The translations under genes were made by a program, and so were the position numbers. From the NCBI RefSeq assembly GCF_020400825.1, contig NZ_JAINVH010000003.1, positions 310,001 to 374,000 of the forward strand: a stretch of 64,000 nucleotides of DNA, in the 5' to 3' direction. The notes below the pieces were generated by a model, which had not been told where the DNA came from, searched no databases, and was given only the letters and a program-made list of their open reading frames with translations. Positions 1-64,000 of the stretch are shown one piece after another. How positions within the stretch are numbered: the stretch's first letter is position 1; each line of letters begins with the position of its first letter. The stretch is from Streptomyces sp. HPF1205 (lineage in GTDB: Bacteria; Actinomycetota; Actinomycetes; Streptomycetales; Streptomycetaceae).

Positions 1-359
1 CGCCCGCCGCGAAGGCGTCGGGCTGAGGGCGTAACTCCCGGCGGCGGCCTCCGACCAGGGGCTGACCCCCGACCCTGATCCGCGTCTCGGGGTCGACCCG
101 GAGACACGGACCGGCCGGGGCACCTCGAACGGCGGCGCCCCGGGCGAACACCGGGTGAAATTCGCTGGTGCGTCGGCGCGGCCCCGCGTATAGTCGCGCG
201 TCTGCCCGCCTCCCCGCGGACCTCACGGTCCCCCGGCGGAGTGCCGCCGCCCGGACGGAAACCGGCCGGCTTCCACGAGAGACGATCCCCGCGTACGGGC
301 CCCGCGCGCACGCGCCCGCCCGTCCGTACGCACCGATGTGGCCGCCGGAGGCGAACGCC
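1..359. other. Gene-free left flank and helD leader
   Basis: No complete gene is supported here. One open frame entering from the left edge ends at TAA 32-34 and could be the tail of an upstream gene, but only ten codons are visible. The rest is GC-rich DNA leading to the ribosome binding site of helD. The reading frame of helD stays open back to a GTG at 168, but that extension is Arg/Pro/Ala-rich and does not resemble the family. Confidence 0.4.
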
Positions 360-2591
360 GTGCCCTCGCACGTCCCCACCCAGGAACCGCAAGGCAACGA
401 TGACCCCACCAGCCCCGCGAAACCCGCCGCGAGACCCGCCTCGGGACGTCCCGCGGACGGGACCGCGCACAGGACCGTGACCGGCCCCGCGGACAGCGGC
501 GCCGGCAGCTCCGCGGCCGGCGCCCGGGGCTCCCGGGGCACTCCCCCGGGTGCCCCCGATCCGCTCCTGCGCCGGGAGCGGGAGCACCTGGCCGCCTCGC
601 GCGCCGCGCTGCGGGCGATGCGGCAGGACGTGGAGGCGCTCGACATCTCCGACGTCACCGGCAACTGGGTCAACGCCAAGGTGCTGGCCGCCGGCATCGA
701 CGCCCGGATCAAGGCGCTGGCCGACCTCGCCGACCTGCCGCTGTTCTTCGGCCGCCTGGACTACCTGCACGCGCCGGGCTCGGACGTGGCCGAGGGGGCC
801 GGGGGCGAGAACTTCTACATCGGCCGCCGCCACGTGCACGACGCCGACGGCGACCCGATGGTGATCGACTGGCGTGCGCCGGTCTCGCAGCCGTTCTACC
901 GGGCCTCGCGCAACGAGCCGATGGACGTGGCGCTGCGCCGCCGCTTCGGCTACACCGGCGGCGAGCTGACCGCGTACGAGGACGAGCACCTGAGCGATCC
1001 GGCCGAGGCCGCGACCGCCAGCCGCCTGCTGCAGGAGGAGATCGAGCGGCCGCGCGTCGGTCCCATGCGGGACATCGTGGCCACCATCCAGCCCGAGCAG
1101 CACGAGATCGTGGTCGCGGGCGTCGGCGGCACCGTCTGCGTCCAGGGGGCGCCCGGTACGGGCAAGACGGCGGTCGGTCTGCACCGGGTGGCGTACCTGC
1201 TGTACGCGCACCGCGAGCGGCTGTCCCGTACCGGCACCCTGGTCGTCGGGCCGAACGCGTCGTTCCTGCGCTACATCGAGCAGGTGCTGCCCGCGCTGGG
1301 CGAGATGCAGGTGAAGCAGGCCACCGTGGACGACCTGGTGGCCCACGTGCAGATCCGCGGCACGGATACCGCGGAGGCCGCCACGGTCAAGGGCGACGCG
1401 CGCATGGCGCAAGTGCTGCGCCGGGCGGTGCGCTCGGGCATCCGCCGGCCGTCGCAGGCGGCGGTCGTGGTGCGCGGCTCGCGGCGCTGGCGGGTGCCGG
1501 CGTACGAGCTGCAGGAGATCGTCGACGAACTGGCCGCGCGGGACATCAGGTACCAGGCGGCGCGCGAGGCCCTGCCGCAGCGGATCGCGCACGCCGTGCT
1601 GGTCCAGATGGAGCGCGCGGGCGAGGCGCCCGACGACCGCGTGCAGGACGCGGTGGCCCGCAACGCGGCGGTGAAGGCGGTCGTCAAGGAGTGCTGGCCG
1701 CCGGTCGACCCCGCCAAGGTGGTGCTGCGGCTGCTGTCCGACCCGGACTTCCTGGCCTCCTGCGCGGACGGGCTGCTGTCCGCCGACGAGCAGAAGCGGA
1801 TCCTGTGGGCGAAGCCGGCTCGCGGGCTCGCGTCGGCGCCCTGGTCGGCGGCGGACGCGGTGCTCGTGGACGAGGCGGCCGACCTGGTGCAGCGCACGCC
1901 CTCGCTCGGGCACGTGGTGCTGGACGAGGCGCAGGATCTGTCGCCCATGCAGTACCGGGCGGTCGGGCGGCGCTGCTCGACGGGGTCGGCGACCGTGCTC
2001 GGGGACATCGCGCAGGGCACGACGCCGTGGGCGACCGCGTCCTGGGCGGAGGCGCTCGGGCACCTGGGCAAGCCCGAGGCGCGGGTGGAGGAGCTGACCC
2101 GGGGGTTCCGCGTGCCGCGCGAGATCATCGCGTACGCCTCCCGGCTGCTGCCCGCCATCGCGCCCGGCCTGGCGCCGGCCTCGTCCGTACGGGAGGCGGC
2201 GGGCGCGCTGTCCGTCCGGCCGGTGGCGCCCGCCGCCCTGGACGCGCAGGTGGTGGCCGCCTGCCGTGACGCGCTCGCGTACGAGGGGTCGATCGGGCTG
2301 ATCGCGGCCGACCCGCGGGTGCCCTCGCTCGCGCGTGCGCTGGACGAGGCGGGCCTGCCCTTCCTCGCGCCGGGCGAGGAGACCTCGGCCGCCGCGCGCC
2401 TGACCCTGGTCCCGGCCTCCCTCGCCAAGGGTCTGGAGTACGACTACGTGGTGCTGGACGAGCCCGCCCGCGTCGTGAGCGCCGAGCCCGACGTCCGCAC
2501 CGGGCTGCGCCGCCTCTACGTGGCCCTGACCCGGGCGGTCTCCGGCCTCACGGTGGTCCACGCGCAGCCGCTGCCGGCCGAGCTGGGCTGA
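360..2591 (+). CDS. helD: HelD-like UvrD/Rep-family ATPase, RNA polymerase recycling factor
   Basis: This is a superfamily 1 helicase-like ATPase of the actinobacterial HelD type. HelD proteins bind RNA polymerase and release it from stalled or post-termination complexes using ATP. A coiled-coil-like N-terminal arm (REREHLAASRAALRAMRQDV) precedes the ATPase core. Walker A GAPGTGKTA is near residue 264, the Walker B-type VLDEAQDLS near 520, and motif VI-like LYVALTRA near 719 in a protein of 743 residues, a usual length. GTG 360 is chosen because GGAGG (347-351) lies 8 nt upstream and the protein then starts with a normal Ser/Pro-rich tail. ATG 336 and GTG 168 are in-frame alternatives. It stands alone and is convergent with cutC. 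Confidence 0.88.
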   Translation: MPSHVPTQEPQGNDDPTSPAKPAARPASGRPADGTAHRTVTGPADSGAGSSAAGARGSRGTPPGAPDPLLRREREHLAASRAALRAMRQDVEALDISDVTGNWVNAKVLAAGIDARIKALADLADLPLFFGRLDYLHAPGSDVAEGAGGENFYIGRRHVHDADGDPMVIDWRAPVSQPFYRASRNEPMDVALRRRFGYTGGELTAYEDEHLSDPAEAATASRLLQEEIERPRVGPMRDIVATIQPEQHEIVVAGVGGTVCVQGAPGTGKTAVGLHRVAYLLYAHRERLSRTGTLVVGPNASFLRYIEQVLPALGEMQVKQATVDDLVAHVQIRGTDTAEAATVKGDARMAQVLRRAVRSGIRRPSQAAVVVRGSRRWRVPAYELQEIVDELAARDIRYQAAREALPQRIAHAVLVQMERAGEAPDDRVQDAVARNAAVKAVVKECWPPVDPAKVVLRLLSDPDFLASCADGLLSADEQKRILWAKPARGLASAPWSAADAVLVDEAADLVQRTPSLGHVVLDEAQDLSPMQYRAVGRRCSTGSATVLGDIAQGTTPWATASWAEALGHLGKPEARVEELTRGFRVPREIIAYASRLLPAIAPGLAPASSVREAAGALSVRPVAPAALDAQVVAACRDALAYEGSIGLIAADPRVPSLARALDEAGLPFLAPGEETSAAARLTLVPASLAKGLEYDYVVLDEPARVVSAEPDVRTGLRRLYVALTRAVSGLTVVHAQPLPAELG

Positions 2592-2634
2592 CCGCGCGCC
2601 GGGCCGGGCCGCCCTGAAGGCCGGCCGGTCCGGC

Positions 2635-3345
2635 TCAGCCCACGGCGACCGGGGTGTCGAGGGCGTCGCGCCAGGCGCGCACGGCGTGGACGTCGACGGG
2701 GCCGTTCCAGCCCGCGCGGCGTACGGCGCCGCCGACGTGGAAGCCGTCGAGGCCGGCCGCGCGCAGCAGGGGGACGTGGTCGAGGAGGAGCCCGCCGCCG
2801 ACGAGGAGGCGGGCCTCGTAGCCGGGTTCGCCGCGGCGCGCGGCCTCCGCGCACAGCACGTCGAGGCCGTCGCGGACGCCGAGCGGGGAGCCGGCGGTGA
2901 GGTAGGTGTCGAGGCCGGGCAGGCCGGCGAGCTGCAGGCGCAGCGTGTCACGGTCGGCGGCGCGGTCGATGGCCCGGTGGAAGGTCCACGCGCAGCCGTC
3001 GAGCACGTCCACCAGCGCCTCGACGGCCGGGAGGTCGGCGTGCCCGCGCGGGTCGAGGAAGCCGAGCACGAACTCCTCGGCCCCTTCGGCCCGCAGCCCC
3101 TGGGCCGCCTCGCACAGCGCGTCGAGCCCGGCCGCGTCCCCCGCGCCGAACCCGTCGGACAGCCGCAGCATGACCCGCAGCGGGATCGTGACGGCCGCCC
3201 GTACCGCCGCGAAGGTCTCCCTGGACGGCGTGAGGCCGTCCGCGGCCATGTCGGTGACCACTTCGAGGCGGTCGGCGCCGCCTTCCTGGGCCGCGACGGC
3301 ATCGTCCGCGCCGAGCGCGATCACCTCGAATATTGGTCTAGACAT
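2635..3345 (-). CDS. cutC: CutC family protein
   Basis: The product (236 aa) is a CutC-family TIM-barrel protein. It opens with FEVIALGADDAVAAQEGGADRLEV and carries the family segments LRVMLR, EFVLGFLD, TFHRAIDR and a LLVGGGLLLDH strand near the C-terminus. CutC was named for copper homeostasis in E. coli, but its biochemical role is unsettled. The start at 3345 fits the family N-terminus. No Shine-Dalgarno sequence precedes it, so the mRNA may be leaderless. The first codons (ATG TCT AGA CCA ATA) are AT-rich and include AGA and ATA, which are very rare in such genomes, and they sit inside a GTCTAGAC palindrome that resembles half of a DasR site. Confidence 0.85.
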   Translation of the reverse strand: MSRPIFEVIALGADDAVAAQEGGADRLEVVTDMAADGLTPSRETFAAVRAAVTIPLRVMLRLSDGFGAGDAAGLDALCEAAQGLRAEGAEEFVLGFLDPRGHADLPAVEALVDVLDGCAWTFHRAIDRAADRDTLRLQLAGLPGLDTYLTAGSPLGVRDGLDVLCAEAARRGEPGYEARLLVGGGLLLDHVPLLRAAGLDGFHVGGAVRRAGWNGPVDVHAVRAWRDALDTPVAVG

Positions 3346-3348
3346 ATA
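3333..3348. promoter_or_regulatory. dre-like palindrome over the cutC start codon
   Basis: The sequence ATTGGTCTAGACATAT contains the perfect 8-bp palindrome GTCTAGAC and matches about 12 of 16 positions of the known DasR consensus (ASTGGTCTAGACCAST). It overlaps the ATG of cutC. CTAG is scarce in Streptomyces-like DNA, which makes the match more notable. DasR control of cutC is inference only. Confidence 0.4.
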
Positions 3349-3448
3349 AGTCAGGGTGCCACACCGCGGCCCGCCCGCGCGAGAGGGCCCGGCCCGCGGG
3401 CACCGGCCCGTGCACGGCGCGCCACAGCGGTGGCGCAGAATAACCCGC

Positions 3449-4123
3449 ATGTCGTCGCCATCCCGTGCCTCGTCACATCCCCGGTACAACGCCCTGCTCG
3501 CGGAGTGGGGTGAGGTGCTGCGCCGCTGCCAGACGGACCCGCGGTCGGCGCCCGACCCCGCCCCGTACGGCCGTGACCTGCTGGAACGGTGGGCCGAGCC
3601 GCAGCGCCGCTATCACACCGTGGACCACCTGATGGCCGTGCTGACCCGGATCACCGAGCTGACCGCGTACGCCGCCGACCCCGACACGGCCCTGCTGGCC
3701 GGCTGGTTCCACGACGCGGTCTACCGCCCCGACCGCGGCGAGAACGAGGAGCGCAGCGCAGCGCTGGCCGAACGGGCGCTGACCGAGGCCGGGGTGGACG
3801 CCGAGCGCACCCGTGAGGTCGCCCGGCTGGTCCGGCTGACCGTCTCCCACGACCCCGCCCCGGGCGACCGCGACGGCGAGGTGCTGTGCGACGCCGACCT
3901 CGCCGTCCTGGCCGGCGATCCCGCCGACTACGCCGCGTACGCCGCCTCCGTCCGCGACGAGTACGCCTTCGTCCCCGACGACGTCTTCCGCACCCGCCGG
4001 GCCGACGTCCTGCGCCGCCTCCTGGACCTCCCCGCCCTCTTCCGCACCCCTTACGGCCGCGAGTGCTGGGAGGACGTCGCCCGCCGCAACATGTCCACCG
4101 AGCTGGAGCTCCTGGAGGCGTGA
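3449..4123 (+). CDS. HD-domain metal-dependent phosphohydrolase-like protein
   Basis: This 224-aa protein belongs to the predicted HD-superfamily phosphohydrolases. Metal-ligand candidates are visible in order: RYHTVDHLMAVL, WFHDAVYRP with the HD pair, a following GENEERSA helix, and LCDADLAVLAG with the second Asp. The substrate is unknown; HD proteins cleave phosphoester or nucleotide bonds. ATG 3449 fits the start of homology (YNALLAEWGEVLRRC), although no clear Shine-Dalgarno motif is present. It lies on the same strand as the ArgG-like operon but 225 bp upstream of it, so co-transcription is uncertain. Confidence 0.75.
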   Translation: MSSPSRASSHPRYNALLAEWGEVLRRCQTDPRSAPDPAPYGRDLLERWAEPQRRYHTVDHLMAVLTRITELTAYAADPDTALLAGWFHDAVYRPDRGENEERSAALAERALTEAGVDAERTREVARLVRLTVSHDPAPGDRDGEVLCDADLAVLAGDPADYAAYAASVRDEYAFVPDDVFRTRRADVLRRLLDLPALFRTPYGRECWEDVARRNMSTELELLEA

Positions 4124-4347
4124 ACGGGTGCCCCGCCCCGGGGCTCGCCCGAATGGCCGAGGACGCGGAGGGGGGTTAAGGTCGGAAAGCGGCCGCTTCG
4201 CACCGGTTCGCGCACATATCGCGCGCGGGATCCCGCCGGGACCGCCCCGGCGCCGGCCCGGCGCCCAGCCCGGATCGATCGCTTTCTCACCCCGCCCCCC
4301 TGCGCAGTGGTTCACGCATGCCTTCGCGGGACGGCGGGAGGCGGGAG

Positions 4348-5601
4348 ATGGCTATGCCGACCACCCCCCTCATCCGCTCCTTCCAGCACCTGGCCGACGG
4401 GTTGGCCGACGGCCCCGGCGACCGCCCGCCCGGCGGTCGGCGAACCGGCGGGCGAACCGGGCGGCCACCCGTGGTCACGCTGTTCAGCGGCGGCCTGGAC
4501 AGCAGTTACCTGCTGCACCGGCTGCGCGACCTGGGGTTCGGCGAGGTGCACGCGCTGAGCGTCGAACTGGGCGAGGGCGAGGCCGAGGACGACCGGCGGC
4601 AGATCGCCGAGCGGCTGGGCGCCGAACTGCACGTCGTGGACGCCAGGGAGACGTTCGCGCAGGAGTTCGTGCGCCCGGCCATCGCGGCGCAGGCGGTGTA
4701 CCTGGACACGCACCCGGTGAGCTCGACGCTGAGCCGGCCGCTGATCGCGCGGGTGGCCGTGGAACTGGCCCGGCAGGTGGGCGCACCGGTCGTGCTGCAC
4801 ACCGCCAACCGCTCGCAGAACAGCCTGCGCCGGCTCAACGGGGCGCTCGGGCAGCTCGGGTTCGCCGGGTGGTACGGCAGCCCGTACGACCTGGACCCGG
4901 TCGACCGCGGGCAGAAGATCCAGGAGCTCAAGGAGGACGGGCTGGAGGAGCTGGGCGAGCGCACGGTCAGCGGCGACTCCAACCTGTGGTGCCGGGAGTT
5001 CGAGTCCGGTGTGCTGGACGACCCGGAGAACCACGCGGTGCCCGAGCACATGTTCCGGTGGAGCGCGGTGTGCCACGGGATGCCGGGCGACACCGTCGAG
5101 ATCACCTTCGCCGAAGGCGTGCCGACGTCCGTGGACGGGGTGCGCATGCCGCTGACCGAGGTGATCGACGTCCTCAACCGGCGGGCCGGCGCGTTCGGGA
5201 TCGGCCGCTACTGCGGCCTGGAGCACCTGGACGACGGCAGCAAAGTGCTGGAGATACGGGAGATGCCGGCGGCCTGCCTGCTGCTGCGCTCCTACCGCCA
5301 GGTGGAGTCCGCGACGCTGGCCGCCGAGACCGTGCGCGAGAAGATGCACCTGGAGCAGCTGTGGGTGCGCGAGGCGCTCGAAGGACGCTGGTTCGGCGAA
5401 CTGCGGGGCGCGGTGCAGTCGTTCGTGGACGCGTGCGCGCAGGCGGTGACCGGGTCCGTGACCTGGGCGCTGCGGCCGGGCGCGGCCGAGACCAGGGCGG
5501 TGCGCGCGGACCGGCCCACGTACATCCGCGACCGCGAGCAGTGGGAGCGGGAGTCGATCGCGGCGGAGTGCGCCGCGTACCCCGACGCGGCCGCGGGCTG
5601 A
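4348..5601 (+). CDS. Argininosuccinate-synthase-like PP-loop ATP pyrophosphatase
   Basis: The 417-aa product aligns along its length with ArgG. It has the PP-loop SGGLDSS near residue 46, VDARETFAQEFVRPAI, and the TLSRPLIARVAVELAR helix. The ArgG motifs that bind citrulline and aspartate are replaced: RSQNSLRR (about 154-161) stands where ArgG has KGNDQVRF, and the RVDxVENRxVGxKSR stretch reads RYCGLEHLDDGSKVLEI. ATP-dependent adenylation of a carbonyl oxygen is expected from the family, but the substrates are probably not citrulline and aspartate. ATG 4348 is chosen because GGGAGG (4336-4341) lies 6 nt upstream; ATG 4318 and 4354 are alternatives. It is the first gene of a three-gene operon, with 2 nt before the next start. 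Confidence 0.75.
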   Translation: MAMPTTPLIRSFQHLADGLADGPGDRPPGGRRTGGRTGRPPVVTLFSGGLDSSYLLHRLRDLGFGEVHALSVELGEGEAEDDRRQIAERLGAELHVVDARETFAQEFVRPAIAAQAVYLDTHPVSSTLSRPLIARVAVELARQVGAPVVLHTANRSQNSLRRLNGALGQLGFAGWYGSPYDLDPVDRGQKIQELKEDGLEELGERTVSGDSNLWCREFESGVLDDPENHAVPEHMFRWSAVCHGMPGDTVEITFAEGVPTSVDGVRMPLTEVIDVLNRRAGAFGIGRYCGLEHLDDGSKVLEIREMPAACLLLRSYRQVESATLAAETVREKMHLEQLWVREALEGRWFGELRGAVQSFVDACAQAVTGSVTWALRPGAAETRAVRADRPTYIRDREQWERESIAAECAAYPDAAAG

Positions 5602-5603
5602 CC

Positions 5604-6956
5604 ATGCGCGAGACCGCACAGACCGCACAGGCCGTCAGGGCCGAAGCCGCCGCCTGCGCCGAGCACGCGCGCGCCACGTGCCTGAGGACGGGCCCGCCGC
5701 GCCGGGTCGGGATCGAACTGGAGTGGCTGGTACGCGACGTCCGGCATCCGTCGCTGCCCGCGGACGAGGCGCGGGTCGCGGCCGCCGCCGAACGGTTCGC
5801 ACCCGGTGGGGTGTTCCCCCACGGGTCCGCGCTCAGCCGCGAGCCGGGCGGCCAGTTGGAGCTGAGCTCGCCGCCGTACGAGTCGCTGGCCGCGTGCGTG
5901 GCCGGGGTGCGCGCGGACCTGCGGGCGATGCGCGAGGAGCTCGCCGCCGCCGGGCACCGCCTGTCCGGGTACGGGATCGACCCGTGGCGCGAGCCCGCGC
6001 GGGTCTTCGTCGACCGGCCCCGGTACGCCTGCATGGAGCGGCTGTTCGACCGGTTCGGGCCGTTCGGCCGGTACATGATGGGCGCGTCCGCCTCGGTACA
6101 GGTCTGCCTGGACGCCGGTACGCAGGAGCCCGGACCGTACAACGTCCGGCGGCGCTGGTGGCTGGCCCACCGGCTCGGGCCGGTCCTCGTCGCCGCGTTC
6201 GCCAACTCGCCGATGGCGGCGGGCCGGCCGACCGGCTGGCGCTCGACCCGGCAGGTGATCTGGGCCCGGCTGGACCCGAGCAGGACCGCCGCGCCGGCCG
6301 TCCCGATGGGCACCGACCCCCGGGACGCCTGGGCGCGGTACGCCCTGGCGGCCCGCCTGATGTGCGTACGCGACCAGGACGGCGGTCCGTGGGCGAGCCC
6401 CCACACCACCACGTTCGGCCAGTGGATCGACCGCGGGTACCACGGCACCGGGGCCGCCTCCCGGCCGCCGACGATGGACGACTTCGCGTACCACCTGACC
6501 ACCCTCTTCCCCCCGGTGCGCCCGCAGGGCCACCTGGAGCTGCGGATGATCGACGCCCAGCGCGGCGAGGACGGCTGGATCGTGCCGCTGGTCGTCACCA
6601 CCGCGCTGTTCGAGGACCCGGAGGCCACCCGGGCCGCCGAGGACGCGGTGGCCGACCTGCCGCCGTCCGGGGGCTCGGGCCCGGCCGCCCCGGCGGACCC
6701 GCTGTGGCTGCGGGCATGCCGGCTCGGCCCGCACGACCCGGCGCTGGGACGGGCGGCGCTGCGCTGCTTCGACGCCGCGCTGGCCGCGCTGCCCCGGCTG
6801 GGCGTGCCGGAACTGCGACCGCTGGTGGACGGGTTCACGCAGCGGTACGTGGCGCGGGGCCGCTGTCCCGCCGACGACCTGACGCTGGCGGCGCGGCGCG
6901 GCCCGCGGTCGTGGTGGGACGGCACGGGGGAGGTACCGGAATGGCTCACCGCCTGA
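5604..6956 (+). CDS. Glutamate-cysteine ligase family (GCS2) enzyme, EgtA-like
   Basis: The 450-aa protein belongs to the GCS2 carboxylate-amine ligase family, which includes EgtA. It has RRVGIELEWLV near residue 32, the SREPGGQLELSSPP segment, a YMMGASASVQVCLD core and a C-terminal RMIDAQ motif typical of the group. The family joins the gamma-carboxylate of glutamate to an amine (cysteine in EgtA) using ATP. The rest of an egt cluster is absent, so ergothioneine synthesis is not indicated here. ATG 5604 follows the preceding TGA by 2 nt, which implies translational coupling. It probably gamma-glutamylates a substrate or product of its operon partners; this is inferred from position only. Confidence 0.75.
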   Translation: MRETAQTAQAVRAEAAACAEHARATCLRTGPPRRVGIELEWLVRDVRHPSLPADEARVAAAAERFAPGGVFPHGSALSREPGGQLELSSPPYESLAACVAGVRADLRAMREELAAAGHRLSGYGIDPWREPARVFVDRPRYACMERLFDRFGPFGRYMMGASASVQVCLDAGTQEPGPYNVRRRWWLAHRLGPVLVAAFANSPMAAGRPTGWRSTRQVIWARLDPSRTAAPAVPMGTDPRDAWARYALAARLMCVRDQDGGPWASPHTTTFGQWIDRGYHGTGAASRPPTMDDFAYHLTTLFPPVRPQGHLELRMIDAQRGEDGWIVPLVVTTALFEDPEATRAAEDAVADLPPSGGSGPAAPADPLWLRACRLGPHDPALGRAALRCFDAALAALPRLGVPELRPLVDGFTQRYVARGRCPADDLTLAARRGPRSWWDGTGEVPEWLTA

Positions 6957-6982
6957 CGGGGGAGGTACCGGCATGGCCCACC
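6924..6982 (+). repeat. Tandem duplication of a 27-bp RBS-start segment
   Basis: Two copies of a 27-bp sequence, 6924-6950 and 6956-6982, match at 25 of 27 positions. Both contain GGGGGAGG, a spacer, ATG and the next codons. The first copy encodes the C-terminus of the ligase (GEVPEW) and the second provides the ribosome binding site and start of the nitrilase. The first copy also opens a 14-codon frame at ATG 6941 that ends at 6985, inside the nitrilase start region. Confidence 0.8.
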
Positions 6983-7947
6983 TGACCGTCGCCGCGCTCC
7001 AGATCGGCACCCCGCTGTTCGACACCCCGGCCACCTTGGCGAAGGCCCGGCAGTACATCGCGGACGCCGCGCACCGCGGGGCGCGGGTGATCGTCCTGCC
7101 GGAGGCGTACCTGGGCGGCTATCCGAAGGGGCTGGACTTCGGGGTGACCGTCGGGGCCCGCTCGGACCGCGGCCGGGAGGAGTTCCGCCGCTACTTCGAG
7201 TCGGCCGTGCGGGTGCCGGGCCCCGAGACGGACTCCCTGGCCGCGCTCGCCCAGGACCTCGGCGTGCACATCGTGGCGGGCGTCGTCGAACGGGCCGGCG
7301 CCACCTTGTACTGCACCGCGCTCTTCTTCGGACCGGGCGCGGGACCGGGCGGGCCGGGCGCGGGACCGGGCGGGCCGGGCGCGGGACCGGGCGGCGGGCC
7401 CGGCGGGCTGCTCGCCAAGCACCGCAAGCTGGTGCCGACCGCCGGCGAGCGGCTGCTGTGGGGGCGCGGCGACGGCTCCACGCTGCCCGTCGTCGACACC
7501 GGCGAGGTCCGGCTCGGCTCGGCCATCTGCTGGGAGAACTACATGCCGCTGCTGCGTACCGCGATGTACGCCAAGGGGGTCGACGTGTGGTGCGCGCCCT
7601 CGGTGGACCCGCGGGAGAGCTGGCAGGTGACGATGCGCCACGTCGCGCTGGAGGGGCGCTGCTTCGTGGTCTGCGCCAACCAGTACCTGCTGCGCTCCGA
7701 CCTGCCGGCGGACCTGCACCCGGTGCAGGGCGAGGCGCCCGGCACGGTGCTCATCGACGGCGGCAGCGTCATCGTCTCGCCGCTCGGCGCCGTCCTGGCC
7801 GGTCCGCTGCGCGGCGGCGAGGGCATCCTCACCGCCGACCTGGACCTCGGCGACCTGGCGCGGGCCCGCTTCGACTTCGACCCGGTCGGCCACTACGCCA
7901 GGCCGGACGTGTTCACCCTGCTGGTGGACGACCGGGAACGGACGTAG
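6973..7947 (+). CDS. Nitrilase (carbon-nitrogen hydrolase family)
   Basis: The 324-aa protein is a true nitrilase-type member of the C-N hydrolase superfamily. The catalytic triad is visible: Glu in LPEAYLGGYPKG (about 44), Lys in KHRKLVPT (about 151) and Cys in CWENYMPL (residue 186), with the nitrilase signature AICWENYMPLLR. GDGSTLPV is also typical. Nitrilases hydrolyse R-CN to a carboxylate and ammonia. An insertion of Gly/Pro/Ala repeats lies around residues 121-141, between the Glu and Lys blocks, probably a surface loop. The start at 6973 has GGGGGAGG at a good distance. It is the last gene of the operon; its 3' end overlaps the convergent DUF4031 gene by 35 bp. Confidence 0.88.
   Translation: MAHLTVAALQIGTPLFDTPATLAKARQYIADAAHRGARVIVLPEAYLGGYPKGLDFGVTVGARSDRGREEFRRYFESAVRVPGPETDSLAALAQDLGVHIVAGVVERAGATLYCTALFFGPGAGPGGPGAGPGGPGAGPGGGPGGLLAKHRKLVPTAGERLLWGRGDGSTLPVVDTGEVRLGSAICWENYMPLLRTAMYAKGVDVWCAPSVDPRESWQVTMRHVALEGRCFVVCANQYLLRSDLPADLHPVQGEAPGTVLIDGGSVIVSPLGAVLAGPLRGGEGILTADLDLGDLARARFDFDPVGHYARPDVFTLLVDDRERT
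7336..7400 (+). repeat. 21-bp in-frame tandem repeat inside the nitrilase gene
   Basis: About three copies of a 21-bp unit encode the seven-residue period GAGPGGP. The copies are nearly identical at DNA level, which points to slippage or recent expansion. The repeat length keeps the frame. Confidence 0.8.
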
Positions 7948-8218
7948 CCGCCGGGTCCGGCCCCCGCTTGCGGCGGCGCAGGCCCGCCCGGGTGAGCAGC
8001 CGCACGATCTCCCGGCTGCGGACCTCGACGGCGCCGAGCCGGACGGCGTCCTCGTAGCGGGCCGCCGGTATGTCGTAGTGGTCGCGCTCGAAGGCGCGGC
8101 GCGGGGCGCCGAGGCGCGCGGCGAAGGCGTGCAGTTCGTCGTACGAGCTGTCGCTGACCAGGTGGGACCAAAGGCGGCCGTGGCCGGGCCAGGTCGGGGG
8201 GTCGATGTAGACGGCCAT
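7913..8218 (-). CDS. DUF4031 domain-containing protein
   Basis: This 101-aa protein starts with MAVYIDPPTWPGHGRLWSHL and contains LHAFAARLGAPRRAFERDHYDIP, the recognisable core of the small DUF4031 family found in actinobacteria. Its function is not known. The length is normal. The last 35 bp overlap the nitrilase gene on the other strand. It lies 13 bp downstream of the next minus-strand gene and could be co-transcribed with it. Confidence 0.8.
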   Translation of the reverse strand: MAVYIDPPTWPGHGRLWSHLVSDSSYDELHAFAARLGAPRRAFERDHYDIPAARYEDAVRLGAVEVRSREIVRLLTRAGLRRRKRGPDPAATSVPGRPPAG

Positions 8219-8231
8219 CGGCGGCGGCCGG

Positions 8232-8606
8232 TCAGGAGTCGCCGCGGCCGGGTGCCCCGAGGGCGCCCACGGGGGCGATCACGGCGGCGCCGCGTTCGCA
8301 GACCCAGTGGGGGTCGGGGCCGAGTTCGGGCTCGACGGCCAGGGCGTGCGGCTCGTCGCACCGCGGGCACAGCGGCCAGCGGCCGTGGGTCTCCATCAGG
8401 GCGTCCTGGACGTCCTGGGCGAGCAGGCCGGGGATGTACGCGGCGCCGTCCGGCCACTGCTCCAGCCACCAGCGGCGCCGGCTCAGCGCCTCCTCGACGA
8501 GGGAGACGATGTCCGCCTCCGCCGCGTCGCGGGCGGTCAGGTCGGCGAGGATCGCGGCCCGCGCCTGGTGCAGCACGGTTTCGGCGGTGGCGTCCATACG
8601 GCCCAT
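8232..8606 (-). CDS. Hypothetical protein with a possible zinc knuckle
   Basis: The family is not recognised. The 124-aa product is mostly helical and acidic, with LPGLLAQDVQDALM-like amphipathic segments and a C-terminal CPRCDEPH motif followed by WVCERG. These three Cys and one His could form a small metal site. ATG 8606 and ATG 8597 are both possible starts; neither has a Shine-Dalgarno motif. It is divergent from the SIS regulator and may be co-transcribed with the DUF4031 gene. Confidence 0.6.
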   Translation of the reverse strand: MGRMDATAETVLHQARAAILADLTARDAAEADIVSLVEEALSRRRWWLEQWPDGAAYIPGLLAQDVQDALMETHGRWPLCPRCDEPHALAVEPELGPDPHWVCERGAAVIAPVGALGAPGRGDS

Positions 8607-8724
8607 TGTCGCAAGTCCGGCCCGGTGGGCGGCGGGCCGGCGGGGACGGCCGAGGGGCGGCCGAGGCGCGGCCGCGCAGGGCGCGCCCGCGGCCCCCGGG
8701 TGGCGCTCGCACGGCGAGTGCGCC

Positions 8725-8757
8725 TTGACGCCGCGCCTGCCTGAAAATAGCTTTCAG
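8725..8757 (+). promoter_or_regulatory. Promoter with a CTGAAA-N5-TTTCAG operator before the SIS regulator
   Basis: TTGACG (8725-8730), a 17-bp spacer and TAGCTT (8748-8753) form a good vegetative promoter that would start transcription close to GTG 8761, giving a leaderless mRNA. The perfect inverted repeat CTGAAAATAGCTTTCAG (8741-8757) covers the -10 box. A second palindrome, GGAAACTTTCC (8778-8788), lies just inside the gene. Placement over the promoter suggests autorepression by the RpiR-type protein; this is inference. Confidence 0.55.
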
Positions 8758-8760
8758 AGC

Positions 8761-9732
8761 GTGACCTACAGCGTGAAGGAAACTTTCCCCCCGAGCGTCC
8801 GCGCCCTCCGCGGCGTGCCGGGCGCGCCCAGCAGTTCCGTGACGCCCCCCGACCCGGGGGCCCTGGCCGCCAAGGTCCGCACCCTCGCCCCCTCGATGAC
8901 CCGCTCCATGCAGCGGGTGGCGGAAGCCGTCGCCGGTGACCCGGCGGGCTGCTCCCACCTGACCGTGACCGCGCTCGCCGTCCGTACCGGGACCAGCGAG
9001 GCCACCGTCGTACGCACCGCCCGGCTGCTGGGCTACCCCGGCTACCGGGACCTGCGGCTGGCCCTGGCCGCGCTCGCCGCCCAGCAGGCGACGGGCGCGC
9101 CGCCCGCCGTCACCGCCGACATCGCCGTCGACGACCCGCTCGCCGACGTGGTCACCAAGCTCGCCCTGGAGGAGCAGCAGACCCTCGCCGACACCGCGGC
9201 CCAGCTCGACATGGCGCAACTGGAGGCCGCGGTCAACGCGCTGGCCGGGGCGCGGCGGACCGACGTCTACGGGATCGGCGCGTCCGGACTGGTCGCCCAG
9301 GACCTCGCGCAGAAGCTGCTGCGCATCGGGCTGATCGCGCACGCGCTGTCCGACCCGCACCTGGCCGTCACCAACGCCGTGCAACTGCGGCCCGGCGACG
9401 TGGCGCTGGCCATCACCCACTCCGGCTCCACGCACGACGTCATCGAGCCGCTGCGGGCCGCCTTCGACCGCGGGGCCACCACGATCGCCATCACCGGGCG
9501 CGCGGACGGCGCCGTCACCCAGTACGCCGACCTGGTGCTCACCACCTCCAGTTCCCGGGAGAGCGAGCTCAGACCCGCGGCGATGTCCAGCCGCACCAGC
9601 CAACTGCTCGTGGTGGACTGCCTGTTCATCGCGGTGGCGCAGCGGACGTACGAGGACGCCGCGCCCGCCCTTTCGGCCTCCTACGAGGCGCTGGCCCACC
9701 GGCACACCCCGCGCCGGCAGGGCGGCTCCTGA
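8761..9732 (+). CDS. MurR/RpiR family transcriptional regulator with SIS domain
   Basis: The 323-aa protein has an N-terminal RpiR-type helix-turn-helix (ALAVRTGTSEATVVRTARLLGY) and a C-terminal SIS sugar-phosphate-binding domain (DVYGIGASGLVAQDLAQKLL, LAITHSGSTHDVIE). Such regulators sense phosphosugars. The adjacent murQ makes MurNAc-6-phosphate or a related cell-wall sugar the likely effector. GTG 8761 coincides with the predicted transcription start; GTG 8773 (VKETFPP) is an alternative. A 50-bp C-rich tract follows the gene before murQ, so both may be on one transcript. Confidence 0.85.
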   Translation: MTYSVKETFPPSVRALRGVPGAPSSSVTPPDPGALAAKVRTLAPSMTRSMQRVAEAVAGDPAGCSHLTVTALAVRTGTSEATVVRTARLLGYPGYRDLRLALAALAAQQATGAPPAVTADIAVDDPLADVVTKLALEEQQTLADTAAQLDMAQLEAAVNALAGARRTDVYGIGASGLVAQDLAQKLLRIGLIAHALSDPHLAVTNAVQLRPGDVALAITHSGSTHDVIEPLRAAFDRGATTIAITGRADGAVTQYADLVLTTSSSRESELRPAAMSSRTSQLLVVDCLFIAVAQRTYEDAAPALSASYEALAHRHTPRRQGGS

Positions 9733-9735
9733 CCC

Positions 9736-9785
9736 GCCGCCACCTCCGCCTCCACCTCCACCGCCACCTCCACCACCGCCCCGTT
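9736..9785 (+). repeat. Pyrimidine-rich CCACCTCC tract
   Basis: About 50 bp consist almost only of CCACCT and CCGCC steps, giving a long polypyrimidine run on the plus strand and a GGTGG-rich run on the minus strand. It lies in the 221-bp gap between the regulator and murQ. No coding function is seen. Confidence 0.6.
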
Positions 9786-9953
9786 CCCGGCACCCGTACG
9801 GCCGGACCGCCAGGCGCCGTCCGGGCCCGGGCCCGCCCGCACCCCGCACCCCGCGCCCGTACGCGGGCCGACTCCCGTGCCCCCGCGCATCCCGCGCCGA
9901 CCGCGTCACCCATCCCCCCCTTGCACCTCCCGAGAAGGATGAACGAGCCGCTT

Positions 9954-10883
9954 ATGTCCCAGTACACCCGTCTGCGCCGCGAGCTGGAGACGCTGACCAC
10001 CGAGGCGTTCCGTCCCGAGCTCGCCGAGATCGACCGGCTGCCCACGCTGGAGATCGCCCGGACCATGAACGCGGAGGACGCGACCGTGCCCGCCGCGGTG
10101 GCCGGGCAGCTGCCGGCGATCGCCGCGGCCATCGACGCGATCGCCGCGCGGATGGCGGAGGGCGGGCGGCTGGTCTACGCGGGCGCCGGCACGGCGGGCC
10201 GGCTGGGGGTGCTGGACGCGAGCGAGTGCCCGCCGACGTTCAACACGACCCCCGGGCGCGAGGTGGTGGGGATCATCGCGGGCGGCCCCGAGGCGATGGT
10301 GACCTCCGTCGAGGGGGCCGAGGACAGCAGGGAGCTGGCCGCGGCGGACCTGGACCGGCTCGGTGTGACGGCGGCCGACTGCGTCGTCGGGATCTCCGCC
10401 TCGGGCCGCACCCCGTACGCGCTCGGCGCGGTCGAGCACGCCCGGGCGCTGGGCGCGCTGACCGTCGGCCTGTCCTGCAACGCCGGCTCCCCGCTGGCCG
10501 CGGCGGCGGACCACGGCATCGAGGTCGTGGTCGGCCCCGAACTGCTGTCCGGCTCCACCCGGCTGAAGGCGGGCACCGCCCAGAAGCTCGTACTGAACAT
10601 GCTCTCGACGATCACGATGATCCGGCTGGGCAAGACGTACGGCAATCTGATGGTCGACGTGCGCGCCTCCAACGAGAAGCTGCGCGCCCGCTCGCGCCGT
10701 ATCGTCGCGCTGGCCACCGGGGCGGGCGAGGACGCCGTCGAGGCCGCGCTGACCGCCACCGAGGGCGAGGTCAAGCCGGCCATCCTCACCCTCCTCGCGC
10801 ACGTCGACGCGCCCACCGCGGCCCGTCTGCTCACCGAGTCCGGCGGCCGGCTGCGCGCCGCCCTGGACGCCGCCCGCCCGTAG
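9954..10883 (+). CDS. murQ: N-acetylmuramic acid 6-phosphate etherase
   Basis: MurQ cleaves the lactyl ether of MurNAc-6-phosphate to GlcNAc-6-phosphate and D-lactate in cytoplasmic peptidoglycan recycling. Family motifs are clear: EIDRLPTLEIARTMNAEDATVP at the N-terminus, VYAGAGTAGRLGVLDASECPPTF with the catalytic Glu, the SIS strand VVGISASGRTPYALGA, and LKAGTAQKLVLNMLSTITM. Length is about 309 aa. ATG 9954 fits the family best; ATG 9939 and TTG 9921 are in frame, and none has an ideal ribosome binding site. GlcNAc-6-phosphate made here would feed NagA, encoded at 23466 in this window. Confidence 0.92.
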   Translation: MSQYTRLRRELETLTTEAFRPELAEIDRLPTLEIARTMNAEDATVPAAVAGQLPAIAAAIDAIAARMAEGGRLVYAGAGTAGRLGVLDASECPPTFNTTPGREVVGIIAGGPEAMVTSVEGAEDSRELAAADLDRLGVTAADCVVGISASGRTPYALGAVEHARALGALTVGLSCNAGSPLAAAADHGIEVVVGPELLSGSTRLKAGTAQKLVLNMLSTITMIRLGKTYGNLMVDVRASNEKLRARSRRIVALATGAGEDAVEAALTATEGEVKPAILTLLAHVDAPTAARLLTESGGRLRAALDAARP

Positions 10884-10952
10884 CCGGGCCGCGGGTCTCG
10901 GCTCGGCGGCCCGGGGGACGCGGTCCTGGGGCGTGGCGTAAACACGCAAAAG

Positions 10953-10989
10953 GGCGGCGCCCCCTCCCGGGCCGGGAGGGGGCGCCGCC
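10953..10989 (-). terminator. Terminator after groEL2, shared with murQ
   Basis: A perfect 18-bp inverted repeat (10953-10970 with 10972-10989) of G+C-rich sequence lies between the convergent murQ and groEL2 stops. On the minus strand it is followed by TTTTGCGTGTTT, so it terminates groEL2 best; it may also stop murQ read-through. Confidence 0.85.
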
Positions 10990-11023
10990 TGGTGCTGGAC
11001 GGATCGACCGGAGCGGAGCCCGA

Positions 11024-12790
<1,767 letters not shown>

Positions 12791-12817
12791 TTAGCACTCT
12801 CACCAGGAGAGCGCCAA
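12791..12817 (-). promoter_or_regulatory. CIRCE operator 1 of groEL2
   Basis: TTAGCACTC, a 9-bp spacer and GAGCGCCAA match the CIRCE consensus (TTAGCACTC-N9-GAGTGCTAA) with two changes in the second arm. CIRCE elements bind the heat-shock repressor HrcA. It sits about 140 bp before the groEL2 start. Confidence 0.9.
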
Positions 12818-12826
12818 TGCCCATGA

Positions 12827-12853
12827 TTAGCACTCCACCCCTGCGAGTGCAAG
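12827..12853 (-). promoter_or_regulatory. CIRCE operator 2 of groEL2
   Basis: TTAGCACTC, a 9-bp spacer and GAGTGCAAG match CIRCE with two changes at the end of the second arm. It is 9 bp from the first operator, so two HrcA dimers could occupy one face of the DNA. In each site the imperfect arm is the plus-strand right arm. Confidence 0.88.
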
Positions 12854-12941
12854 CAGACAGGCGTCCGGGCCGGTCACCGCACGTCGCACACCGGCCCGGA
12901 CACACGGGAGGACCTCGGACACACGAAAGACCCCGGACGCA

Positions 12942-12992
12942 CGGCAGACCCGCACCCCTGGCTGCGCCTGAGCCGGGGGTGCGGGTCTGCCG
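12942..12992 (-). terminator. Terminator after the cold-shock gene
   Basis: A 21-bp stem with one mismatch (12942-12962 with 12972-12992) and a 9-nt loop lies 40 bp past the csp stop. It separates csp from the groEL2 regulatory region and should end csp transcription. Confidence 0.85.
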
Positions 12993-13031
12993 GGTGAAGT
13001 CGTCGCGTCGGTGGCCGAACGCGCCGGGATG

Positions 13032-13235
13032 TCAGCCCGCCACGCGGACCATGTCCGCCTGCGGGCCCTTCTGACCCTGCGAGATCTCGAACTCGACCCG
13101 CTGGCCTTCTTCGAGGGTGCGGTAACCGTCCATCTGGATCGCGCTGTAGTGGACGAAAACATCCGCACCACCGTCGACCGCGATGAAGCCGTAGCCCTTC
13201 TCCGCGTTGAACCACTTGACGGTGCCCTGAGCCAT
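13032..13235 (-). CDS. Cold-shock protein, CspA family
   Basis: This 67-aa single-domain OB-fold protein binds single-stranded nucleic acid and acts as an RNA chaperone. RNP1 (KGYGFIAV, residues 13-20) and RNP2 (DVFVHYSAI, residues 25-33) are intact, and [14 protein letters not shown] is a classical start. GGGGAGTTAGGA precedes ATG at 13235. A predicted promoter about 140 bp upstream implies a long 5' leader, a usual trait of cold-shock mRNAs. It lies directly upstream of groEL2 but is separated from it by a terminator. Confidence 0.95.
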
Positions 13236-13374
13236 TCCTAACTCCCCTATTACTGGCCCTATCGCGGCCCCGCACTCCGCGGGCCCGGGTCAGACCTCAC
13301 CCCCCGGAGTGGCCCTTACCTTCACGAGGTGTGAGCCCTGGGGGGCGTGCGCCGGAACGCGTCGACCGCGGCTG

Positions 13375-13402
13375 AATGTATCTGCACGGATGCCCACTGC
13401 AA
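13375..13402 (-). promoter_or_regulatory. Predicted promoter of the cold-shock gene
   Basis: On the minus strand TTGCAG (13402-13397), a 16-bp spacer and TACATT (13380-13375) resemble a vegetative promoter. Initiation near 13368 would give a leader of about 130 nt before the csp start. Confidence 0.4.
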
Positions 13403-13765
13403 CAGGTCAATTGGACGAGAAATCTGGGAACGACCCATCGGAAATAGCCCAGGAAAAAACGATAATGCGGGGCATCTCGGGCGGAGCAAAGGGGGCCAAA
13501 AAGGAAATATCGCTCCTGAATTTGGCGATAAATCGCCGCACTGACCCCACAGGTGACATGGTTGCCCCCGGCAACTCTACCTGTGGCCGTCCGCGCCCCC
13601 GCACACAGGTGCCCCGCCCGCCGGAAAGGCGGACGGGGCACGTGATTCGGGCCGGATCGTCAGATCCGCGTCAGATCAGGACCAGTTTCCGATCGGCGGA
13701 CGTCAAAGCCTGCCGGAGCCCTGCCGGATCCGTGGCGGAAGCACGAAGATCGGTGTCCATGATGT
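13403..13765. other. Gene-free, AT-richer stretch upstream of csp
   Basis: No convincing gene is present. The part 13420-13540 is visibly richer in A+T than the rest of the window (runs such as GGAAAAAACGATAATG and GCCAAAAAGGAAATATCG). Small palindromes occur at 13524-13537 (GGCGAT-AA-ATCGCC) and 13561-13575 (GTTGCC-CCC-GGCAAC). A hairpin at 13609-13641 is listed separately. The stretch could hold regulatory DNA or a small RNA, but nothing proves it. Confidence 0.4.
13609..13641 (-). terminator. Hairpin downstream of the thrC-moaD pair
   Basis: A 14-bp stem with one mismatch (13609-13622 with 13628-13641) and the loop GGAAA lies 125 bp past the MoaD-like stop. No T tract follows, so it is a GC hairpin of the kind that often ends actinobacterial transcripts. 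Confidence 0.6.
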
Positions 13766-14041
13766 TCAGCCGCCCGCCACAGCGGGAATGATCGAGACGC
13801 TGGCGCCGTCCGGAACAACCGTGGCAAGACCCTCGGAAAAGCGGACATCGTCATCGTTCACATAAACGTTCACGAACCGACGGAGCTTTCCGGTGTCGTC
13901 CAGAACCCGAGCGGAAATACCTGCGTGATTCTTCTCCAGCGACTCGATGACCTCGGCCAGCGTCGCCCCCTCGGCCGGCACCTCGGCCAGACCGCCGGTG
14001 TAGGTGCGCAGAATGGTGGGGATTCGGACGGAAGCACTCAT
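13766..14041 (-). CDS. MoaD/ThiS family sulfur-carrier protein
   Basis: A 91-aa ubiquitin-like beta-grasp protein that ends in GG, the site that becomes a thiocarboxylate in MoaD/ThiS proteins. The core VNVYVNDDDVRFSEGLATVV and the ending IPAVAGG are typical. Its ATG overlaps the thrC stop (ATGA), so it is translationally coupled to threonine synthase. In actinobacteria a similar carrier (CysO) donates sulfur for cysteine synthesis, but no CysM or Mec protease gene lies here, so its acceptor is unknown. Molybdopterin or thiamine roles are not supported by neighbours. Confidence 0.85.
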   Translation of the reverse strand: MSASVRIPTILRTYTGGLAEVPAEGATLAEVIESLEKNHAGISARVLDDTGKLRRFVNVYVNDDDVRFSEGLATVVPDGASVSIIPAVAGG

Positions 14042-15372
14042 GCCAGACCAGCCTCTCGGAACGCGGCAAGGGTGGGACGGATCGTCGCGGTCGGCCCGGT
14101 TCCGGCCACCGCGTCCAGGGTCTTCAGGCCGTCGCCGGTGTTCAGCACGACGGTCTCTTCGGCCGGGTCGAGCTGCCCGGACTCGATCAGCTTCCTCAGC
14201 ACGCCGACGGTGACCCCGCCGGCGGTCTCGGCGAAGATGCCCTCGGTGCGGGCCAGCAGCCGGATCGCGGCCACGATCTGCTCGTCGGTCACGTCCTCGA
14301 CCGCCCCGCCGGTGCGCCGGGCGATGTCCAGGACGTATGGCCCGTCCGCCGGGTTGCCGATGGCCAGCGACTTGGCGATGGTGTCGGGCTTGACCGGGCG
14401 TACGACGTCGTGTCCGGCCTTGAACGCCGCCGAGACCGGGGAGCAGCCCTCGGCCTGGGCGCCGTAGATCCGGTACGGCTTGTCCGCCACCAGGCCGAGG
14501 GCGATCAGCTCCTTCAGCCCCTTGTCGATCTTGGTGAGCTGGGAGCCGGAGGCGATGGGCACGACCAGGTTGTCCGGCAGCCGCCAGCCGAGCTGCTCGG
14601 CGATCTCGTAGGCCAGGGTCTTGGAGCCCTCGCCGTAGTACGGGCGCAGGTTGACGTTGACGAAGCCCCAGCCCTCGCCGACCGGGTCGCCGATCAGTTC
14701 CGAGCAGAAGCGGTTGACGTCGTCGTACGTGCCCTCGATCGCGACCAGCTCGCCGCCGTAGACCGCGGCCATGACGACCTTGGGGGCCTCCAGGTCGGCC
14801 GGGATGAACACGCAGCTGCGCAGGCCCGCGCGGGCCGCCGCGGCGCCGACCGCGCCGGCCAGGTTGCCGGTGGACGAGCAGGACAGCGTGGTCAGGCCGA
14901 AGGCGCGGGCGGCCTCCAGGGCGATGGCCACGACCCGGTCCTTGAAGGAGTGGGTCGGGTTGCCGGAGTCGTCCTTGATGTGCAGGCCACCGGTGACGCC
15001 CAGCTCGCGGGCCAGGTTGTCGGCGCGGACCAGCTTGGTCCAGCCGGGGTTGAGGTTGGGCCGCTCCGCCACGCCGGCCGGGACCGGCAGCAGCGGGGCG
15101 TAGCGCCAGATGTTCGCCGGGCCGGCCTCGATCCGCCGGCGCAGGCCCTCGGGGTCGCCGAGCGGCAGGTCGTAGGCCACTTCCAGGGGTCCGAAACACT
15201 CCTGGCAGGCGAAGACCGGGCTCAGCGGGAAGCGGGTGCCGCACTCGCGGCAGGACAGGGCGGCGGCGGGGCCGAAGGACTTGTCCCCGGTCGCGTCCTC
15301 GTGCGGGTCCGCGGACCCGGGGGACGGCGACGCGGCGGACTGCGTCGTTCCGGCGACGGTCTGCACAGCCAT
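14038..15372 (-). CDS. thrC: Threonine synthase
   Basis: PLP-dependent enzyme converting O-phosphohomoserine to threonine. The 444-aa protein has an N-terminal CRECGTRFPL and CQECFGPLE pair (a zinc-ribbon-like domain), the PLP lysine in THSFKDR, the phosphate loop CSSTGNLAGAV and the SGSQLTKIDKG segment. ATG 15372 (MAVQTVAGT) fits related proteins; the frame stays open upstream to 15447, but with basic residues not seen in the family. The upstream region holds an 8-bp inverted repeat. thrA/thrB are not in the window. Confidence 0.95.
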   Translation of the reverse strand: MAVQTVAGTTQSAASPSPGSADPHEDATGDKSFGPAAALSCRECGTRFPLSPVFACQECFGPLEVAYDLPLGDPEGLRRRIEAGPANIWRYAPLLPVPAGVAERPNLNPGWTKLVRADNLARELGVTGGLHIKDDSGNPTHSFKDRVVAIALEAARAFGLTTLSCSSTGNLAGAVGAAAARAGLRSCVFIPADLEAPKVVMAAVYGGELVAIEGTYDDVNRFCSELIGDPVGEGWGFVNVNLRPYYGEGSKTLAYEIAEQLGWRLPDNLVVPIASGSQLTKIDKGLKELIALGLVADKPYRIYGAQAEGCSPVSAAFKAGHDVVRPVKPDTIAKSLAIGNPADGPYVLDIARRTGGAVEDVTDEQIVAAIRLLARTEGIFAETAGGVTVGVLRKLIESGQLDPAEETVVLNTGDGLKTLDAVAGTGPTATIRPTLAAFREAGLA

Positions 15373-15560
15373 GATGGCGAGGCCCTTTCTCCTCATCTTC
15401 CTCGCACGCGCGGACGCGCGGCGAGCCGGAATTGGCACCTTCCCCACCGTGACGACCTCGCGGTCGGCGGGAGGGTTGCCGGGGCTTCAACGGGCCGTTC
15501 CCTCTGCCCCTCTGGATGAGCGGTATGGCACCGAAGCGCACGGCTCCGGGCGTTTGTGAC

Positions 15561-15595
15561 CGCATACGGCCCCCGGCGTGCCGAGGTCGTATGCG
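15561..15595. promoter_or_regulatory. Inverted repeat in the thrC-gpgS intergenic region
   Basis: CGCATACG (15561-15568) and CGTATGCG (15588-15595) form a perfect 8-bp inverted repeat in the 352-bp gene-free gap between the divergent thrC and gpgS. On the minus strand TTGTCG and a CATACG-like box could be a thrC promoter overlapping one arm. The binding protein is not known. Confidence 0.35.
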
Positions 15596-15724
15596 TTGTT
15601 CAAGACTGTAACCGACAATGTGCGGCGGTCGGGTCCGCCGTCCGCAACGCGAGACGCACCGCGCGCGGCGTATCTGGGCGGACCGCACGCGCCACCGGAC
15701 CGCGCCCCGGGGAGAGAATCACAC

Positions 15725-16690
15725 GTGCTCGATGAGGTGGAGGGCTGGCTGGAACGCCGGTCGTGGTCGGCGGACGACCGCCCGCTGGACGTGCTGCTGG
15801 CCGCCAAACGGGCGGCGGGCGCGGCCGGCACGGTCAGCGTCGTGCTGCCCGCGCTGGACGAGGAGGCCACGGTCGGCGACATAGTGGCGGCCGTCCGGGA
15901 CGGCCTCATGACGCCCGAGGTGCCGCTGGTCGACGAGCTGGTCGTGGTCGACTCCGGGTCCACCGACGCCACCGCCGAGGTCGCCGCGGCCGCCGGCGCG
16001 CGCGTGGTGCGGCGCGACGACATCCTGCCCGCCCTGCCCGCCCTGCCCGGCAAGGGCGAGGTGCTGTGGCGCTCACTGCTGGTCACCAGCGGCGAGATCG
16101 TCTGCTTCGTGGACGCCGACCTGCGCGAGTTCGACCCGCGGTTCGTGTCGGGCATCGTCGGTCCGCTGCTGACCGATCCCCCGGTGCAGCTGGTCAAGGC
16201 GATGTACGACCGGCCGCTGGAGACCGGCGGCGCGGTCGTCCCGGCCGGCGGCGGCCGGGTCACCGAGCTCGTCGCCCGCCCGCTGCTGAACCTGCACTGG
16301 CCGCGCCTGGCCGGTTTCGTCCAGCCGCTCGGCGGCGAGTACGCGGCGCGGCGCGGCTTGCTGGAGCGGCTGCCGTTCCCGGTCGGCTACGGCGTCGAAC
16401 TCGGCATGCTCATCGACGCGCTCGGCCTGGTCGGCCTCGACGCGCTCGCGCAGGTCGACGTCGGCGTCCGCCGGCACCGCCACCAGTCGGGCCAGGCGCT
16501 GGGCCGCATGGCCGCGGCCATCTACCGCACGGCCCAGTCGCGCCTGTCGCGCGGCCACCTCGTCCGCCCCCTGCTCACCCAGTTCGAACGCGCCGGCTCC
16601 GGCTTCGTCCCCAGCACCCACCCGGTGGACACCGAGGAGCGGCCGCCGATGCTCACGGTGAGCGAGTACGCGGCGCGGCGCGCGGCCTAG
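15725..16690 (+). CDS. gpgS: Glucosyl-3-phosphoglycerate synthase
   Basis: A GT-A fold glycosyltransferase (321 aa) of the GpgS type, which transfers glucose from an NDP-glucose donor to 3-phosphoglycerate, the first step to glucosylglycerate and methylglucose polysaccharides. The nucleotide-binding start VSVVLPALDEEATVGDIV, the VVDSGSTDAT segment and the DxD-type FVDADLREF are present, with the family motifs LVKAMYDRP and PLGGEYAARR. GTG 15725 has GGGGAGAG 10 nt upstream. It precedes otsA, so both enzymes draw on NDP-glucose. Confidence 0.88.
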   Translation: MLDEVEGWLERRSWSADDRPLDVLLAAKRAAGAAGTVSVVLPALDEEATVGDIVAAVRDGLMTPEVPLVDELVVVDSGSTDATAEVAAAAGARVVRRDDILPALPALPGKGEVLWRSLLVTSGEIVCFVDADLREFDPRFVSGIVGPLLTDPPVQLVKAMYDRPLETGGAVVPAGGGRVTELVARPLLNLHWPRLAGFVQPLGGEYAARRGLLERLPFPVGYGVELGMLIDALGLVGLDALAQVDVGVRRHRHQSGQALGRMAAAIYRTAQSRLSRGHLVRPLLTQFERAGSGFVPSTHPVDTEERPPMLTVSEYAARRAA

Positions 16691-16833
16691 TGCTGTGGCC
16701 GGGAAGGTTCACCGGCGCGCGACCCCCGGCGTGGCGGCGCGCGAGGGCGCGCGGGAGCGGCTTTCCGCGGCTGCCGGTGCGCCCGGGGGCCGCGTGACGT
16801 TTGAGAACGCTTCCGCGGGGCTAGGCTCGCGGC

Positions 16834-18261
16834 ATGGCGGATTCGCGCGCTGCCCGCATCCTGGTCGCTTCGAACAGGGGGCCGGTTTCGTACTCGGTGG
16901 CCGGTGACGGAACCCTGGAGAAGAAGCGGGGTGGGGGCGGACTCGTATCGGGGCTGAGCGCGATCGGTCCGGACGCGGACGCGGTGTGGGTGTGCGCCGC
17001 GCTGTCCGACGGCGACCGCGAGGCGGTGCGGCAGGGGGTCGGCGAGCCCGGTTCGCGGATGATCGCGGTGCCGCCCGAGGTGTTCGGCGCCGCGTACAAC
17101 GGGATCGCGAACTCGGTGCTGTGGTTCGTGCACCACATGCTGTACCAGACCCCGCTGGAGCCGGTCTTCGACGAGGACTTCCGCGACCAGTGGGCGTCGT
17201 ACGAGGCGTACAACGCGGCCTTCGCAGACGCGCTGGCCGAGGAGGCGGCGCGGGAAGCGGCCGTGCTGGTGCAGGACTACCACCTGGCGCTGGTGCCCGC
17301 GATGCTGCGCGAGCGCCGCCCGGACCTGCGCGTCGGGCACTTCTCGCACACCCCGTGGGCGCCGCCGGACTACTTCCGGCTGCTGCCGGACGACGTGGCC
17401 GCTCAGGTGCTGACCGGCATCCTGGGCGCGGACCGGGCCGGCTTCCTGACCCGGCGCTGGGCGGGCGCCTTCGCCGACTGCTGCGCGGCCGTGCTCGGGG
17501 CGTCGGTCTCGGACGACGGCGGGACGCTCACCGTCACCCACGAGGGCCGGACCACCGTGCTGGGGGTGCACGGCCTCGGCGCGGACGGCGACTTCCTGCG
17601 CGAGCGGGCGCACCGGCCGGACGTGGCCGAGCGGATGGAGGCGCTGCGCGCCGAGACCGGTCCCGGCCGCAGGCTGATCGTGCGGGTGGACCGTACCGAG
17701 CTGTCCAAGAACATCGTGCGCGGCCTGCTGGCGTACCGGCAGCTCCTGCACGACCACCCCGGCTGGCGCAGCCGCGTGGTGCACGTGGCCTTCGCCTACC
17801 CCTCGCGCCAGGACCTGGCCCTGTACCGGGACTACACCGCCGAGGTCTCCCGGCTGGCCGAGCGGATCAACGCGGAGTACGGCACCGCCGACTGGACCCC
17901 GGTCCTGCTCAAGGTCGACGACGACTTCCCGCGCTCGCTGGCCGCGTACCGGCTGGCCGACGTGGCCCTGGTCAACCCCATCCGCGACGGGATGAACCTG
18001 GTCGCCAAGGAGGTGCCGGTCGTCTCGGACCACGGCGTGGCCCTGGTGCTGTCGCGCGAGGCGGGCGCGTTCGCGGAGCTCGGCGAGGACGCGATCACCG
18101 TCAACCCGTACGACATCCGGGCCACCGCGGCCGCCCTCAACACGGCCCTGACCCTGCCCGAGGCCGAACGCGCCGCCCGCACCAAACGCCTCGCCGACGC
18201 GGCGACCGCCCTCCCGCCCTCCCGCTGGTTCCTCGACCAGCTGCGGGCGCTGGGGGGATGA
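16834..18261 (+). CDS. otsA: Alpha,alpha-trehalose-phosphate synthase
   Basis: GT20 family enzyme (475 aa) that makes trehalose 6-phosphate from an NDP-glucose and glucose 6-phosphate. Motifs are SNRGPVSY at the N-terminus, GGGGLVSGL, VQDYHLALVPAMLR, GHFSHTPWAPP, VDRTELSKNI and NPIRDGMNLVAKE. The C-terminal 30 codons (AERAARTKRLADAATALPPS and onward) are duplicated as DNA 878 bp downstream. The native copy ends RALGG and the duplicate would end RALTG. otsB follows on the opposite strand after two toxin-antitoxin modules, so the pathway pair has been split. Confidence 0.94.
   Translation: MADSRAARILVASNRGPVSYSVAGDGTLEKKRGGGGLVSGLSAIGPDADAVWVCAALSDGDREAVRQGVGEPGSRMIAVPPEVFGAAYNGIANSVLWFVHHMLYQTPLEPVFDEDFRDQWASYEAYNAAFADALAEEAAREAAVLVQDYHLALVPAMLRERRPDLRVGHFSHTPWAPPDYFRLLPDDVAAQVLTGILGADRAGFLTRRWAGAFADCCAAVLGASVSDDGGTLTVTHEGRTTVLGVHGLGADGDFLRERAHRPDVAERMEALRAETGPGRRLIVRVDRTELSKNIVRGLLAYRQLLHDHPGWRSRVVHVAFAYPSRQDLALYRDYTAEVSRLAERINAEYGTADWTPVLLKVDDDFPRSLAAYRLADVALVNPIRDGMNLVAKEVPVVSDHGVALVLSREAGAFAELGEDAITVNPYDIRATAAALNTALTLPEAERAARTKRLADAATALPPSRWFLDQLRALGG
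18161..18252 (+). repeat. 92-bp perfect direct repeat, copy A (3' end of otsA)
   Basis: These 92 bp are identical at every position to 19039-19130. Copy A is the coding 3' end of otsA. Both copies are followed, after a short mismatch, by GGATGATC. The copies flank a segment that carries a HigBA-like toxin-antitoxin pair. Confidence 0.97.
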
Positions 18262-18301
18262 TCGAGTCCCGGCGGTATGCAGTTTTTTGTATAGTGCGGC
18301 C

Positions 18302-18676
18302 GTGAGCACCCCGTGGCATATCGAGATCGAGCCAGAGGTCCGCCACTGGCTGGAACTCCTGTCGGATGCCCAGTACGACAAGGCCGAACGGGCCGCGGAC
18401 ATGCTGGCTGCACGGCCGACGACCCTGGCGGAGCCGTACGCCCGGCATCTGGGCCGCAAGGTGCGGGAATTACGCTTCACGATGGACGGCAACGCCGTTC
18501 GGATCACCTACTGGCTCGCGCCCGATCGCCGCATCGTGCTGTTGACGGTGTTCCGCAAGACCCGGCAGCGTGAAACCGCGGAGGTCGAGCGAGCCCAGCA
18601 AGCCCAGAAGATGTGCGAGGCCGAGCACGGTCCGGCGGAGCACCGATACGAGCGGACCAAGGAGGAGGGTTCGTGA
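18302..18676 (+). CDS. HigB/Gp49-like RelE-superfamily toxin
   Basis: The 124-aa protein resembles phage Gp49-like/HigB toxins, mRNA interferases of the RelE superfamily. RELRFTMDGNAVRITYWLAP and IVLLTVFRKTRQRE carry the usual basic and aromatic core residues. GTG 18302 lies 6 bp after TATAGT (18290-18295), so the message would be leaderless; GTG 18287 is an upstream alternative. Its stop overlaps the antitoxin start (GTGA). Toxin-first order is characteristic of HigBA. The gene is inside the segment flanked by the 92-bp direct repeats. Confidence 0.82.
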   Translation: MSTPWHIEIEPEVRHWLELLSDAQYDKAERAADMLAARPTTLAEPYARHLGRKVRELRFTMDGNAVRITYWLAPDRRIVLLTVFRKTRQRETAEVERAQQAQKMCEAEHGPAEHRYERTKEEGS

Positions 18677-19023
18677 ACCACTCGCAGTGGAAGACCCGCC
18701 GCACGCGCAGGCTTCTGGGCGAAACCGTGGAAGAGTCCGCCGCCTACGTCGAGGCGGGCCAGGCGTTCGCGCTCGGCCAAGCCGTTTACGACCGCCGAAC
18801 CGCCCTGGGTCTTTCGCAGACCGAACTGGCCCGGCGCGCGGGAATGACCCAGCCGCAGATCTCCACCATCGAGGGCGGTGACTCGGTGCCGACCCTCACC
18901 CTGCTGACGCGCCTGGCCAAGGCACTGGACGCCTCCTTGACGATCGACCTCGACAACGACGAGTCGTCCTTCGTGTTCACCCCACACGTACCGGACGACG
19001 GCCGGCCCTCCTCGGCTGCCTGA
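18673..19023 (+). CDS. HigA-like XRE-family antitoxin
   Basis: A 116-aa helix-turn-helix protein. The DNA-binding unit is RTALGLSQTELARRAGMTQP followed by QISTIEGGDSVPTLTLLTRL, a canonical XRE fold, with an N-terminal extension that would contact the toxin. GGAGGAGGG lies just before GTG 18673, which overlaps the toxin stop. As in other HigBA pairs it should neutralise the toxin and repress the shared promoter. Confidence 0.85.
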   Translation: MNHSQWKTRRTRRLLGETVEESAAYVEAGQAFALGQAVYDRRTALGLSQTELARRAGMTQPQISTIEGGDSVPTLTLLTRLAKALDASLTIDLDNDESSFVFTPHVPDDGRPSSAA

Positions 19024-19038
19024 ACCGGCCCCGGCCGC

Positions 19039-19130
19039 AGGCCGAACGCGCCGCCCGCACCAAACGCCTCGCCGACGCGGCGACCGCCCTCCCGCCCTCC
19101 CGCTGGTTCCTCGACCAGCTGCGGGCGCTG
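19039..19130 (+). repeat. 92-bp perfect direct repeat, copy B
   Basis: Identical to 18161-18252 over all 92 bp. In copy B the frame would end RALTG followed by TGA, but it has no upstream otsA sequence, so it is a non-functional gene fragment. It starts 15 bp after the HigA-like stop and is followed by the promoter of the second toxin-antitoxin module. Confidence 0.97.
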
Positions 19131-19146
19131 ACAGGATGATCAAAGC

Positions 19147-19173
19147 TTGAATTTTTCCTACCGTTGGTAGCAT
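19147..19173 (+). promoter_or_regulatory. Promoter and operator of the RHH-PIN module
   Basis: TTGAAT (19147-19152) and TAGCAT (19168-19173) are a plausible promoter, though the spacer is 15 bp. The inverted repeat CTACC-GTT-GGTAG (19158-19170) covers the spacer and the -10 box, where a ribbon-helix-helix antitoxin could bind. The ATG at 19181 is 7 bp after the -10 box, so the transcript is probably leaderless. Confidence 0.55.
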
Positions 19174-19180
19174 TTGAGGC

Positions 19181-19435
19181 ATGAGCGGAGTCAAGAAGTA
19201 CTCGATCAGCCTGCCGGAGGGTCTCGCCGAGGCTGCGCGCCGGCATGTAGGTGCCGGGGGGTTCTCGGCGTACGTCGCCGAAGCCCTCGAGCACAAGGTG
19301 GCGATGGACAAGCTCGGCGAGATCGTGGCGGATTTCGAGGTCGACAATGATCCGCTGACCGAAGAAGAGGTCGAAGCGGCTCGGGCCGTACTGCGCCACG
19401 ACCACCGCAAGGCCACCGACCGGAACGCCGCTTGA
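19181..19435 (+). CDS. Ribbon-helix-helix antitoxin
   Basis: An 84-aa protein whose start, KKYSISLPEGLAEAARRHVG, is a ribbon-helix-helix DNA-binding unit (CopG/VapB type). The acidic second half (DFEVDNDPLTEEEVEAARAV) would bind and block the toxin. Its stop overlaps the toxin ATG by 1 nt (TGATG). It should autoregulate through the palindrome just upstream. Confidence 0.82.
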   Translation: MSGVKKYSISLPEGLAEAARRHVGAGGFSAYVAEALEHKVAMDKLGEIVADFEVDNDPLTEEEVEAARAVLRHDHRKATDRNAA

Positions 19436-19827
19436 TGCCCGGCACGCTCATGCTGGACTGTGAAGGCCTGTCCAAGCTCTACGGTAAAGACCGATTCGTC
19501 GCATCGCTGATCCTGGCCGCGCAGCGGGAGGGCATACGTGTGGCGACCACCGCCATGACCACCCTTGAAGCGGATTACGCAAGGGTCCACCCGGCCCGCA
19601 TCAAGTGGGTGCTCTCCCGCGTGGACGTCCACGACGTCACCCGCGAGAGCGCCGACCGTGCCGCCGAACTCCTGCGGGCGAACGGCCTGCACGGGCACGA
19701 GTACGCCATCGACGCCGTCTTCGCCGCGATCGCCCGCGACTGCCCGCCCCCGGTCACCGTCCTGACCTCCGACCCGCAGGACCTCACCCTCCTGTGCGGT
19801 CCCGCCGTCGAGATCGTCAAGGTCTGA
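19435..19827 (+). CDS. PIN-domain toxin (VapC-like)
   Basis: The 130-aa protein has the acidic residues of PIN nucleases: Asp in LMLDCEGLSKLY, Glu in TTLEADYAR, Asp in YAIDAVFAAIA and Asp in VLTSDPQDLTLL. VapC-type toxins cut tRNA or rRNA. ATG 19435 overlaps the antitoxin stop; TTG 19432 is one codon upstream. The gene ends 5 bp from the convergent otsB stop. Confidence 0.85.
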   Translation: MPGTLMLDCEGLSKLYGKDRFVASLILAAQREGIRVATTAMTTLEADYARVHPARIKWVLSRVDVHDVTRESADRAAELLRANGLHGHEYAIDAVFAAIARDCPPPVTVLTSDPQDLTLLCGPAVEIVKV

Positions 19828-19832
19828 GCCCG

Positions 19833-20681
19833 TCAGCCCAGCGCGTCCGCGAGGGCGTTCAGGAGGGCGACGATGCCCTCGGGGCCGGGGACGGCGAGGT
19901 CGGCCCGGTCCAGCAGCTCGCGGGGGGTCTCGGGGGTGCCGGCGCTGGCCACCAGCACGCCGGCCATGCCCTTGCCGCGCAGGTCCTCCACGGCCCCGTA
20001 GGCCGCGAGGTCGCCGAGGTCGTCGCCCCCGTACAGCACCGCGTCGGCGCCGACCTCCCGCAGGTAGGCGGACAGGGCGACGCCCTTGTCGACGCCGGGC
20101 GGCCGCAGTTCCAGCACGTAGCGGCCGGGCTCGACCATCAGGTCGTGGCGCCGGGCCAGCTCGGCCAGCGGCTCGCGCAGGGCCGCGAAGGCGGCGTCGG
20201 GGTCCTCGGTACGCCGGGTGTGGACGGCGACGGCCCGCCCTCCCTTGTCCTCGATCCAGGTGCCGCGCCAGGCGCCGATCCGGTCGAGGAAGCCGGGCAG
20301 TTCCGCGCGCACGGCGGTGACCCCGGGGTGGTCGCCGGGGGTGCGGACCTCGCCGGTGCGCGCGTCCCACCGCTCGGCGCCGTAGTGGCCCAGTACGACC
20401 ATGTGGTCCAGCCCGGGCACCCCGGCGAAGCCGCCGTAGCGCACCGCGACCCCGGCGGGGCGGCCGGTGACCACGGCGACGGCGGCCAGGCGCGGGGCCA
20501 GGCGGGCCAGCGCGGGGGCCGCGCCCGGGAGCGCGCGGGCCTGCTCGGGGTCGGCGACGATCGGGGCGAGGGTGCCGTCGAAGTCGAGGGCGACCACCGC
20601 GCGTTCGGGGTGCGCCAGCAGTGCGGCCAGGCCCTCCTTCCCCTCGGGCGTGTGCGGGCTGAGGATGTCGGCGGGTCCCAT
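19833..20681 (-). CDS. otsB: Trehalose-6-phosphate phosphatase
   Basis: HAD-superfamily phosphatase (282 aa) that dephosphorylates trehalose 6-phosphate made by OtsA. The nucleophile motif is VALDFDGTLAPIV, motif II is AVVTGRP, and LYGGDDLGDLAAY supplies the metal-binding aspartates. ATG 20681 (MGPADILSP) is preferred; the frame extends to 20726 but with no family similarity. It is convergent with the PIN toxin gene. Confidence 0.92.
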   Translation of the reverse strand: MGPADILSPHTPEGKEGLAALLAHPERAVVALDFDGTLAPIVADPEQARALPGAAPALARLAPRLAAVAVVTGRPAGVAVRYGGFAGVPGLDHMVVLGHYGAERWDARTGEVRTPGDHPGVTAVRAELPGFLDRIGAWRGTWIEDKGGRAVAVHTRRTEDPDAAFAALREPLAELARRHDLMVEPGRYVLELRPPGVDKGVALSAYLREVGADAVLYGGDDLGDLAAYGAVEDLRGKGMAGVLVASAGTPETPRELLDRADLAVPGPEGIVALLNALADALG

Positions 20682-20775
20682 GCCGTCGACCTTACTCGCG
20701 CGGTGCCCGGTGCACCGACGGCGCACGGTCGCAGATCCCGGCGGGCGGGCCCGAGGGCCCGGGCCGGGATCCGCC

Positions 20776-21012
20776 TCAGTCGCGTTCGGCCCGGCCGCGG
20801 TCGCGTTCGCGGCGCAGGCGGGCGACGGTCACGGGGTCGTACCGCAGTGCCCTGGGGTCGTCGAGCAGGGCGTTGAGGAGCTGGAAGTAGGCGGTCGGCG
20901 ACAGGCCGAGCCGCTCGCGGACCGCCCGCTCGCGCGGCCCCGGGCCGGTGAAGGCGCAGGCCGCGAGGTCGAGCACGGCGCGGTCCCGCGCCGACAGTTC
21001 CTCAGCGGTCAC
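20776..21012 (-). CDS. DUF3263 domain-containing protein
   Basis: A 78-aa protein with RDRAVLDLAACAFTGPGPRE and RERLGLSPTAYFQLLNALLD, the actinobacterial DUF3263 family; the fold looks like a small helix-turn-helix, and no function is known. GTG 21012 is chosen because GGGAGG lies 5 nt upstream; the GTG at 21018 would be too close. It lies between otsB and the sugar-binding protein gene on the same strand. Confidence 0.75.
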   Translation of the reverse strand: MTAEELSARDRAVLDLAACAFTGPGPRERAVRERLGLSPTAYFQLLNALLDDPRALRYDPVTVARLRRERDRGRAERD

Positions 21013-21061
21013 CGCCACCTCCCGGTCGCCTTCCCGGTCGCCTCGCCACCGGGCGGCCAGC

Positions 21062-22333
21062 CTACTTCGCCGCGTCCGCCGACTGCGCGAACCGCTGCAG
21101 GTTGCTCAGCACCTGCTTGGGGTCGGTGTGGACGGCCTGGCCGATCGTCTTCTTGACCTGGTCGCTGACCGGACCCCACGACGTCTTGTCGACCGGGTAG
21201 AAGACGGCCTCGGGCAGCAGGTTGAGGAACTGGACGAGGTCGTGGTCCTTGGGGTTCGTGCGCATGGCCTCCGACGCGGTGGTGGTCACCGGCAGCAGCC
21301 CGTACTCGTCGAGGAACCTGACGGAGTTCTTCTCCTGGTAGACGAACGTCAGGAACTTGCCGTCGGCGTCGAGGTTGCCGTTCTGCTTGAAGGCCATCAT
21401 CCAGTCGGCGACGCCCAGGGTGTCGGAGCTCGGGCCGGTCCTGCCCGGCAGCGGGACCACGCCGACCTCGATGCCGGCCGCCTTGGCCTGCGCGAGCAGG
21501 GTGGGGTGGCCGTTGATCATGCCGGCCTTGCCGGCCAGGAAGGCGGCGAAGACGTCGCGGCGGTTGGTCGCCGCCGGGTCGCCGGGGCCGACCAGCTTGG
21601 CGTCGACCAGGTTCTTCTTCACCCAGGCGAGGGCCTGGACGTTGGCGGCCGAGTCGAAGGTGTAGCTGCCGACGGTGTCGGTGTAGCCGCCCTGCGCGCC
21701 CAGCATCCACATCAGCGCCTCGGCCTGCGCCTCCTCGGGGCCCAGCGGCAGCCCGTAGGGCATCCGCACGCCGTGCGCCTTGAGTTCGACGGCGTCTTCC
21801 TTGACGTCGTGCCAGGTCTGCGGGGCCTTGGTGATGCCGGCCTTGCGGAAGAGCTTCTTGTTGTAGAAGAACATCCGGGAGCTGGAGACCCACGGTATGC
21901 CGTACTGGACGTGGTTGACCGAGCCCGCGACGGCCAGCGAGGGGATGAAGTCGGCCTGCATGCTGACCGGGAAGAGGTCGTCGGCGCTGTAGAGCTGGTC
22001 CTTGGCCGCGTAGGCCGCGTACGAGCCGATCTGAGCGATGTCGGGCGCCCGGCCGGCCTTGACCATCGCGGCGACCTTGTCGTCCACGTGGTCCCAGTCG
22101 ACGACTTCCACGTCGACCTTGATGTGCGGGTTGTCCGCCTCGAAGGAACGCGCCATGTCGTCCCAGTACTTGGTGGAGCTGTTGCCGGTCTTCGGGTCGC
22201 CGTAGTCGGCGGCGACCACGTGCAGGGTGACGTTGTGGCTCAGCGGTGAACTGCCGCCGCAGCCGCTCAGGGTACCGATCGCCAGAACGGAAGAAAGGCC
22301 GGCCGCCGCCAGCCCCAGAAGTCTTCGCTGCAC
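21062..22333 (-). CDS. Sugar ABC transporter solute-binding lipoprotein (family 1)
   Basis: The 423-aa protein has a lipoprotein signal with lipobox LSGC about 28 residues from GTG 22333, then a family 1 solute-binding fold (WDDMARSFEADNPHIKVDVE, YGIPWVSSSRMFFYNKKLF, AAFLAGKAGMINGHPTL). It binds a carbohydrate outside the membrane for import. No permease or ATPase gene is adjacent, so it must share a transporter. It is divergent from nagK across a DasR-type site, which points to an amino sugar or chitin-derived ligand; this is inference. Confidence 0.85.
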   Translation of the reverse strand: MQRRLLGLAAAGLSSVLAIGTLSGCGGSSPLSHNVTLHVVAADYGDPKTGNSSTKYWDDMARSFEADNPHIKVDVEVVDWDHVDDKVAAMVKAGRAPDIAQIGSYAAYAAKDQLYSADDLFPVSMQADFIPSLAVAGSVNHVQYGIPWVSSSRMFFYNKKLFRKAGITKAPQTWHDVKEDAVELKAHGVRMPYGLPLGPEEAQAEALMWMLGAQGGYTDTVGSYTFDSAANVQALAWVKKNLVDAKLVGPGDPAATNRRDVFAAFLAGKAGMINGHPTLLAQAKAAGIEVGVVPLPGRTGPSSDTLGVADWMMAFKQNGNLDADGKFLTFVYQEKNSVRFLDEYGLLPVTTTASEAMRTNPKDHDLVQFLNLLPEAVFYPVDKTSWGPVSDQVKKTIGQAVHTDPKQVLSNLQRFAQSADAAK

Positions 22334-22492
22334 CCTTACCGCCTTTGTGACCGCGCCGAACCGCCTTACCCGGCACAGGGGACGTACGCATGTGGAAGCG
22401 CCGAGTCTCCCATACCTTTCCCCAAGGTCTACACCACGGGTGATATCGCTTCGGTATCGGGGGGGCACGGTTGCCCGGAGCTTCGGCCGACG

Positions 22493-22508
22493 AGTGGACT
22501 AGACCTTT
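22493..22508. promoter_or_regulatory. dre site (DasR operator) before nagK
   Basis: AGTGGACTAGACCTTT matches about 13 of 16 positions of the DasR responsive element consensus. DasR is the GntR-family repressor of GlcNAc metabolism in streptomycetes and is released by GlcN-6-phosphate. The site lies 29 bp before nagK and about 160 bp before the divergent binding-protein gene, so it could control both. Confidence 0.75.
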
Positions 22509-22536
22509 ATGGGGGTGGCACGGGAGACTGTCCCCC

Positions 22537-23466
22537 GTGAGACATGTCATCGCCCTCGATGTGGGCGGCACGGGGATGAAGGCCGCCCTCGTCGCCGCGG
22601 ACGGCACGCTGCTGCACCGGGCACGCCGCCCCACCGGCCGGGAGCGCGGCCCGCGGGCCGTGGTGGCCGGGATCCTCGACTTCGCCGCCTCCCTGCGCGA
22701 GCACGGCCTGCGCGAGTACGGCGAGAGCGCCGCCGCGGCGGGCGTCGCCGTTCCCGGCATCGTCGACGAGGCGGACGGCGTCGCCGTGTACGCGGCCAAC
22801 CTGGGCTGGCGGGACGTGCCGCTGCGTTCGGCGCTCGCCGAGCGGCTCGGCCTGCCGGTGGCGCTGGGCCACGACGTGCGCGCCGGCGGGCTCGCCGAGG
22901 GCCGGATGGGGGCGGGCCGCGGCGCGGACCGCTTCCTGTTCGTGGCGCTGGGCACCGGGATCGCCGGGGCCATCGGCATCGGCGGCCGGATCGAGGCGGG
23001 CGCGCACGGCTGCGCGGGCGAGATCGGGCACATCGTGGTGCGGCCGGACGGGCCCGCGTGCGGCTGCGGGCAGCGCGGCTGCCTGGAGGCGCTCGCCTCG
23101 GCCGGCGCGGTCTCGCGCGCCTGGGCGGCGGCCACCGGGGACCCGGACGCGGACGCCGCGGGCTGCGCGCGGGCCGTCGAGGCCGGCGACCCCCGCGCGC
23201 TGCCGGTCTGGCACGAGGCGGTGGACGCGCTCGCGGCCGGCCTGGTCACCGGTCTCACCCTGCTCGACCCCCGGGTGATCGTCGTCGGCGGCGGCCTGGC
23301 CGAGGCCGGCGACACCCTCTTCGAACCGCTGCGGGCGGCCGTCGGGGAACGGGTCACCTTCCAGCAACTGCCCCTGATCGTCCCCGCCGCTCTCGGGGAC
23401 ACCGCCGGCTGCCTGGGCGCGGGCCTGCTCGCCTGGGATCTCGTCTCCGTGGAGGTAAGCGCCTGA
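22537..23466 (+). CDS. nagK: ROK-family N-acetylglucosamine kinase
   Basis: ROK sugar kinase of 309 aa. ALDVGGTGMKAALV is the phosphate loop, LFVALGTGIAGAI the second nucleotide segment, and CGCGQRGCLEALAS is the ROK zinc motif. The pairing with nagA and the dre site indicates GlcNAc phosphorylation to GlcNAc-6-phosphate; glucose is the alternative substrate. GTG 22537 fits the family start. Its stop overlaps the nagA ATG (TGATG). Confidence 0.85.
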   Translation: MRHVIALDVGGTGMKAALVAADGTLLHRARRPTGRERGPRAVVAGILDFAASLREHGLREYGESAAAAGVAVPGIVDEADGVAVYAANLGWRDVPLRSALAERLGLPVALGHDVRAGGLAEGRMGAGRGADRFLFVALGTGIAGAIGIGGRIEAGAHGCAGEIGHIVVRPDGPACGCGQRGCLEALASAGAVSRAWAAATGDPDADAAGCARAVEAGDPRALPVWHEAVDALAAGLVTGLTLLDPRVIVVGGGLAEAGDTLFEPLRAAVGERVTFQQLPLIVPAALGDTAGCLGAGLLAWDLVSVEVSA

Positions 23467-24626
23467 TGGCCCCCGTATCGACAACGCAGCGCACGGTGCT
23501 GGCGGGGGCCCGTGTGGTCCTGCCGTCAGGCGTGGTGGAGGGCGGCCGGATCACGGTCGAGGGCACCGCGATCGTGGCCGACGAGCCGGCCGAGCGGGCC
23601 ACCCACGACATGGCCGGCCGCGGGTACACGATCGTCCCCGGCTTCGTGGACATCCACAACCACGGCGGCGGCGGCGCCTCGTTCACCTCCGGCACCGCCG
23701 AGGAGGTCCTCACCGCGGTGCGCACCCACCGCGAGCACGGCACGACGACCGTGGTGGCCTCCACCGTCACCGAGTCGCCGGCCGCCCTGGCCCGCCAGGC
23801 CGGGCTGCTGTCCGAACTCGCCGAGCAGGGCGACCTGGCGGGCATCCACTACGAGGGCCCGTTCATCTCGCCGTGCCGCAAGGGCGCGCACGACGAAGGG
23901 CTGCTTCGCCACCCCGACCCGGCCGAGGTCCTGGAACTCGTCAAGGCCGCGCGCGGGCAGGCCCGGATGCTCACGCTGGCCGCGGAGCTGCCCGGCGGCA
24001 TCGAGTCGGTGCGGCTGCTTGCCGGGCTCGGGGTGATCGCCGCGATCGGCCACACCGACGCCACGTACGAGCAGACCCGCGAGGCCATCGACGCGGGCGC
24101 CACCGTGGCCACCCACCTGTTCAACGCGATGCCGCCGCTCCAGCACCGGCAGCCCGGGCCGATCGCCGCGCTGCTGGAGGACGAGCGGGTCACCGTGGAG
24201 CTGATCAACGACGGCACCCACCTGCACCCCGCCGTCCTCCAGTTGGCCTGCCGGGGCGCCGGACCGGACCGGATCGCCTTCATCACCGACGCCATGGACG
24301 CGGCCGGGTTCGGCGACGGGATGTACGACCTGGGCCCGATGAAGGTCGAGGTGCGCGAGGGCGTGGCGCGGCTGGTGGAGGGCGGCTCGATCGCCGGGTC
24401 CACGCTCACCCTGGACACCGCCTTCAAGCGGGCGGTGACGCTCGACGGCATCTCCCTGGCCGACGCGGTGCGCGCCGTGTCGGCCACCCCGGCGCGGCTG
24501 CTGGGCATGGCGGACCGGATCGGCTCGCTGGAGCCGGGCAAGGACGCGGACCTGGTGGTCCTTGACGCGGCGTTCGACCTGGTGGGTGTCATGCGCAAGG
24601 GCGAGTGGGTGGTACGTCCGGCGTAG
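23466..24626 (+). CDS. nagA: N-acetylglucosamine-6-phosphate deacetylase
   Basis: Amidohydrolase (386 aa) removing acetate from GlcNAc-6-phosphate to give GlcN-6-phosphate, the DasR effector. Metal and catalytic residues are seen in FVDIHNHGGGG, HYEGPFIS, AIGHTDATYEQ, THLFNAMPPL, FITDAMDAAG and GSIAGS. The start overlaps the nagK stop, so the two are translationally coupled. It also completes the route from MurQ product. A terminator follows. Confidence 0.94.
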   Translation: MAPVSTTQRTVLAGARVVLPSGVVEGGRITVEGTAIVADEPAERATHDMAGRGYTIVPGFVDIHNHGGGGASFTSGTAEEVLTAVRTHREHGTTTVVASTVTESPAALARQAGLLSELAEQGDLAGIHYEGPFISPCRKGAHDEGLLRHPDPAEVLELVKAARGQARMLTLAAELPGGIESVRLLAGLGVIAAIGHTDATYEQTREAIDAGATVATHLFNAMPPLQHRQPGPIAALLEDERVTVELINDGTHLHPAVLQLACRGAGPDRIAFITDAMDAAGFGDGMYDLGPMKVEVREGVARLVEGGSIAGSTLTLDTAFKRAVTLDGISLADAVRAVSATPARLLGMADRIGSLEPGKDADLVVLDAAFDLVGVMRKGEWVVRPA

Positions 24627-24705
24627 TACGCCCGCCCGGCCCCCGGCCCGCGGAAGCGGACTTCCGCCGTATTACGGGCAGTCATGTCGTCAACAGGTGG
24701 GTAAA

Positions 24706-24734
24706 GGCGGTCGGCCCGGTCTGGGCCGACCGCC
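24706..24734 (+). terminator. Terminator after nagA
   Basis: A perfect 12-bp stem (24706-24717 with 24723-24734) with a 5-nt loop is followed by GTGTCTTTGCC. It lies 80 bp past the nagA stop and 22 bp before the next gene, so the PfkB gene probably has its own weak start signal or depends on read-through. Confidence 0.8.
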
Positions 24735-24756
24735 GTGTCTTTGCCATCATCAACGG

Positions 24757-25695
24757 GTGATCATCACCGTCACGCTGAACGCCGCGCTGGACGTGACCTA
24801 CCGGGTCGCCTCCTTGCGCCCCCATGCCACCCACCGGGTCCTCGACACCGCGGAACGGCCCGGCGGCAAAGGCATCAACGCGGCCCGGGTGCTGGCCGCG
24901 CTCGGCCGGCACGCGGTCGTCACCGGGTTCGCCGGGGGCGCGGCGGGCGACGAGCTGCGCCGCCGGCTGGCCGAGGTGCCGTACGCCGAGCGGATCACCG
25001 ACGCGCTGGTGCCGATCGCCGGATCCACCCGCCGCACGGTCGGCGTGGTCGACGAGCGGACCGGGGACACCACGATGTTCAACGAGGCCGGTCCGACCGT
25101 CACGACGGCCGAGTGGGCGCGGTTCCTGGCCGCCTACCGCGAGCTGCTGGCCTCGGGCGAGGCCAGGGCGGTCGCGCTGTGCGGCAGCCTGCCGCCGGGC
25201 CTGCCGGTCGGCGCCTATGCCGAACTGGTGCGCGAGGCCCGCGCGGCCGGCGTCTACGCCCTGCTGGACACCAGCGGCGAGCCGCTGCGCCGCGGGCTGG
25301 CCGCCCGCCCGGACCTGATCAAGCCCAACGCCGAGGAACTGCGGGCGCTGACCGGCATGTCGGAGCCCGCCAGGGCCGCCCAGGTGGCCCGGCGCCGCGG
25401 CGCCCGCGCGGTGGCCGTCTCGCTGGGCCCCGACGGCATGCTCGCGGTCACCGACGAGGGCGAGTGGCAGGCCGCGCCGCCGGGCGGGCGGCTGTCCGGC
25501 AATCCCGCGGGCGCCGGCGACTCGGCGGTGGCCGGCCTGCTGTCCGGACTCGCCGACGGCCTGTCCTGGCCGGACCGCCTGGCCCGGGCGGTCGCCGTCT
25601 CGGCGGCGACGGTGCTGGCCCCGGCGGCCGGGGAGTACGACCGCGCGGCCTACGAGCGGCTGCTGACCCGGGTGCGGGTGGGGGCGCCGGTGTGA
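24757..25695 (+). CDS. PfkB-family hexose kinase (1-phosphofructokinase type)
   Basis: A 312-aa ribokinase-fold sugar kinase. The substrate motif ERPGGKGINAARVLAALG and the catalytic GNPAGAGDSAVAG near the C-terminus identify the PfkB/FruK/LacC group, and LNAALDVTYRV is the family start. It phosphorylates fructose 1-phosphate or another hexose phosphate such as tagatose 6-phosphate; the sequence alone does not decide. GTG 24757 is the first start after the terminator. No fru phosphotransferase genes are adjacent. Confidence 0.82.
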   Translation: MIITVTLNAALDVTYRVASLRPHATHRVLDTAERPGGKGINAARVLAALGRHAVVTGFAGGAAGDELRRRLAEVPYAERITDALVPIAGSTRRTVGVVDERTGDTTMFNEAGPTVTTAEWARFLAAYRELLASGEARAVALCGSLPPGLPVGAYAELVREARAAGVYALLDTSGEPLRRGLAARPDLIKPNAEELRALTGMSEPARAAQVARRRGARAVAVSLGPDGMLAVTDEGEWQAAPPGGRLSGNPAGAGDSAVAGLLSGLADGLSWPDRLARAVAVSAATVLAPAAGEYDRAAYERLLTRVRVGAPV

Positions 25696-25728
25696 GGCCC
25701 GCGCCCCGGCCCGCCCGTACCCGGCCTG

Positions 25729-25813
25729 CTCCGTGACCGGGTTTACTTCGTGACCCGGCTTGCTCCGTGACCCGGCTTACTTCGTGACCCGGCCTACTTC
25801 GTGACCTGGCCCT
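25729..25813 (-). repeat. Five-copy 17-bp tandem repeat at the 3' end of the CBM35 gene
   Basis: Five successive 17-bp units (25729-25745, 25746-25762, 25763-25779, 25780-25796, 25797-25813) follow the pattern CTTCGTGACCCGGCCTA with few changes. The last unit codes for the C-terminal QVTK region of the CBM35 protein; the others repeat that coding end downstream of its stop. The unit is not a multiple of three, so only the first copy is read. Confidence 0.9.
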
Positions 25814-26792
25814 GCTTGAGCCACACCTGGTCGAGGTTCACCCCGCACTGCTGGTTCGGCCCGCAGGCCAGGGTGAGGGTGTTGGGGCCCTTCTTCAGGT
25901 TCAGCCAGTTGTAGGTGTGGTTGTCCCACGCCTTGGACCAGTCGGTGTAGTGGCCGTAGTTCCTCAGGTTCACCGGGTCGGTGCGGGGCGTGCCGTTGAC
26001 GACCAGGGTGAGGTTGGCGTCGGCGCCCGCGTTGCCGTAGCTGATGAACAGCGTGTACGGGCCGTCCTCCGGCACCGTAACGTTCCAGGTCGCCGAGGCG
26101 CCCACCGCGGTCATGTGGTCCACGTAGGTGCCGCCCGCCGCGTTGGCGCCCGGCCACTGGGTGCTGGTCTGGGCGCCGCCGGCCAGCGTGAGGGTGGCCG
26201 CGTCGACCGGCTTGGAGGCGAACGGCGTCGGCGCCGCGGACGGGGTCGGCTGCGTGCTCGGCGCGGTCGAGGTGGCGGGCGCGGTGGTGGGGTGGGTGTC
26301 CGCGGTGTTCTTCTTGCCGCTGTCGCCCGAGCCGTTCACCACCGCGACGGTGATGCCGATCGCCACGGCCGCGACGACTGCCACGGCCGCGATGAGCAGG
26401 CCCTTGCGGTTCGGGGCCGGCGGGCCGTCCTGGTACCCGCGGCGACCGCCGCCGCCGGGGGGCTGCTGCTGCGGCGCGGTGTACTCGCGGGTGCCGTACG
26501 GCTGCTCCTGCCCGTAGCCCTGCTGCTGCCCGTACTGCTGCTGCGGGTAGCCGTAACCGCCCTGCTGCTGCGGGTAGCCGTACCCGCCCTGCTGCCCGGC
26601 GCCCGGCTGCGGGACGCGGCGCTCGCCGACCCGCTGCACCTGGTTGTACGAGGTGCGCGGCACGCGCGGCGTGGCCTGGCCGGGGCCCTGCCCCTGGTAC
26701 TGGGCGGGGTCGGGCTGCTCACCGCCGTCGGACCGGTAGAGATACGCGAACGGGTCGTCGTTCTCCGGGGTGCCGTCGTGTCCGGCCGTCAT
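25794..26792 (-). CDS. Membrane-anchored surface protein with CBM35-type domain
   Basis: The 332-aa protein has a cytoplasmic N-terminus rich in Gln, Tyr and Gly (GGYGYPQQQ repeats, residues about 60-110), one membrane helix (GLLIAAVAVVAAVAIGITVA, about 130-150), a Thr/Pro linker, and a C-terminal beta-sandwich of about 130 residues (ASATWNVTVPEDGPYTLFIS, LVVNGTPRTDPVNLR, LNLKKGPNTLTLACG) of the carbohydrate-binding module 35 type. The topology is N-in with the module outside. No catalytic domain is attached, so it may bind wall or substrate polysaccharide. The stop lies inside a tandem repeat. Confidence 0.8.
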   Translation of the reverse strand: MTAGHDGTPENDDPFAYLYRSDGGEQPDPAQYQGQGPGQATPRVPRTSYNQVQRVGERRVPQPGAGQQGGYGYPQQQGGYGYPQQQYGQQQGYGQEQPYGTREYTAPQQQPPGGGGRRGYQDGPPAPNRKGLLIAAVAVVAAVAIGITVAVVNGSGDSGKKNTADTHPTTAPATSTAPSTQPTPSAAPTPFASKPVDAATLTLAGGAQTSTQWPGANAAGGTYVDHMTAVGASATWNVTVPEDGPYTLFISYGNAGADANLTLVVNGTPRTDPVNLRNYGHYTDWSKAWDNHTYNWLNLKKGPNTLTLACGPNQQCGVNLDQVWLKQGQVTK

Positions 26793-26984
26793 CCGCTGTC
26801 CACTCCCTCGTACTGCCTTGCGGACCACACACCGCGCGGATCCGCCGCGGCCTGTGGTATCCGGAACCCTACCGGCCCCGGGTGACACACCGCCCCGGTT
26901 CTGGGACGTGCCGCGGGGCGCCTCGGGTTCCCCGCGAGGGCGCCTTGTGACCGGGCCCACCCGCCGTGACCTACCGTTGGCACG

Positions 26985-27971
26985 GTGTCCGACCCGTACG
27001 TGCGCTGGCGCGAGGCCATGGAGCGGGCCCTGTACGGGCCCGGCGGGTTCTTCCTGCGCGAGTCCCCCGCGGCCCACTTCCGCACCTCCGTCCACGCCTC
27101 GCCGCTGTTCGCCGCCGCGGTCGCCCGCCTGCTGCTGCGCGTGGACGACGCGCTGGGCCGGCCCGGCCCCCTGGACTTCGTGGACATGGCCGCCGGGCGC
27201 GGCGAGCTGTCCGCCGCCGTCCTGGCGGCCGTCGGGCCGGGGCCGGCCGCGCGGCTGCGGGTCTTCGCCGTCGAGCGGGCGCCGCGCCCCGGCGGCCTCG
27301 ACCCGCGCGTCACCTGGACCGCGCGGCCGCCGGCGGGAGTACGGGGCCTGCTGCTGGCCAACGAGTGGCTCGACAACGTGCCCCTGGACGTGGCCCGGGC
27401 CGGCCGGGACGGGACACCGCGCTACGTGCTGGTCCGGCCGGACGGCGGGGAACGGCTCGGCGGCCGCCTCGACCCGCGCGACGAGGAGTGGCTGAGCCGG
27501 TGGTGGCAGGCTCCCGCCGGGGGCGCGTGGCGGGCGGAGATCGGCGCCTCCCGCGACGACGCCTGGGGCCGCGCCCTCGGCCACGTGCGCGAGGGGCTGG
27601 CCGTCGCCGTCGACTACGGCCACACAGCGGCGGCCCGGCCCCCGTACGGCACCCTCACCGGCTACCGGGCCGGCCGCCAGGTCGCGCCCGTCCCGGACGG
27701 CTCCTGCGACCTGACCGCCCACGTGGCCCTGGACTCCCTCCCCGGCGGCGGCGCCCTCGTCCCCCAGCGCGACGCCCTGCGCGCCCTCGGCCTGTCCGCC
27801 GCCCGCCCGCCGCTCGCCCTGGCCACGACGGACCCGGCGGCCTACGTACGGGCGCTCTCAGCCGCCTCCCACGCCGCCGAGCTGACCGACCCGTCCGGCC
27901 TGGGCTCCTTCACCTGGGTCGCCACGCCGATGGGGGCCGCGTGCGCGGGGCTGCTCGGCGGGAGTACGTGA
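26985..27971 (+). CDS. SAM-dependent methyltransferase, MidA/NDUFAF7-like
   Basis: The 328-aa protein belongs to the MidA/NDUFAF7 methyltransferase group. Visible segments are GPGGFFLRESPAAHFRTSVH near the start, FVDMAAGRGELSAAVL (SAM loop), LLLANEWLDNVPLDV, VAVDYGHT and GSCDLTAHVALD. NDUFAF7 dimethylates an arginine in the 49-kDa (NuoD) subunit of complex I. An orphan nuoD gene lies 1.2 kb away, with an epimerase gene on the other strand in between, which makes NuoD a plausible substrate. GTG 26985 lacks a ribosome binding site and may be leaderless. Confidence 0.8.
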   Translation: MSDPYVRWREAMERALYGPGGFFLRESPAAHFRTSVHASPLFAAAVARLLLRVDDALGRPGPLDFVDMAAGRGELSAAVLAAVGPGPAARLRVFAVERAPRPGGLDPRVTWTARPPAGVRGLLLANEWLDNVPLDVARAGRDGTPRYVLVRPDGGERLGGRLDPRDEEWLSRWWQAPAGGAWRAEIGASRDDAWGRALGHVREGLAVAVDYGHTAAARPPYGTLTGYRAGRQVAPVPDGSCDLTAHVALDSLPGGGALVPQRDALRALGLSAARPPLALATTDPAAYVRALSAASHAAELTDPSGLGSFTWVATPMGAACAGLLGGST

Positions 27972-27995
27972 GCCGAGCGGCGGCGCCGGCGCTCC

Positions 27996-28967
27996 TCACA
28001 GGCGCGCCAGCACCGCCGCCTCCTTGTCACGTGCGAGGCCCGGGGCCGGGCGGTCCGGGCGCAGGGGCGGGGGGCCGGGGAGGGAGCGGAGCCAGTCCCA
28101 TGTGTCGCGGACGGTCTCGGTCACGGGGCGGCACCTCAGGCCGGCCGCGAGGGCCTTGCCGACGTCGCCGCGGTGCACCGACTCGTACAGCTCGCCCGGC
28201 GGCAGCCAGACCGGCAGATCCGTCCAGCCCTCGATCCCCGCCTCCGTGATCACCTCGGGGTCCGCCCAGCGCAGGCGCGCCCCTGAGCCGGTGACGTGCG
28301 CGCACGCGTCGAGGAGGGCGCCCATGGTGGCGTGGCCCGGCTCGCTGACCAGGTTGTACGGGCCGGAGCGCCGGGCGGCGACGGCGTCGAGCGTCCAGGC
28401 GGCCAGATCGCGCACGTCGATGTACTGCAGTTCCAGCTCGCGCGGGCCGGGCGCGAGGACGTCGCCGCCCTCGGCGATGCGGCGCAGCCACCACGGCAGC
28501 CGGCCGACGTTCTCCCACGGCCCCAGGACGAGCCCGGCCCGCACCAGCAGCGCCGCGTCCCCGTACGCCTCCAGTGCCGCGAGTTCGCCGCCGCGCTTGA
28601 CGGCCGCGTAGTCCCCGTCGCCGCCTTCGACGACCGGCGCGGTCTCGTCCAGAGGGGCGGGCACCGGGTAGGCGTAGACGGAGCGGCTGGAGATGTAGGC
28701 GTACCGGCCCACCCGGCGGCCGAGGACGGCCGCCGCGTCCGCGACCGCCCGGGGCGGGCCCGACCAGGTGTCGACGACCGCGTCCCACTCCCCGCGGGCC
28801 AGGGCGCCCAGGTCACCGGTCGCGCGGTCGCCCGTCAGCACCCGCACGCCCGGCGGGGCAGGGTGGCGGCCGCGGTGGAAGACCGTCACCCGCCACCCCC
28901 GCCCCAGCGCCTCCTCGACGACCGCGCGCCCCACGAATTCCGTACCGCCCAGCACCAGAAGATCCAT
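27996..28967 (-). CDS. NAD-dependent epimerase/dehydratase family protein
   Basis: The 323-aa extended short-chain dehydrogenase has the NAD-binding start LLVLGGTEFVGRAVVEEALG, a YAYISSRSVY strand, and Ser and Tyr positions replaced in the active-site region compared with true sugar epimerases (YAAVKRGGE retains a Tyr-x-x-x-Lys-like YAAVK). It resembles the isoflavone-reductase-like or RNA-binding cp31 group of reductases found in Streptomyces. The substrate is unknown. ATG 28967 fits the Rossmann start. It is convergent with the MidA-like gene and divergent from nuoD. Confidence 0.7.
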   Translation of the reverse strand: MDLLVLGGTEFVGRAVVEEALGRGWRVTVFHRGRHPAPPGVRVLTGDRATGDLGALARGEWDAVVDTWSGPPRAVADAAAVLGRRVGRYAYISSRSVYAYPVPAPLDETAPVVEGGDGDYAAVKRGGELAALEAYGDAALLVRAGLVLGPWENVGRLPWWLRRIAEGGDVLAPGPRELELQYIDVRDLAAWTLDAVAARRSGPYNLVSEPGHATMGALLDACAHVTGSGARLRWADPEVITEAGIEGWTDLPVWLPPGELYESVHRGDVGKALAAGLRCRPVTETVRDTWDWLRSLPGPPPLRPDRPAPGLARDKEAAVLARL

Positions 28968-29185
28968 GCCGTCCACCGTGCCCGCCGCGGCCCGTGCCGG
29001 GGAAGGCGTCACGCCCTCGGCGGATCCGCTGTGGGCGGACACCGCCGCCGTGGGGTCGGGGCACGAGCGTGCGGCACGTCCGCTTCGGCCGGCCGCGGGC
29101 CCGCGGCCGGCCGACGTGCCCGGCCCCCGTACCCGGCCGCGTATCCGCTGACCGCGGGGCGCGGGGGTGCTGAGAGGATGGGGGC

Positions 29186-30328
29186 ATGACGCGGACCACG
29201 ATCGGGATCGGCGGTGCGGCCGAGGGCACCGACATGGTGCTGAACATCGGGCCGCAGCACCCGTCGACGCACGGCGTGCTGCGGCTGCGCCTGGTGCTGG
29301 ACGGGGAGCGGATCAGCAGCGCGGAGCCGGTCGTGGGCTACATGCACCGGGGCGCGGAGAAGCTGTTCGAGGCGCGGGACTACCGGCAGATCGTGATGCT
29401 GGCCAACCGGCACGACTGGCTGTCGGCGTTCTCCAACGAACTGGGCGTGGTGCTGGCGGTCGAGCGGATGCTCGGCATGGAGGTGCCGGAGCGGGCGGTG
29501 TGGCTGCGCACGCTGCTGGCCGAGCTGAACCGGGTGCTGAACCACCTGATGTTCCTGGGCTCGTACCCGCTGGAGCTGGGCGGGATCACGCCGATCTTCT
29601 ACGCCTTCGCCGAGCGCGAGGAGCTGCAGCACGTGATGGAGGAGGTCTCCGGGGGCCGGATGCACTACATGTTCAACCGGGTCGGGGGGCTGAAAGAGGA
29701 CCTTCCCGCCGGATGGCTCGGGCGGGCCCGGCACGCGGTCGCCTCGGTCCGGGCCCGGATGGACCGCTTCGACGACCTGGTGCTCGGCAACGAGATCTTC
29801 CGCGGCCGCACCCGCGGCATCGGCGTGCTCACGGCCCGGGACGTGCACGGCTTCGGCGTCAGCGGCCCCATCGCCCGCGCCTGCGGCGTCGACTTCGACC
29901 TGCGGCGGGACGAGCCGTACCTGGCGTACGGGGAGCTGGGCGGCGTGCTGAAGGTCGCCACCCGTGAGGAGGGCGACTGCCTCGCCCGGTTCGAGGTCCT
30001 GCTCGACCAGACGCACAATGCCCTGGACCTGGCCGCCGCCTGCCTGGACCGGCTCGCGGAGCTCCCGCCGGGGCCGGTCAACCAGCGGCTGCCGAAGGTC
30101 CTCAAGGCCCCCGAGGGCCACACCTACGCCTGGACCGAGAACCCGCTGGGCATCAACGGCTACTACCTGGTCTCGAAGGGCGACAAGACCCCGTACCGCC
30201 TCAAGCTCCGCTCGGCCTCGTTCAACAACGTCCAGGCCCTGACCGTGCTGCTGCCGGGGACCCTCGTGGCGGACATGGTGGCGATCCTGGGCTCGATGTT
30301 CTTCGTGGTCGGCGACATCGACAAGTAG
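29186..30328 (+). CDS. nuoD2: Orphan NADH-quinone oxidoreductase subunit D (NuoD2)
   Basis: The 380-aa protein is the 49-kDa-type subunit of complex I ([73 protein letters not shown]). This subunit lines the quinone site. No other nuo gene is in the window, so it is a second, stand-alone copy, as is known in streptomycetes. The HGVLR arginine corresponds to the arginine methylated by NDUFAF7 in mitochondria. A terminator follows at once. Confidence 0.9.
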
Positions 30329-30350
30329 CCCCCGGGACGTGCCCGGGGGC
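30328..30350. terminator. Terminator after nuoD2
   Basis: GCCCCCGGG, a 5-nt loop and CCCGGGGGC form a 9-bp perfect stem that starts at the last base of the nuoD2 stop codon. It lies between convergent genes and may serve both. Confidence 0.75.
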
Positions 30351-30375
30351 GCCGAGAACCGGGCGGCGTGAAGGG

Positions 30376-31473
30376 CTACGCCTTGGCCCGCAGTTCCCGC
30401 ATGTCGAGCTGCTCGGTGTCGTCGTGGGCCGTCAGGTCGATGACCTCGGAGGCGGTCGCCTCGGGAGCGGCGGCCCGGTCGTGCTCCCGGGCCGGGCCGG
30501 GGGCCGGGCCGCGGTCCTCGGGGCGGGCGGGCCGGGCCCCGGCCTCGGCACCTGGCCCGGTCTCGGCCCCGTCCCCGGCCTCGGCCTCGGGCGCCGGTGC
30601 GGGTCCGTCCGTCCCACCGGAGAGGGCGGGCAGTGCGGGGCGCTTGTGGGTGCCGAAGAAGTCGAAGCCGCCGATCGCCCGGTTGCCGGAGGCGTTCGCG
30701 GGGCGGGCGGGCTGGGCGTAGGGCAGGACGGCGGCGGCCACCGCCGGGACCAGCCGGTGCTCGCGTACGGGCAGGCCGGCCGGGGTCTTCTGCGCGGCGC
30801 CCGGGTCCGGCGCGGCGGGGGCGGCGCCGTCGGCGGCGTGGCGTCCCTGGGGCTCCTCGGGGGCGGCGGCCTCGCGGCGCCGCGCCTCCTCGACGGTCCG
30901 CTGGGCCTGCTGCCTCGCCCCGTTGCGCGACAGCGACTTGAGTGCCTCGGCCGCCTTGAGGTACGCGGCGGGCCCGACCGGCTTGGCGCCCGTGGTGAGG
31001 GCGAGCTGCTGCCCCGCCGCGCCCTCGATCTGCAGCCTGCGGCGGGCCTCCAGGGCCCGCGCCCGCTCGCTCTCCGCGGTGGCGTACCGCCGCAGCAGGT
31101 CCGCGTGCTCGGTGCGCAGCCGGGCCAGCTCCGCCCGCTTGCCGCGCAGCTTCTTCTCCAGCCGCCCGCGGATCTCCCGGGACTCCTCCAGGTCCGTCTC
31201 CAGCTCGGCGACCCGCTCGTCGGTGCGCCACTCGTCGCGCACCCGGGCCGCCGTCAGATCGGCGACCTCACGGCCGGCCGACCGGTCCCAGGTGCGGGCC
31301 AGCGCCGCGCCCACGCACGCGGCGACCGCCGTGGCCGCGGTGAGCGCGCGGATCACGCCCGTATCACCGAGGAGGAAGGCGGCGGCGGCGAATGCCACGG
31401 CGCAGGCCGCGACGGTCAACGGCGGCAGCAACCGGTGCAGTGGCTGGGAATGGCGGTGGCGTCCTCGGGGCAT
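30376..31473 (-). CDS. Membrane protein with coiled coil and disordered tail, unknown function
   Basis: The function is not recognised. The 365-aa product has two membrane helices near the N-terminus (LTVAACAVAFAAAAFLLG and VIRALTAATAVAACVGAALA), a long charged coiled coil (about residues 80-150, RVAELETDLEESREIRGRLE), and a Pro/Ala/Glu-rich disordered tail ending EVIDLTAHDDTEQLDMREL. Such proteins are conserved in Streptomyces with no assigned role. ATG 31473 (MPRGRHRHS) is preferred to 31497. No close neighbour suggests a partner. Confidence 0.7.
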   Translation of the reverse strand: MPRGRHRHSQPLHRLLPPLTVAACAVAFAAAAFLLGDTGVIRALTAATAVAACVGAALARTWDRSAGREVADLTAARVRDEWRTDERVAELETDLEESREIRGRLEKKLRGKRAELARLRTEHADLLRRYATAESERARALEARRRLQIEGAAGQQLALTTGAKPVGPAAYLKAAEALKSLSRNGARQQAQRTVEEARRREAAAPEEPQGRHAADGAAPAAPDPGAAQKTPAGLPVREHRLVPAVAAAVLPYAQPARPANASGNRAIGGFDFFGTHKRPALPALSGGTDGPAPAPEAEAGDGAETGPGAEAGARPARPEDRGPAPGPAREHDRAAAPEATASEVIDLTAHDDTEQLDMRELRAKA

Positions 31474-31522
31474 GGCCAGAAATTTAGCGTGCGTCACGCG
31501 GCCGTGGGGCGCCGGGGCGGCT

Positions 31523-32635
31523 TTATTTTCGGGGCCTTTGACCGCCGGACGAGCCGGGGCCCGAATTCCCGCCGCCGCTTCCCCGCGACCGCGTGAGCCC
31601 CTTTGACCTCAGGTAGCCGGCCGCGGCGTCGGCGGGCTTGCGCCGCTCGGCGTCCACCTGCTCGTCGAGTGCGGCGAGATCGGCGGTGGTGAGCACGGCG
31701 GTGAGCCGGCCGAGGGCGGCGGCGACCTCGGGGGCGCCCGCGTGCGCGGCGTTGACCACGGGCAGCACGTAGTCCGCGTTCTGCAGGTGCTTGTCGTCGG
31801 CGAGAGTCACGAGGCCGTACTGGCCGAGGGTGGCGTCGGTGGTCGTGGTGAGCGCCATCTGGTCGGTGCCGTCCTTCACGGCCTGCTTGGCCAGCGGGGT
31901 GCCGACGCCTTTGGGGTCGATTCCGGTGATGTCGATGCCGTAGACCGACTTCAACCCCGGTTCACAGAACGGCCGTTCGACGCATTCGTCGCCCGCGGCC
32001 AATGTGATCCCGATCTTGGCCGCGCCAAGATCGGAAAGGGTGGTGAGGTGATGGCGCCGGGCGAAGTCCTTGCGTACCGCGAAGGCATTTTGGTCGACGG
32101 CTTTGCCCGCCGGGAGAACGCGCAGTCCGCGTGCCGAGGCCAGCCGGGTCAGCGCGGTCACGGTGGCGCGCAGGTCCGGGGAGGCGACCGGCCGCGCGTG
32201 CGGTCCGTTCACCTTGGCGCCGAGGAAGTCGGCGAACGTGGCCGCGTACTCCGGCACCACGTCGATCCGCCCCTGCTCCAGCGCCGGTTCGTACAGCTCG
32301 CGGTCCTGGAGGGTCCGTACGGAGGTGCGGTAGCCGGCGGCTGCCAGCAGCTTGGCGTACAACTGGGCGAGCACGGCGCTCTCGGTGAACCCGGCGGAGC
32401 CGATCACCAGGCTCCCGCGTCCGCCGCCCGCGCCGGGCGAGGCGGAACCGGCGGCCCTGCTCTCCAGGCTGGGGCCCCCGCATCCGGCCGCGGCGGCGGC
32501 GCCCGCTCCCGCGGTGAGCACCAGGGCCGCGGCCAGGACCCGCGGCAGGCGGCGCCGCGCCCGCCCGCCGCCTGCGTGCCAACCCGAGGCCCCGCCACCG
32601 CGACCGCTTCCGCGTCTCTGGTCGCTCGCGCTCAT
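31523..32635 (-). CDS. Osmoprotectant ABC transporter solute-binding lipoprotein (OpuC/ProX-like)
   Basis: The 370-aa protein carries a long Arg/Gly-rich N-terminus, a signal helix (RVLAAALVLTAGAGAAAAAG) with the Cys of AAGCGG as lipid anchor, and the OpuAC fold: LVIGSAGFTESAVLAQLYAK, RIDVVPEYAATFADFLG, and TDQMALTTTTDATLGQYGLV. Binding proteins of this class take up glycine betaine, choline or carnitine. The ATG overlaps the stop of the permease gene upstream (ATGA). It is the last gene of a permease-permease-binding protein operon. Confidence 0.88.
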   Translation of the reverse strand: MSASDQRRGSGRGGGASGWHAGGGRARRRLPRVLAAALVLTAGAGAAAAAGCGGPSLESRAAGSASPGAGGGRGSLVIGSAGFTESAVLAQLYAKLLAAAGYRTSVRTLQDRELYEPALEQGRIDVVPEYAATFADFLGAKVNGPHARPVASPDLRATVTALTRLASARGLRVLPAGKAVDQNAFAVRKDFARRHHLTTLSDLGAAKIGITLAAGDECVERPFCEPGLKSVYGIDITGIDPKGVGTPLAKQAVKDGTDQMALTTTTDATLGQYGLVTLADDKHLQNADYVLPVVNAAHAGAPEVAAALGRLTAVLTTADLAALDEQVDAERRKPADAAAGYLRSKGLTRSRGSGGGNSGPGSSGGQRPRK

Positions 32636-33336
32636 GGCCTCACGCTCCTCGCGGCGGGGAGTACGGACCGGCGGCGCGGTCGCCGCATCGGGTCGAGCAG
32701 CCGCTGCAGGGCCAGGCAGGCCGCCTCGACCAGCAGCGCCAGGACGGCGACCAGCACCGCGCCCGCGACCACCTGGGCGGTGGTCTGCCGGGCGAAACCG
32801 GCCGTGATGACGCGGCCGAGTCCGCCGAACCCGGCCATCGCGGCGAGTGTGGCGGTGGCCACCACCTGGACGGTGGCGGATCTGACGCCGGTCCAGATCA
32901 GCGGGAAGGCCAGCGGCAGTTCGACGCGCAGCAGCACCTGGCCGCCCGTCATGCCCGCCGCGCGCGCCGCCTCCACCACGTCGGGGTCCACCTCGCGCAT
33001 CCCCACGTAGGCGTTGGTGAGCAGCGGCGGCACGGCGAACAGCACCAGCGCCGCGATCACCGGCCAGTCGCTGCCGGAGCCGAAGGCGATCAGCAGCAGG
33101 GTCAGTACGGCGAAGGTGGGTACGGCGCGGCCGGCGTGGGCGAGGGTGACGGCGACGGCGCCGCCCCTGCCGTAGTGGCCGAGGACGAGGGCGACGGGCA
33201 GCGCGATCGCCAGCGCGAGGCCGAGCGAGACGCCGGTGAAGTACAGGTGCTCGCCCAGCCGGTGCGTCACGCCGTCGGTCCCCGACCAGTGGGCGCGGGT
33301 GGTGAGCCAGTGCCAGGCCCCGCCGGCCGCGTTCAC
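32632..33336 (-). CDS. Osmoprotectant ABC transporter permease (OpuCD/OpuBB-like)
   Basis: A 234-aa inner-membrane permease with five to six helices and the ABC permease loop EAARAAGMTGGQVLLRVELP (EAA motif). LVLFAVPPLLTNAYVGMREVD is typical of betaine/choline systems. GTG 33336 overlaps the stop of the preceding permease and its own stop overlaps the binding-protein start, so translation of the three is coupled. Confidence 0.88.
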   Translation of the reverse strand: MNAAGGAWHWLTTRAHWSGTDGVTHRLGEHLYFTGVSLGLALAIALPVALVLGHYGRGGAVAVTLAHAGRAVPTFAVLTLLLIAFGSGSDWPVIAALVLFAVPPLLTNAYVGMREVDPDVVEAARAAGMTGGQVLLRVELPLAFPLIWTGVRSATVQVVATATLAAMAGFGGLGRVITAGFARQTTAQVVAGAVLVAVLALLVEAACLALQRLLDPMRRPRRRSVLPAARSVRP

Positions 33337-34241
33337 GGCGCCACCGCCCCTTCGGCAGCGTCGGCACCGTCGGCCTCCGCCGCGCGGCCCGGTGCCGCGG
33401 GCCCGGCCTCCGCCGTACGGCCGCGGCGGCGGTGGGTCCACGGGGTCAGCAGCCACTGGACGCCGAGCAGCAGCGCGTCGGCCGCCAGCGCCAGGACGAC
33501 GCAGAGCACGGAGGCGGCCAGTACCTGCGCCCTGAAATTCCGGTTGATGCCGTCGACCAGGAGATTGCCGAGCCCCCCGTAATCGATGATCGCCCCGACC
33601 GTGGTGAGGGCGACGGTGGAAACGGTGGCGATACGCACTCCGGCCATCACGGCGGGCAGGGCGAGCGGGAGTTCGACGGCGAACAGCAGCCGGGTCGGCC
33701 CGTATCCAAGCGCCCGAGCGGATTCGGTGACATCGGCGGGAACCGCGCGCAGCCCGGCCAGGACATTGCGCACCAGAATGGTCAGGGAATACAGCACCAG
33801 CCCGGTGACGACGAGCGAGGGCGAGATTCCGTAGACCGGGAGCAGCAGCGAGAACATCGCCAGGGACGGAATGGTGTAGAGCACGGTCGTGACCGCCAGC
33901 ACCGGGCCGGCCAGCGATCGCAGGCGGCGGGCGACCAGCGCCAGCGGGAAGGCGATGAGCAGGCCCAACGCCACCGAGGCGGCCGTGATCCACAGGTGCT
34001 GCACGGTGGCGTCGGCGAGTTCCTGGCGGTATTCGCGCAGGTAGCGGCCGCAGATCCAGGCGTTCGCCGTCAGGCAGTTTTCCGGGCCGCCGCCGGTCGC
34101 GCCGACCGCGGGAGGGCCGGGAATCCCGGACGCGGCGGGAGCCCCGGGAATTCCGGAAATCTTGGCGATCCCGCGAATTCCATGAGCGGGAATCGCGGCG
34201 ACCCCGCCGGTGCCGTGAACCGCCAACGGCGTGACGGCCAT
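33333..34241 (-). CDS. Osmoprotectant ABC transporter permease (OpuCB-like)
   Basis: The 302-aa permease has a Gly/Ile/Pro-rich N-terminal extension of about 60 residues, then helices from LWITAASVALGLLIAFPLAL and the EAA-type loop ESARALGYGPTRLLFAVELP. LYTIPSLAMFSLLLPVYG is a family hallmark. ATG 34241 is supported by GGGAGGTGA 8 nt upstream. It is divergent from the ATPase gene; the 144-bp gap should hold both promoters. Confidence 0.88.
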   Translation of the reverse strand: MAVTPLAVHGTGGVAAIPAHGIRGIAKISGIPGAPAASGIPGPPAVGATGGGPENCLTANAWICGRYLREYRQELADATVQHLWITAASVALGLLIAFPLALVARRLRSLAGPVLAVTTVLYTIPSLAMFSLLLPVYGISPSLVVTGLVLYSLTILVRNVLAGLRAVPADVTESARALGYGPTRLLFAVELPLALPAVMAGVRIATVSTVALTTVGAIIDYGGLGNLLVDGINRNFRAQVLAASVLCVVLALAADALLLGVQWLLTPWTHRRRGRTAEAGPAAPGRAAEADGADAAEGAVAP

Positions 34242-34385
34242 TCGAGTTCACCTCCCGTGACGTCCCGCCCGTACTGTCCGTGGCGGCGAGCCTAACCCCG
34301 GCCGGCCGGAATCCCGCCGTTCGCCATACCGTCGGACGAGTCGGACGAAAATCCCGGCGCGGCCGGTAACGGAGGGTACGATCCG

Positions 34386-35546
34386 GTGCCCGTGATTCGT
34401 TTCGAGAACGTCGGCAAGCGTTATCCCGACGGCACCGCCGCCGTGCGGGACCTGTCGTTCGAGGTCGGGGCGGGAGAGCTGGTCACGCTCGTCGGGCCGT
34501 CGGGCTGCGGCAAGACCACCACCATGAAGATGGTCAACCGGCTCATCGAGCCGACGTCCGGGCGGATCCTCCTGGACGGCGAGGACATCGCCGGGATGGA
34601 GCCGGTCGCGCTGCGGCGGCGGATCGGGTACGTGATCCAGCAGTCGGGCCTGTTCCCGCACCGGTCGGTGCTGGAGAACACCGCGACGGTGCCCGCGCTG
34701 CTCGGCTGGAAGAAGGCCGCCGCCCGGGCCCGGGCCGCGGAACTGCTGGACCTGGTGGGCCTGGACCCGCGGACCTTCGGGCCGCGCTACCCCGACCAGC
34801 TCTCCGGCGGGCAGCGGCAGCGGGTCGGCGTGGCGCGGGCGCTGGCCGCCGACCCGCCGGTGCTGCTGATGGACGAGCCGTTCGGCGCCGTGGACCCGGT
34901 GGTGCGCGAGCGGCTGCAGACGGAGTTCCACGCGCTCCAGTCGCGGCTGCGCAAGACCGTCCTGTTCGTCACCCACGACATCGAGGAGGCGGTCCGGCTC
35001 GGCGACCGCATCGCCGTCTACGGGGACGGCCGGATCGAGCAGTACGACCGGCCGGCGGCCGTGCTGGGAGCGCCCGCGACGCCGTACGTGGCGCGGTTCG
35101 TGGGCGCCGACCGCGGTCTGAAGCGGCTGTCGGTCACCGCCGTGGAGCCCTCCGACCTTCAGCAGCCGCCCACCGTGCGCCTCGACGACCCGGTCGGCCG
35201 CGCGGCGGACGCGCTGGCCGCGCTGGGCTCGCGCTGGGCGGTGGTCCTGGACGCGGCGGGCGCGCTGCACGGCTGGGTGCCGGCCGAGGCGCTCGTCCCG
35301 GCGGGCGGCGGCACCGTCCGCGACCACGCCCGGCGGATGGAGGCGTGGGTGCCCGTCGGGGCCTCGCTGAAGCGGGCGTTCAGCACGATGCTCCAGTACG
35401 ACGCCGGGTGGGTGGCCGTGGTCGACGGCTCCCGTTTCCTCGGCGTGCTCACCCCGGGCCGGCTGCACGAGGCGCTGCGCCGATCGGTGGGCGCGGACTC
35501 CTCGGGGGCGCGGCGGGAGGACGTGCGGATCGAGTCGGTGGGGTGA
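34386..35546 (+). CDS. Osmoprotectant ABC transporter ATPase with CBS domains (OpuCA/ProV-like)
   Basis: The 386-aa protein has Walker A GPSGCGKTTT (about residues 39-46), the Q-loop VIQQSGLFPH, signature LSGGQRQRV, Walker B VLLMDEPFGAVDP and the switch His in FVTHDIEEA. A C-terminal region (VGRAADALAALGSRWAVVLD, DAGWVAVVDGSRFLGVLTPG) looks like a CBS pair, the ionic-strength or nucleotide sensor of such importers. GTG 34386 has GGAGGG 9 nt upstream. It serves the divergent permeases and binding protein. Confidence 0.9.
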   Translation: MPVIRFENVGKRYPDGTAAVRDLSFEVGAGELVTLVGPSGCGKTTTMKMVNRLIEPTSGRILLDGEDIAGMEPVALRRRIGYVIQQSGLFPHRSVLENTATVPALLGWKKAAARARAAELLDLVGLDPRTFGPRYPDQLSGGQRQRVGVARALAADPPVLLMDEPFGAVDPVVRERLQTEFHALQSRLRKTVLFVTHDIEEAVRLGDRIAVYGDGRIEQYDRPAAVLGAPATPYVARFVGADRGLKRLSVTAVEPSDLQQPPTVRLDDPVGRAADALAALGSRWAVVLDAAGALHGWVPAEALVPAGGGTVRDHARRMEAWVPVGASLKRAFSTMLQYDAGWVAVVDGSRFLGVLTPGRLHEALRRSVGADSSGARREDVRIESVG

Positions 35547-35571
35547 GCCGGCGGGGTGAGGACCGGTGTGG

Positions 35572-36033
35572 TCAGTCGCCGTCCGGTACGTGCGGGCCGG
35601 CCGCGATGTGCGGGGTGGGGGTGGTCGCGGTGCCGTCCGGCGGGGTGACCGGCAGGCCGGCCGCGCGCCACGCCTGGAAGCCGCCGGTCAGGTCGGTGGC
35701 GCGGGTCAGACCCAGGGCGTGCAGGGAGGCGGCGGCCAGCGAGGAGGCGTAGCCCTCGTTGCAGAAGACCACGATCCGCAGGTCGTGGCCGGTGGCCTGG
35801 GGGATGCGGTGCGTGCCCAGCGGGTCGAGCCGCCATTCGAGCTCGTTGCGTTCGACGATGACGGCGCCCGGCACGGTGCCGTCGCGGTCGCGCAGGGCAC
35901 CGTAGCGGATGTCGACGAGCAGGGCGCCCTTGGCGGCGGCCCGTGCGGCCTCGGCGGGGGTCAGCCGATCCAGGCCCTCGCGTACGGCGGCCAGCAGGTC
36001 GTCGACGGAACGCGGCGTGGTCACCGTCACCAC
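35572..36033 (-). CDS. Rhodanese-like sulfurtransferase
   Basis: A 153-aa single rhodanese domain. The active-site Cys is in VVFCNEGYASSLAA, and GALLVDIRYGALRDRDGTVPGAVIVER gives the CDC25/rhodanese start. Rhodaneses move sulfane sulfur to acceptors such as cyanide or thiols. The GTG start overlaps the stop of cysteine dioxygenase; GTG 36030 (GTGA overlap) is equally likely. The pair forms a sulfur-metabolism operon. The C-terminus is Pro/Thr-rich. Confidence 0.85.
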   Translation of the reverse strand: MVTVTTPRSVDDLLAAVREGLDRLTPAEAARAAAKGALLVDIRYGALRDRDGTVPGAVIVERNELEWRLDPLGTHRIPQATGHDLRIVVFCNEGYASSLAAASLHALGLTRATDLTGGFQAWRAAGLPVTPPDGTATTPTPHIAAGPHVPDGD

Positions 36034-36560
36034 TCCTCGGGGCGCTCGACCAGCTCAAGCCGCAAGGTGGCGCCCTGGCGACTGTAGCGGCGGATCAGCG
36101 GGAGCGGCGGGTAGTAGGCGTGGACGGAGACGGCGTGGACGCTCCCGGACCGGTTGACGACCTGGTGGACGTGGCCCCGGCCGAACGCCCGGCCGCCGCC
36201 CTCCGGCAGGATCCGCTCGCGGTCGACGCCGTCGGCCAGTTCCAGCGCGCGCCAGCCCTCGGTGGGGATCGGGACGGCCAGCGACTGCTCGGTCAGCTCG
36301 CCCGCGGCGGTCACGAAGACGCCGTACGAGCCGCCGTGGTCGTGCCAGCCGGTCTCGGCGCCGGGCGGCCAGCCGATCAGCCACGCCTCGGCCCCGCCGG
36401 GGCCTTCCAGGCGGATCCAGCTGCGTCCTTCGGGGTCCAGCGGGAGGCGAGCGACCAGGTCCCGGTCGGCGGCCGCGGCGCGGGCGAAGTCGAGCAGGTC
36501 GGCGGCGGTGGGGGCGGTCGCCGAGACGGAAGCGGTCGCGGGTGACGTGGTGTGCGGCAA
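36027..36560 (-). CDS. Cysteine dioxygenase type I family protein
   Basis: A 177-aa cupin. Iron-binding histidines are in TGWHDHGGSYGVFVTAAGEL and GHVHQVVNRSG, as in cysteine dioxygenases, which oxidise cysteine to cysteine sulfinate. YYPPLPLIRRYS near the C-terminus is typical of actinobacterial members. TTG 36560 appears to be the start because no ATG or GTG follows before the conserved core, but it lacks a clear ribosome binding site. A Cys-containing leader peptide gene lies 130 bp upstream on the same strand. Confidence 0.85.
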   Translation of the reverse strand: MPHTTSPATASVSATAPTAADLLDFARAAAADRDLVARLPLDPEGRSWIRLEGPGGAEAWLIGWPPGAETGWHDHGGSYGVFVTAAGELTEQSLAVPIPTEGWRALELADGVDRERILPEGGGRAFGRGHVHQVVNRSGSVHAVSVHAYYPPLPLIRRYSRQGATLRLELVERPEEW

Positions 36561-36690
36561 GGGGTACCAACCCGGGTGAGGTCGCGTCGCCGCCGGCTGC
36601 CGTCCGCGGGCCGCGGCTACGGGCGCGGGACGGCGGATGTGCGGCTCGGGCGGACGCGAGGGTGAACGGTGGGCCGGAGGCGCGCTCGGC

Positions 36691-36777
36691 TCAGCGCGCG
36701 GCCGTACACACGCAGCCCGCGTACCGGACGAGGTCCAGATGGACCCTCCGGTGCAGTCGCAGGCTCTTTCCGTTCAC
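36691..36777 (-). CDS. Cys-containing leader peptide upstream of cysteine dioxygenase
   Basis: A 28-codon frame from GTG 36777 ends RRVHLDLVRYAGCVCTAAR. It matches the RR-x-x-LDL-x-R-V-x-x-x-x-C pattern of the short actinobacterial leader peptides found before sulfur and cysteine genes. In mycobacteria, Cys-coding short frames of this kind sense cysteine supply by attenuation. Two Cys codons (GCVC) lie near the end. No Shine-Dalgarno motif precedes GTG, so it may be leaderless. Its place 130 bp before the dioxygenase on the same strand fits a regulatory role. Confidence 0.7.
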   Translation of the reverse strand: MNGKSLRLHRRVHLDLVRYAGCVCTAAR

Positions 36778-36862
36778 GCCGGAACGCAATCACGCGCGGT
36801 GGGCGGAGGTCAAGTCGCGGCACCCGGCCGGCCGCCTCCCGCCCCCGCGCCGGGGCCCGGGT

Positions 36863-37363
36863 TCAGCGGGTGCGGCCGTGGTGGAGGCGGCCGGGCGGAT
36901 GGGGGTCCTGGTCGTCGGGGAGCTTGCAGACGCGTTCGAGGAAGATGGCCGCGGCGACGACGGCGACGCCCGCGAGGAAGGCGAGGCCGGAGTAGACCGC
37001 CTGGTGGCGGCGGGGGACCATGTCGAGCTTGTACATGATGAGGTAGACGCAGGCGCCCCCGTACAGTCCGGAGACGACGGCGGCGACAAGGGCGCTGGCC
37101 TGGCCGAAGACGACCGCGCGGGCGGCGGCGAGGGGGTCGACGCCCTTGGCGCCCGGGCGGCGTTCGCGCTGCGCCTTCAGACGGGCGCGCAGCGACAGGG
37201 CCGTGGCGAACAGGGCGACCGCGATGAGGGCCAGCACGATGGGCGCGGCGACGGGCACGCCCGGCAGGGTGCCGACGTGGTCCCACAGGTGCGCCACCGC
37301 CCATGAGAGGACCAGGGCGATCACGAACAGCCCCACCAGCGTCCTGATCCGCAGCGTCCTCAC
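36863..37363 (-). CDS. DUF3180 membrane protein of the folate cluster
   Basis: The 166-aa protein has four membrane helices (LVGLFVIALVLSWAVAHLW, IVLALIAVALFATALSL, SALVAAVVSGLYGGACVYLI, YSGLAFLAGVAVVAAAIFLE), in two pairs separated by a basic loop. DUF3180 proteins regularly follow folK in actinobacteria; their role is unknown. GTG 37363 is the start after the GGCGGAGGCGG stretch. It lies 69 bp after folK. Confidence 0.8.
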   Translation of the reverse strand: MRTLRIRTLVGLFVIALVLSWAVAHLWDHVGTLPGVPVAAPIVLALIAVALFATALSLRARLKAQRERRPGAKGVDPLAAARAVVFGQASALVAAVVSGLYGGACVYLIMYKLDMVPRRHQAVYSGLAFLAGVAVVAAAIFLERVCKLPDDQDPHPPGRLHHGRTR

Positions 37364-37431
37364 CTGGTGCCCGCCTCCGCCTTCTGCTGTCTCACGCCGT
37401 CCGCGCCGTTCCCGCCGTGTCCCCTCAACGA

Positions 37432-38073
37432 TTACTCCGGCAGCCGGAGTTCCACGTCGGTGCGGCGCACCACCCCCTGGTCCGCCACCGCGGCCCGCAG
37501 GTCCGCGACGGGGCCGTGCCCGGGGAGCACGGCCGCGGGATCCACGTCGTACCACGGTACGAGGACGAAGGCGCGCTCGTGCGCCCGCGGGTGGGGCAGC
37601 GTCAGGGCCGGGTCGTCGCTGACCGTGTCCTGGTAGGCGACGATGTCGACGTCGATGGTGCGCGGCCCCCACCGCTCGGTGCGCACCCGCCGGAACGCCT
37701 CCTCGATGGCGTGCCCGCGCTCCAGCAGCGCCCGCGGCGGCAGTGTGGTGCGGATCAGGACGACCGCGTTGAAGTAGGCGGCCTGGCTGCCCGGCGGGAC
37801 GCCCCACGGCTCGGTCTCGTAGACCGGTGAGACGGATTTCACCCGCACCCCGGGGGTGTCCTCCAGCGCGTCGACCGCGCCCTGGAGGGTCTCCAGGCGG
37901 TTGCCGAGGTTGCCGCCGAGGGCGATCACCGCGGTCCTCGGGTTCTGCAGCGTGCTGTCGGCGGCGTCGACGCGGGCCACGACGGCGGCCGGCACGGGCT
38001 GCACGGTCGGGTCCACGGCGGGCAGCTCGGACTCGTCGGGGAAGGGCGCGAACTCGGGCGACTCGGAACTCAC
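37432..38073 (-). CDS. folK: Hydroxymethyldihydropterin pyrophosphokinase
   Basis: HPPK (213 aa) transfers pyrophosphate from ATP to 6-hydroxymethyl-7,8-dihydropterin. AVIALGGNLGNRLETLQ, YETEPWG, FNAVVLIRTTLPP, RWGPRTIDVDIVAY and LPHPRAHERAFVLVP are all family blocks. An N-terminal extension of about 45 acidic residues precedes the domain, longer than in E. coli but usual in streptomycetes. ATG 38073 overlaps the folB stop (ATGA). Confidence 0.94.
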   Translation of the reverse strand: MSSESPEFAPFPDESELPAVDPTVQPVPAAVVARVDAADSTLQNPRTAVIALGGNLGNRLETLQGAVDALEDTPGVRVKSVSPVYETEPWGVPPGSQAAYFNAVVLIRTTLPPRALLERGHAIEEAFRRVRTERWGPRTIDVDIVAYQDTVSDDPALTLPHPRAHERAFVLVPWYDVDPAAVLPGHGPVADLRAAVADQGVVRRTDVELRLPE

Positions 38074-38429
38074 GGGCGCCTCCGGGTGATGGTCACGGTC
38101 ACGTCGTCGAAGGGCACGGTGATCGGGGCGTCCGGCTTGTGGACCGTCACCTCCACCTCCTCGACCGCCTCGTGCCCGAGGCAGGTGTCGGCGATGCGCT
38201 GGGCCAGGGTCTCGATCAGGTCGACCGGTTCGCCGGAGACGATCGCGGCGACCTCCTCGGCGACCACACCGTAGTGCACGGTCCGCTCCAGGTCGTCGCT
38301 CGCCGCGGCGGCGGAGGTGTCCAGGCCCAGCACGAGGTCGACGACGAAGATCTGGCCGTTCTCCCGCTCGTGGCTGAACACTCCGTGGTGGCCGCGGACC
38401 CTCAGGCCGCGCAGGGTGACACGATCCAC
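38070..38429 (-). CDS. folB: Dihydroneopterin aldolase
   Basis: A 119-aa FolB: VTLRGLRVRGHHGVFSHER is the active-site start, VHYGVVAEEVAAIV and ETLAQRIADTCL follow, and VTVHKPDAPI carries the catalytic Lys. It converts dihydroneopterin to hydroxymethyldihydropterin. GTG 38429 fits; an upstream frame runs to 38555 with Gly/Arg-rich sequence not related to the family. Confidence 0.93.
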   Translation of the reverse strand: MDRVTLRGLRVRGHHGVFSHERENGQIFVVDLVLGLDTSAAAASDDLERTVHYGVVAEEVAAIVSGEPVDLIETLAQRIADTCLGHEAVEEVEVTVHKPDAPITVPFDDVTVTITRRRP

Positions 38430-38561
38430 GTACTCACTCGCTTTCCGCCGTTCGCCCGCGCCGGGCTTCGTTCGCCGCCCGCCGGGCGGGCCCTTCCACC
38501 GCCCGCCGGGCGGGCCCCGTACGCCCCCGGCGTACCCGAGGGCCCGGGGGACCAATCCACG

Positions 38562-39050
38562 TCACAGGGCCGGTTCGTCCGTGCCGCCGTCGCCGCCGTC
38601 CTCCGCGCCGGTCTCGTCCTCGTCGGCGAGCACCGGGGAGCCGTGGTGGACCCACAGCCGCCACCCGGCGGAGGTGCGGCGGAAGACGTTCGTCGCCACC
38701 ACCAGGCCGCCCACCAGGGAGCCGGCCGAGCCGTCGTCCTCGGCGGGGCCGCCGGTGAGGATGTTCTCGGTGCAGGTCACCAGGGCGGTGTCGCCGTCGA
38801 CGGCGACCTCCACGTCGGTGAGGAAGAACTGGATGTACTCGGTGTTGGCCATGATCAGCGCGTAGGAGCGCATGACCTCGCGCCGGCCGCGCAGCACCGG
38901 CCAGCCGGGGTGCACGACGGAGACGGACTCGGCCAGCGGGCCGGTGAGGACGATGTGCTCCAGGGCGTCCAGGTCCGAGGTCTCCACGGCGTCGTAGAAC
39001 GCCTGGTTGGCCGCCTCCACGGCCCGCGTCTCCGCGGTACGCGCGGTCAC
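38562..39050 (-). CDS. Nuclear transport factor 2 / SnoaL-like protein
   Basis: A 162-aa NTF2-fold protein: NQAFYDAVETSDLDALEHIV, RGRREVMRSYALIMANTEYI, ALVTCTENILTG, and RTSAGWRLWVHHGSPV. This SnoaL-like protein is regularly found between folP and folB in actinobacteria. No reaction is known. GTG 39050 overlaps the folP stop (GTGA), so it is coupled to folate synthesis genes. The C-terminus is acidic and Gly-rich. Confidence 0.8.
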   Translation of the reverse strand: MTARTAETRAVEAANQAFYDAVETSDLDALEHIVLTGPLAESVSVVHPGWPVLRGRREVMRSYALIMANTEYIQFFLTDVEVAVDGDTALVTCTENILTGGPAEDDGSAGSLVGGLVVATNVFRRTSAGWRLWVHHGSPVLADEDETGAEDGGDGGTDEPAL

Positions 39051-39985
39051 CGCGCGGCCCCGCCTCGCGCGCCGCCCGCGTCCGGTCCGCCGGCCCCGGG
39101 CCGCTCCAGCGCCCGTGCCACCCGTACCGCGTCGGCGCTGGCCCGCACCTCGTGCACGCGCACCGCCCAGGCGCCCTCGCGGGCGGCGATGGCGGTGACG
39201 GCCGCGGTGGCCGCGTCGCGCTCGCGGGCCGGCGGCGGGTCGCCGCCCTCGCCGGCCAGCACCCGGCCGAGGAAGCGCTTGCGGGAGGCGGCGACCAGCA
39301 GCGGCCGGCCGAGCGCCCGCAGCTCGGGCAGGTGGGCCAGCAGGGTCAGGTCGTGGCCGGCGTCCTTGGCGAAGCCCAGGCCCGGGTCGACGACGATCCG
39401 TTCGGGCGCGATGCCGCCGCCGACCGCCCGCTCCAGGCCGGTCCGCAGTTCGGCGAGCACCTCGGCGAGCACGTCGCCGTAGACCGCCCGGTTGTTCATG
39501 TCGATGCTCTGGCCGCGCCAGTGCATGACGACGAAGGGCACGCCGGCCGCGGCCACCACGGGCACCATCGCGGGGTCGGCGAGGCCGCCGCTGACGTCGT
39601 TGACCAGCCGGGCGCCGGCCGCCAAGGCCCGCTCGGCGACGGACGCGCGCATGGTGTCGACGCTGACCAGGACGCCGGCCGCGGCGAGTTCGCGGACGAC
39701 GGGCACCACGCGGCGCAGCTCCTCGGCCTCGTCGACCCGGGCCGCGCCGGGCCGGGTGGACTCGCCGCCGACGTCCACCAGGTCCGCGCCCTGCGCCACC
39801 AGGTCCAGGCCGTGCTTGACGGCCAGTTCGGGGTCGAACCACTGCCCGCCGTCGGAGAAGGAGTCGGGCGTGACGTTGACCACGCCCATGACCGCGCAGC
39901 GGTCCCACTCCGGCAGCCCCAGCGGCCGGGTGCGGCCCGTGGGCGGGCCCGGCGGCGCGCCGGGTGGCGTACGTGTAGGGCTCAT
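39047..39985 (-). CDS. folP: Dihydropteroate synthase
   Basis: TIM-barrel enzyme (312 aa) joining hydroxymethyldihydropterin pyrophosphate to p-aminobenzoate; target of sulfonamides. VMGVVNVTPDSFSDGG, VDVGGESTRPGA, LVNDVSGG, VDPGLGFAKD and LVAASRKRFLG are the pterin and phosphate motifs. ATG 39985 begins a Pro-rich tail. It starts the fol operon, after a terminator that closes the lysyltransferase gene. Confidence 0.95.
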   Translation of the reverse strand: MSPTRTPPGAPPGPPTGRTRPLGLPEWDRCAVMGVVNVTPDSFSDGGQWFDPELAVKHGLDLVAQGADLVDVGGESTRPGAARVDEAEELRRVVPVVRELAAAGVLVSVDTMRASVAERALAAGARLVNDVSGGLADPAMVPVVAAAGVPFVVMHWRGQSIDMNNRAVYGDVLAEVLAELRTGLERAVGGGIAPERIVVDPGLGFAKDAGHDLTLLAHLPELRALGRPLLVAASRKRFLGRVLAGEGGDPPPARERDAATAAVTAIAAREGAWAVRVHEVRASADAVRVARALERPGAGGPDAGGARGGAAR

Positions 39986-40039
39986 GGGGCCAGCCTAGGG
40001 CGTCGCGAGCCGGTGAAGCTTCCCGGCCGCGGCACCGGC

Positions 40040-40067
40040 GGCGTGGCCCGGCGATCCGGGCCACGCC
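40040..40067 (-). terminator. Terminator after the lysyltransferase-like gene
   Basis: A perfect 12-bp stem (40040-40051 with 40056-40067) and 4-nt loop CGAT lies 43 bp past that gene and 55 bp before folP. No T run follows. It separates the two transcription units. Confidence 0.75.
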
Positions 40068-40109
40068 CCGGTCGCGCCCGCCGGGCGGGGTGTGCGGCGG
40101 GCGCCGGGG

Positions 40110-41978
40110 TCACGCGACGGCGCTGTGCCGCTCGGCGGCCGGGTCGTCCTCCGCGGCGGCTCCCGGCTCGGCGGCGTACCCGGGCTTGTGGCGGTGCGTG
40201 GTGCGCTTGGCGCGGCCGGGCAGGAACCGCTGGACGGCCTGCGGCAGCGGCAGGGAGAGGGTGACGAAGCCCTCGGCCTGCATGATGGCGAAGCCGATCC
40301 TGGGCAGGTCGCGGTTGCCCGGGAAGACCAGGAACCGCGGCACCCACTCGGGCTGGAACTTGGCGTTGAACTTGTACAGCGACTCGATCTGGAACCAGCG
40401 GGACAGGAACACCAGCAGGCCGCGCCAGCCGCGCAGCACCGGTCCCGCGCCGATCCGCTCGCCGCGGGCCAGGGCCGAGCGGAACATCGCGAAGTTCAGC
40501 GAGACCCGCGCGACGCCCAGCCTGGGCGCCTCCTGGAGGGCGGCGACGATCAGCAGCTCGTTGAGACCGGGGTCGGCGGCGCGGTCGCGGCGCATCAGCT
40601 CCAGGGACATGCCGTCCTCGCCCCAGGGCACGAAGTGCAGCACGGCCCGCAGGTCGCCCAGCTCCGGGTGCGGGGCGCCCGGCTCGCGCTCCTTGTGGGC
40701 GGTGACGACCACGCAGTCGCCGTCGGCCTCCTCGCCGAACCGGCCCAGCGCCATCGAGAAGCCGCGTTCGGTGTCGGTGCCGCGCCAGGCGTCGGCGGCC
40801 AGGCGGACCGCCTGCTTCTCGTCCTCGGTGAGCTCCCGGACCCGGCGCACCCTGGTCTCGTATCCCGACCGCTCGATGCGCTTGACCATCTGGCGGACGT
40901 TGCGCATGGCGCGGCCCTCCAGGGTGAACTCCGCGGTCCTGACGATGGCCTCGTCGCCGAGTTCCAGCGCGTCCAGGCCGGTCTCGCGGGTCCACACCTC
41001 GCCGCCGGTCTCGCTGCAGCCGACGACCGCGGGCAGCCAGGCGTGCGCCCGGGCCAGCTCCATGTACTGCTCGATGGCCCCCGGCCACGCCTCGACGTCG
41101 CCGATGGGGTCGCCGCTGGCGAGCATCACGCCGGAGACCACCCGGTAGCAGACGGCGGCCTTGCCGCTGGGCGAGAAGACCACGGACTTGTCGCGGCGCA
41201 GCGCGAAGTGGCCCAGCGAGTCGCGGCCGCCGTGGCGGGCCAGCAGGGCGCGCAGCCGGTCCTCCTCGGCCTCGCTGAGCTCGGCGACGGGGCGGGCCGG
41301 GCGCAGCAGCAGGTAGGCGGTGGAGCAGGCGATGAGCAGGCCGAGGCCGCCCAGCGAGTACGCCACGATGTCGTTGACCCGGTCGCTGGTGTACTGCACC
41401 GGGCCGACCACGCCGAACAGGCCGTAGAGCACGTGCTGGCAGCGGTCGAGGAAGCCGGGGTTGCCCCGCTCGGAGGACGGGTGGGCGCTGGTGATGACCA
41501 GGCCGAGCGAGAAGGCCAGGGCGCTGAGGCCGACGAAGTTGGCGCCGGCCCGCCAGCGGGTGCGCGGGTCGGACAGGGCGGTGAACTCGGCGCGGTTGAC
41601 CACGAGCAGCACCAGCAGGCCCAGCGAGACGAGGGCGCCGAAGACCGAGTGCCGGTAGATGAGCTGGGTGGCGGCGCCGACCGGCAGCAGCGCCACGGTG
41701 GCCCACCAGGCCCGCTGCTTACCGCGTTTGAGGCCGTGCGCGAGCATCAGCAGCAGGATGCCGGTCACGACGGAGGTGGCGGCGGCCAGGGAGCTGACGG
41801 TGCCCGGGAAGACGGCGGCCAGGGCGTGCATCCGGCCGTTGCGCATGCCGGGGAACACCGCGCCGACGACGTCGAGGAGGCCGATCACCGCCGCGCCGGT
41901 GCCCATGATCACCGGTACGGCGGACGGCCGCGGCACCCACCGGTTCAGCCTGCGGCCGGCGACACGGTCAGCGGACAT
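40110..41978 (-). CDS. MprF-like phosphatidylglycerol lysyltransferase-domain protein
   Basis: The 622-aa membrane protein has about six N-terminal helices (VIMGTGAAVIGLLDVVGAVF, AATSVVTGILLLMLAHG, VFGALVSLGLLVLLVVNR, IVAYSLGGLGLLIACSTAY) and a C-terminal DUF2156/LPG-synthase domain of two GNAT-like folds (SVVFSPSGKAAVCYRVVSG, GFSMALGRFGEEADGDCVVV, NELLIVAALQEAPRLGVARV). MprF/LysX proteins transfer lysine from Lys-tRNA to phosphatidylglycerol. No lysyl-tRNA synthetase domain is fused. ATG 41978 (MSADRV) has GGCGGG upstream. Substrate amino acid is unproven. Confidence 0.85.
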   Translation of the reverse strand: MSADRVAGRRLNRWVPRPSAVPVIMGTGAAVIGLLDVVGAVFPGMRNGRMHALAAVFPGTVSSLAAATSVVTGILLLMLAHGLKRGKQRAWWATVALLPVGAATQLIYRHSVFGALVSLGLLVLLVVNRAEFTALSDPRTRWRAGANFVGLSALAFSLGLVITSAHPSSERGNPGFLDRCQHVLYGLFGVVGPVQYTSDRVNDIVAYSLGGLGLLIACSTAYLLLRPARPVAELSEAEEDRLRALLARHGGRDSLGHFALRRDKSVVFSPSGKAAVCYRVVSGVMLASGDPIGDVEAWPGAIEQYMELARAHAWLPAVVGCSETGGEVWTRETGLDALELGDEAIVRTAEFTLEGRAMRNVRQMVKRIERSGYETRVRRVRELTEDEKQAVRLAADAWRGTDTERGFSMALGRFGEEADGDCVVVTAHKEREPGAPHPELGDLRAVLHFVPWGEDGMSLELMRRDRAADPGLNELLIVAALQEAPRLGVARVSLNFAMFRSALARGERIGAGPVLRGWRGLLVFLSRWFQIESLYKFNAKFQPEWVPRFLVFPGNRDLPRIGFAIMQAEGFVTLSLPLPQAVQRFLPGRAKRTTHRHKPGYAAEPGAAAEDDPAAERHSAVA

Positions 41979-42196
41979 GATCACCCGCCTGGGGAACCCG
42001 GAGCATGTTTTCACCCTCTAGCTGAGCAGACATGGGTCACCAAACCCGACATCGCCGGAATCGCGGGGTTTCGGGAGAACATCCCGCAATCTTCTCCAGT
42101 ACGAATAATTTGCGCCCTCTAGGACGGCAGCCCGGCCCGCCGGGTTCCCTCCTGGGAGGCGCAACTGGGCGCGACACGGAAAGTACACCTGCAGAC

Positions 42197-43300
42197 ATGG
42201 GTCTCACGAGCAAGAAGGTGCTGCTCCTGGCATTCGTCCTGGCGCTGGTGCTGTTCGGCCTCACCGTATGGCTGTGGCCGCGGCTGGGCCGACGCGGGGT
42301 GCTGCCCGTCCTCGGCCGGGTGGGCGCGCTGCTGGGAACCCAGCTGTCCATGATCGCCGCACTGGGGCTGTGGGCCAACTACTCCTTCGGCTTCTACGCC
42401 TCCTGGGCGGACCTGCTCGGCGAGAACACCACGCCGGGCGTGGTGGTGGACCACAGCAACGGCCGCAGCACCCTGCGGCTGCTCGGGACGCTGACCGTCG
42501 GCGGCCCCGGCGGCGGCGTGCCGACCGTCGGCGGCCAGATCCAGAAGGTGGTGATCTCGGGGCCGGCCTCGCGGCTCGGCAGCACGGCCTACGTGTACCT
42601 GCCGCCGGAGTACTTCCGCGATCCCGGGCGGCGCTTCCCGGCGGCGGTGGTGCTCACCGGCTACCCGGGGACGGCCGAGGCGCTGTTCAAGAAGATGCAC
42701 TACCCGCAGGTGGCGGCGCACGAGGTGCACGAGGGGCAGGCGCAGCCGATGGTGCTGGTGATGATGCGGCCCACCGTCGTACCGCCGCGGGACACCGAGT
42801 GCATGAACGTGCCGCGCGGGCCGCAGACCGAGACCTTCTTCGCCACCGACGTGCGGGACGCGATCAGCGGCCGCTACCGGGTCGGCACGGCGGCGGCGAA
42901 CTGGGGCGTGATCGGCGACTCCACCGGCGGGTACTGCGCGCTGAAGATGGCCCTGCAGGAGCCCGGGGACTTCTCGGCGGCCGTGGCGCTGTCGGCGGAC
43001 TACGCGGCGCCCAAGGACGCCACGACGGGCGACCTGTTCGGCGGCAGCAAGGCCGTACGGCAGCAGAACGACCTGGCCTGGCGGCTGCGCCACCTGCCGC
43101 AGCCGCGGGTGAGCCTGCTGGTGACCAGCAGCAGGAAGGGCGAGAAGAACTACCGGGCGACGGTGCGGTTCATAGGGCTGGTCAGGACCCCGGCCCGGGT
43201 CTCGTCGATCATCCTGCCGAGCGGCGGCCACAACTTCGGCACCTGGTCGCGCGAGATACCGCCGGCGATGCAGTGGCTCAGCGACCACCTGACGCCCTGA
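42197..43300 (+). CDS. Membrane-anchored esterase, antigen 85/esterase D-like
   Basis: The 367-aa protein has two N-terminal membrane helices (VLLLAFVLALVLFGLTVWLW and LGTQLSMIAALGLWANYSFG) and an external alpha/beta-hydrolase domain. The nucleophile is in GVIGDSTGGYCALKMAL and the His in SGGHNFGTWSREIPPA. This topology matches actinobacterial putative esterases related to mycolyltransferases. ATG 42197 is chosen; the frame stays open to 42032 without similarity. It is divergent from the lysyltransferase-like gene and convergent with folE. Confidence 0.83.
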   Translation: MGLTSKKVLLLAFVLALVLFGLTVWLWPRLGRRGVLPVLGRVGALLGTQLSMIAALGLWANYSFGFYASWADLLGENTTPGVVVDHSNGRSTLRLLGTLTVGGPGGGVPTVGGQIQKVVISGPASRLGSTAYVYLPPEYFRDPGRRFPAAVVLTGYPGTAEALFKKMHYPQVAAHEVHEGQAQPMVLVMMRPTVVPPRDTECMNVPRGPQTETFFATDVRDAISGRYRVGTAAANWGVIGDSTGGYCALKMALQEPGDFSAAVALSADYAAPKDATTGDLFGGSKAVRQQNDLAWRLRHLPQPRVSLLVTSSRKGEKNYRATVRFIGLVRTPARVSSIILPSGGHNFGTWSREIPPAMQWLSDHLTP

Positions 43301-43357
43301 GCGGCGGGCCCCGCGGCCGGCGTAGGCGGCGGACCCCGCGCCGCCCTGGGCGGCGCC

Positions 43358-43966
43358 CTACGACCGGCCGATGATCAGGCTCATCGCCTCGGCGCGGGTG
43401 GTGGCGTCACGCAACTGGCCGCGGACCGCGGAGGTGATGGTCTTCGCGCCGGGCTTACGGACCCCGCGCATCGTCATGCACATGTGCTCGCACTCGACCA
43501 CGACGATGACCCCGCGCGGCTCCAGGATCTGCATCAGGGCGTCGGCGATCTGCGTGGTCAGCCGCTCCTGGACCTGCGGGCGGCGGGCGTAGACATCGAC
43601 CAGCCGGGCGAGCTTGGACAGGCCGGTGATCTTGCCGGAGGCGGCCGGGATGTAGCCGACGTGGGCGACGCCGACGAAGGGCACCAGGTGGTGCTCGCAG
43701 GACGACATGACCTCGATGTCCTTGACCAGCACCATCTCGTCGTGGCCCAGGTCGAAGGTGGTGGTCAGGACGTCCTGCGGACGCTGCCACAGGCCGGCGA
43801 ATATCTCGCGGTACGCCCGCGCGACCCGGGCCGGGGTCTCCCGCAGGCCCTCGCGGTCCGGGTCCTCGCCGACGGCGTACAGCAGCTCGCGGATCGCGGC
43901 CTCGGCCCGCTTCTCGTCGAACTCCCCGGCCGGTCTGTCGTCGTGGAGCGTCACCGGATCGGTCAT
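43358..43966 (-). CDS. folE: GTP cyclohydrolase I
   Basis: FolE (202 aa) opens GTP to 7,8-dihydroneopterin triphosphate, the first folate step. Zinc and active-site residues are in [28 protein letters not shown] and [26 protein letters not shown] lies 11 nt before ATG 43966, a strong binding site. It follows ftsH on the minus strand but a hairpin at 44035-44064 separates them. Confidence 0.96.
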
Positions 43967-44034
43967 GCTGTGTCGTTCCTCCTGCGCTCGGGCGTCCTCC
44001 GCCGCCGCCCGGAAACGGGTTCCGGACAAAGGCC

Positions 44035-44064
44035 GCGGCCCCAAGGCTAGAACCCTGGGGCCGC
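44035..44064 (-). terminator. Hairpin between ftsH and folE
   Basis: A 12-bp stem with one mismatch (44035-44046 with 44053-44064) and loop CTAGAA lies 126 bp past ftsH and 69 bp before folE. It may end ftsH transcription or attenuate read-through to folE. Confidence 0.55.
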
Positions 44065-44189
44065 GGATCGCATTCCGGTCCGGTCCGGACCTGCGGTGTG
44101 AGCTGTGATTCCGCTCTCGTCGGGAGTCCCGCCGGGGGTCCCGTCGGGAGCCTCACCGGGACTCGCGTCCCGGCTGTCGTCCCGGCTCG

Positions 44190-46238
44190 TCAGCTCTCGG
44201 AGCCGCCGTCCTCCGGCAGCTCCACCGGCTCGGCCGGCTTGGTGGTGGACACCGTGGAGCGGGTCGCGCCGTTGGCGGGCTGGCTGCCGTTGGTCAGCGC
44301 CAGCTCCTTCGGCGACAGCACCGGCGGCCGGGTGGACGGCGCCCGGCGGGCGGAGCCGGTCCAGGCCGGACGCGGCGGACGCTTGACGACCGGGGCGAAG
44401 ATCTCGGCGATCTCCTCCTTGTTCAGCGTCTCCCTCTCCAGCAGGGCCAGCACGAGGTTGTCCAGGACGTCCCGGTTCTCCACCAGGATCTCCCAGGCCT
44501 CGTTGTGCGCCGTCTCGATGAGCTTCTTGACCTCCTCGTCGACCAGCCCGGCGACCTCTTCGGAGTAGTCGCGCTGGTGACCCATCTCACGGCCCAGGAA
44601 CGGCTCGGAGTTGTCGGAGCCGAACTTGATCGCGCCGAGCCGCTCGGTCATGCCGTACTGCGTGACCATGGCGCGGGCGGTGGCGGTGGCCTTCTCGATG
44701 TCGTTGGAGGCGCCGGTGGTCGGGTCGTGGAAGACGAGCTCCTCCGCGGCCCGGCCGCCCATCATGTACGCGAGCTGGTCGAGCATCTCGTTGCGCGTGG
44801 TGGAGTACTTGTCCTCGTCGGGCAGCACCATGGTGTAGCCCAGGGCGCGGCCGCGGGAAAGGATCGTCACCTTGTGGACCGGGTCGGAGCTCGGCGAGGC
44901 CGCCGCGACCAGGGCGTGGCCGCCCTCGTGGTACGCGGTGATCTTCTTCTCCTTGTCCGACATGATCCGGGTGCGCTTCTGCGGACCGGCCACGACGCGG
45001 TCGATGGCCTCGTCGAGGGTGCTGTTGTCGATCAGCTTCTTGTCGCTGCGGGCGGTCAGCAGCGCCGCCTCGTTGAGCACGTTGCTCAGGTCGGCGCCGG
45101 TGAAGCCGGGGGTGCGGCGGGCGACGGCCATGAGGTCGACGTCCGGTGCGATCGGCTTGCCCTTCTGGTGAACGGTGAGGATCTCCAGGCGGCCCTGCAG
45201 GTCCGGCGGGTCCACCGCGATCTGCCGGTCGAAGCGGCCCGGGCGCAGCAGCGCCGGGTCGAGGATGTCGGGCCGGTTGGTCGCGGCGATGAGGATCACG
45301 CCGCCCTTGACGTCGAAACCGTCCATCTCGACCAGCAGCTGGTTCAGCGTCTGCTCGCGCTCGTCGTGGCCGCCGCCGAGGCCCGCGCCGCGGTGCCGGC
45401 CGACGGCGTCGATCTCGTCGACGAAGACGATCGCCGGGGCGTTCGCCTTGGCCTGCTCGAACAGGTCGCGGACCCGGCTCGCGCCGACACCGACGAACAT
45501 CTCGACGAAGTCGGAGCCGGAGATCGAGTAGAACGGCACGCCCGCCTCACCGGCCACGGCCCTGGCCAGCAGGGTCTTGCCGGTACCCGGGCGGCCGTAG
45601 AGCAGCACGCCCTTGGGGATCTTGGCGCCGACGGCCTGGAACTTCGCGGGCTCCTGGAGGAACTCCTTGATCTCCTGGAGCTCCTCGACGGCCTCGTCGC
45701 ACCCGGCCACGTCGGCGAACGTCGTCTTCGGGGTGTCCTTGGTGATCAGCTTGGCCTTGGACTTCCCGAACTGCATGACGCGCGAGCCGCCGCCCTGCAT
45801 CTGGTTCATCAGGAAGAGGAAGACCACCACGATCAGCACGAACGGCAGCAGCGACAGCAGGATGCCGACGAAGGCGTTCTGCTTGGACTGCGAGACGGTG
45901 TAGTGCCCGGGGAGGCTGACTCCCTTGACGTCGCCGTTCTCGATGCTCTGCAGCTTCGTGGCGAGGTCGGCGCCCTGGCGGCCGATGTACGTCGCCCGGA
46001 TCTTGTTGCTGCCCTCGATCTTGACGCCGTCCTTGAGCTGCACCTTGATGGAGTTGTCGTCCCCGGTGGTGAGCTGGGCGTTGTCGGCCTTGTTCGTGTC
46101 GATCGCGTTGACGACCACGCCGGTGTCTACCGTCTTGTAGCCGCCGCCGGAACCGACGACCTGCATCAACACGACCACGGCGAGGACGACCAGCACGATC
46201 CACATGACTGGCCCACGGAAATAGCGCTTCACGTCCAT
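44190..46238 (-). CDS. ftsH: ATP-dependent zinc metalloprotease FtsH
   Basis: Membrane AAA+ protease (682 aa). It has two membrane helices ([17 protein letters not shown] near the start and [20 protein letters not shown]), an AAA domain with Walker [10 protein letters not shown] and Walker [12 protein letters not shown], and the zinc site HEGGHALVA. The Walker A has Arg where the family usually has Pro (GPPGTGKT); GxxxxGKT is kept. ATG 46238 (MDVKRYFRG) matches relatives; GTG 46274 adds 12 residues. It is downstream of hpt in the tilS-hpt-ftsH array. Confidence 0.95.
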
Positions 46239-46458
46239 CCATGCGGGGCGCTCACGCCCCGTCCCTCCTGCCACTGTGAGGCTCCGCGCCGATTGGCAGC
46301 GCGTGCATCCGGTGTATTGACCCGACCTTCGGACCGTACCCCAGCATTGTCACCCGAGGTTGCCGCAGACCGTTAACAAACCCGCTTTCCCCTGCTCCAA
46401 CGCCGGGAAACCGTCAAGGGTTCCCCCGTTCACCCGGGGCGTACGGGCGGCGCGGGGC

Positions 46459-47025
46459 TCAGCCGCCGTACACGTGCGGGGCCAGGGTGCCCACGAACGG
46501 CAGGTTGCGGTACTTCTCCGCGTAGTCCAGGCCGTAGCCGACCACGAACTCGTTGGGGATGTCGAAACCAGTGTATTTCACATCGATCTCGACCTTGGCC
46601 GCCTCGGGCTTGCGCAGCAGGGTGCAGACCTCCAGGGAGGCCGGGCCGCGCGAGCCCAGGTTGCTGATCAGCCAGGACAGGGTCAGCCCGGAGTCGATGA
46701 TGTCCTCGACGATGAGGACGTGCCGGCCGGCGATGTCGGTGTCCAGGTCCTTGAGGATCCGCACCACGCCGGAGGACTTGGTGCCGGCGCCGTAGGAGGA
46801 CACCGCCATCCAGTCCATGGTCACGTTGCTGGACAGGGCGCGCGCCAGGTCGGCCATCACCATGACCGCGCCCTTGAGGACGCCGACGATCAGCAGATCC
46901 CGTCCCGCGTAGTCCCGGTCGATCTCGGCGGCCAGCTCCACCAGCTTGGCCTCGATGTCTTCCTTGGAGACGAGCACCTTCTCCAGGTCGGTGCCCATGT
47001 CGATCTCGTTCACTGCGCGGTACAT
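46459..47025 (-). CDS. hpt: Hypoxanthine phosphoribosyltransferase
   Basis: Purine salvage enzyme (188 aa) joining PRPP to hypoxanthine or guanine. [28 protein letters not shown], and the PRPP loop [17 protein letters not shown] are intact, with [12 protein letters not shown] near the C-terminus. ATG 47025 is the longest start; GTG 47013 has TGAGGA 11 nt upstream and may be the true start, and ATG 46998 is also possible. It begins 10 bp after tilS. Confidence 0.94.
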
Positions 47026-47034
47026 CCTCAGGGT

Positions 47035-48030
47035 CTACGACGGCGAGAAGAACAGTCTGCCATTCGACCTGAGGACGGCGACGCCCCCGGGCAGGTTGAT
47101 GGCCTTCTGCCCGCGCCAGCCGGTGACCAGGCGGTCCACCTCCTCGATGTGCCGGGCGAACAGGAAACCCGGCGGCGACCCCGCGGCCACGGCCGCCCGG
47201 CGCAGCACGCGGCGGCGCACGGCCGGCGGCAGCCCGTGCAGCCGCGCGACGTCCAGGCTGCCGTCCTCGGCCGCCGCCTGGCCCTGGGCGTCGGCGGCCC
47301 ACTGGTCGAGGGCGTCCGCGTCGTCCCTGGAGAGCTGAGCGGTCCTGGCCAGCGCCTCCACCACCCCCTTGCCCAGCGACTTCTCCAGCACCGGCAGCGC
47401 CTCGTGGCGGACCCGGGAGCGGGTGTACGCGGGGTCGTGGTTGTGCGGGTCCTCCCAGACCGTGATGCCCTGCGCGAGGCAGCCCTGCCGCACGGTGTCG
47501 CGGTCCAGCAGCAGGAAGGGGCGGCGGTAGCGGCCGCCCACCCCGGAGACCGCGGCCATGCCGGACAGCGAGCGGATGCCGGAGCCCCTGGCCAGGCCGA
47601 GAAGCACCGTTTCTGCCTGGTCGTCGCGGGTGTGGCCGAGCAGGACGGCGGCGGCGCCGCGGCGCTCGGCGGTGGCGTCCAGCGCCGCGTACCGCGCGTC
47701 GCGGGCGGCGGCCTCAGGACCGCCCTGGCGGCCGACCTTCACGCCGACGGTGTCGACCGGGTCGAGCCCCAGCTCGCGCAGCCGCTCCGCGACCTCCCGG
47801 GCACGCAGGTCGGAGCCGGCCTGCAGGCCGTGGTCGACGGTGACGGCTCCGGCGCGCACGCCGAGGCGGGGCGCCTCGAAGGCCAGCGCGGCGGCCAGCG
47901 CCATGGAGTCGGCTCCGCCGCTGCAGGCGGCGAGCACGAGCGGGCCGGGGTCGGCGGACGCGGTGAGGACGTCGTGCAGGACGCGACGGACGGCCAGGCG
48001 TATCGCCGCGACCGTGGGGTGGGGTCCCAT
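47035..48030 (-). CDS. tilS: tRNA(Ile)-lysidine synthetase
   Basis: TilS (331 aa) modifies C34 of tRNA-Ile(CAU) to lysidine so that it reads AUA. The PP-loop is [12 protein letters not shown] (about residue 35), followed by [29 protein letters not shown] and [13 protein letters not shown]. It is the short, one-domain type usual in actinobacteria. CCAGGAGGGAA lies before ATG 48030. It starts the tilS-hpt-ftsH array. Confidence 0.94.
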
Positions 48031-48201
48031 GTCCGGTTCCCTCCTGGGGAGGTGGTGGGTGCTGGGCGAGCTCGGGGGGAGAGCTCGGGGAGATGACGCA
48101 GGGTATTCAGATGGTGACAGAAGCCCGGGCATTACCCGAGCATCGCACGCGCCACCCCGCGCAGCGCTCCCTCGGACGGGTGAACCCGATGGGCGCTTCG
48201 G

Positions 48202-49392
48202 TCACGTGTCGCCGCGCCGGTGCACCCGCGCGACCCAATCCGCCGGTTTGGCGATCTCCGCCTTGGTCGGCAGGGTGTTCGGCGAGGTCCACACCCGGTT
48301 GAAGCCGTCCATGCCGACCTCGTCGACCACGGCCCGGACGAACCGCTCGCCGTCGCGGTACTGGCGCAGCTTGGCGTCCAGCCCCAGCAGCCTGCGCAGC
48401 GCCTGGTCGAGCCGGCCCGCGCCGCTGGCCCGCCGCTGGGTGAACTTCTCCCGGATCTCGGCGACGGTCGGCACGACGTCGGGCCCGACGCCGTCCATCA
48501 CGTAGTCCGCGTGCCCCTCCAGCAGGGACATCACGGCGGTGAGCCGGCCCAGGATCTCCCGCTGGGACGGGGTCTGCACCAGGTCGACCAGGCTGCGCCC
48601 GTCGTCGTGGCGCTCGCCGGCGTCGCCGTCCTTGGCGTCCCTGCCGTCCCTGCCGCCCTGGCCGGTGAAGGACTGCACCGCCTCCCGGATCCGCTCGATC
48701 ACGGTGGACGGGTCCAGCTCGGTCTCGCCGAGGAAGCCCTGGATCTCGCCCTCGATGTGGTCGCGCAGCCACGGCACCGCGGAGAACTGGGTGCGGTGGG
48801 TCTCCTCGTGCAGGCACACCCACAGCCGGAAGTCGTGCGGGTCCACGTCGAGTTCGCGCTCGACGTGGACGATGTTCGGCGCCACCAGCAGCAGCCGGCC
48901 GGCCTTGGACTCGCCCGGCCCGGGCTTGACCGGCCCGGCGGGCAGTTCGCGGGACGGCGGGGCGAAGGTCTCGTACTGGCCCAGCACCCGCGAGGACAGG
49001 AAGCTCAGCAGCATTCCGACCTCGACGCCGGTGACCTTGCCGCCGACCGTGCCGAGGACCACGCCGCCCGCGCCGCCGGGCCGGCGCGCCTGCATCTTGC
49101 CGAGCAGCGGCTTGAGGATCTCGCGGAACCCGGCCACGTTGGCCCGCACCCATCCGGGCCGGTCCACGATCAGCACCGGTGTGCCGTGCGGCGCCGCCTG
49201 CCCGCCGGCGTCCCCGTACATCTTGGTGTACGCCCTCACATGGGCCTCGGACGCCTGCGCGTGGCCGCGCAACTCGGCCACGATCGCCCGCGCCTCGTCC
49301 CGGCTCACCTCCGGCCCCGGCCGGGTCAGCCGCTGCGCGGTCGCCACGGCGAGGTTCCAGTCGACCATCTCGGTTCCACCGAAGCTCGTCAT
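48202..49392 (-). CDS. Zinc-dependent metalloprotease, DUF2342 family
   Basis: The 396-aa protein belongs to the DUF2342 or F420-biosynthesis-associated protein group. The HExxH motif is in CLHEETHRTQF, with GLLEGHADYVMDG as a further metal-ligand region. MVDWNLAVATAQRLTRPGP is a typical start. A Gly/Asp insert (GRDGRDAKDGDAGERHDDGR) interrupts the region after VQSFTGQG. Function is unproven. The conserved position next to tilS and dacB is typical of the order in Streptomyces. Confidence 0.85.
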   Translation of the reverse strand: MTSFGGTEMVDWNLAVATAQRLTRPGPEVSRDEARAIVAELRGHAQASEAHVRAYTKMYGDAGGQAAPHGTPVLIVDRPGWVRANVAGFREILKPLLGKMQARRPGGAGGVVLGTVGGKVTGVEVGMLLSFLSSRVLGQYETFAPPSRELPAGPVKPGPGESKAGRLLLVAPNIVHVERELDVDPHDFRLWVCLHEETHRTQFSAVPWLRDHIEGEIQGFLGETELDPSTVIERIREAVQSFTGQGGRDGRDAKDGDAGERHDDGRSLVDLVQTPSQREILGRLTAVMSLLEGHADYVMDGVGPDVVPTVAEIREKFTQRRASGAGRLDQALRRLLGLDAKLRQYRDGERFVRAVVDEVGMDGFNRVWTSPNTLPTKAEIAKPADWVARVHRRGDT

Positions 49393-49442
49393 GTCTTCAC
49401 GGTACGGTGCCGCTCCCGCTTTGGGGGTTCCACCTCGGATAC

Positions 49443-49547
49443 GGGGTTCGCCGGGAGCCCCCGGCGACGCTTCCCCGGCTTGGGCGGCGGGGGCGGTTCG
49501 CCGGTCCGCCGCCCGGCCGCGGATGCGCCGCGGGGTTCGCCGGGAGC
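49443..49547 (+). repeat. 15-bp repeat, two forward copies
   Basis: GGGGTTCGCCGGGAGC occurs at 49443-49458 and 49532-49547. In each, the GCCGGGAGC part is followed by CCCGGC, so each copy can form a small hairpin. Two inverted copies of the 15-bp core lie at 50685-50699 and 50714-50728. The four copies flank the DUF899 gene. Confidence 0.8.
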
Positions 49548-49605
49548 GCCCGGCAGGGGCGCGGGGTTCCCGGAGCCGCGCGGGGCGGCCGAGGTTCGCG
49601 GCACC

Positions 49606-50301
49606 TCAGCGGTCGGCCTCTCCGTACGCCTCCGCGATCTCCCGCGACGTCGCCCAGCGGCTGTAGGTCGGCGACTGGGGCCAGCCCTCGGGAGAGTCCT
49701 GCCACTCCTCCTGGCGGCCGTAAGGCAGGAGGTCGACAAGGCCGAACAGATGGCTCAGCTGCTCGGTGCCGCGGCCGTCGGTGTGCCAGGTGCGGTAGAC
49801 CGTGTCGCCGTCGCGAAGGAACACGTTGACCGCGAATCCGCCGTTCGCCGGGGCGCCGACATCGGCGCCGAACGTGCTGTCCGCCGTCGAGTACCACGTC
49901 ATCGTGTTGCCCACCTTGCGCTTGTAGGCGAGCGCCTGGTCGATCGGGCCCTGGGTGACGATCACGAACCGGGCGTCGAACTTCTCCAGCCCCGCGAGCC
50001 GGGTGAACTGAGAGGTGAAGCCGGTGCAGCCTGCGCACTGCCATTCGGCGTCCTCGCGCCACATGTGGCTGTAGACGATCAGCTGCGGGTGATCGCCGAA
50101 GATCTCGGCGAGCCGGACCGGGCCGTTCTCGCCCTCCAGTACGTAGTCGGGCATCTTCACCATCGGCAGCCGGCGGCGCTGGGCCGCGATGGCGTCGAGC
50201 TCACGGGTGGCGGCCTTCTCCCGCACGCGCAGCGCGGCCAGCTCTTTGTTCCAGGTGGCGGCGTCGACGACGGGCGGCAAGGCGTTTTTGCTGGTGGACA
50301 T
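49606..50301 (-). CDS. DUF899 family thioredoxin-like protein
   Basis: The 231-aa protein is a DUF899 member: ELAALRVREKAATRELDAIA, YSHMWREDAEWQCAGCTGFT with a CxxC-like WQCAGC pair, YKRKVGNTMTWYSTADSTFG and RTWHTDGRGTEQL. The family has a thioredoxin-like fold and no assigned reaction. Start at 50301 (MSTSKNALPPV). It is bracketed on both sides by copies of a 15-bp repeat and an IS110 remnant lies upstream, so its neighbourhood has been rearranged. Confidence 0.82.
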   Translation of the reverse strand: MSTSKNALPPVVDAATWNKELAALRVREKAATRELDAIAAQRRRLPMVKMPDYVLEGENGPVRLAEIFGDHPQLIVYSHMWREDAEWQCAGCTGFTSQFTRLAGLEKFDARFVIVTQGPIDQALAYKRKVGNTMTWYSTADSTFGADVGAPANGGFAVNVFLRDGDTVYRTWHTDGRGTEQLSHLFGLVDLLPYGRQEEWQDSPEGWPQSPTYSRWATSREIAEAYGEADR

Positions 50302-50439
50302 CGTGTCTCCGGTGAAGTCGGGTTCCTTTGCGGAGGTACCGACTCCCGCTCCGGTCGGAACTCATCGGTCGGCCCACACGCCCGGTGGGCCTGTTGAACA
50401 CCTGATGCCGACTGACACGTCCACGCCGCTGCTCGGCCG

Positions 50440-50610
50440 CTCGCGTCCGCACCCTGATCGTCACCGCGCCGTCCGCGGTGCGGGACACGCTGCGCGGGCT
50501 GTGCGCGCGAGAGCTGGTCGACACCCTGGCCGGCTCCCGCCCGAGCGGTGAACGGAACGGCCCGGATCAAGGACGCGGACAAGGAGATCGGGCCGCTCGG
50601 CCCCGCGGTG
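50440..50610 (+). pseudogene. IS110-family transposase remnant
   Basis: One frame reads RTLIVTAPSAVRDTLRGL followed by CARELVDTLAGSRP, which resembles the linker region of IS110 transposases (VTAP-x-x-LR-x-x-LRGL). A second frame, shifted by one, continues ARIKDADKEIGPLGPAV, like the following helix of that family. About 20 residues normally between them are missing, and neither the DEDD catalytic domain nor the C-terminal Ser domain is present. It is a short, frameshifted fossil in the 470-bp gap between the DUF899 and ppa genes. Confidence 0.5.
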
Positions 50611-50615
50611 GGCTC

Positions 50616-50655
50616 TTCGCGCTGGGGGCACCCCTCTGGGGGACCCCAGCGCGAA
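50616..50655. repeat. Perfect 12-bp inverted repeat with inner hairpin
   Basis: TTCGCGCTGGGG (50616-50627) and CCCCAGCGCGAA (50644-50655) pair perfectly, and the loop contains CCCC-TCT-GGGG, so the element folds as a nested cruciform. It lies next to the IS110 remnant and could be a terminator or the trace of a small palindromic element. Confidence 0.75.
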
Positions 50656-50684
50656 CAGCCACAGCGGATACGCTCCCGGCGGCC

Positions 50685-50728
50685 GCTCCCGGCGAACCCA
50701 TGGGGCCCCGGCCGCTCCCGGCGAACCC
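50685..50728 (-). repeat. 15-bp repeat, two inverted copies
   Basis: GCTCCCGGCGAACCC occurs at 50685-50699 and 50714-50728, the reverse complement of the core repeated at 49443 and 49532. Both copies are preceded by GGCC. A partial copy, CGCTCCCGGC, lies at 50671. Confidence 0.8.
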
Positions 50729-50771
50729 TTGGAAGGGGGCGGCCCCGGCGGGTCCCGGCGGCCCGCGGGGC

Positions 50772-51263
50772 TCAGTGGGAGCCGTGTTCCTTCAGGCGGC
50801 GGAAGGACTCCTCGATCTCCGCCTCGGCCTCCGCGCGGCCGACCCAGTTGGCGCCCTCGACGGACTTGCCCGGCTCCAGGTCCTTGTAGACCTCGAAGAA
50901 GTGCTGGATCTCCAGCCGGTCGAACTCGCTGACGTGGTGGATGTCGCGCAGGTGCTCCAGGCGCGGGTCCGACGCCGGAACGCAGAGCACCTTGTCGTCG
51001 CCGCCGGCCTCGTCGGTCATGCGGAACATGCCGATGGCGCGGCAGGTGATCAGGCAGCCGGGGAAGGTCGGCTCGTCGAGGATGACCAGGGCGTCCAGCG
51101 GGTCGCCGTCCTCGCCGAGGGTGTTCTCCACGAAGCCGTAGTCGGCCGGGTAGCTGGTCGAGGTGAAGAGCCTGCGGTCCAGCCGGATACGACCCGTCTC
51201 GTGGTCCACCTCGTACTTGTTGCGCGAACCCTTCGGGATCTCGATCGTGACGTCGAACTCCAA
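50772..51263 (-). CDS. ppa: Inorganic pyrophosphatase
   Basis: Soluble family I pyrophosphatase (163 aa). [40 protein letters not shown] with the DxDPxD metal motif, and CVPASDPR are diagnostic. TTG 51263 is chosen because GAGGAG lies 7 nt upstream and the family starts with [10 protein letters not shown]; an in-frame TTG at 51278 lacks such a site. It is divergent from dacB with only 42 bp between the two starts. Confidence 0.96.
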
Positions 51264-51305
51264 GGCCCTACTCCTCAATGATCAGCGCGTAATGCGGGTG
51301 ATTAA

Positions 51306-52730
51306 GTGTCTCCCACGCGGATGAGTGGTCGTGAAAGGGGCTGGTCGGCGGTGCCGGTGGGCAGGACGTGGCAGGTCGTCGCGGGTTCGGCCGCGATAGG
51401 TCTGGCGGTGGCCGCCGGGGCGGTGGCCGCGGCCGGGCCGTGGGAGTCGGGCCAGCGTACGGCGGAGCGGGCGTACGCCGCCGCGCGGGACCACCACGGC
51501 GGCCGCCCCGCCCCCGGCCCCGCCGCACCGGCGCCCGGGGCGCTGCCGTCCGCGCGTCCCGCCGCCCCCGTCCTCGTACCGGCGCGGACGAGCGGGTCCG
51601 GGGCCCCGGCGGCGGCGCCCGCGCGGCAGCTGGACCGGATGATGTCGACCGCCGGCCTGGGGCACGTCACGACCGGCGCGGTGGTGGACGTGGCCGACGG
51701 GCGGCTCGTGTACGACCACGGGGGCGCCGTGGCGACCACGCCCGCGTCGGTCACCAAGCTGGCCACCGCCGTGGCCGCGCTCGAACTGCTCGGCCCCGAC
51801 CACCAATTGACCACCACGGTGGTGATGACGGGGCCGGCCCGCGTGGTGCTGGTCGGCGGCGGCGACCCGACACTGGAGCTGCCGCGGCTGGCCGCCGACA
51901 CCGCCGCGGCCCTGAAGGCGCGCAAGGCCACCAGGGTCACCGTCGGCTACGACACCTCGTACTTCTCCGGGCCGCTGATGCACCCCATAGGCGTCAACGA
52001 GAACCTCGCGCCCGTCACCGCGCTCATGGTCGACGAGGGCCGGCTGGACGGCAGCAGCGCGGGGCCCGCGCAGCGCGCGCAGGATCCGGCCGGGTCGGCG
52101 GCGGCCGAGTTCGCCGGGCTGCTCGCCGCGCACGGCATCACGGTCAAGGGGTCGCCCCGGCCAGCCCGCGGCTCGGGCGGCGCCGTCCTGGCCGTCCACC
52201 GGTCGGCGGCCCTGTCGGACCTGGTGGAGCGCATGCTCACCAACAGCGACAACGACCTGGGCGAGGCGCTGGCCCGGCAGGTGGCGCGGGCGAGCGGCCT
52301 GCCCGCCTCCTTCTCCGGCGGGGCCCGGGCGGTCTCGCAGGTCCTGCGGCACGTCGGCGTACCGCTGCCCGGCGCGTCCTTCCACGACGGCAGCGGCCTG
52401 GACCACCGCGACCGCCTCGCGCCCGTCACGCTGGCCCGCCTGCTGGCGCTCGCGGCGGCGCCCGGCCACCCCGAACTGCGGCCCGTGCTGAGCGGGCTGC
52501 CCGTGGCCGCCTTCACCGGCACCCTGTCCGACCGGTACCGCGGCAGCGCCGCGGCCGGCCTCGTCCACGCCAAGACGGGCACGCTCACCGGCACCAACAC
52601 CATCGCGGGCACCACGGTCACCGCCGACGGCCGGGTGCTGGCCTTCGCCTTCATGACCCAGGGCGCGCCCGACTCCGGCGCCGCCGAGGCCGCCCTCGAC
52701 AAGCTGGCCACGGCGCTGACGGCGTCCTGA
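51306..52730 (+). CDS. dacB: D-alanyl-D-alanine carboxypeptidase / PBP4
   Basis: The 474-aa penicillin-binding protein has an N-terminal membrane anchor (VVAGSAAIGLAVAAGAVAAA), a Pro/Ala linker and an S13 peptidase domain. The active-site motifs are SVTK (about residue 148), SDN (in TNSDNDLGE, about 312) and KTG (in HAKTGTLTG, about 421). It trims peptidoglycan stem peptides outside the membrane. GTG 51306 and ATG 51321 are both possible starts. Promoter signals must overlap those of ppa. Confidence 0.93.
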   Translation: MSPTRMSGRERGWSAVPVGRTWQVVAGSAAIGLAVAAGAVAAAGPWESGQRTAERAYAAARDHHGGRPAPGPAAPAPGALPSARPAAPVLVPARTSGSGAPAAAPARQLDRMMSTAGLGHVTTGAVVDVADGRLVYDHGGAVATTPASVTKLATAVAALELLGPDHQLTTTVVMTGPARVVLVGGGDPTLELPRLAADTAAALKARKATRVTVGYDTSYFSGPLMHPIGVNENLAPVTALMVDEGRLDGSSAGPAQRAQDPAGSAAAEFAGLLAAHGITVKGSPRPARGSGGAVLAVHRSAALSDLVERMLTNSDNDLGEALARQVARASGLPASFSGGARAVSQVLRHVGVPLPGASFHDGSGLDHRDRLAPVTLARLLALAAAPGHPELRPVLSGLPVAAFTGTLSDRYRGSAAAGLVHAKTGTLTGTNTIAGTTVTADGRVLAFAFMTQGAPDSGAAEAALDKLATALTAS

Positions 52731-52789
52731 GGCGGCGCCTGGCGGGGCGGGCGCGGGCAGACGCGGGCGGGCGGCCCGGAAAACCGGGC

Positions 52790-52820
52790 TTGCACCTCAC
52801 GTGGCGTGAGGGGCCAGGCT
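52790..52820 (+). promoter_or_regulatory. tipA-type MerR promoter and operator
   Basis: TTGCAC (52790-52795) and CAGGCT (52815-52820) are separated by 19 bp, the stretched spacer of MerR-activated promoters. The spacer holds the perfect inverted repeat CCTCACG-TGG-CGTGAGG (52795-52811), nearly the same as the known tipA promoter of Streptomyces lividans. It should be activated by TipAL bound to a thiopeptide. Confidence 0.88.
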
Positions 52821-52855
52821 CGTGGGCGACAGGAAAGCCGGAGAGGAGGGGAGCC

Positions 52856-53617
52856 ATGGGCTGGTCGGTGGGAGAGGTCGCCGCCTTCGCCGGGGTCAGC
52901 GTGCGCACGCTGCACCACTACGACGAGATCGGGCTGCTGCGGCCGCGGGCGCGCAGCCGCGCCGGTCACCGCAGGTACGACGACGCCGATCTGGACCGGC
53001 TGCAGCAGATCCTGTTCTACCGGGAGCTGGGCTTCCCCCTCGACGAGGTCGCGGCACTGCTGGACGACCCCGACGCGGACCCCGTGGCGCTGCTGCGCCG
53101 CCAGTACGAGTTGCTGACCGCCCGCGCCGAACGCCTCCAGCAGATGGCCGAGGCCGTCCGACGAGCCATGGAGGCACGCACGATGGGAATCCATCTGACG
53201 CCCGAGGAGAAGTTCGAGGTGTTCGGGGACTACGACCCCGATCGGCACGCCGAGGAGGTGCGGGAGCGCTGGGGCAACACCGAGGCGTACGCGCAGTCGC
53301 AGGCGCGCGCCGCCTCGTACGCCAAGGAGGACTGGCTGCGGATCAAGGCCGAGCAGGACGACTGGGCCGCCCGGATCGTCGCGGCGCGCGACGCGGGGGA
53401 ACCCGCGGACGGCCCGGCCGCGATGGACCTGGCCGAGGAGCACCGGCGGGCGGTGAACCGCTTCTACTACGACTGCGACCACCGCATGCACACCTGCCTG
53501 GCCGAGATGTACGTGGCCGACCCGAGGTTCACGGCGTTCTACGAGTCCCTCGGCCCGGGCATGGCCCGGTACCTGCACGACGCGATCCTGGCGAACGCGG
53601 CGCGTCGGGCGACGTGA
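52856..53617 (+). CDS. tipA: Thiopeptide-responsive MerR regulator TipA
   Basis: TipAL of 253 aa, the exact length known for this protein. The N-terminal MerR domain (VGEVAAFAGVSVRTLHHYDE, RYDDADLDRLQQILFYRELG) is followed by a linking helix and the TipAS domain starting at Met110 (MGIHLTPEEKFEVFGDYDPD). Two cysteines in YDCDHRMHTCLAEMYV are those that bind thiopeptides such as thiostrepton covalently. An internal ATG at 53183 has GGAGG upstream and would give TipAS alone, which sequesters drug. The gene has its own MerR-type promoter. No thiopeptide cluster is nearby. Confidence 0.95.
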   Translation: MGWSVGEVAAFAGVSVRTLHHYDEIGLLRPRARSRAGHRRYDDADLDRLQQILFYRELGFPLDEVAALLDDPDADPVALLRRQYELLTARAERLQQMAEAVRRAMEARTMGIHLTPEEKFEVFGDYDPDRHAEEVRERWGNTEAYAQSQARAASYAKEDWLRIKAEQDDWAARIVAARDAGEPADGPAAMDLAEEHRRAVNRFYYDCDHRMHTCLAEMYVADPRFTAFYESLGPGMARYLHDAILANAARRAT

Positions 53618-53626
53618 TCGCCGGCT

Positions 53627-53648
53627 GTACACACCCGCCGGTGTGTAC
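53627..53648 (+). promoter_or_regulatory. Palindromic operator of the Phd/YefM module
   Basis: GTACACAC-CCGCCG-GTGTGTAC is a perfect 8-bp inverted repeat with a 6-bp spacer, 9 bp before ATG 53658. YefM-type operators contain TGTACA cores, and TGTACA is present at 53626-53631. The antitoxin is likely to bind here. Confidence 0.7.
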
Positions 53649-53657
53649 GGTCCAGGT

Positions 53658-53933
53658 ATGGAGATCCGTCCACTCGTCACGGCGAGGAACCAGCTCGGGC
53701 AGCTCGTCGGCCGGGTCCGGCACGGTCATGAGCACTTTGTGATCAGTGCATACGGCGAGCCGGCGGCCGCACTGATTCCGATGGAGGAACTCGACGAACT
53801 GCGACGCCTGCGCGACGCGGCCGACGCCGCCGAGGCCCGGGCACGGGAGGCGGCGCCGACCGGTCCGCGGATGACCCATGACGCCTTCATGGCCGAGTTG
53901 GAGGCCGAGGATCGCCGGGCGGCCGCGTCGTGA
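53658..53933 (+). CDS. Phd/YefM-family antitoxin
   Basis: The 91-aa protein opens EIRPLVTARNQLGQLVGRVR, then HFVISAYGEPAAALIPMEEL, the classical Phd/YefM fold, with an acidic C-terminal half for toxin binding. It appears intact. ATG 53658 is preferred over the GTG at 53643. Its stop overlaps the start of a toxin gene that is broken, so it is now an orphan antitoxin. Confidence 0.85.
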   Translation: MEIRPLVTARNQLGQLVGRVRHGHEHFVISAYGEPAAALIPMEELDELRRLRDAADAAEARAREAAPTGPRMTHDAFMAELEAEDRRAAAS

Positions 53934-54090
53934 CCTTCACCGTGGTCTGGGAGACCCGTATCCGCCGGAAGCGCGGGCGTTGGGGGGCTCCGGCTACTGG
54001 CGACCGCGCGTGGGCACCTGGCGCGTCCTTCACCGCCCCGAGGAGGAGACCGTGACGGTGCTCGTTCCGAAGGTGGGGCGCGTTCCCTGA
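53930..54090 (+). pseudogene. RelE/YoeB-like toxin gene with internal deletion
   Basis: The reading starts at GTG 53930 (overlapping the antitoxin stop) as VTFTVVWE, the start of RelE-type toxins. It then runs out of frame. In another frame PPEARALGGSGYWRPRVGTW followed by RVLHRPEEETVTVLVPKVGR is the C-terminal core of the same family. Roughly 35-40 codons that would join them are missing and the junction shifts the frame. The toxin is therefore inactive by sequence. Confidence 0.8.
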
Positions 54091-54124
54091 GCCGCGGAGC
54101 ACGCGGTCGGGCCTGCGCACATCG

Positions 54125-55801
54125 CTAGAAGCCCCTGGTGCGTTTGGCCGCCTTGCGGGGGGCGGGCGGGCTGGGGGCCCTCAGGGCGACGCGGGCGATC
54201 TCGTTGCCGAGGTTGACGCCGATGGCGATGGCCATGGCCAGGGCGGCGGCCTTGGTGAGCTGGGTGGCGCCCTGGGAGGTGTGATGCTGGGTGAGAGCGA
54301 GCAGGCCGAAGTAGGTGGCGGAGCCCGGCAGGAGGGGGCCGATGGCGGCGGTGACGTACGGGAGCACGGAGACGTAGCGGTAGCGGGCCATGAGCTGGCC
54401 GAACAGGCCCACCAGGCCGGCCGCGGCGGCGGTGGAGGCGACCTGGTTGCCGTGCGCCTGCTGGTGGAGGACGCCGAAGACGGTCCAGGCGACGCCGCCG
54501 TTGAGGGTGGCCAGCGGCAGGACGCCGCGTTCGCACTGCAGCAGCACCCCGAAGGCGAGGCTGACCGCCATGGACGCGAGGAGCTGCACCCAGGGGTGGT
54601 CGTAGGCGCGCAGCGCCTGGTCCGGCCGGAGGTCGGCGCCCAGCGCGAGCCCGCCGTAAAGGATCAGGGTGACGCCGATGACGATGCCGACGACGAGGTA
54701 GGCGACCTCCAGCAGGCGGGCGGAGGCGGTGATGTAGAAGCCGGTCAGACCGTCCTGCACGGCCGCGACCAGCGCGCGGCCGGGCAGCAGCGCGAACAGG
54801 CCACCGGTGATGACGGCGGAGGACTGGACCCCGCTGGCGCCCGGGATCCAGTGCGCGTAGCGGTCCACCAGCACGCCCATCGCGGCCGCGGGCATCGCGG
54901 CCACGGCGAACTGGTAGAACTCCGGCAGCCCGCGCCCGGCGCACAGCCAGGCCAGCCGGTCACCGAGCATCGCGGCGACCGCCGCCGCCAGGAAGATCAC
55001 CGCACCGCCGCCGACCAGCACGCTCGCCGCGCCCGCGAGAAGGCCCGCGGCCGCGGTCAGCGCCCAGCTGCTGTACGGGTGCCGGTTGCGCCGGATGTCC
55101 GCGAGCCTGCGATAGGCGTCCTCCAGCGTGGTCTCGTGCGCGGTGATCGAGTCCACGAGCTGGAACACCGCGGCCAGCCGGGTGTAGTCGGTGCCGCGCC
55201 GGCGGACGGTGCGGCTGATCGTCAGCGGCGGCTCGGTGAGCGAGGGCTGGTACGAGATGCCCAGCAGCGTGAAGGTGACGTTGGGCTCGACGCGGACCAG
55301 GCCGTAGGCGTAGGCCACGCCGAGCATCGCCGCCTCGACGTCCTCCGCGCCCTCACCGCCGGACAGCAGCAGGTCGCCGATGCGCAGGGCCAGGTCGAGT
55401 ACGCGGGGTACGGACACGCCGGGCCCGGCCTCGGCCTGCCCGGCGGGGGCGGGCCGCTCGGTGGCGGGCAGCCGGATCATCGCGCGCATGCGGTCCTGCC
55501 AGCGCGCGTCCTCCGGCGGCAGGACGACCGTCGGGATGCCCTCGGGCGGGGTGAAGGCGGAACGTATCTCCTCGTACGGCACGTCCCGCGCCGACCGCGG
55601 CTCCTCCCTGCGCGCCGGCTCCCGGCCCGCCGGCTCCCGACCGGCCGGCTGCTGCCCGCCCATGCGTCCGGACCCACCCGTACGCCCGGACCCACCCGTA
55701 CGCCCGGAACCGCCCGTACCCGTCGAGCCGCCCGGGCCGACCGGGCCGCTCGTTCCGTTCTCCCCGCTTCCGGCTCTTCCGGCGGGGCCTTGCGCGGTCA
55801 A
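54125..55801 (-). CDS. Threonine/serine exporter family protein (ThrE-like)
   Basis: The 558-aa protein has a low-complexity N-terminus (GGSGRTGGSGRTGG and AGREPAGREP repeats, about residues 25-60), a cytoplasmic domain (VPRVLDLALRIGDLLLSGGE, NVTFTLLGISYQPS) and about ten membrane helices (DUF1212 and DUF3815 halves). ThrE exports threonine and serine. TTG 55801 is the longest start; ATG 55663 lies after the repeats. The gene is downstream of the DedA gene by 4 bp, so they probably form one transcript. Confidence 0.85.
   Translation of the reverse strand: MTAQGPAGRAGSGENGTSGPVGPGGSTGTGGSGRTGGSGRTGGSGRMGGQQPAGREPAGREPARREEPRSARDVPYEEIRSAFTPPEGIPTVVLPPEDARWQDRMRAMIRLPATERPAPAGQAEAGPGVSVPRVLDLALRIGDLLLSGGEGAEDVEAAMLGVAYAYGLVRVEPNVTFTLLGISYQPSLTEPPLTISRTVRRRGTDYTRLAAVFQLVDSITAHETTLEDAYRRLADIRRNRHPYSSWALTAAAGLLAGAASVLVGGGAVIFLAAAVAAMLGDRLAWLCAGRGLPEFYQFAVAAMPAAAMGVLVDRYAHWIPGASGVQSSAVITGGLFALLPGRALVAAVQDGLTGFYITASARLLEVAYLVVGIVIGVTLILYGGLALGADLRPDQALRAYDHPWVQLLASMAVSLAFGVLLQCERGVLPLATLNGGVAWTVFGVLHQQAHGNQVASTAAAAGLVGLFGQLMARYRYVSVLPYVTAAIGPLLPGSATYFGLLALTQHHTSQGATQLTKAAALAMAIAIGVNLGNEIARVALRAPSPPAPRKAAKRTRGF
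55665..55718 (-). repeat. 18-bp tandem repeat in the ThrE-like gene
   Basis: Three 18-bp units (55665-55682, 55683-55700, 55701-55718) encode the six-residue period GGSGRT. They lie in the disordered N-terminus of the exporter and keep the frame. Confidence 0.85.
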
Positions 55802-55805
55802 GGGC

Positions 55806-56522
55806 TCAGCGCTTCTGGGCCCGGTGCCGGCCGCCGCGCGGGGCCGCGGCCGCCACGTCCTGGTCCGGGTCCGCCGCCCGCCCGCCCGCGTCCGCCGCCC
55901 GCGCGTTCTTCCCGCGCGAGCGCAGGTACTCCACGATCAGCGGGACGAGCGAGACGAGGACCACCAGGACGAGCATGGCCTCGATGTTCTTGTGGACGAA
56001 GCCGATCTGGCCCAGCCAGTAGCCGAGCAGCGTGACGCCCGCGCCCCACAGGGTGCCGCCCAGGACGTTGAAGGTGGCGAAGGTGCGGTAGTTCATCCGG
56101 CTGACCCCGGCGACGATCGGGGTGAAGGTGCGGACGATGGGCACGAAGCAGGCCATGACGATCGCCTTGGGTCCGTGCCGGTCGAAGAAGGCGTGCGCCT
56201 TGTCGACGTTCTCCCGCTTGAACAGTTTGGACTCGGGGCGCCGGAACAGCGCGGGGCCCACTTTGCGGCCGAACCAGTAGCCGGTCTGCTCGCCCGCGAC
56301 CGCGGCCAGCGCGATGGCGGCGGCCACCAGCGCCAGGGGGTGGTTCAGGGTGCCGGAGGCGACCAGCAGACCGGTGGTGAACAGCAGCGAGTCGCCGGGC
56401 AGGAAGAAACCGATCAGCAGCCCCGACTCGGCGAAGACGACCAGCAGGACGCCCCACAGGCCGTAGGTGTTGATCAGGTGGTCCGGGTTCATCCAGGCGG
56501 GACCGAGCGCGAGGTTCGTCAC
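55806..56522 (-). CDS. DedA family membrane protein
   Basis: The 238-aa protein has the DedA/SNARE-associated signature: GVLLVVFAESGLLIGFFLPG, GEQTGYWFGRKVG, HGPKAIVMACFVPIVRTFTP and VAGVSRMNYRTFATFNVLGG. DedA proteins are proposed lipid or undecaprenyl-phosphate flippases of the inner membrane. GTG 56522 is the start; ATG 56492 is a shorter option. The C-terminus is basic and Ala-rich. Confidence 0.9.
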   Translation of the reverse strand: MTNLALGPAWMNPDHLINTYGLWGVLLVVFAESGLLIGFFLPGDSLLFTTGLLVASGTLNHPLALVAAAIALAAVAGEQTGYWFGRKVGPALFRRPESKLFKRENVDKAHAFFDRHGPKAIVMACFVPIVRTFTPIVAGVSRMNYRTFATFNVLGGTLWGAGVTLLGYWLGQIGFVHKNIEAMLVLVVLVSLVPLIVEYLRSRGKNARAADAGGRAADPDQDVAAAAPRGGRHRAQKR

Positions 56523-56843
56523 GGTCCAAAACTATCAATGCGGTCCTGACACAATCGTTCCGCAACCGGTGAGTAGTGGACTACCTTCTCCGCAGCGTCA
56601 CCCACGCATCGCCGCGTCGTCGTCGTGAGGCCACTTTCGTACGCCCACCTGCACGTACGTCACGTACGGCACGCACGTCCCATCCACCTCACAGCAGACT
56701 CCCAAAAAACGTCCGGCACGTCCACAGCAGGCCTTCGCAGCACGGCAATTCCCGCACGCCCGTAAGCACCGCACGCCCCGTAAGTACCGCGGAGCTCCCC
56801 CCACGTGCCCCGTCACATGTCCGACAACCTGGCGGCTCCCGTT
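56523..56843. other. Gene-free gap between the divergent DedA and ABC ATPase genes
   Basis: No gene is supported in these 321 bp. The left part is AT-richer with likely promoter DNA for the DedA gene. Short palindromic steps such as CGTACGTCACGTACG (56655-56669) and two copies of CCCGTAAG-Y-ACCGC near 56760-56790 occur. Nothing more specific can be said. Confidence 0.4.
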
Positions 56844-58313
56844 ATGACTCGCGCCATCACACTGCATGAAGTCTCGAAGTACTACCCGAAGCAGCCGTCA
56901 CCGGCGGTGGACCGGTTCTCGCTGGACATCCCGCCGGGAGAGTTCCTGGTGCTGCTCGGGCCCTCGGGGTGCGGCAAATCCACCGTGCTCCGCATGATCG
57001 CCGGTCTTGAGGACATCACGACCGGCGAACTGCTTCTGGACGGCGAATACTCCAACGACCTGGCCCCCGGCGACCGCCGGATGGCCATGGTGTTCCAGAA
57101 CTTCGCCCTCTACCCGAGCATGACCAGCCGGGAGAACATAGGTTTCCCGCTGCGCTTCGAGATGCCCGGCGAGGAGCACGGGGCCCGGGTCGACGAGACC
57201 GCGCGCATCCTCGGCATCGAGGAGATCCTGGACCGCTACCCCGGGCAGCTCTCCGGCGGTGAGCGGCAGCGCGTCGCGATGGGCCGGGCGATCTCCCGCC
57301 ACCCGTCCGTCTTCCTGATGGACGAGCCGCTGTCGAACCTCGACGCGAAACTGCGCGCCCACCTGCGGGCCGAGATCGCCCGGCTGACCCGCGGCATGGG
57401 CGTGACCACGGTGTACGTCACGCACGACCAGGCCGAGGCGATGTCGCTCGGCGACCGGGTGGCGATCATGCGCAGCGGGGTGCTGCAGCAGGTCAGCACG
57501 CCGCGCGAGGCGTACCACCTGCCGGAGAACGTGTTCGTCGCCGCCTTCATCGGCACCCCGCGGATCAACCTGCTGCAGGCCACCGTGCTCGCCCCGCTCA
57601 GCGGCGGGATGTGGATCGACTTCGGCCGGCAGCGGCTGGGGCTGCCCGAGCCGCTGAGCTACGACCACCAGATGCTGCGCGTCCAGCAGGGCCGGCGGAT
57701 CATCGTGGGCCTGCGCTCCGAGGCGGTGCGCATCGCCCAGCCGAGCCAGGCGCACGCCGGCGAGGTGGTGCTCAGCGGGATCGTGGAGCACGTGGAGTAC
57801 CAGGGGCACGAGTCGCTGGTGCACCTCAACACCGGGTCGCGGCCGGCGGTGGTGCCGGAGCTGGAGGCGCCGCGGCCGGGCACGTCGAGCCAGCGGGCCG
57901 GCGCCCGCCGCGTGGGCGGCGGCTCCACCGGCCTGGGCAAGCTCGCGCAGAAGGCGGCCCGCAGGCTCCAGGCGACGATGCCGGCCCGGGACGGCGGGAA
58001 CGGCGCGTCCGGCGGGGCGCACAGCGCCAACGGGTCCGGATCCGGGTCCCGGCCGGGTTCCGCGGGGGCGCCCGGCACACCGCCCCGCCCGTCGCAGGCG
58101 CCGGGCCAGTCCCAGGTCTCGGTGCTGGACCGGCCGGACGGCGGCCCGATCACGCAGCAGCCGGGCGACCTGGTGGTGCGTACCGGGCCGGACGTCCGGG
58201 TACGCCGCGGCGACCGGGTCCCCCTCCTGGTCGATCTGGCCCACCTCTACGTCTTCGACCACGAGGGCAACCGGATCTGCCCGGCCCCCACGGGCCAGCC
58301 GCGTCTGGAGTAA
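56844..58313 (+). CDS. Sugar-type ABC transporter ATP-binding protein with long TOBE insert
   Basis: The protein of 489 aa belongs to the MsiK/UgpC/MalK group. Walker A GPSGCGKSTVL, signature LSGGERQRVAMG, Walker B VFLMDEPLSNLD and the switch His in VTHDQAEAMS are intact. After the ABC domain, the TOBE region is interrupted by about 100 low-complexity residues (Gly, Ser, Ala, Pro, Arg; about 330-430), then resumes QQPGDLVVRTGPDVRVRRGD. No permease or binding protein is adjacent, so it may energise several orphan importers. ATG 56844 is chosen over 56817 and GTG 56805. Confidence 0.85.
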   Translation: MTRAITLHEVSKYYPKQPSPAVDRFSLDIPPGEFLVLLGPSGCGKSTVLRMIAGLEDITTGELLLDGEYSNDLAPGDRRMAMVFQNFALYPSMTSRENIGFPLRFEMPGEEHGARVDETARILGIEEILDRYPGQLSGGERQRVAMGRAISRHPSVFLMDEPLSNLDAKLRAHLRAEIARLTRGMGVTTVYVTHDQAEAMSLGDRVAIMRSGVLQQVSTPREAYHLPENVFVAAFIGTPRINLLQATVLAPLSGGMWIDFGRQRLGLPEPLSYDHQMLRVQQGRRIIVGLRSEAVRIAQPSQAHAGEVVLSGIVEHVEYQGHESLVHLNTGSRPAVVPELEAPRPGTSSQRAGARRVGGGSTGLGKLAQKAARRLQATMPARDGGNGASGGAHSANGSGSGSRPGSAGAPGTPPRPSQAPGQSQVSVLDRPDGGPITQQPGDLVVRTGPDVRVRRGDRVPLLVDLAHLYVFDHEGNRICPAPTGQPRLE

Positions 58314-58354
58314 CCCCGGCTGCGCCCCCGCCGCGGCCGGGGCAGGCTCCCCCC

Positions 58355-58720
58355 ATGGGAATCGAGGAGTACGGCGGCGGGCAGGCGCAGGGCGCCGAGG
58401 TCCTGGTCGTGACCACCAACGAGGCGCCCGGCTTCCGGGTGGAGCGGGTGATCGGTGAGGTCTTCGGCCTCACCGTCCGCTCCCGGCACCTGGGCAGTCA
58501 GCTCGGCGCGGGCCTGAAGTCCATGGTGGGCGGCGAGTTGAAGGGCCTGACCAAGACGCTGGTGGAGACCCGCAACCAGGCGATGGAGCGCCTGGTCGAC
58601 CAGGCCCGCGCCCGCGGCGCCAACGCGGTCCTGATGATGCGGTTCGACGTCACCGACGCGGCCGATTTGGGCACGGAGGTCTGCGCCTACGGCACGGCCG
58701 TGGTCCTGGCCCGCGCCTGA
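58355..58720 (+). CDS. YbjQ/UPF0145 family protein
   Basis: The 121-aa protein has the YbjQ fold: LVVTTNEAPGFRVERVIGEVFGLTV, a middle linker, and ARGANAVLMMRFDVTDA followed by EVCAYGTAVVLA. Family members form pentamers and have been called heavy-metal-binding, with no proven function. ATG 58355 is 41 bp after the ABC ATPase stop. Confidence 0.85.
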   Translation: MGIEEYGGGQAQGAEVLVVTTNEAPGFRVERVIGEVFGLTVRSRHLGSQLGAGLKSMVGGELKGLTKTLVETRNQAMERLVDQARARGANAVLMMRFDVTDAADLGTEVCAYGTAVVLARA

Positions 58721-58824
58721 CCCGGCCGCCCCTCCCCGGAAGGCCCTGCCGGACTGCGGGGTAGGTGTTCTGCTCGTAGGGTCGCTCGTGGGTACGGGCG
58801 CCGGGACGAACCGGGAGGACACGG

Positions 58825-60225
58825 ATGTCGCTGCACAAGGGGTCGGGCGCCGAGTGGAAGGTGGCGGTCAACCCGTTCTACGGGGAGGCCGACCCGGTCG
58901 GCGGTATGGAGACGGCGCCGCCCAAGCACCGGCTCCCGGACGGCCCGATGGCCCCGCACGCCGCCTACCAGCTCGTGCACGACGAGCTGATGCTGGACGG
59001 CAACTCGCGGCTGAACCTGGCCACCTTCGTCACCACCTGGATGGAGCCGCAGGCCCGGGTGCTGATGGCCGAGTGCGCCGACAAGAACATGATCGACAAG
59101 GACGAGTACCCGCGCACCGCCGAACTGGAGCGCCGCTGTGTGTCGATGCTCGCCGACCTGTGGAACGCCCCCGACCCGGGCGCGGTCGTCGGCTGCTCGA
59201 CCACCGGCTCGTCCGAGGCGTGCATGCTGGCCGGCATGGCGCTCAAGCGCCGCTGGGCCAAGCGCACCCCGGGCTACCCGGCCACCGCCCGGCCCAACCT
59301 GGTGATGGGCGCCAACGTGCAGGTGTGCTGGGAGAAGTTCTGCGCGTTCTGGGAGGTCGAGCCGCGGCTGGCCCCGGTCAGCGGCGACCGGCTGCACCTG
59401 GACGCCGAGTCGGCGGTGGCGCTGTGCGACGACAACACCATCGGCGTGGTGGCCGTGCTGGGCTCGACGTTCGACGGCTCGTACGAGCCGGTGGCCGAGA
59501 TCTGCGCGGCCCTGGACGCGTACGAGGAGCGCACCGGCACGCACATCCCGGTCCATGTGGACGGCGCCTCCGGCGCGATGATCGCGCCCTTCCTCGACCC
59601 CGGCCTGGAGTGGGACTTCCGGCTGCCGCGGGTGGCGTCGATCAACACCTCGGGCCACAAGTACGGTCTGGTGTACCCGGGTGTGGGCTGGGCGCTGTGG
59701 CGCGACTCCGAGGCGCTCCCCGAGGAGCTGGTCTTCCGGGTCAACTACCTGGGCGGCGACATGCCGACCTTCGCCCTGAACTTCTCCCGGCCCGGCGCCC
59801 AGGTCGTCGCGCAGTACTACAACTTCGTACGGCTGGGCAGGGACGGCTACCGGGCCGTGCAGCAGGCCTCCCGCGACGTGGCGCGAACCCTGGCCGGCCG
59901 CTTCGAGCGCCTGGAGGAGTTCCGGCTGATCACGAAGGGCGACCAGCTACCGGTGTTCGCCGTGACGACGGCGCCCGACGTGACCTCTTTCGACGTCTTC
60001 GACGTCTCCCGGCGGCTGCGCGAGCAGGGCTGGCTGGTCCCGGCGTACACCTATCCGGCGAACCGCCAGGACCTGGCCGTGCTGCGCGTCGTGTGCCGCA
60101 ACGGCTTCTCGGAGGACCTCGCCCACATGCTCGCCGACAGCCTCGAAGGCCTGCTGCCGGACCTGCGCCGCCAGCCCCACCCGCTGCATCCGACGGCACA
60201 GGCCGCCACCGCCTTCCACCACTGA
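58825..60225 (+). CDS. gadB: Glutamate decarboxylase
   Basis: PLP enzyme (466 aa) converting glutamate to gamma-aminobutyrate and CO2. NPFYGEADPV, RLNLATFVTTWMEPQA, GCSTTGSSEACMLAGMALK, IPVHVDGASGAMIAPF and the PLP lysine in INTSGHKYGLVYPG are the GadB blocks. GGGAGG lies before ATG 58825. No Glu/GABA antiporter is adjacent, so acid resistance is possible but not shown. Confidence 0.95.
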   Translation: MSLHKGSGAEWKVAVNPFYGEADPVGGMETAPPKHRLPDGPMAPHAAYQLVHDELMLDGNSRLNLATFVTTWMEPQARVLMAECADKNMIDKDEYPRTAELERRCVSMLADLWNAPDPGAVVGCSTTGSSEACMLAGMALKRRWAKRTPGYPATARPNLVMGANVQVCWEKFCAFWEVEPRLAPVSGDRLHLDAESAVALCDDNTIGVVAVLGSTFDGSYEPVAEICAALDAYEERTGTHIPVHVDGASGAMIAPFLDPGLEWDFRLPRVASINTSGHKYGLVYPGVGWALWRDSEALPEELVFRVNYLGGDMPTFALNFSRPGAQVVAQYYNFVRLGRDGYRAVQQASRDVARTLAGRFERLEEFRLITKGDQLPVFAVTTAPDVTSFDVFDVSRRLREQGWLVPAYTYPANRQDLAVLRVVCRNGFSEDLAHMLADSLEGLLPDLRRQPHPLHPTAQAATAFHH

Positions 60226-60303
60226 CCGACCACCGGCCGGCCGTCCGCCGACCGGCGACGTAGTGAGGACCGCCGCTCACCCCCGCACGGAAGGACCCCC
60301 ACC

Positions 60304-60519
60304 ATGTCCGAGCACACCTACCGCGTCACCGAGATCGTCGGCACCTCGCCCGAGAGCGTGGACGCCGCCGTCCGCAACGGCATCCACCGCGCCGGCAAGA
60401 CGCTGCGCGGCCTGGACTGGTTCGAGATCACCCAGGTCCGGGGCCACATCGTGGAAGGCGACGTCGGGCACTACCAGGTCGGCCTGAAGGTCGGCTTCCG
60501 GCTGGAGGACCCGGAGTAG
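60304..60519 (+). CDS. Dodecin
   Basis: A 71-aa dodecin (SEHTYRVTEIVGTSPESVDA, GLDWFEITQVRGHI). Dodecins form dodecameric flavin-storage shells; the Trp of LDWFEI stacks against the flavin. AAGGA precedes ATG 60304. It follows gadB by 78 bp on the same strand. Confidence 0.93.
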   Translation: MSEHTYRVTEIVGTSPESVDAAVRNGIHRAGKTLRGLDWFEITQVRGHIVEGDVGHYQVGLKVGFRLEDPE

Positions 60520-60750
60520 GAGCCGGAGCAGCCGCCGGCGGCCGTACGCCGAACGGGGGCGTTTCCCCGGACGGCGGCGCCCCGGACGGCGCAATACAGG
60601 TCGCGAAATCCGACAATGCGTCAATTGTCTTGTCATTCGCGCGGGCCGCCGTCCGGTCACGCACCCGCGGCGCCGAGGCACGGCCGACCCGGTCCACGTG
60701 CCCCGGCGCGGCACCGCCGACGCATCGCCGACGCATTCCCGGGAGCCGTC

Positions 60751-60837
60751 ATGAGCCAACAGGAACCGCCCGCCCCGCCGCCCCCGCGCCGCGGGCCGGC
60801 ACCGCAGGGCCCGTCGCGAGCGGGGGTGACGCGGTGA
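60751..60837 (+). CDS. Short upstream frame overlapping the Mbl-like gene
   Basis: ATG 60751 with GGGAG 5 nt upstream opens 28 codons (MSQQEPPAPPPPRRG), Pro- and Arg-rich, whose TGA (60835-60837) overlaps the GTG start of the MreB-like gene (GTGA). No homology is recognised. It may serve as a translational leader; it could also be noise. Confidence 0.35.
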   Translation: MSQQEPPAPPPPRRGPAPQGPSRAGVTR

Positions 60838-61904
60838 CGGTGAGCCCGGGGCCGCTCGCCCCGACCCTGGAGGTGCTGCGCCGCTGCACGGTGGCGGTGG
60901 ACATGGGGGCCGCCCGTACCCGGGTGTACCTGCGCGGCTCGGGGCTGGTCGTCGACGAGCCGAGCGTGGCGGCGGTCGACGTGCGCTCCGGCGCGCTCAT
61001 CGCCGTCGGCTCCCGCGCCGAGACCATGGCCGGCCGCACGCCGGCGCACATCACGGTGGTGCGCCCGGTGTCGGCCGGTGTGGTGGTGGACGTGTCCATG
61101 GCGCAGCGGATGATGCGGCACGTGCTGGGCGACAAGCTCGGCCGCCGGAGGCTGAGGATGATCCTGCGCGGGATGCCCGTGCTGCGCGCCGCGGTCTGCA
61201 TGCCGCACGGCAGCGAGCCGATCGCCCGCAGGGCGGCCGTGGAGACGATGCTCGGGCTGGGCGCGCGGCGGGTGGAGATGGTGGACACGCTGCTGGCCGC
61301 CGCCGTGGGCTGCGGGCTGCCGGTGGAGCAGCCCGAGGCCACGATGATCGTGGTGTGCGGCGCCGGTACGACGCATGTGGCGATCCTGTCGCTCGGCGCG
61401 ATCGTCTCGGCCGAGACGGTGCCCGTGGGCGGCGACGCCATCGACCGGGCCGTCATCGACCACATGCGCAACGAGCACGACCTGCTGCTGCCCGGCCAGA
61501 GCGTGCGCGCCCTGCACCGGACGCTGGGCGCCCCGGGCCAGGGCGGCGCGCAGACCACGGAGGTGCAGGGCCGGGACGTGGTCAGCGGCCTGCCCCGCTC
61601 GGTCGTGGTCGACACCGAGGGCGTACGGCACGCGATGCACGCGCCCCTGACGGCCGTGCTGGACGCCATCACCCACGTCCTGCGGCACTCGCCGCCCGAC
61701 CTGGTCGCCGACCTCGCCGAGCGCGGCATCATGCTGGCCGGCGGCAGCGCCCACATGCCCGGCCTCGACCTGCTGCTGCGCGACGCCATGGGCATCCCGG
61801 TGCACACCGCCCCCCATCCGGACACGGTCGCCGTACGCGGCCTGGGGGCGATGATCGAGGGCCGGATCCGGGCGACCCCGCTGGACCCGCTGGCGGCGGT
61901 GTAG
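60834..61904 (+). CDS. MreB/Mbl-like actin-family cell-shape protein
   Basis: The 356-aa protein is an MreB-family actin homologue: TVAVDMGAARTRVYLRGSGL (phosphate 1), VVRPVSAGVVVD, ETMLGLGARRVEMVDTLLAAA, MIVVCGAGTTHVAILSLGAI (phosphate 2) and GIMLAGGSAHMPGLDLLL (adenosine). It is stand-alone, without mreC/mreD, like the divergent Mbl proteins of Streptomyces that act in spore wall synthesis. GTG 60834 is the first start after the short upstream frame; the phosphate loop is normal in position. Confidence 0.85.
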   Translation: MTVSPGPLAPTLEVLRRCTVAVDMGAARTRVYLRGSGLVVDEPSVAAVDVRSGALIAVGSRAETMAGRTPAHITVVRPVSAGVVVDVSMAQRMMRHVLGDKLGRRRLRMILRGMPVLRAAVCMPHGSEPIARRAAVETMLGLGARRVEMVDTLLAAAVGCGLPVEQPEATMIVVCGAGTTHVAILSLGAIVSAETVPVGGDAIDRAVIDHMRNEHDLLLPGQSVRALHRTLGAPGQGGAQTTEVQGRDVVSGLPRSVVVDTEGVRHAMHAPLTAVLDAITHVLRHSPPDLVADLAERGIMLAGGSAHMPGLDLLLRDAMGIPVHTAPHPDTVAVRGLGAMIEGRIRATPLDPLAAV

Positions 61905-62000
61905 CGCGGGCAGGGTCCGCGGCCGGTACGGTCCGCCCGTGCGGCGGCCGTCAGAGGCGGCCGTGAGAGGCGGCCGTCACAAGGGCGTCCAGGCGGATCC

Positions 62001-63029
62001 TCAGAGGCGGGCGCGGTCGGCGGCCCGCTCGCCGTGGTTCCACCCTTCGGCGTCGCGGCCCTTGAGCCGGGACGTGGTGGTGGCGGGGAACAGCCGCTTG
62101 GTCTCCTCCTGTACGGCCAGGTCGCGCCGCGCGAGCACGGGCAGCAGGCCGGGGGCTCCGCGGGCGCCGGCCGACTCCTCCTCGCCGGCGGCCTCGGTCA
62201 GGCGCCGCCGGATCCTCGCGGCATAGGCGATCAGGAAGCTCTCGCGGAAGTCGCGGGAGCGGGAGACGCGGCCGGCGTGCAGGGCGCGGTCGGCCTGGAC
62301 GAGCAGCGAGGTGTAGAGGAGGTCGACCGCCTCCAGGTCGCTGTCGTGGCCGACGACGGTGGAGAAGCCGAAGTCGGCGGACCAGACGGACTCGCAGCGG
62401 TTCGCCGCGGCGACGGCGTCGAGGAGGAGGGCCTTGGCCCCCTCGTACGGGCGGTCCACCCCGATGCGGCGGGCGCCCGGCCCGGTGCCCGCGCCCGCCG
62501 CCAGCGCCTCGTCGATGCTGTGCCTGGCCATCAGGTGCTGGGCCTTGGCGGTCAGCGCCTCGGCCTCCTCGGGGTACCCGGTCGACTCGGCCTTGGCCAG
62601 CAGGGCCCTGATCCGGCCGAGCACCTTGCCCCCGCCGGGGGCGGCGGGCGCCGGGCCGCCGGGGCCGAGGGCGGGGACGCGGGGCAGCCGCGCGTACAGC
62701 CGCAGCAGCTCGACCAGGAGGGTCGCCCCGGAGAACCGGTCGAGCCGCTCCGCCGTGACGAACGCCGCCAGGTCCCGTCCGCGCGCGAGTTCCCCGGCCA
62801 GCCGGTGATGGCGTCCGGTGAGCTCGCGCCCGGCCATCCGTACCAGGTCGGGGTCGGTCCAGCCGCGCGCGTGCGCCTGGCCCGCGACCCGCTGGTACGC
62901 CGAGGCCGCGGCCGGCGCCCAGCCCTCCCCCGCTCCGGCCAGGACGCAGGCGGCGGCGTCGGTCTCGGCGTCCCCGCCTCCGGCGAGGACCGGTCCCAGC
63001 GCACGGTCGAAGTCGTCCACGCCGTCCAT
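62001..63029 (-). CDS. DUF2786 domain-containing protein
   Basis: The 342-aa protein contains the DUF2786 core (VLGRIRALLAKAESTGYPEE followed by AEALTAKAQHLMARHSID), often seen in actinobacteria and phage, and a following region with YEGAKALLLDAVAAANRCES. Its function is unknown. ATG 63029 (MDGVDDFDRAL) is preferred to 63083. It lies 100 bp downstream of the M56 peptidase gene, on the same strand. Confidence 0.8.
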   Translation of the reverse strand: MDGVDDFDRALGPVLAGGGDAETDAAACVLAGAGEGWAPAAASAYQRVAGQAHARGWTDPDLVRMAGRELTGRHHRLAGELARGRDLAAFVTAERLDRFSGATLLVELLRLYARLPRVPALGPGGPAPAAPGGGKVLGRIRALLAKAESTGYPEEAEALTAKAQHLMARHSIDEALAAGAGTGPGARRIGVDRPYEGAKALLLDAVAAANRCESVWSADFGFSTVVGHDSDLEAVDLLYTSLLVQADRALHAGRVSRSRDFRESFLIAYAARIRRRLTEAAGEEESAGARGAPGLLPVLARRDLAVQEETKRLFPATTTSRLKGRDAEGWNHGERAADRARL

Positions 63030-63129
63030 TGTCGCCGGGCCGGGCGGACGAGCCGGGCGCGGGGCCGCCCACGACGCCCGCACGAGCGGCTCGTGGAGCG
63101 GCCGCGTCCTGAGGCCGCCCGCCGTGCCG

Positions 63130-64000
63130 TCAGTGCTTCCGCAGTGACTGGGCCGCCTCGATCGTGCCGTGCAGGTCGTGGGCGGCCAGCAGGGCCGTGC
63201 CGGCGGACAGGGCGAGGCAGGTGGCCAGGAGGGCCGCGATGGCTCGCGGCGCCGGACGCGGGACGGCGGGCGGCGAGAGAAGGGCGGCGACCCTGCGGGG
63301 GACGGGGCCGCTGGTGGCGGACAGGACCGGGACGAGCGGCCGGGGGGCGGGACGCGCGGCCAGGGCGGCGCGGCCGATCGCGCGGGCGGCCAGGCGGCGG
63401 TCGCCGACGGCGTCGGCCGCGGCCTCGTCGGCCCAGCGTTCGAGGGCGTACGACAGGGGGCCGCGCAGGAGCCGCAGGGCGGGGTGCGCCGCGCAGGACA
63501 GGGCGAGGCCGGTGAGGAACATGTGGTGGCGCCCGGACAGGTGCGCGCGTTCGTGGGCCAGCAGCGCCTCGCGCTCGGCCGGGCCGAGCGCCTCCAGCAT
63601 GCCCGAGGTGACCACGATGCGTCCGGGCCGGCCCGGCAGCGCGTAGGCGTCCGCGTCCGGATCGGCCAGTACGGTCAGGTCGCCCGCCGGGGTCCCGGCC
63701 GCCGCCACGGCCCGCCGGGCCCGCGCGGCCAGCACGACGTGCGCCCGTACCGTACGGGCCACCGCCACGACCACCGCGCTCAGCAGGACGGCCGCGGCGC
63801 ACGCGGCGGGCACGGTCACCTGGTCGCCCACCACGGGCAGCACCAGGTGCCCCATGGCGGCCACCGGCGGCAGCATCAGGGCACCGGCGCCCGCGAGCAG
63901 CGCCAGCGCGGCCGTACTGCACACGGCGAGCACCACGGCGGAGCCGGCGACCAGCCAGGCCGCGGCCTTGGGCGGCAGCGCCTCGGCGAGCCGCCGCGCG
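63130..64000 (-). CDS. M56 family membrane metallopeptidase (BlaR1-like), partial
   Basis: The frame stays open to the window edge, so the N-terminus is missing. The visible part has membrane helices (VLAVCSTAALALLAGAGALM, VTVPAACAAAVLLSAVVVA), a zinc HExxH motif in LLAHERAHLSGRHH, the helix ERWADEAAADAVGDRRLAA, and a C-terminal helix (AIAALLATCLALSAGTALLA). M56 peptidases of this kind usually pair with a BlaI/MecI repressor gene and respond to cell-wall stress; the partner would lie beyond the right edge. Confidence 0.88.
   Translation of the reverse strand, partial: ARRLAEALPPKAAAWLVAGSAVVLAVCSTAALALLAGAGALMLPPVAAMGHLVLPVVGDQVTVPAACAAAVLLSAVVVAVARTVRAHVVLAARARRAVAAAGTPAGDLTVLADPDADAYALPGRPGRIVVTSGMLEALGPAEREALLAHERAHLSGRHHMFLTGLALSCAAHPALRLLRGPLSYALERWADEAAADAVGDRRLAARAIGRAALAARPAPRPLVPVLSATSGPVPRRVAALLSPPAVPRPAPRAIAALLATCLALSAGTALLAAHDLHGTIEAAQSLRKH

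Follow-up and report, generated by a model that had tools for sequence, protein, structure and literature searches.

A three-gene Streptomyces locus with a probable ArtA-type nitrile synthetase and a candidate pathway to a gamma-glutamyl-capped nitrile amino acid

Results

The window analysed here comprises 64,000 nucleotides of Streptomyces sp. HPF1205 (contig NZ_JAINVH010000003.1, positions 310,001 to 374,000). Its plus strand, to which all coordinates below refer, carries three consecutive open reading frames. Gene 1 (ARG, 4348..5601) encodes an ArgG-like PP-loop enzyme assigned to NF038212 (argG_rel) and to the ArtA type, gene 2 (LIG, 5604..6956) a gamma-glutamyl ligase of the GCS2/EgtA type (PF04107, TIGR03444) and gene 3 (NIT, 6973..7947) a NIT4-type nitrilase (PF00795). 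The set was confirmed as an earlier note had described it, tightly packed with gaps of 2 nt between genes 1 and 2 and 16 nt between genes 2 and 3. An in-frame ATG upstream of gene 1, at 4318, is also open. Reading by eye, ribosome-binding-like sites were found before gene 1 (GGGAGG, 4336..4341) and gene 3 (GGGGGAGG, 6958..6965), but no Shine-Dalgarno-like stretch was seen upstream of gene 2, so that the good ribosome binding sites claimed earlier hold for two genes of the three. Translational coupling is possible for gene 2.

In 3 of 35 genomes of the genus, ARG, LIG and NIT stand next to one another in the same order; the flanks differ. Pairwise dN/dS among these three copies ranged from 0.12 to 0.48, values indicative of purifying selection on all three genes. 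Recurrence of the trio in three genomes together with these ratios is more than chance. The trio copies of ARG form a clade in both ARG trees, the second of which was built without the fragments L132, L135 and L137 and the third ArgG. ARG was detected in 5/35 genomes (E ≤ 1e-80) and NIT in 4/35 (E ≤ 1e-50); the window-type LIG clade and close NIT were found only in the three genomes where ARG adjoins both. The earlier note had regarded rare co-occurrence as speaking against a functional set. Within the genus this objection does not hold, though the set is rare; outside the genus NIT and ARG were each found without the other. Among the ARG loci inspected, the trio occurs in one genus only. Neither LIG nor NIT accompanies ARG in 27 of 29 other Streptomycetaceae loci or in any of the 32 loci of a second set, which overlaps the first, has flanks of ~6 kb (some shorter) and includes one relative of only 25%. 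The 27 loci in other contexts and the close NIT relatives without ARG are evidence against a fixed unit, though the latter have other ATP-dependent genes for amide formation or ligation next to them.

The neighbours of ARG relatives were inspected as well, with Pfam run on representatives only for the 29 Streptomycetaceae loci. A PF10014 dioxygenase cluster lies beside ARG relatives at 8/29 loci, an AMP-binding cluster within nine genes at 14/29, and an ATP-grasp-like pair, itself under Pfam cut-offs, at 4/29. A dioxygenase relative was also near ARG in all seven proteobacterial plasmid loci inspected (8 found). Reading the substrate from the NRPS adenylation codes of neighbouring relatives was tried by eye and proved uninformative.

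ARG scores 555.3 bits against NF038212 (cut-off 425) and by score belongs to this family, whose name, 'argininosuccinate synthase-related protein', gives no function. Both ArgG equivalog cut-offs are failed (NF001770, 200.1 vs 334 bits; TIGR00032, 184.5 vs 268.2 bits), which speaks against the ordinary argininosuccinate synthase that the earlier note had named as a refutation. The genome carries a canonical argG elsewhere and a third ArgG-type gene. An ordinary ArgG was ruled out on the cut-offs, the residues described below and the canonical argG. The best PDB matches of ARG are 9lei and 9leh (ArtA; E 2e-95), and true ArgG reached 1e-41. ARG and ArtA are 42.5% identical over 367 aligned residues. 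The ARG model aligned to ArtA with a Z score of 46.8 (rmsd 2.6, 380 residues), compared to 41.4 (rmsd 5.5, 374 residues) for the best ArgG. In sequence and fold, ARG is nearer to ArtA than to ArgG.

The PP-loop SGGLDSS noticed earlier is kept (residues 47-53, 4486..4506) and aligns to those of Thermus ArgG and ArtA. The loss of the ArgG segments KGNDQVRF and RVDxVENR, said to hold citrulline and aspartate, was found only in part: the segments are replaced by SQNSLRRL (residues 156-163) and RYCGLEHL (residues 287-294), but Asn120, Arg124, Ser173 and Glu258 (Thermus ArgG numbering), which we take to be binders of the free amino acid citrulline, are retained. Thr116, Asp121, Ser182, Tyr270 and Tyr84 (same numbering) are replaced. 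Thr116 and Asp121 are presumably the aspartate contacts, and ARG has N154 and S159 in their place. E217 occupies the position of Ser182, and in the stretch from E292 to R304 (5221..5259) ArgG Glu258 is kept and Tyr270 has become Arg. In the alignment, HTANRSQNSLRRLN (residues 151-164, 4798..4839) replaces HGATGKGNDQVRFE of ArgG and contains Q157, the counterpart of ArtA Q146. The accessible part of PMC13060819 describes ArtA and NitB as ATP-dependent ArgG-like nitrile synthetases (PDB 9LEH, 9LEI) and names Q146, S197 and D199 as the amide-contacting residues of ArtA. All three are present in ARG as Q157, S208 and D210, the latter two within SGDSNLWCREF (residues 208-218, 4969..5001), at a constant offset of 11 and in agreement with the structural alignment. 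They are invariant in 20/20 rows of one alignment. Ser and Asp are common to ArgG also, and Gln is the discriminating residue. Q157 was found in 52 of 55 aligned rows, including a 35% relative (L067) that lies under the family cut-off and lacks E217; the exceptions were an unaligned fragment and two ArgG rows of this genome, the canonical one (Gly) and the third (Glu). E217 and R304 are common to ARG and ArtA, but His122 stands where ArtA keeps Tyr, so that the two pockets are not identical. ARG is probably an ATP-dependent nitrile synthetase of the ArtA type. Of the two fates suggested earlier for the adenylated amide, dehydration to a nitrile is well supported by the ArtA match.

LIG matches PF04107 (GCS2) with 212.8 bits and passes the EgtA cut-off (TIGR03444, 411.7 vs 370.8 bits). 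It had been described as a GCS2 ligase without an ergothioneine cluster. The family is right, and no egt gene was found among the neighbours of LIG in the window, which were of other families or unmatched; the genome does, however, contain a complete ergothioneine cluster with its own EgtA on another contig (C101). LIG is the second EgtA-type copy, and the complete cluster led us to reject a stray ergothioneine gene as the sole reading. When all 40 matches to EgtA-type ligases in the genus were placed in a tree, the window-type ligases (3/35 genomes) formed a clade of their own. EgtA labels were assigned from the TIGR03444 search, with egtB, egtC and egtD checked in the cluster of the window genome only, and a ligase matching in two frames (L173) entered the tree with its longer piece alone. 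Of 173 columns conserved across 30 EgtA-labelled sequences, 12 differ in every window-type ligase, several of them conservatively, and one or more of these ligases retain the other 161. Because only 12 columns are changed, LIG may still make gamma-glutamylcysteine. It lies in a separate clade, outside the egt cluster.

NIT (PF00795, 173.7 bits) finds Arabidopsis thaliana NIT4 as its best PDB match (6i00, E 1e-103), with 160 of 292 aligned residues identical (55%). The full Glu-Lys-Cys triad noted earlier was verified as E44, K152 and C186, and E159 completes a tetrad equivalent to NIT4 E76, K163, E170 and C197. The lid pair R63/D301 corresponds to R95/D317 of NIT4. According to PMC6637149, no known NIT4 enzyme that accepts beta-cyanoalanine lacks the lid arginine; in our comparison it was also found in remoter nitrilases of other settings (L150; L151 has the same Arg). 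NIT differs from NIT4 at two of three specificity positions, Leu169 being Gly (G158) and Ser224 Pro (P213); Ala and His occupy these positions in the other two trio copies. A further difference is a Gly/Pro-rich loop, encoded by an in-frame 21-bp tandem repeat (7329..7394) and absent from aligned relatives. Likeness to NIT4 does not fix the substrate: arylaliphatic nitriles, too, are reported as substrates of fungal NIT4-like enzymes, and the beta-cyanoalanine activity of a bacterial NIT4-like enzyme, 58% identical to NIT4, is reported as low (PMC7503981).

Close NIT relatives without ARG (68-70%) adjoin ATP-grasp and class II amidotransferase genes at three loci, and at one further locus such a relative adjoins an asparagine-synthase-like enzyme and two ATP-grasp ligases. 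NIT4-type nitrilases at 50-57% identity were found without ARG, LIG or the other tested ligases at 4/4 loci of other families. At locus L146, a protein with a PP-loop motif had no Pfam or NCBIfam match; against the PDB it gave a short match to a chain named TAL effector (E 6e-9), in which no stretch passed alone, and another at chance level.

Discussion

We propose, with middling confidence and from sequence comparison, that the trio forms a pathway to a gamma-glutamyl-capped nitrile amino acid, most likely starting from L-asparagine. The substrate of ARG, whose enzyme class is assigned by homology, would be a free amino acid, most likely L-asparagine. Adenylation at the side-chain amide oxygen, followed by departure of AMP, would leave the nitrile, beta-cyano-L-alanine. 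As ARG has lost the aspartate site of ArgG, nothing would add to the adenylate and elimination would win. LIG would form a bond between the gamma-carboxyl group of glutamate and the amino group of its presumed acceptor, the nitrile amino acid, which would resemble cysteine, the normal acceptor of EgtA (CH2-CN for CH2-SH). The product, gamma-glutamyl-beta-cyanoalanine, would be the stored or exported form. NIT would hydrolyse free, uncapped beta-cyanoalanine to asparagine/aspartate, perhaps for protection or reset. A gamma-glutamyl ligase and a true nitrilase fit beside an amide-to-nitrile enzyme. The adjacency of ARG relatives to enzymes that use amino acids counts in support, as does that of close NIT relatives to ATP-grasp, amidotransferase or asparagine-synthase-like genes. 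It counts against the proposal that a set which both makes and destroys a nitrile needs the cap or a compartment to part the two activities.

By the same logic, dehydration of a free amide amino acid other than asparagine, foremost glutamine, could yield 4-cyano-2-aminobutyrate, which would be gamma-glutamylated and clearable by NIT. We consider this unlikely. The nitrile of auranthine is glutamine-derived. Together with this origin, the citation of ArtA and NitB in connection with the NRPS product auranthine (PMC13060819, accessible part) would point to Gln rather than Asn as the ARG substrate, and the amide-contact residues, E217 and R304 shared with ArtA and the two NIT pocket positions unlike the beta-cyanoalanine enzyme NIT4 are in line with it. 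However, ARG has His122 in a pocket not identical to that of ArtA, the NIT4 relationship and the lid arginine favour beta-cyanoalanine, and an EgtA-type acceptor site should better suit this cysteine-like molecule.

Gene order does not fix the order of reactions. LIG might act first and ARG dehydrate the dipeptide, or NIT might lie on the main line to a product acid or amide, as the ATP-grasp, amidotransferase or asparagine-synthase-like neighbours of its close relatives, suggestive of a pathway role beyond detoxification alone, could indicate. Both variants appear rather improbable: conversion of amide via nitrile to acid would be a wasteful deamidation unless something intervenes, and ARG keeps the four presumed binders of free citrulline. 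Still less probable is a thiol or stress operon in which LIG supplies extra gamma-glutamylcysteine, NIT removes environmental nitriles and ARG is functionally unrelated. The EgtA-level score of LIG and the more distant nitrilases standing without ARG or tested ligases would fit such an operon, but the genome has its complete egt cluster, the window-type LIG clade and close NIT occur in the genus only with ARG, and the trio is kept as a unit though the flanks differ. That ARG is a diverged yet genuine argininosuccinate synthase or an arginine-pathway duplicate is hardly credible in spite of its ArgG-type fold and PP-loop, given the failed equivalog cut-off (200.1 vs 334 bits), the replaced aspartate contacts and the two further ArgG-type genes.

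The proposed asparagine-derived pathway can be compared with known systems. ArtA and NitB were reportedly described by Zeng et al. 2025 and Kishimoto et al. 2025. PesC of the nitrilobacillins likewise turns an amide into a nitrile by ATP-dependent adenylation, but is asparagine-synthetase-like, takes a peptide substrate and also performs an amidation step (PMC13060819, available text). Cyanide and cysteine are the plant precursors of beta-cyanoalanine (PMC8955678). The proposed product is like the plant compound of vetch, but would here arise from asparagine without cyanide; a tentative possibility is that plants and bacteria have converged on the same metabolite. A literature search of titles and abstract openings, with subscription papers mostly beyond reach, found no description of the trio. 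The earlier remark that no described pathway has this set stands for the trio, but ARG itself has a described counterpart in ArtA/NitB. Nitrile synthetase activity is already known from ArtA (available text of PMC13060819), and the trio as a small pathway looks undescribed.

The first descriptions of ArgG-fold ATP-dependent nitrile synthetases are recent (2025, according to citations in PMC13060819). If the proposal is true, the known range of these enzymes would grow by a minimal bacterial route to a nitrile amino acid. That route would be open to direct testing with only three enzymes and simple substrates, and in it a paralogue of a cysteine ligase would have turned to a cysteine-like nitrile. 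The proposal would also suggest a function for the NCBI 'argininosuccinate synthase-related protein' family of actinobacteria and proteobacteria, and would mean that bacteria may make a vetch-like compound without cyanide.

Gene 1 resembles an ATP-dependent nitrile synthetase

Three open reading frames on the forward strand encode an ArgG-like enzyme (gene 1, 4348-5601), a ligase (gene 2, 5604-6956) and a nitrilase (gene 3, 6973-7947). Intergenic gaps of 2 and 16 nt confirm the close packing described in the earlier note, whose observation of an operon is sound. Upstream, an opposite-strand CutC-family gene and an ORF without Pfam match were found; downstream, a DUF4031 gene and an unmatched ORF on the opposite strand are followed by two SIS-domain genes. 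None of these neighbours suggests the same pathway. In the genome assembly (8.4 Mb in 187 contigs), the canonical argG lies on contig C34, while C135 carries a third gene of the ArgG type.

Gene 1 passed the NCBI model 'argininosuccinate synthase-related protein' (555.3 bits, cut-off 425), and as a candidate ArgG it failed the cut-offs of the ArgG models. The closest solved structures were 9lei and 9leh, named nitrile synthetase (ArtA; E 2e-95), followed by true ArgG structures at E 1e-41 and weaker. Gene 1 and ArtA share 156 of 367 aligned residues (42.5%). An AlphaFold2 model of gene 1, built from 20 relatives (mean pLDDT 84.6), matched ArtA best (Z 46.8, rmsd 2.6, 380 residues), compared with Z 41.4 and rmsd 5.5 over 374 residues for the best ArgG. 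In sequence and fold, gene 1 is closer to ArtA than to ArgG. Homology supports gene 1 as a new, probable member of this recently described kind of enzyme.

The amide-contacting residues of ArtA named in PMC13060819 (Q146, S197 and D199) map to Q157, S208 and D210 of gene 1 with a constant offset of 11, and the structural alignment shows the same offset. Because the Ser and Asp also occur in ArgG, Q157 is the telling residue; the canonical ArgG of this genome has Gly there. Gln was present here in 52 of 55 aligned rows, the exceptions being two ArgG paralogues and one fragment. The third ArgG-type gene (L069:8581-10041, 486 aa) has Glu at this position; within a few kb of it are genes that look, by eye, ketosynthase- and carrier-like.

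Further contact positions of ArgG were compared in Thermus numbering. Asn120, Arg124, Ser173 and Glu258 are kept in the alignment. Thr116, Asp121, Ser182 and Tyr270 are replaced by Asn, Ser, Glu and Arg, and the changes in ArtA are identical. Tyr84 is His in gene 1, where ArtA differs. We infer that gene 1 would still bind and adenylate an amino-acid amide but no longer bind aspartate, and that the new Glu and Arg may suit an amino acid shorter than citrulline.

Genes 2 and 3 are related to EgtA and NIT4

Gene 2 encodes a GCS2 ligase scoring above the EgtA cut-off. Since another EgtA gene has a complete setting on contig C101, adjoining egtB and a fused egtC-egtD, the window copy is a paralogue available for a different function. 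A tree was built of all 40 EgtA-type matches from 35 genomes of the genus; in it the ligases of the three trios formed their own clade (local support 1.0) inside a larger EgtA-type group. In the first alignment, 173 columns are conserved among 30 sequences labelled EgtA, and every trio ligase departs from them at 12, which makes an altered acceptor plausible. In G034, another trio genome, a further EgtA-type gene (L173, about 754-2045) matches in two separate frames.

Gene 3 belongs to the CN_hydrolase family. Among solved structures A. thaliana NIT4 is the closest (E 1e-103), with 160 identities over 292 aligned residues (55%). The catalytic residues are present as E44, K152, E159 and C186, and the lid arginine and its Asp partner as R63 and D301. 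According to PMC6637149, every known NIT4 enzyme that accepts beta-cyanoalanine conserves this arginine, and PMC6214922 agrees. The two other NIT4 specificity positions (Leu169 and Ser224) are changed, to Gly and Pro in the window and to Ala and His in both other trio copies. According to PMC7503981, NIT4-like enzymes of fungi and bacteria have wider or weaker activity, and the lid arginine was also found in remoter nitrilases (L150); both count against a firm substrate call for gene 3. A 21-bp tandem repeat (3.1 copies, 7329-7394) inside the nitrilase gene codes for a Gly/Pro-rich loop that is absent from the aligned relatives.

Distribution of the trio and of its members

The gene 1 family was found in 5 of 35 genus genomes (E <= 1e-80) and the nitrilase in four (E <= 1e-50). 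In two of these five, G015 (L065) and G027 (L060), genes 2 and 3 were not found near gene 1. The fourth nitrilase (G010), 52-56% identical, adjoins a gene for a PLP-dependent enzyme and one read by eye as LysR. The trio is adjacent and in order in 3 of the 35 genomes (the window's own, G028 and G034); of 29 other Streptomycetaceae gene 1 loci fetched, two carry it and 27 do not. Because the flanks of the three trio loci differ, with no common family at matching places, the trio itself is the unit. The window's proteins are 64-77% identical to their counterparts in the two further copies, pairwise dN/dS is 0.12-0.48, and the gene 2-gene 3 spacing is wider in the other two loci (84 and 217 nt).

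The gene 1 family was above cut-off in 28 of 394 Streptomycetaceae genomes, and a phylum-wide draw of 396 genomes gave no match at E <= 1e-80 beyond the window's own. In the 29 loci, where Pfam was run on representatives, the gene 1 relative adjoins a PF10014-type dioxygenase cluster (8 loci) or an ATP-grasp-like pair under Pfam's cut-offs (4), and an AMP-binding cluster lies at most nine genes away in 14. None of 32 gene 1 loci of named genomes, which overlap with this set, carries gene 2 or 3 within flanks of about 6 kb, some shorter; one is only 25% identical. Eight records of proteobacterial plasmids hold a gene 1 relative. In all seven inspected (L160-L166; Burkholderia, Bradyrhizobium, Agrobacterium, Rhizobium, Mesorhizobium and Vibrio), a PF10014 dioxygenase relative is adjacent or one ORF off, and five carry an EamA exporter relative. 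These partners suit an amino acid, free or carrier-bound. In L163, ArgG-like and dioxygenase parts lie within one annotated gene (7914-9878). In L064 (7909-11699), an ArgG-related gene has two notable neighbours: one scores above the cut-off of the model for BesD, a lysine chlorinase (455.3 of 450 bits), and the other is a fusion resembling the 3-isopropylmalate dehydratase small subunit plus a dehydrogenase. The ArgG-related gene of L066 (about 9076-10223) is divided between two reading frames. In both gene 1 trees ArtA, an enzyme of fungal origin, clusters with the Actinomadura members at a support of only 71, a weak hint of gene transfer.

Nitrilases without gene 1 count against a fixed trio. 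At E <= 1e-75 the nitrilase was found in 9 of 200 Streptomycetaceae genomes: three with the trio, three with one conserved cluster (L146:8902-17233, L147:9237-17413, L148:1361-9700), one with another (L149:1-9962) and two remote. Pfam was run on the proteins of L146, L149 and L150; other loci were assigned by similarity. Four partners in the conserved cluster are of recognised kinds: ATP-grasp ligase, class II glutamine amidotransferase, WelO5-like oxygenase and YbaK-like tRNA-editing protein. A fifth, PP-loop-like protein (motif GGGKDSS, by eye) has no Pfam or NCBIfam match, and reading by eye adds a regulator of the LysR type and an EamA-like exporter. The cluster may specify a further pathway to a nitrile or amide amino acid, with self-protection by tRNA editing. 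The L149 cluster encodes an asparagine-synthase-like enzyme, two ATP-grasp ligases and an NRPS adenylation-like ORF. At E <= 1e-100, 6 of 394 genomes of the class had a nitrilase match. One is the window's nitrilase, another is one of the two remote ones, and the remaining four are 50-57% identical, with none of the enzymes searched for in their surroundings. The seven closest nitrilases found are all accompanied by ATP-dependent amide-forming or ligase genes.

Proposed pathway

Homology supports a combination of three enzymes: one of the ArgG fold that has the amide site of ArtA, a gamma-glutamyl ligase of the EgtA type and a NIT4-type nitrilase. The chemistry first suggested, adenylation of an amide or ureido compound, gamma-glutamyl conjugation and nitrile hydrolysis, points in the right direction. 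Gene 1 would convert Asn to beta-cyanoalanine, the main rival being Gln as its substrate. With Asn, gene 2 would cap the product as gamma-glutamyl-beta-cyanoalanine, and the nitrilase may serve as protection. Gamma-glutamyl-beta-cyanoalanine occurs in vetch seeds (PMC4283224), and plant beta-cyanoalanine is made from cyanide and cysteine (PMC8955678); the proposed end compound would be the same, whereas the trio would start from Asn. As far as our searches reach, the operon is an undescribed combination.
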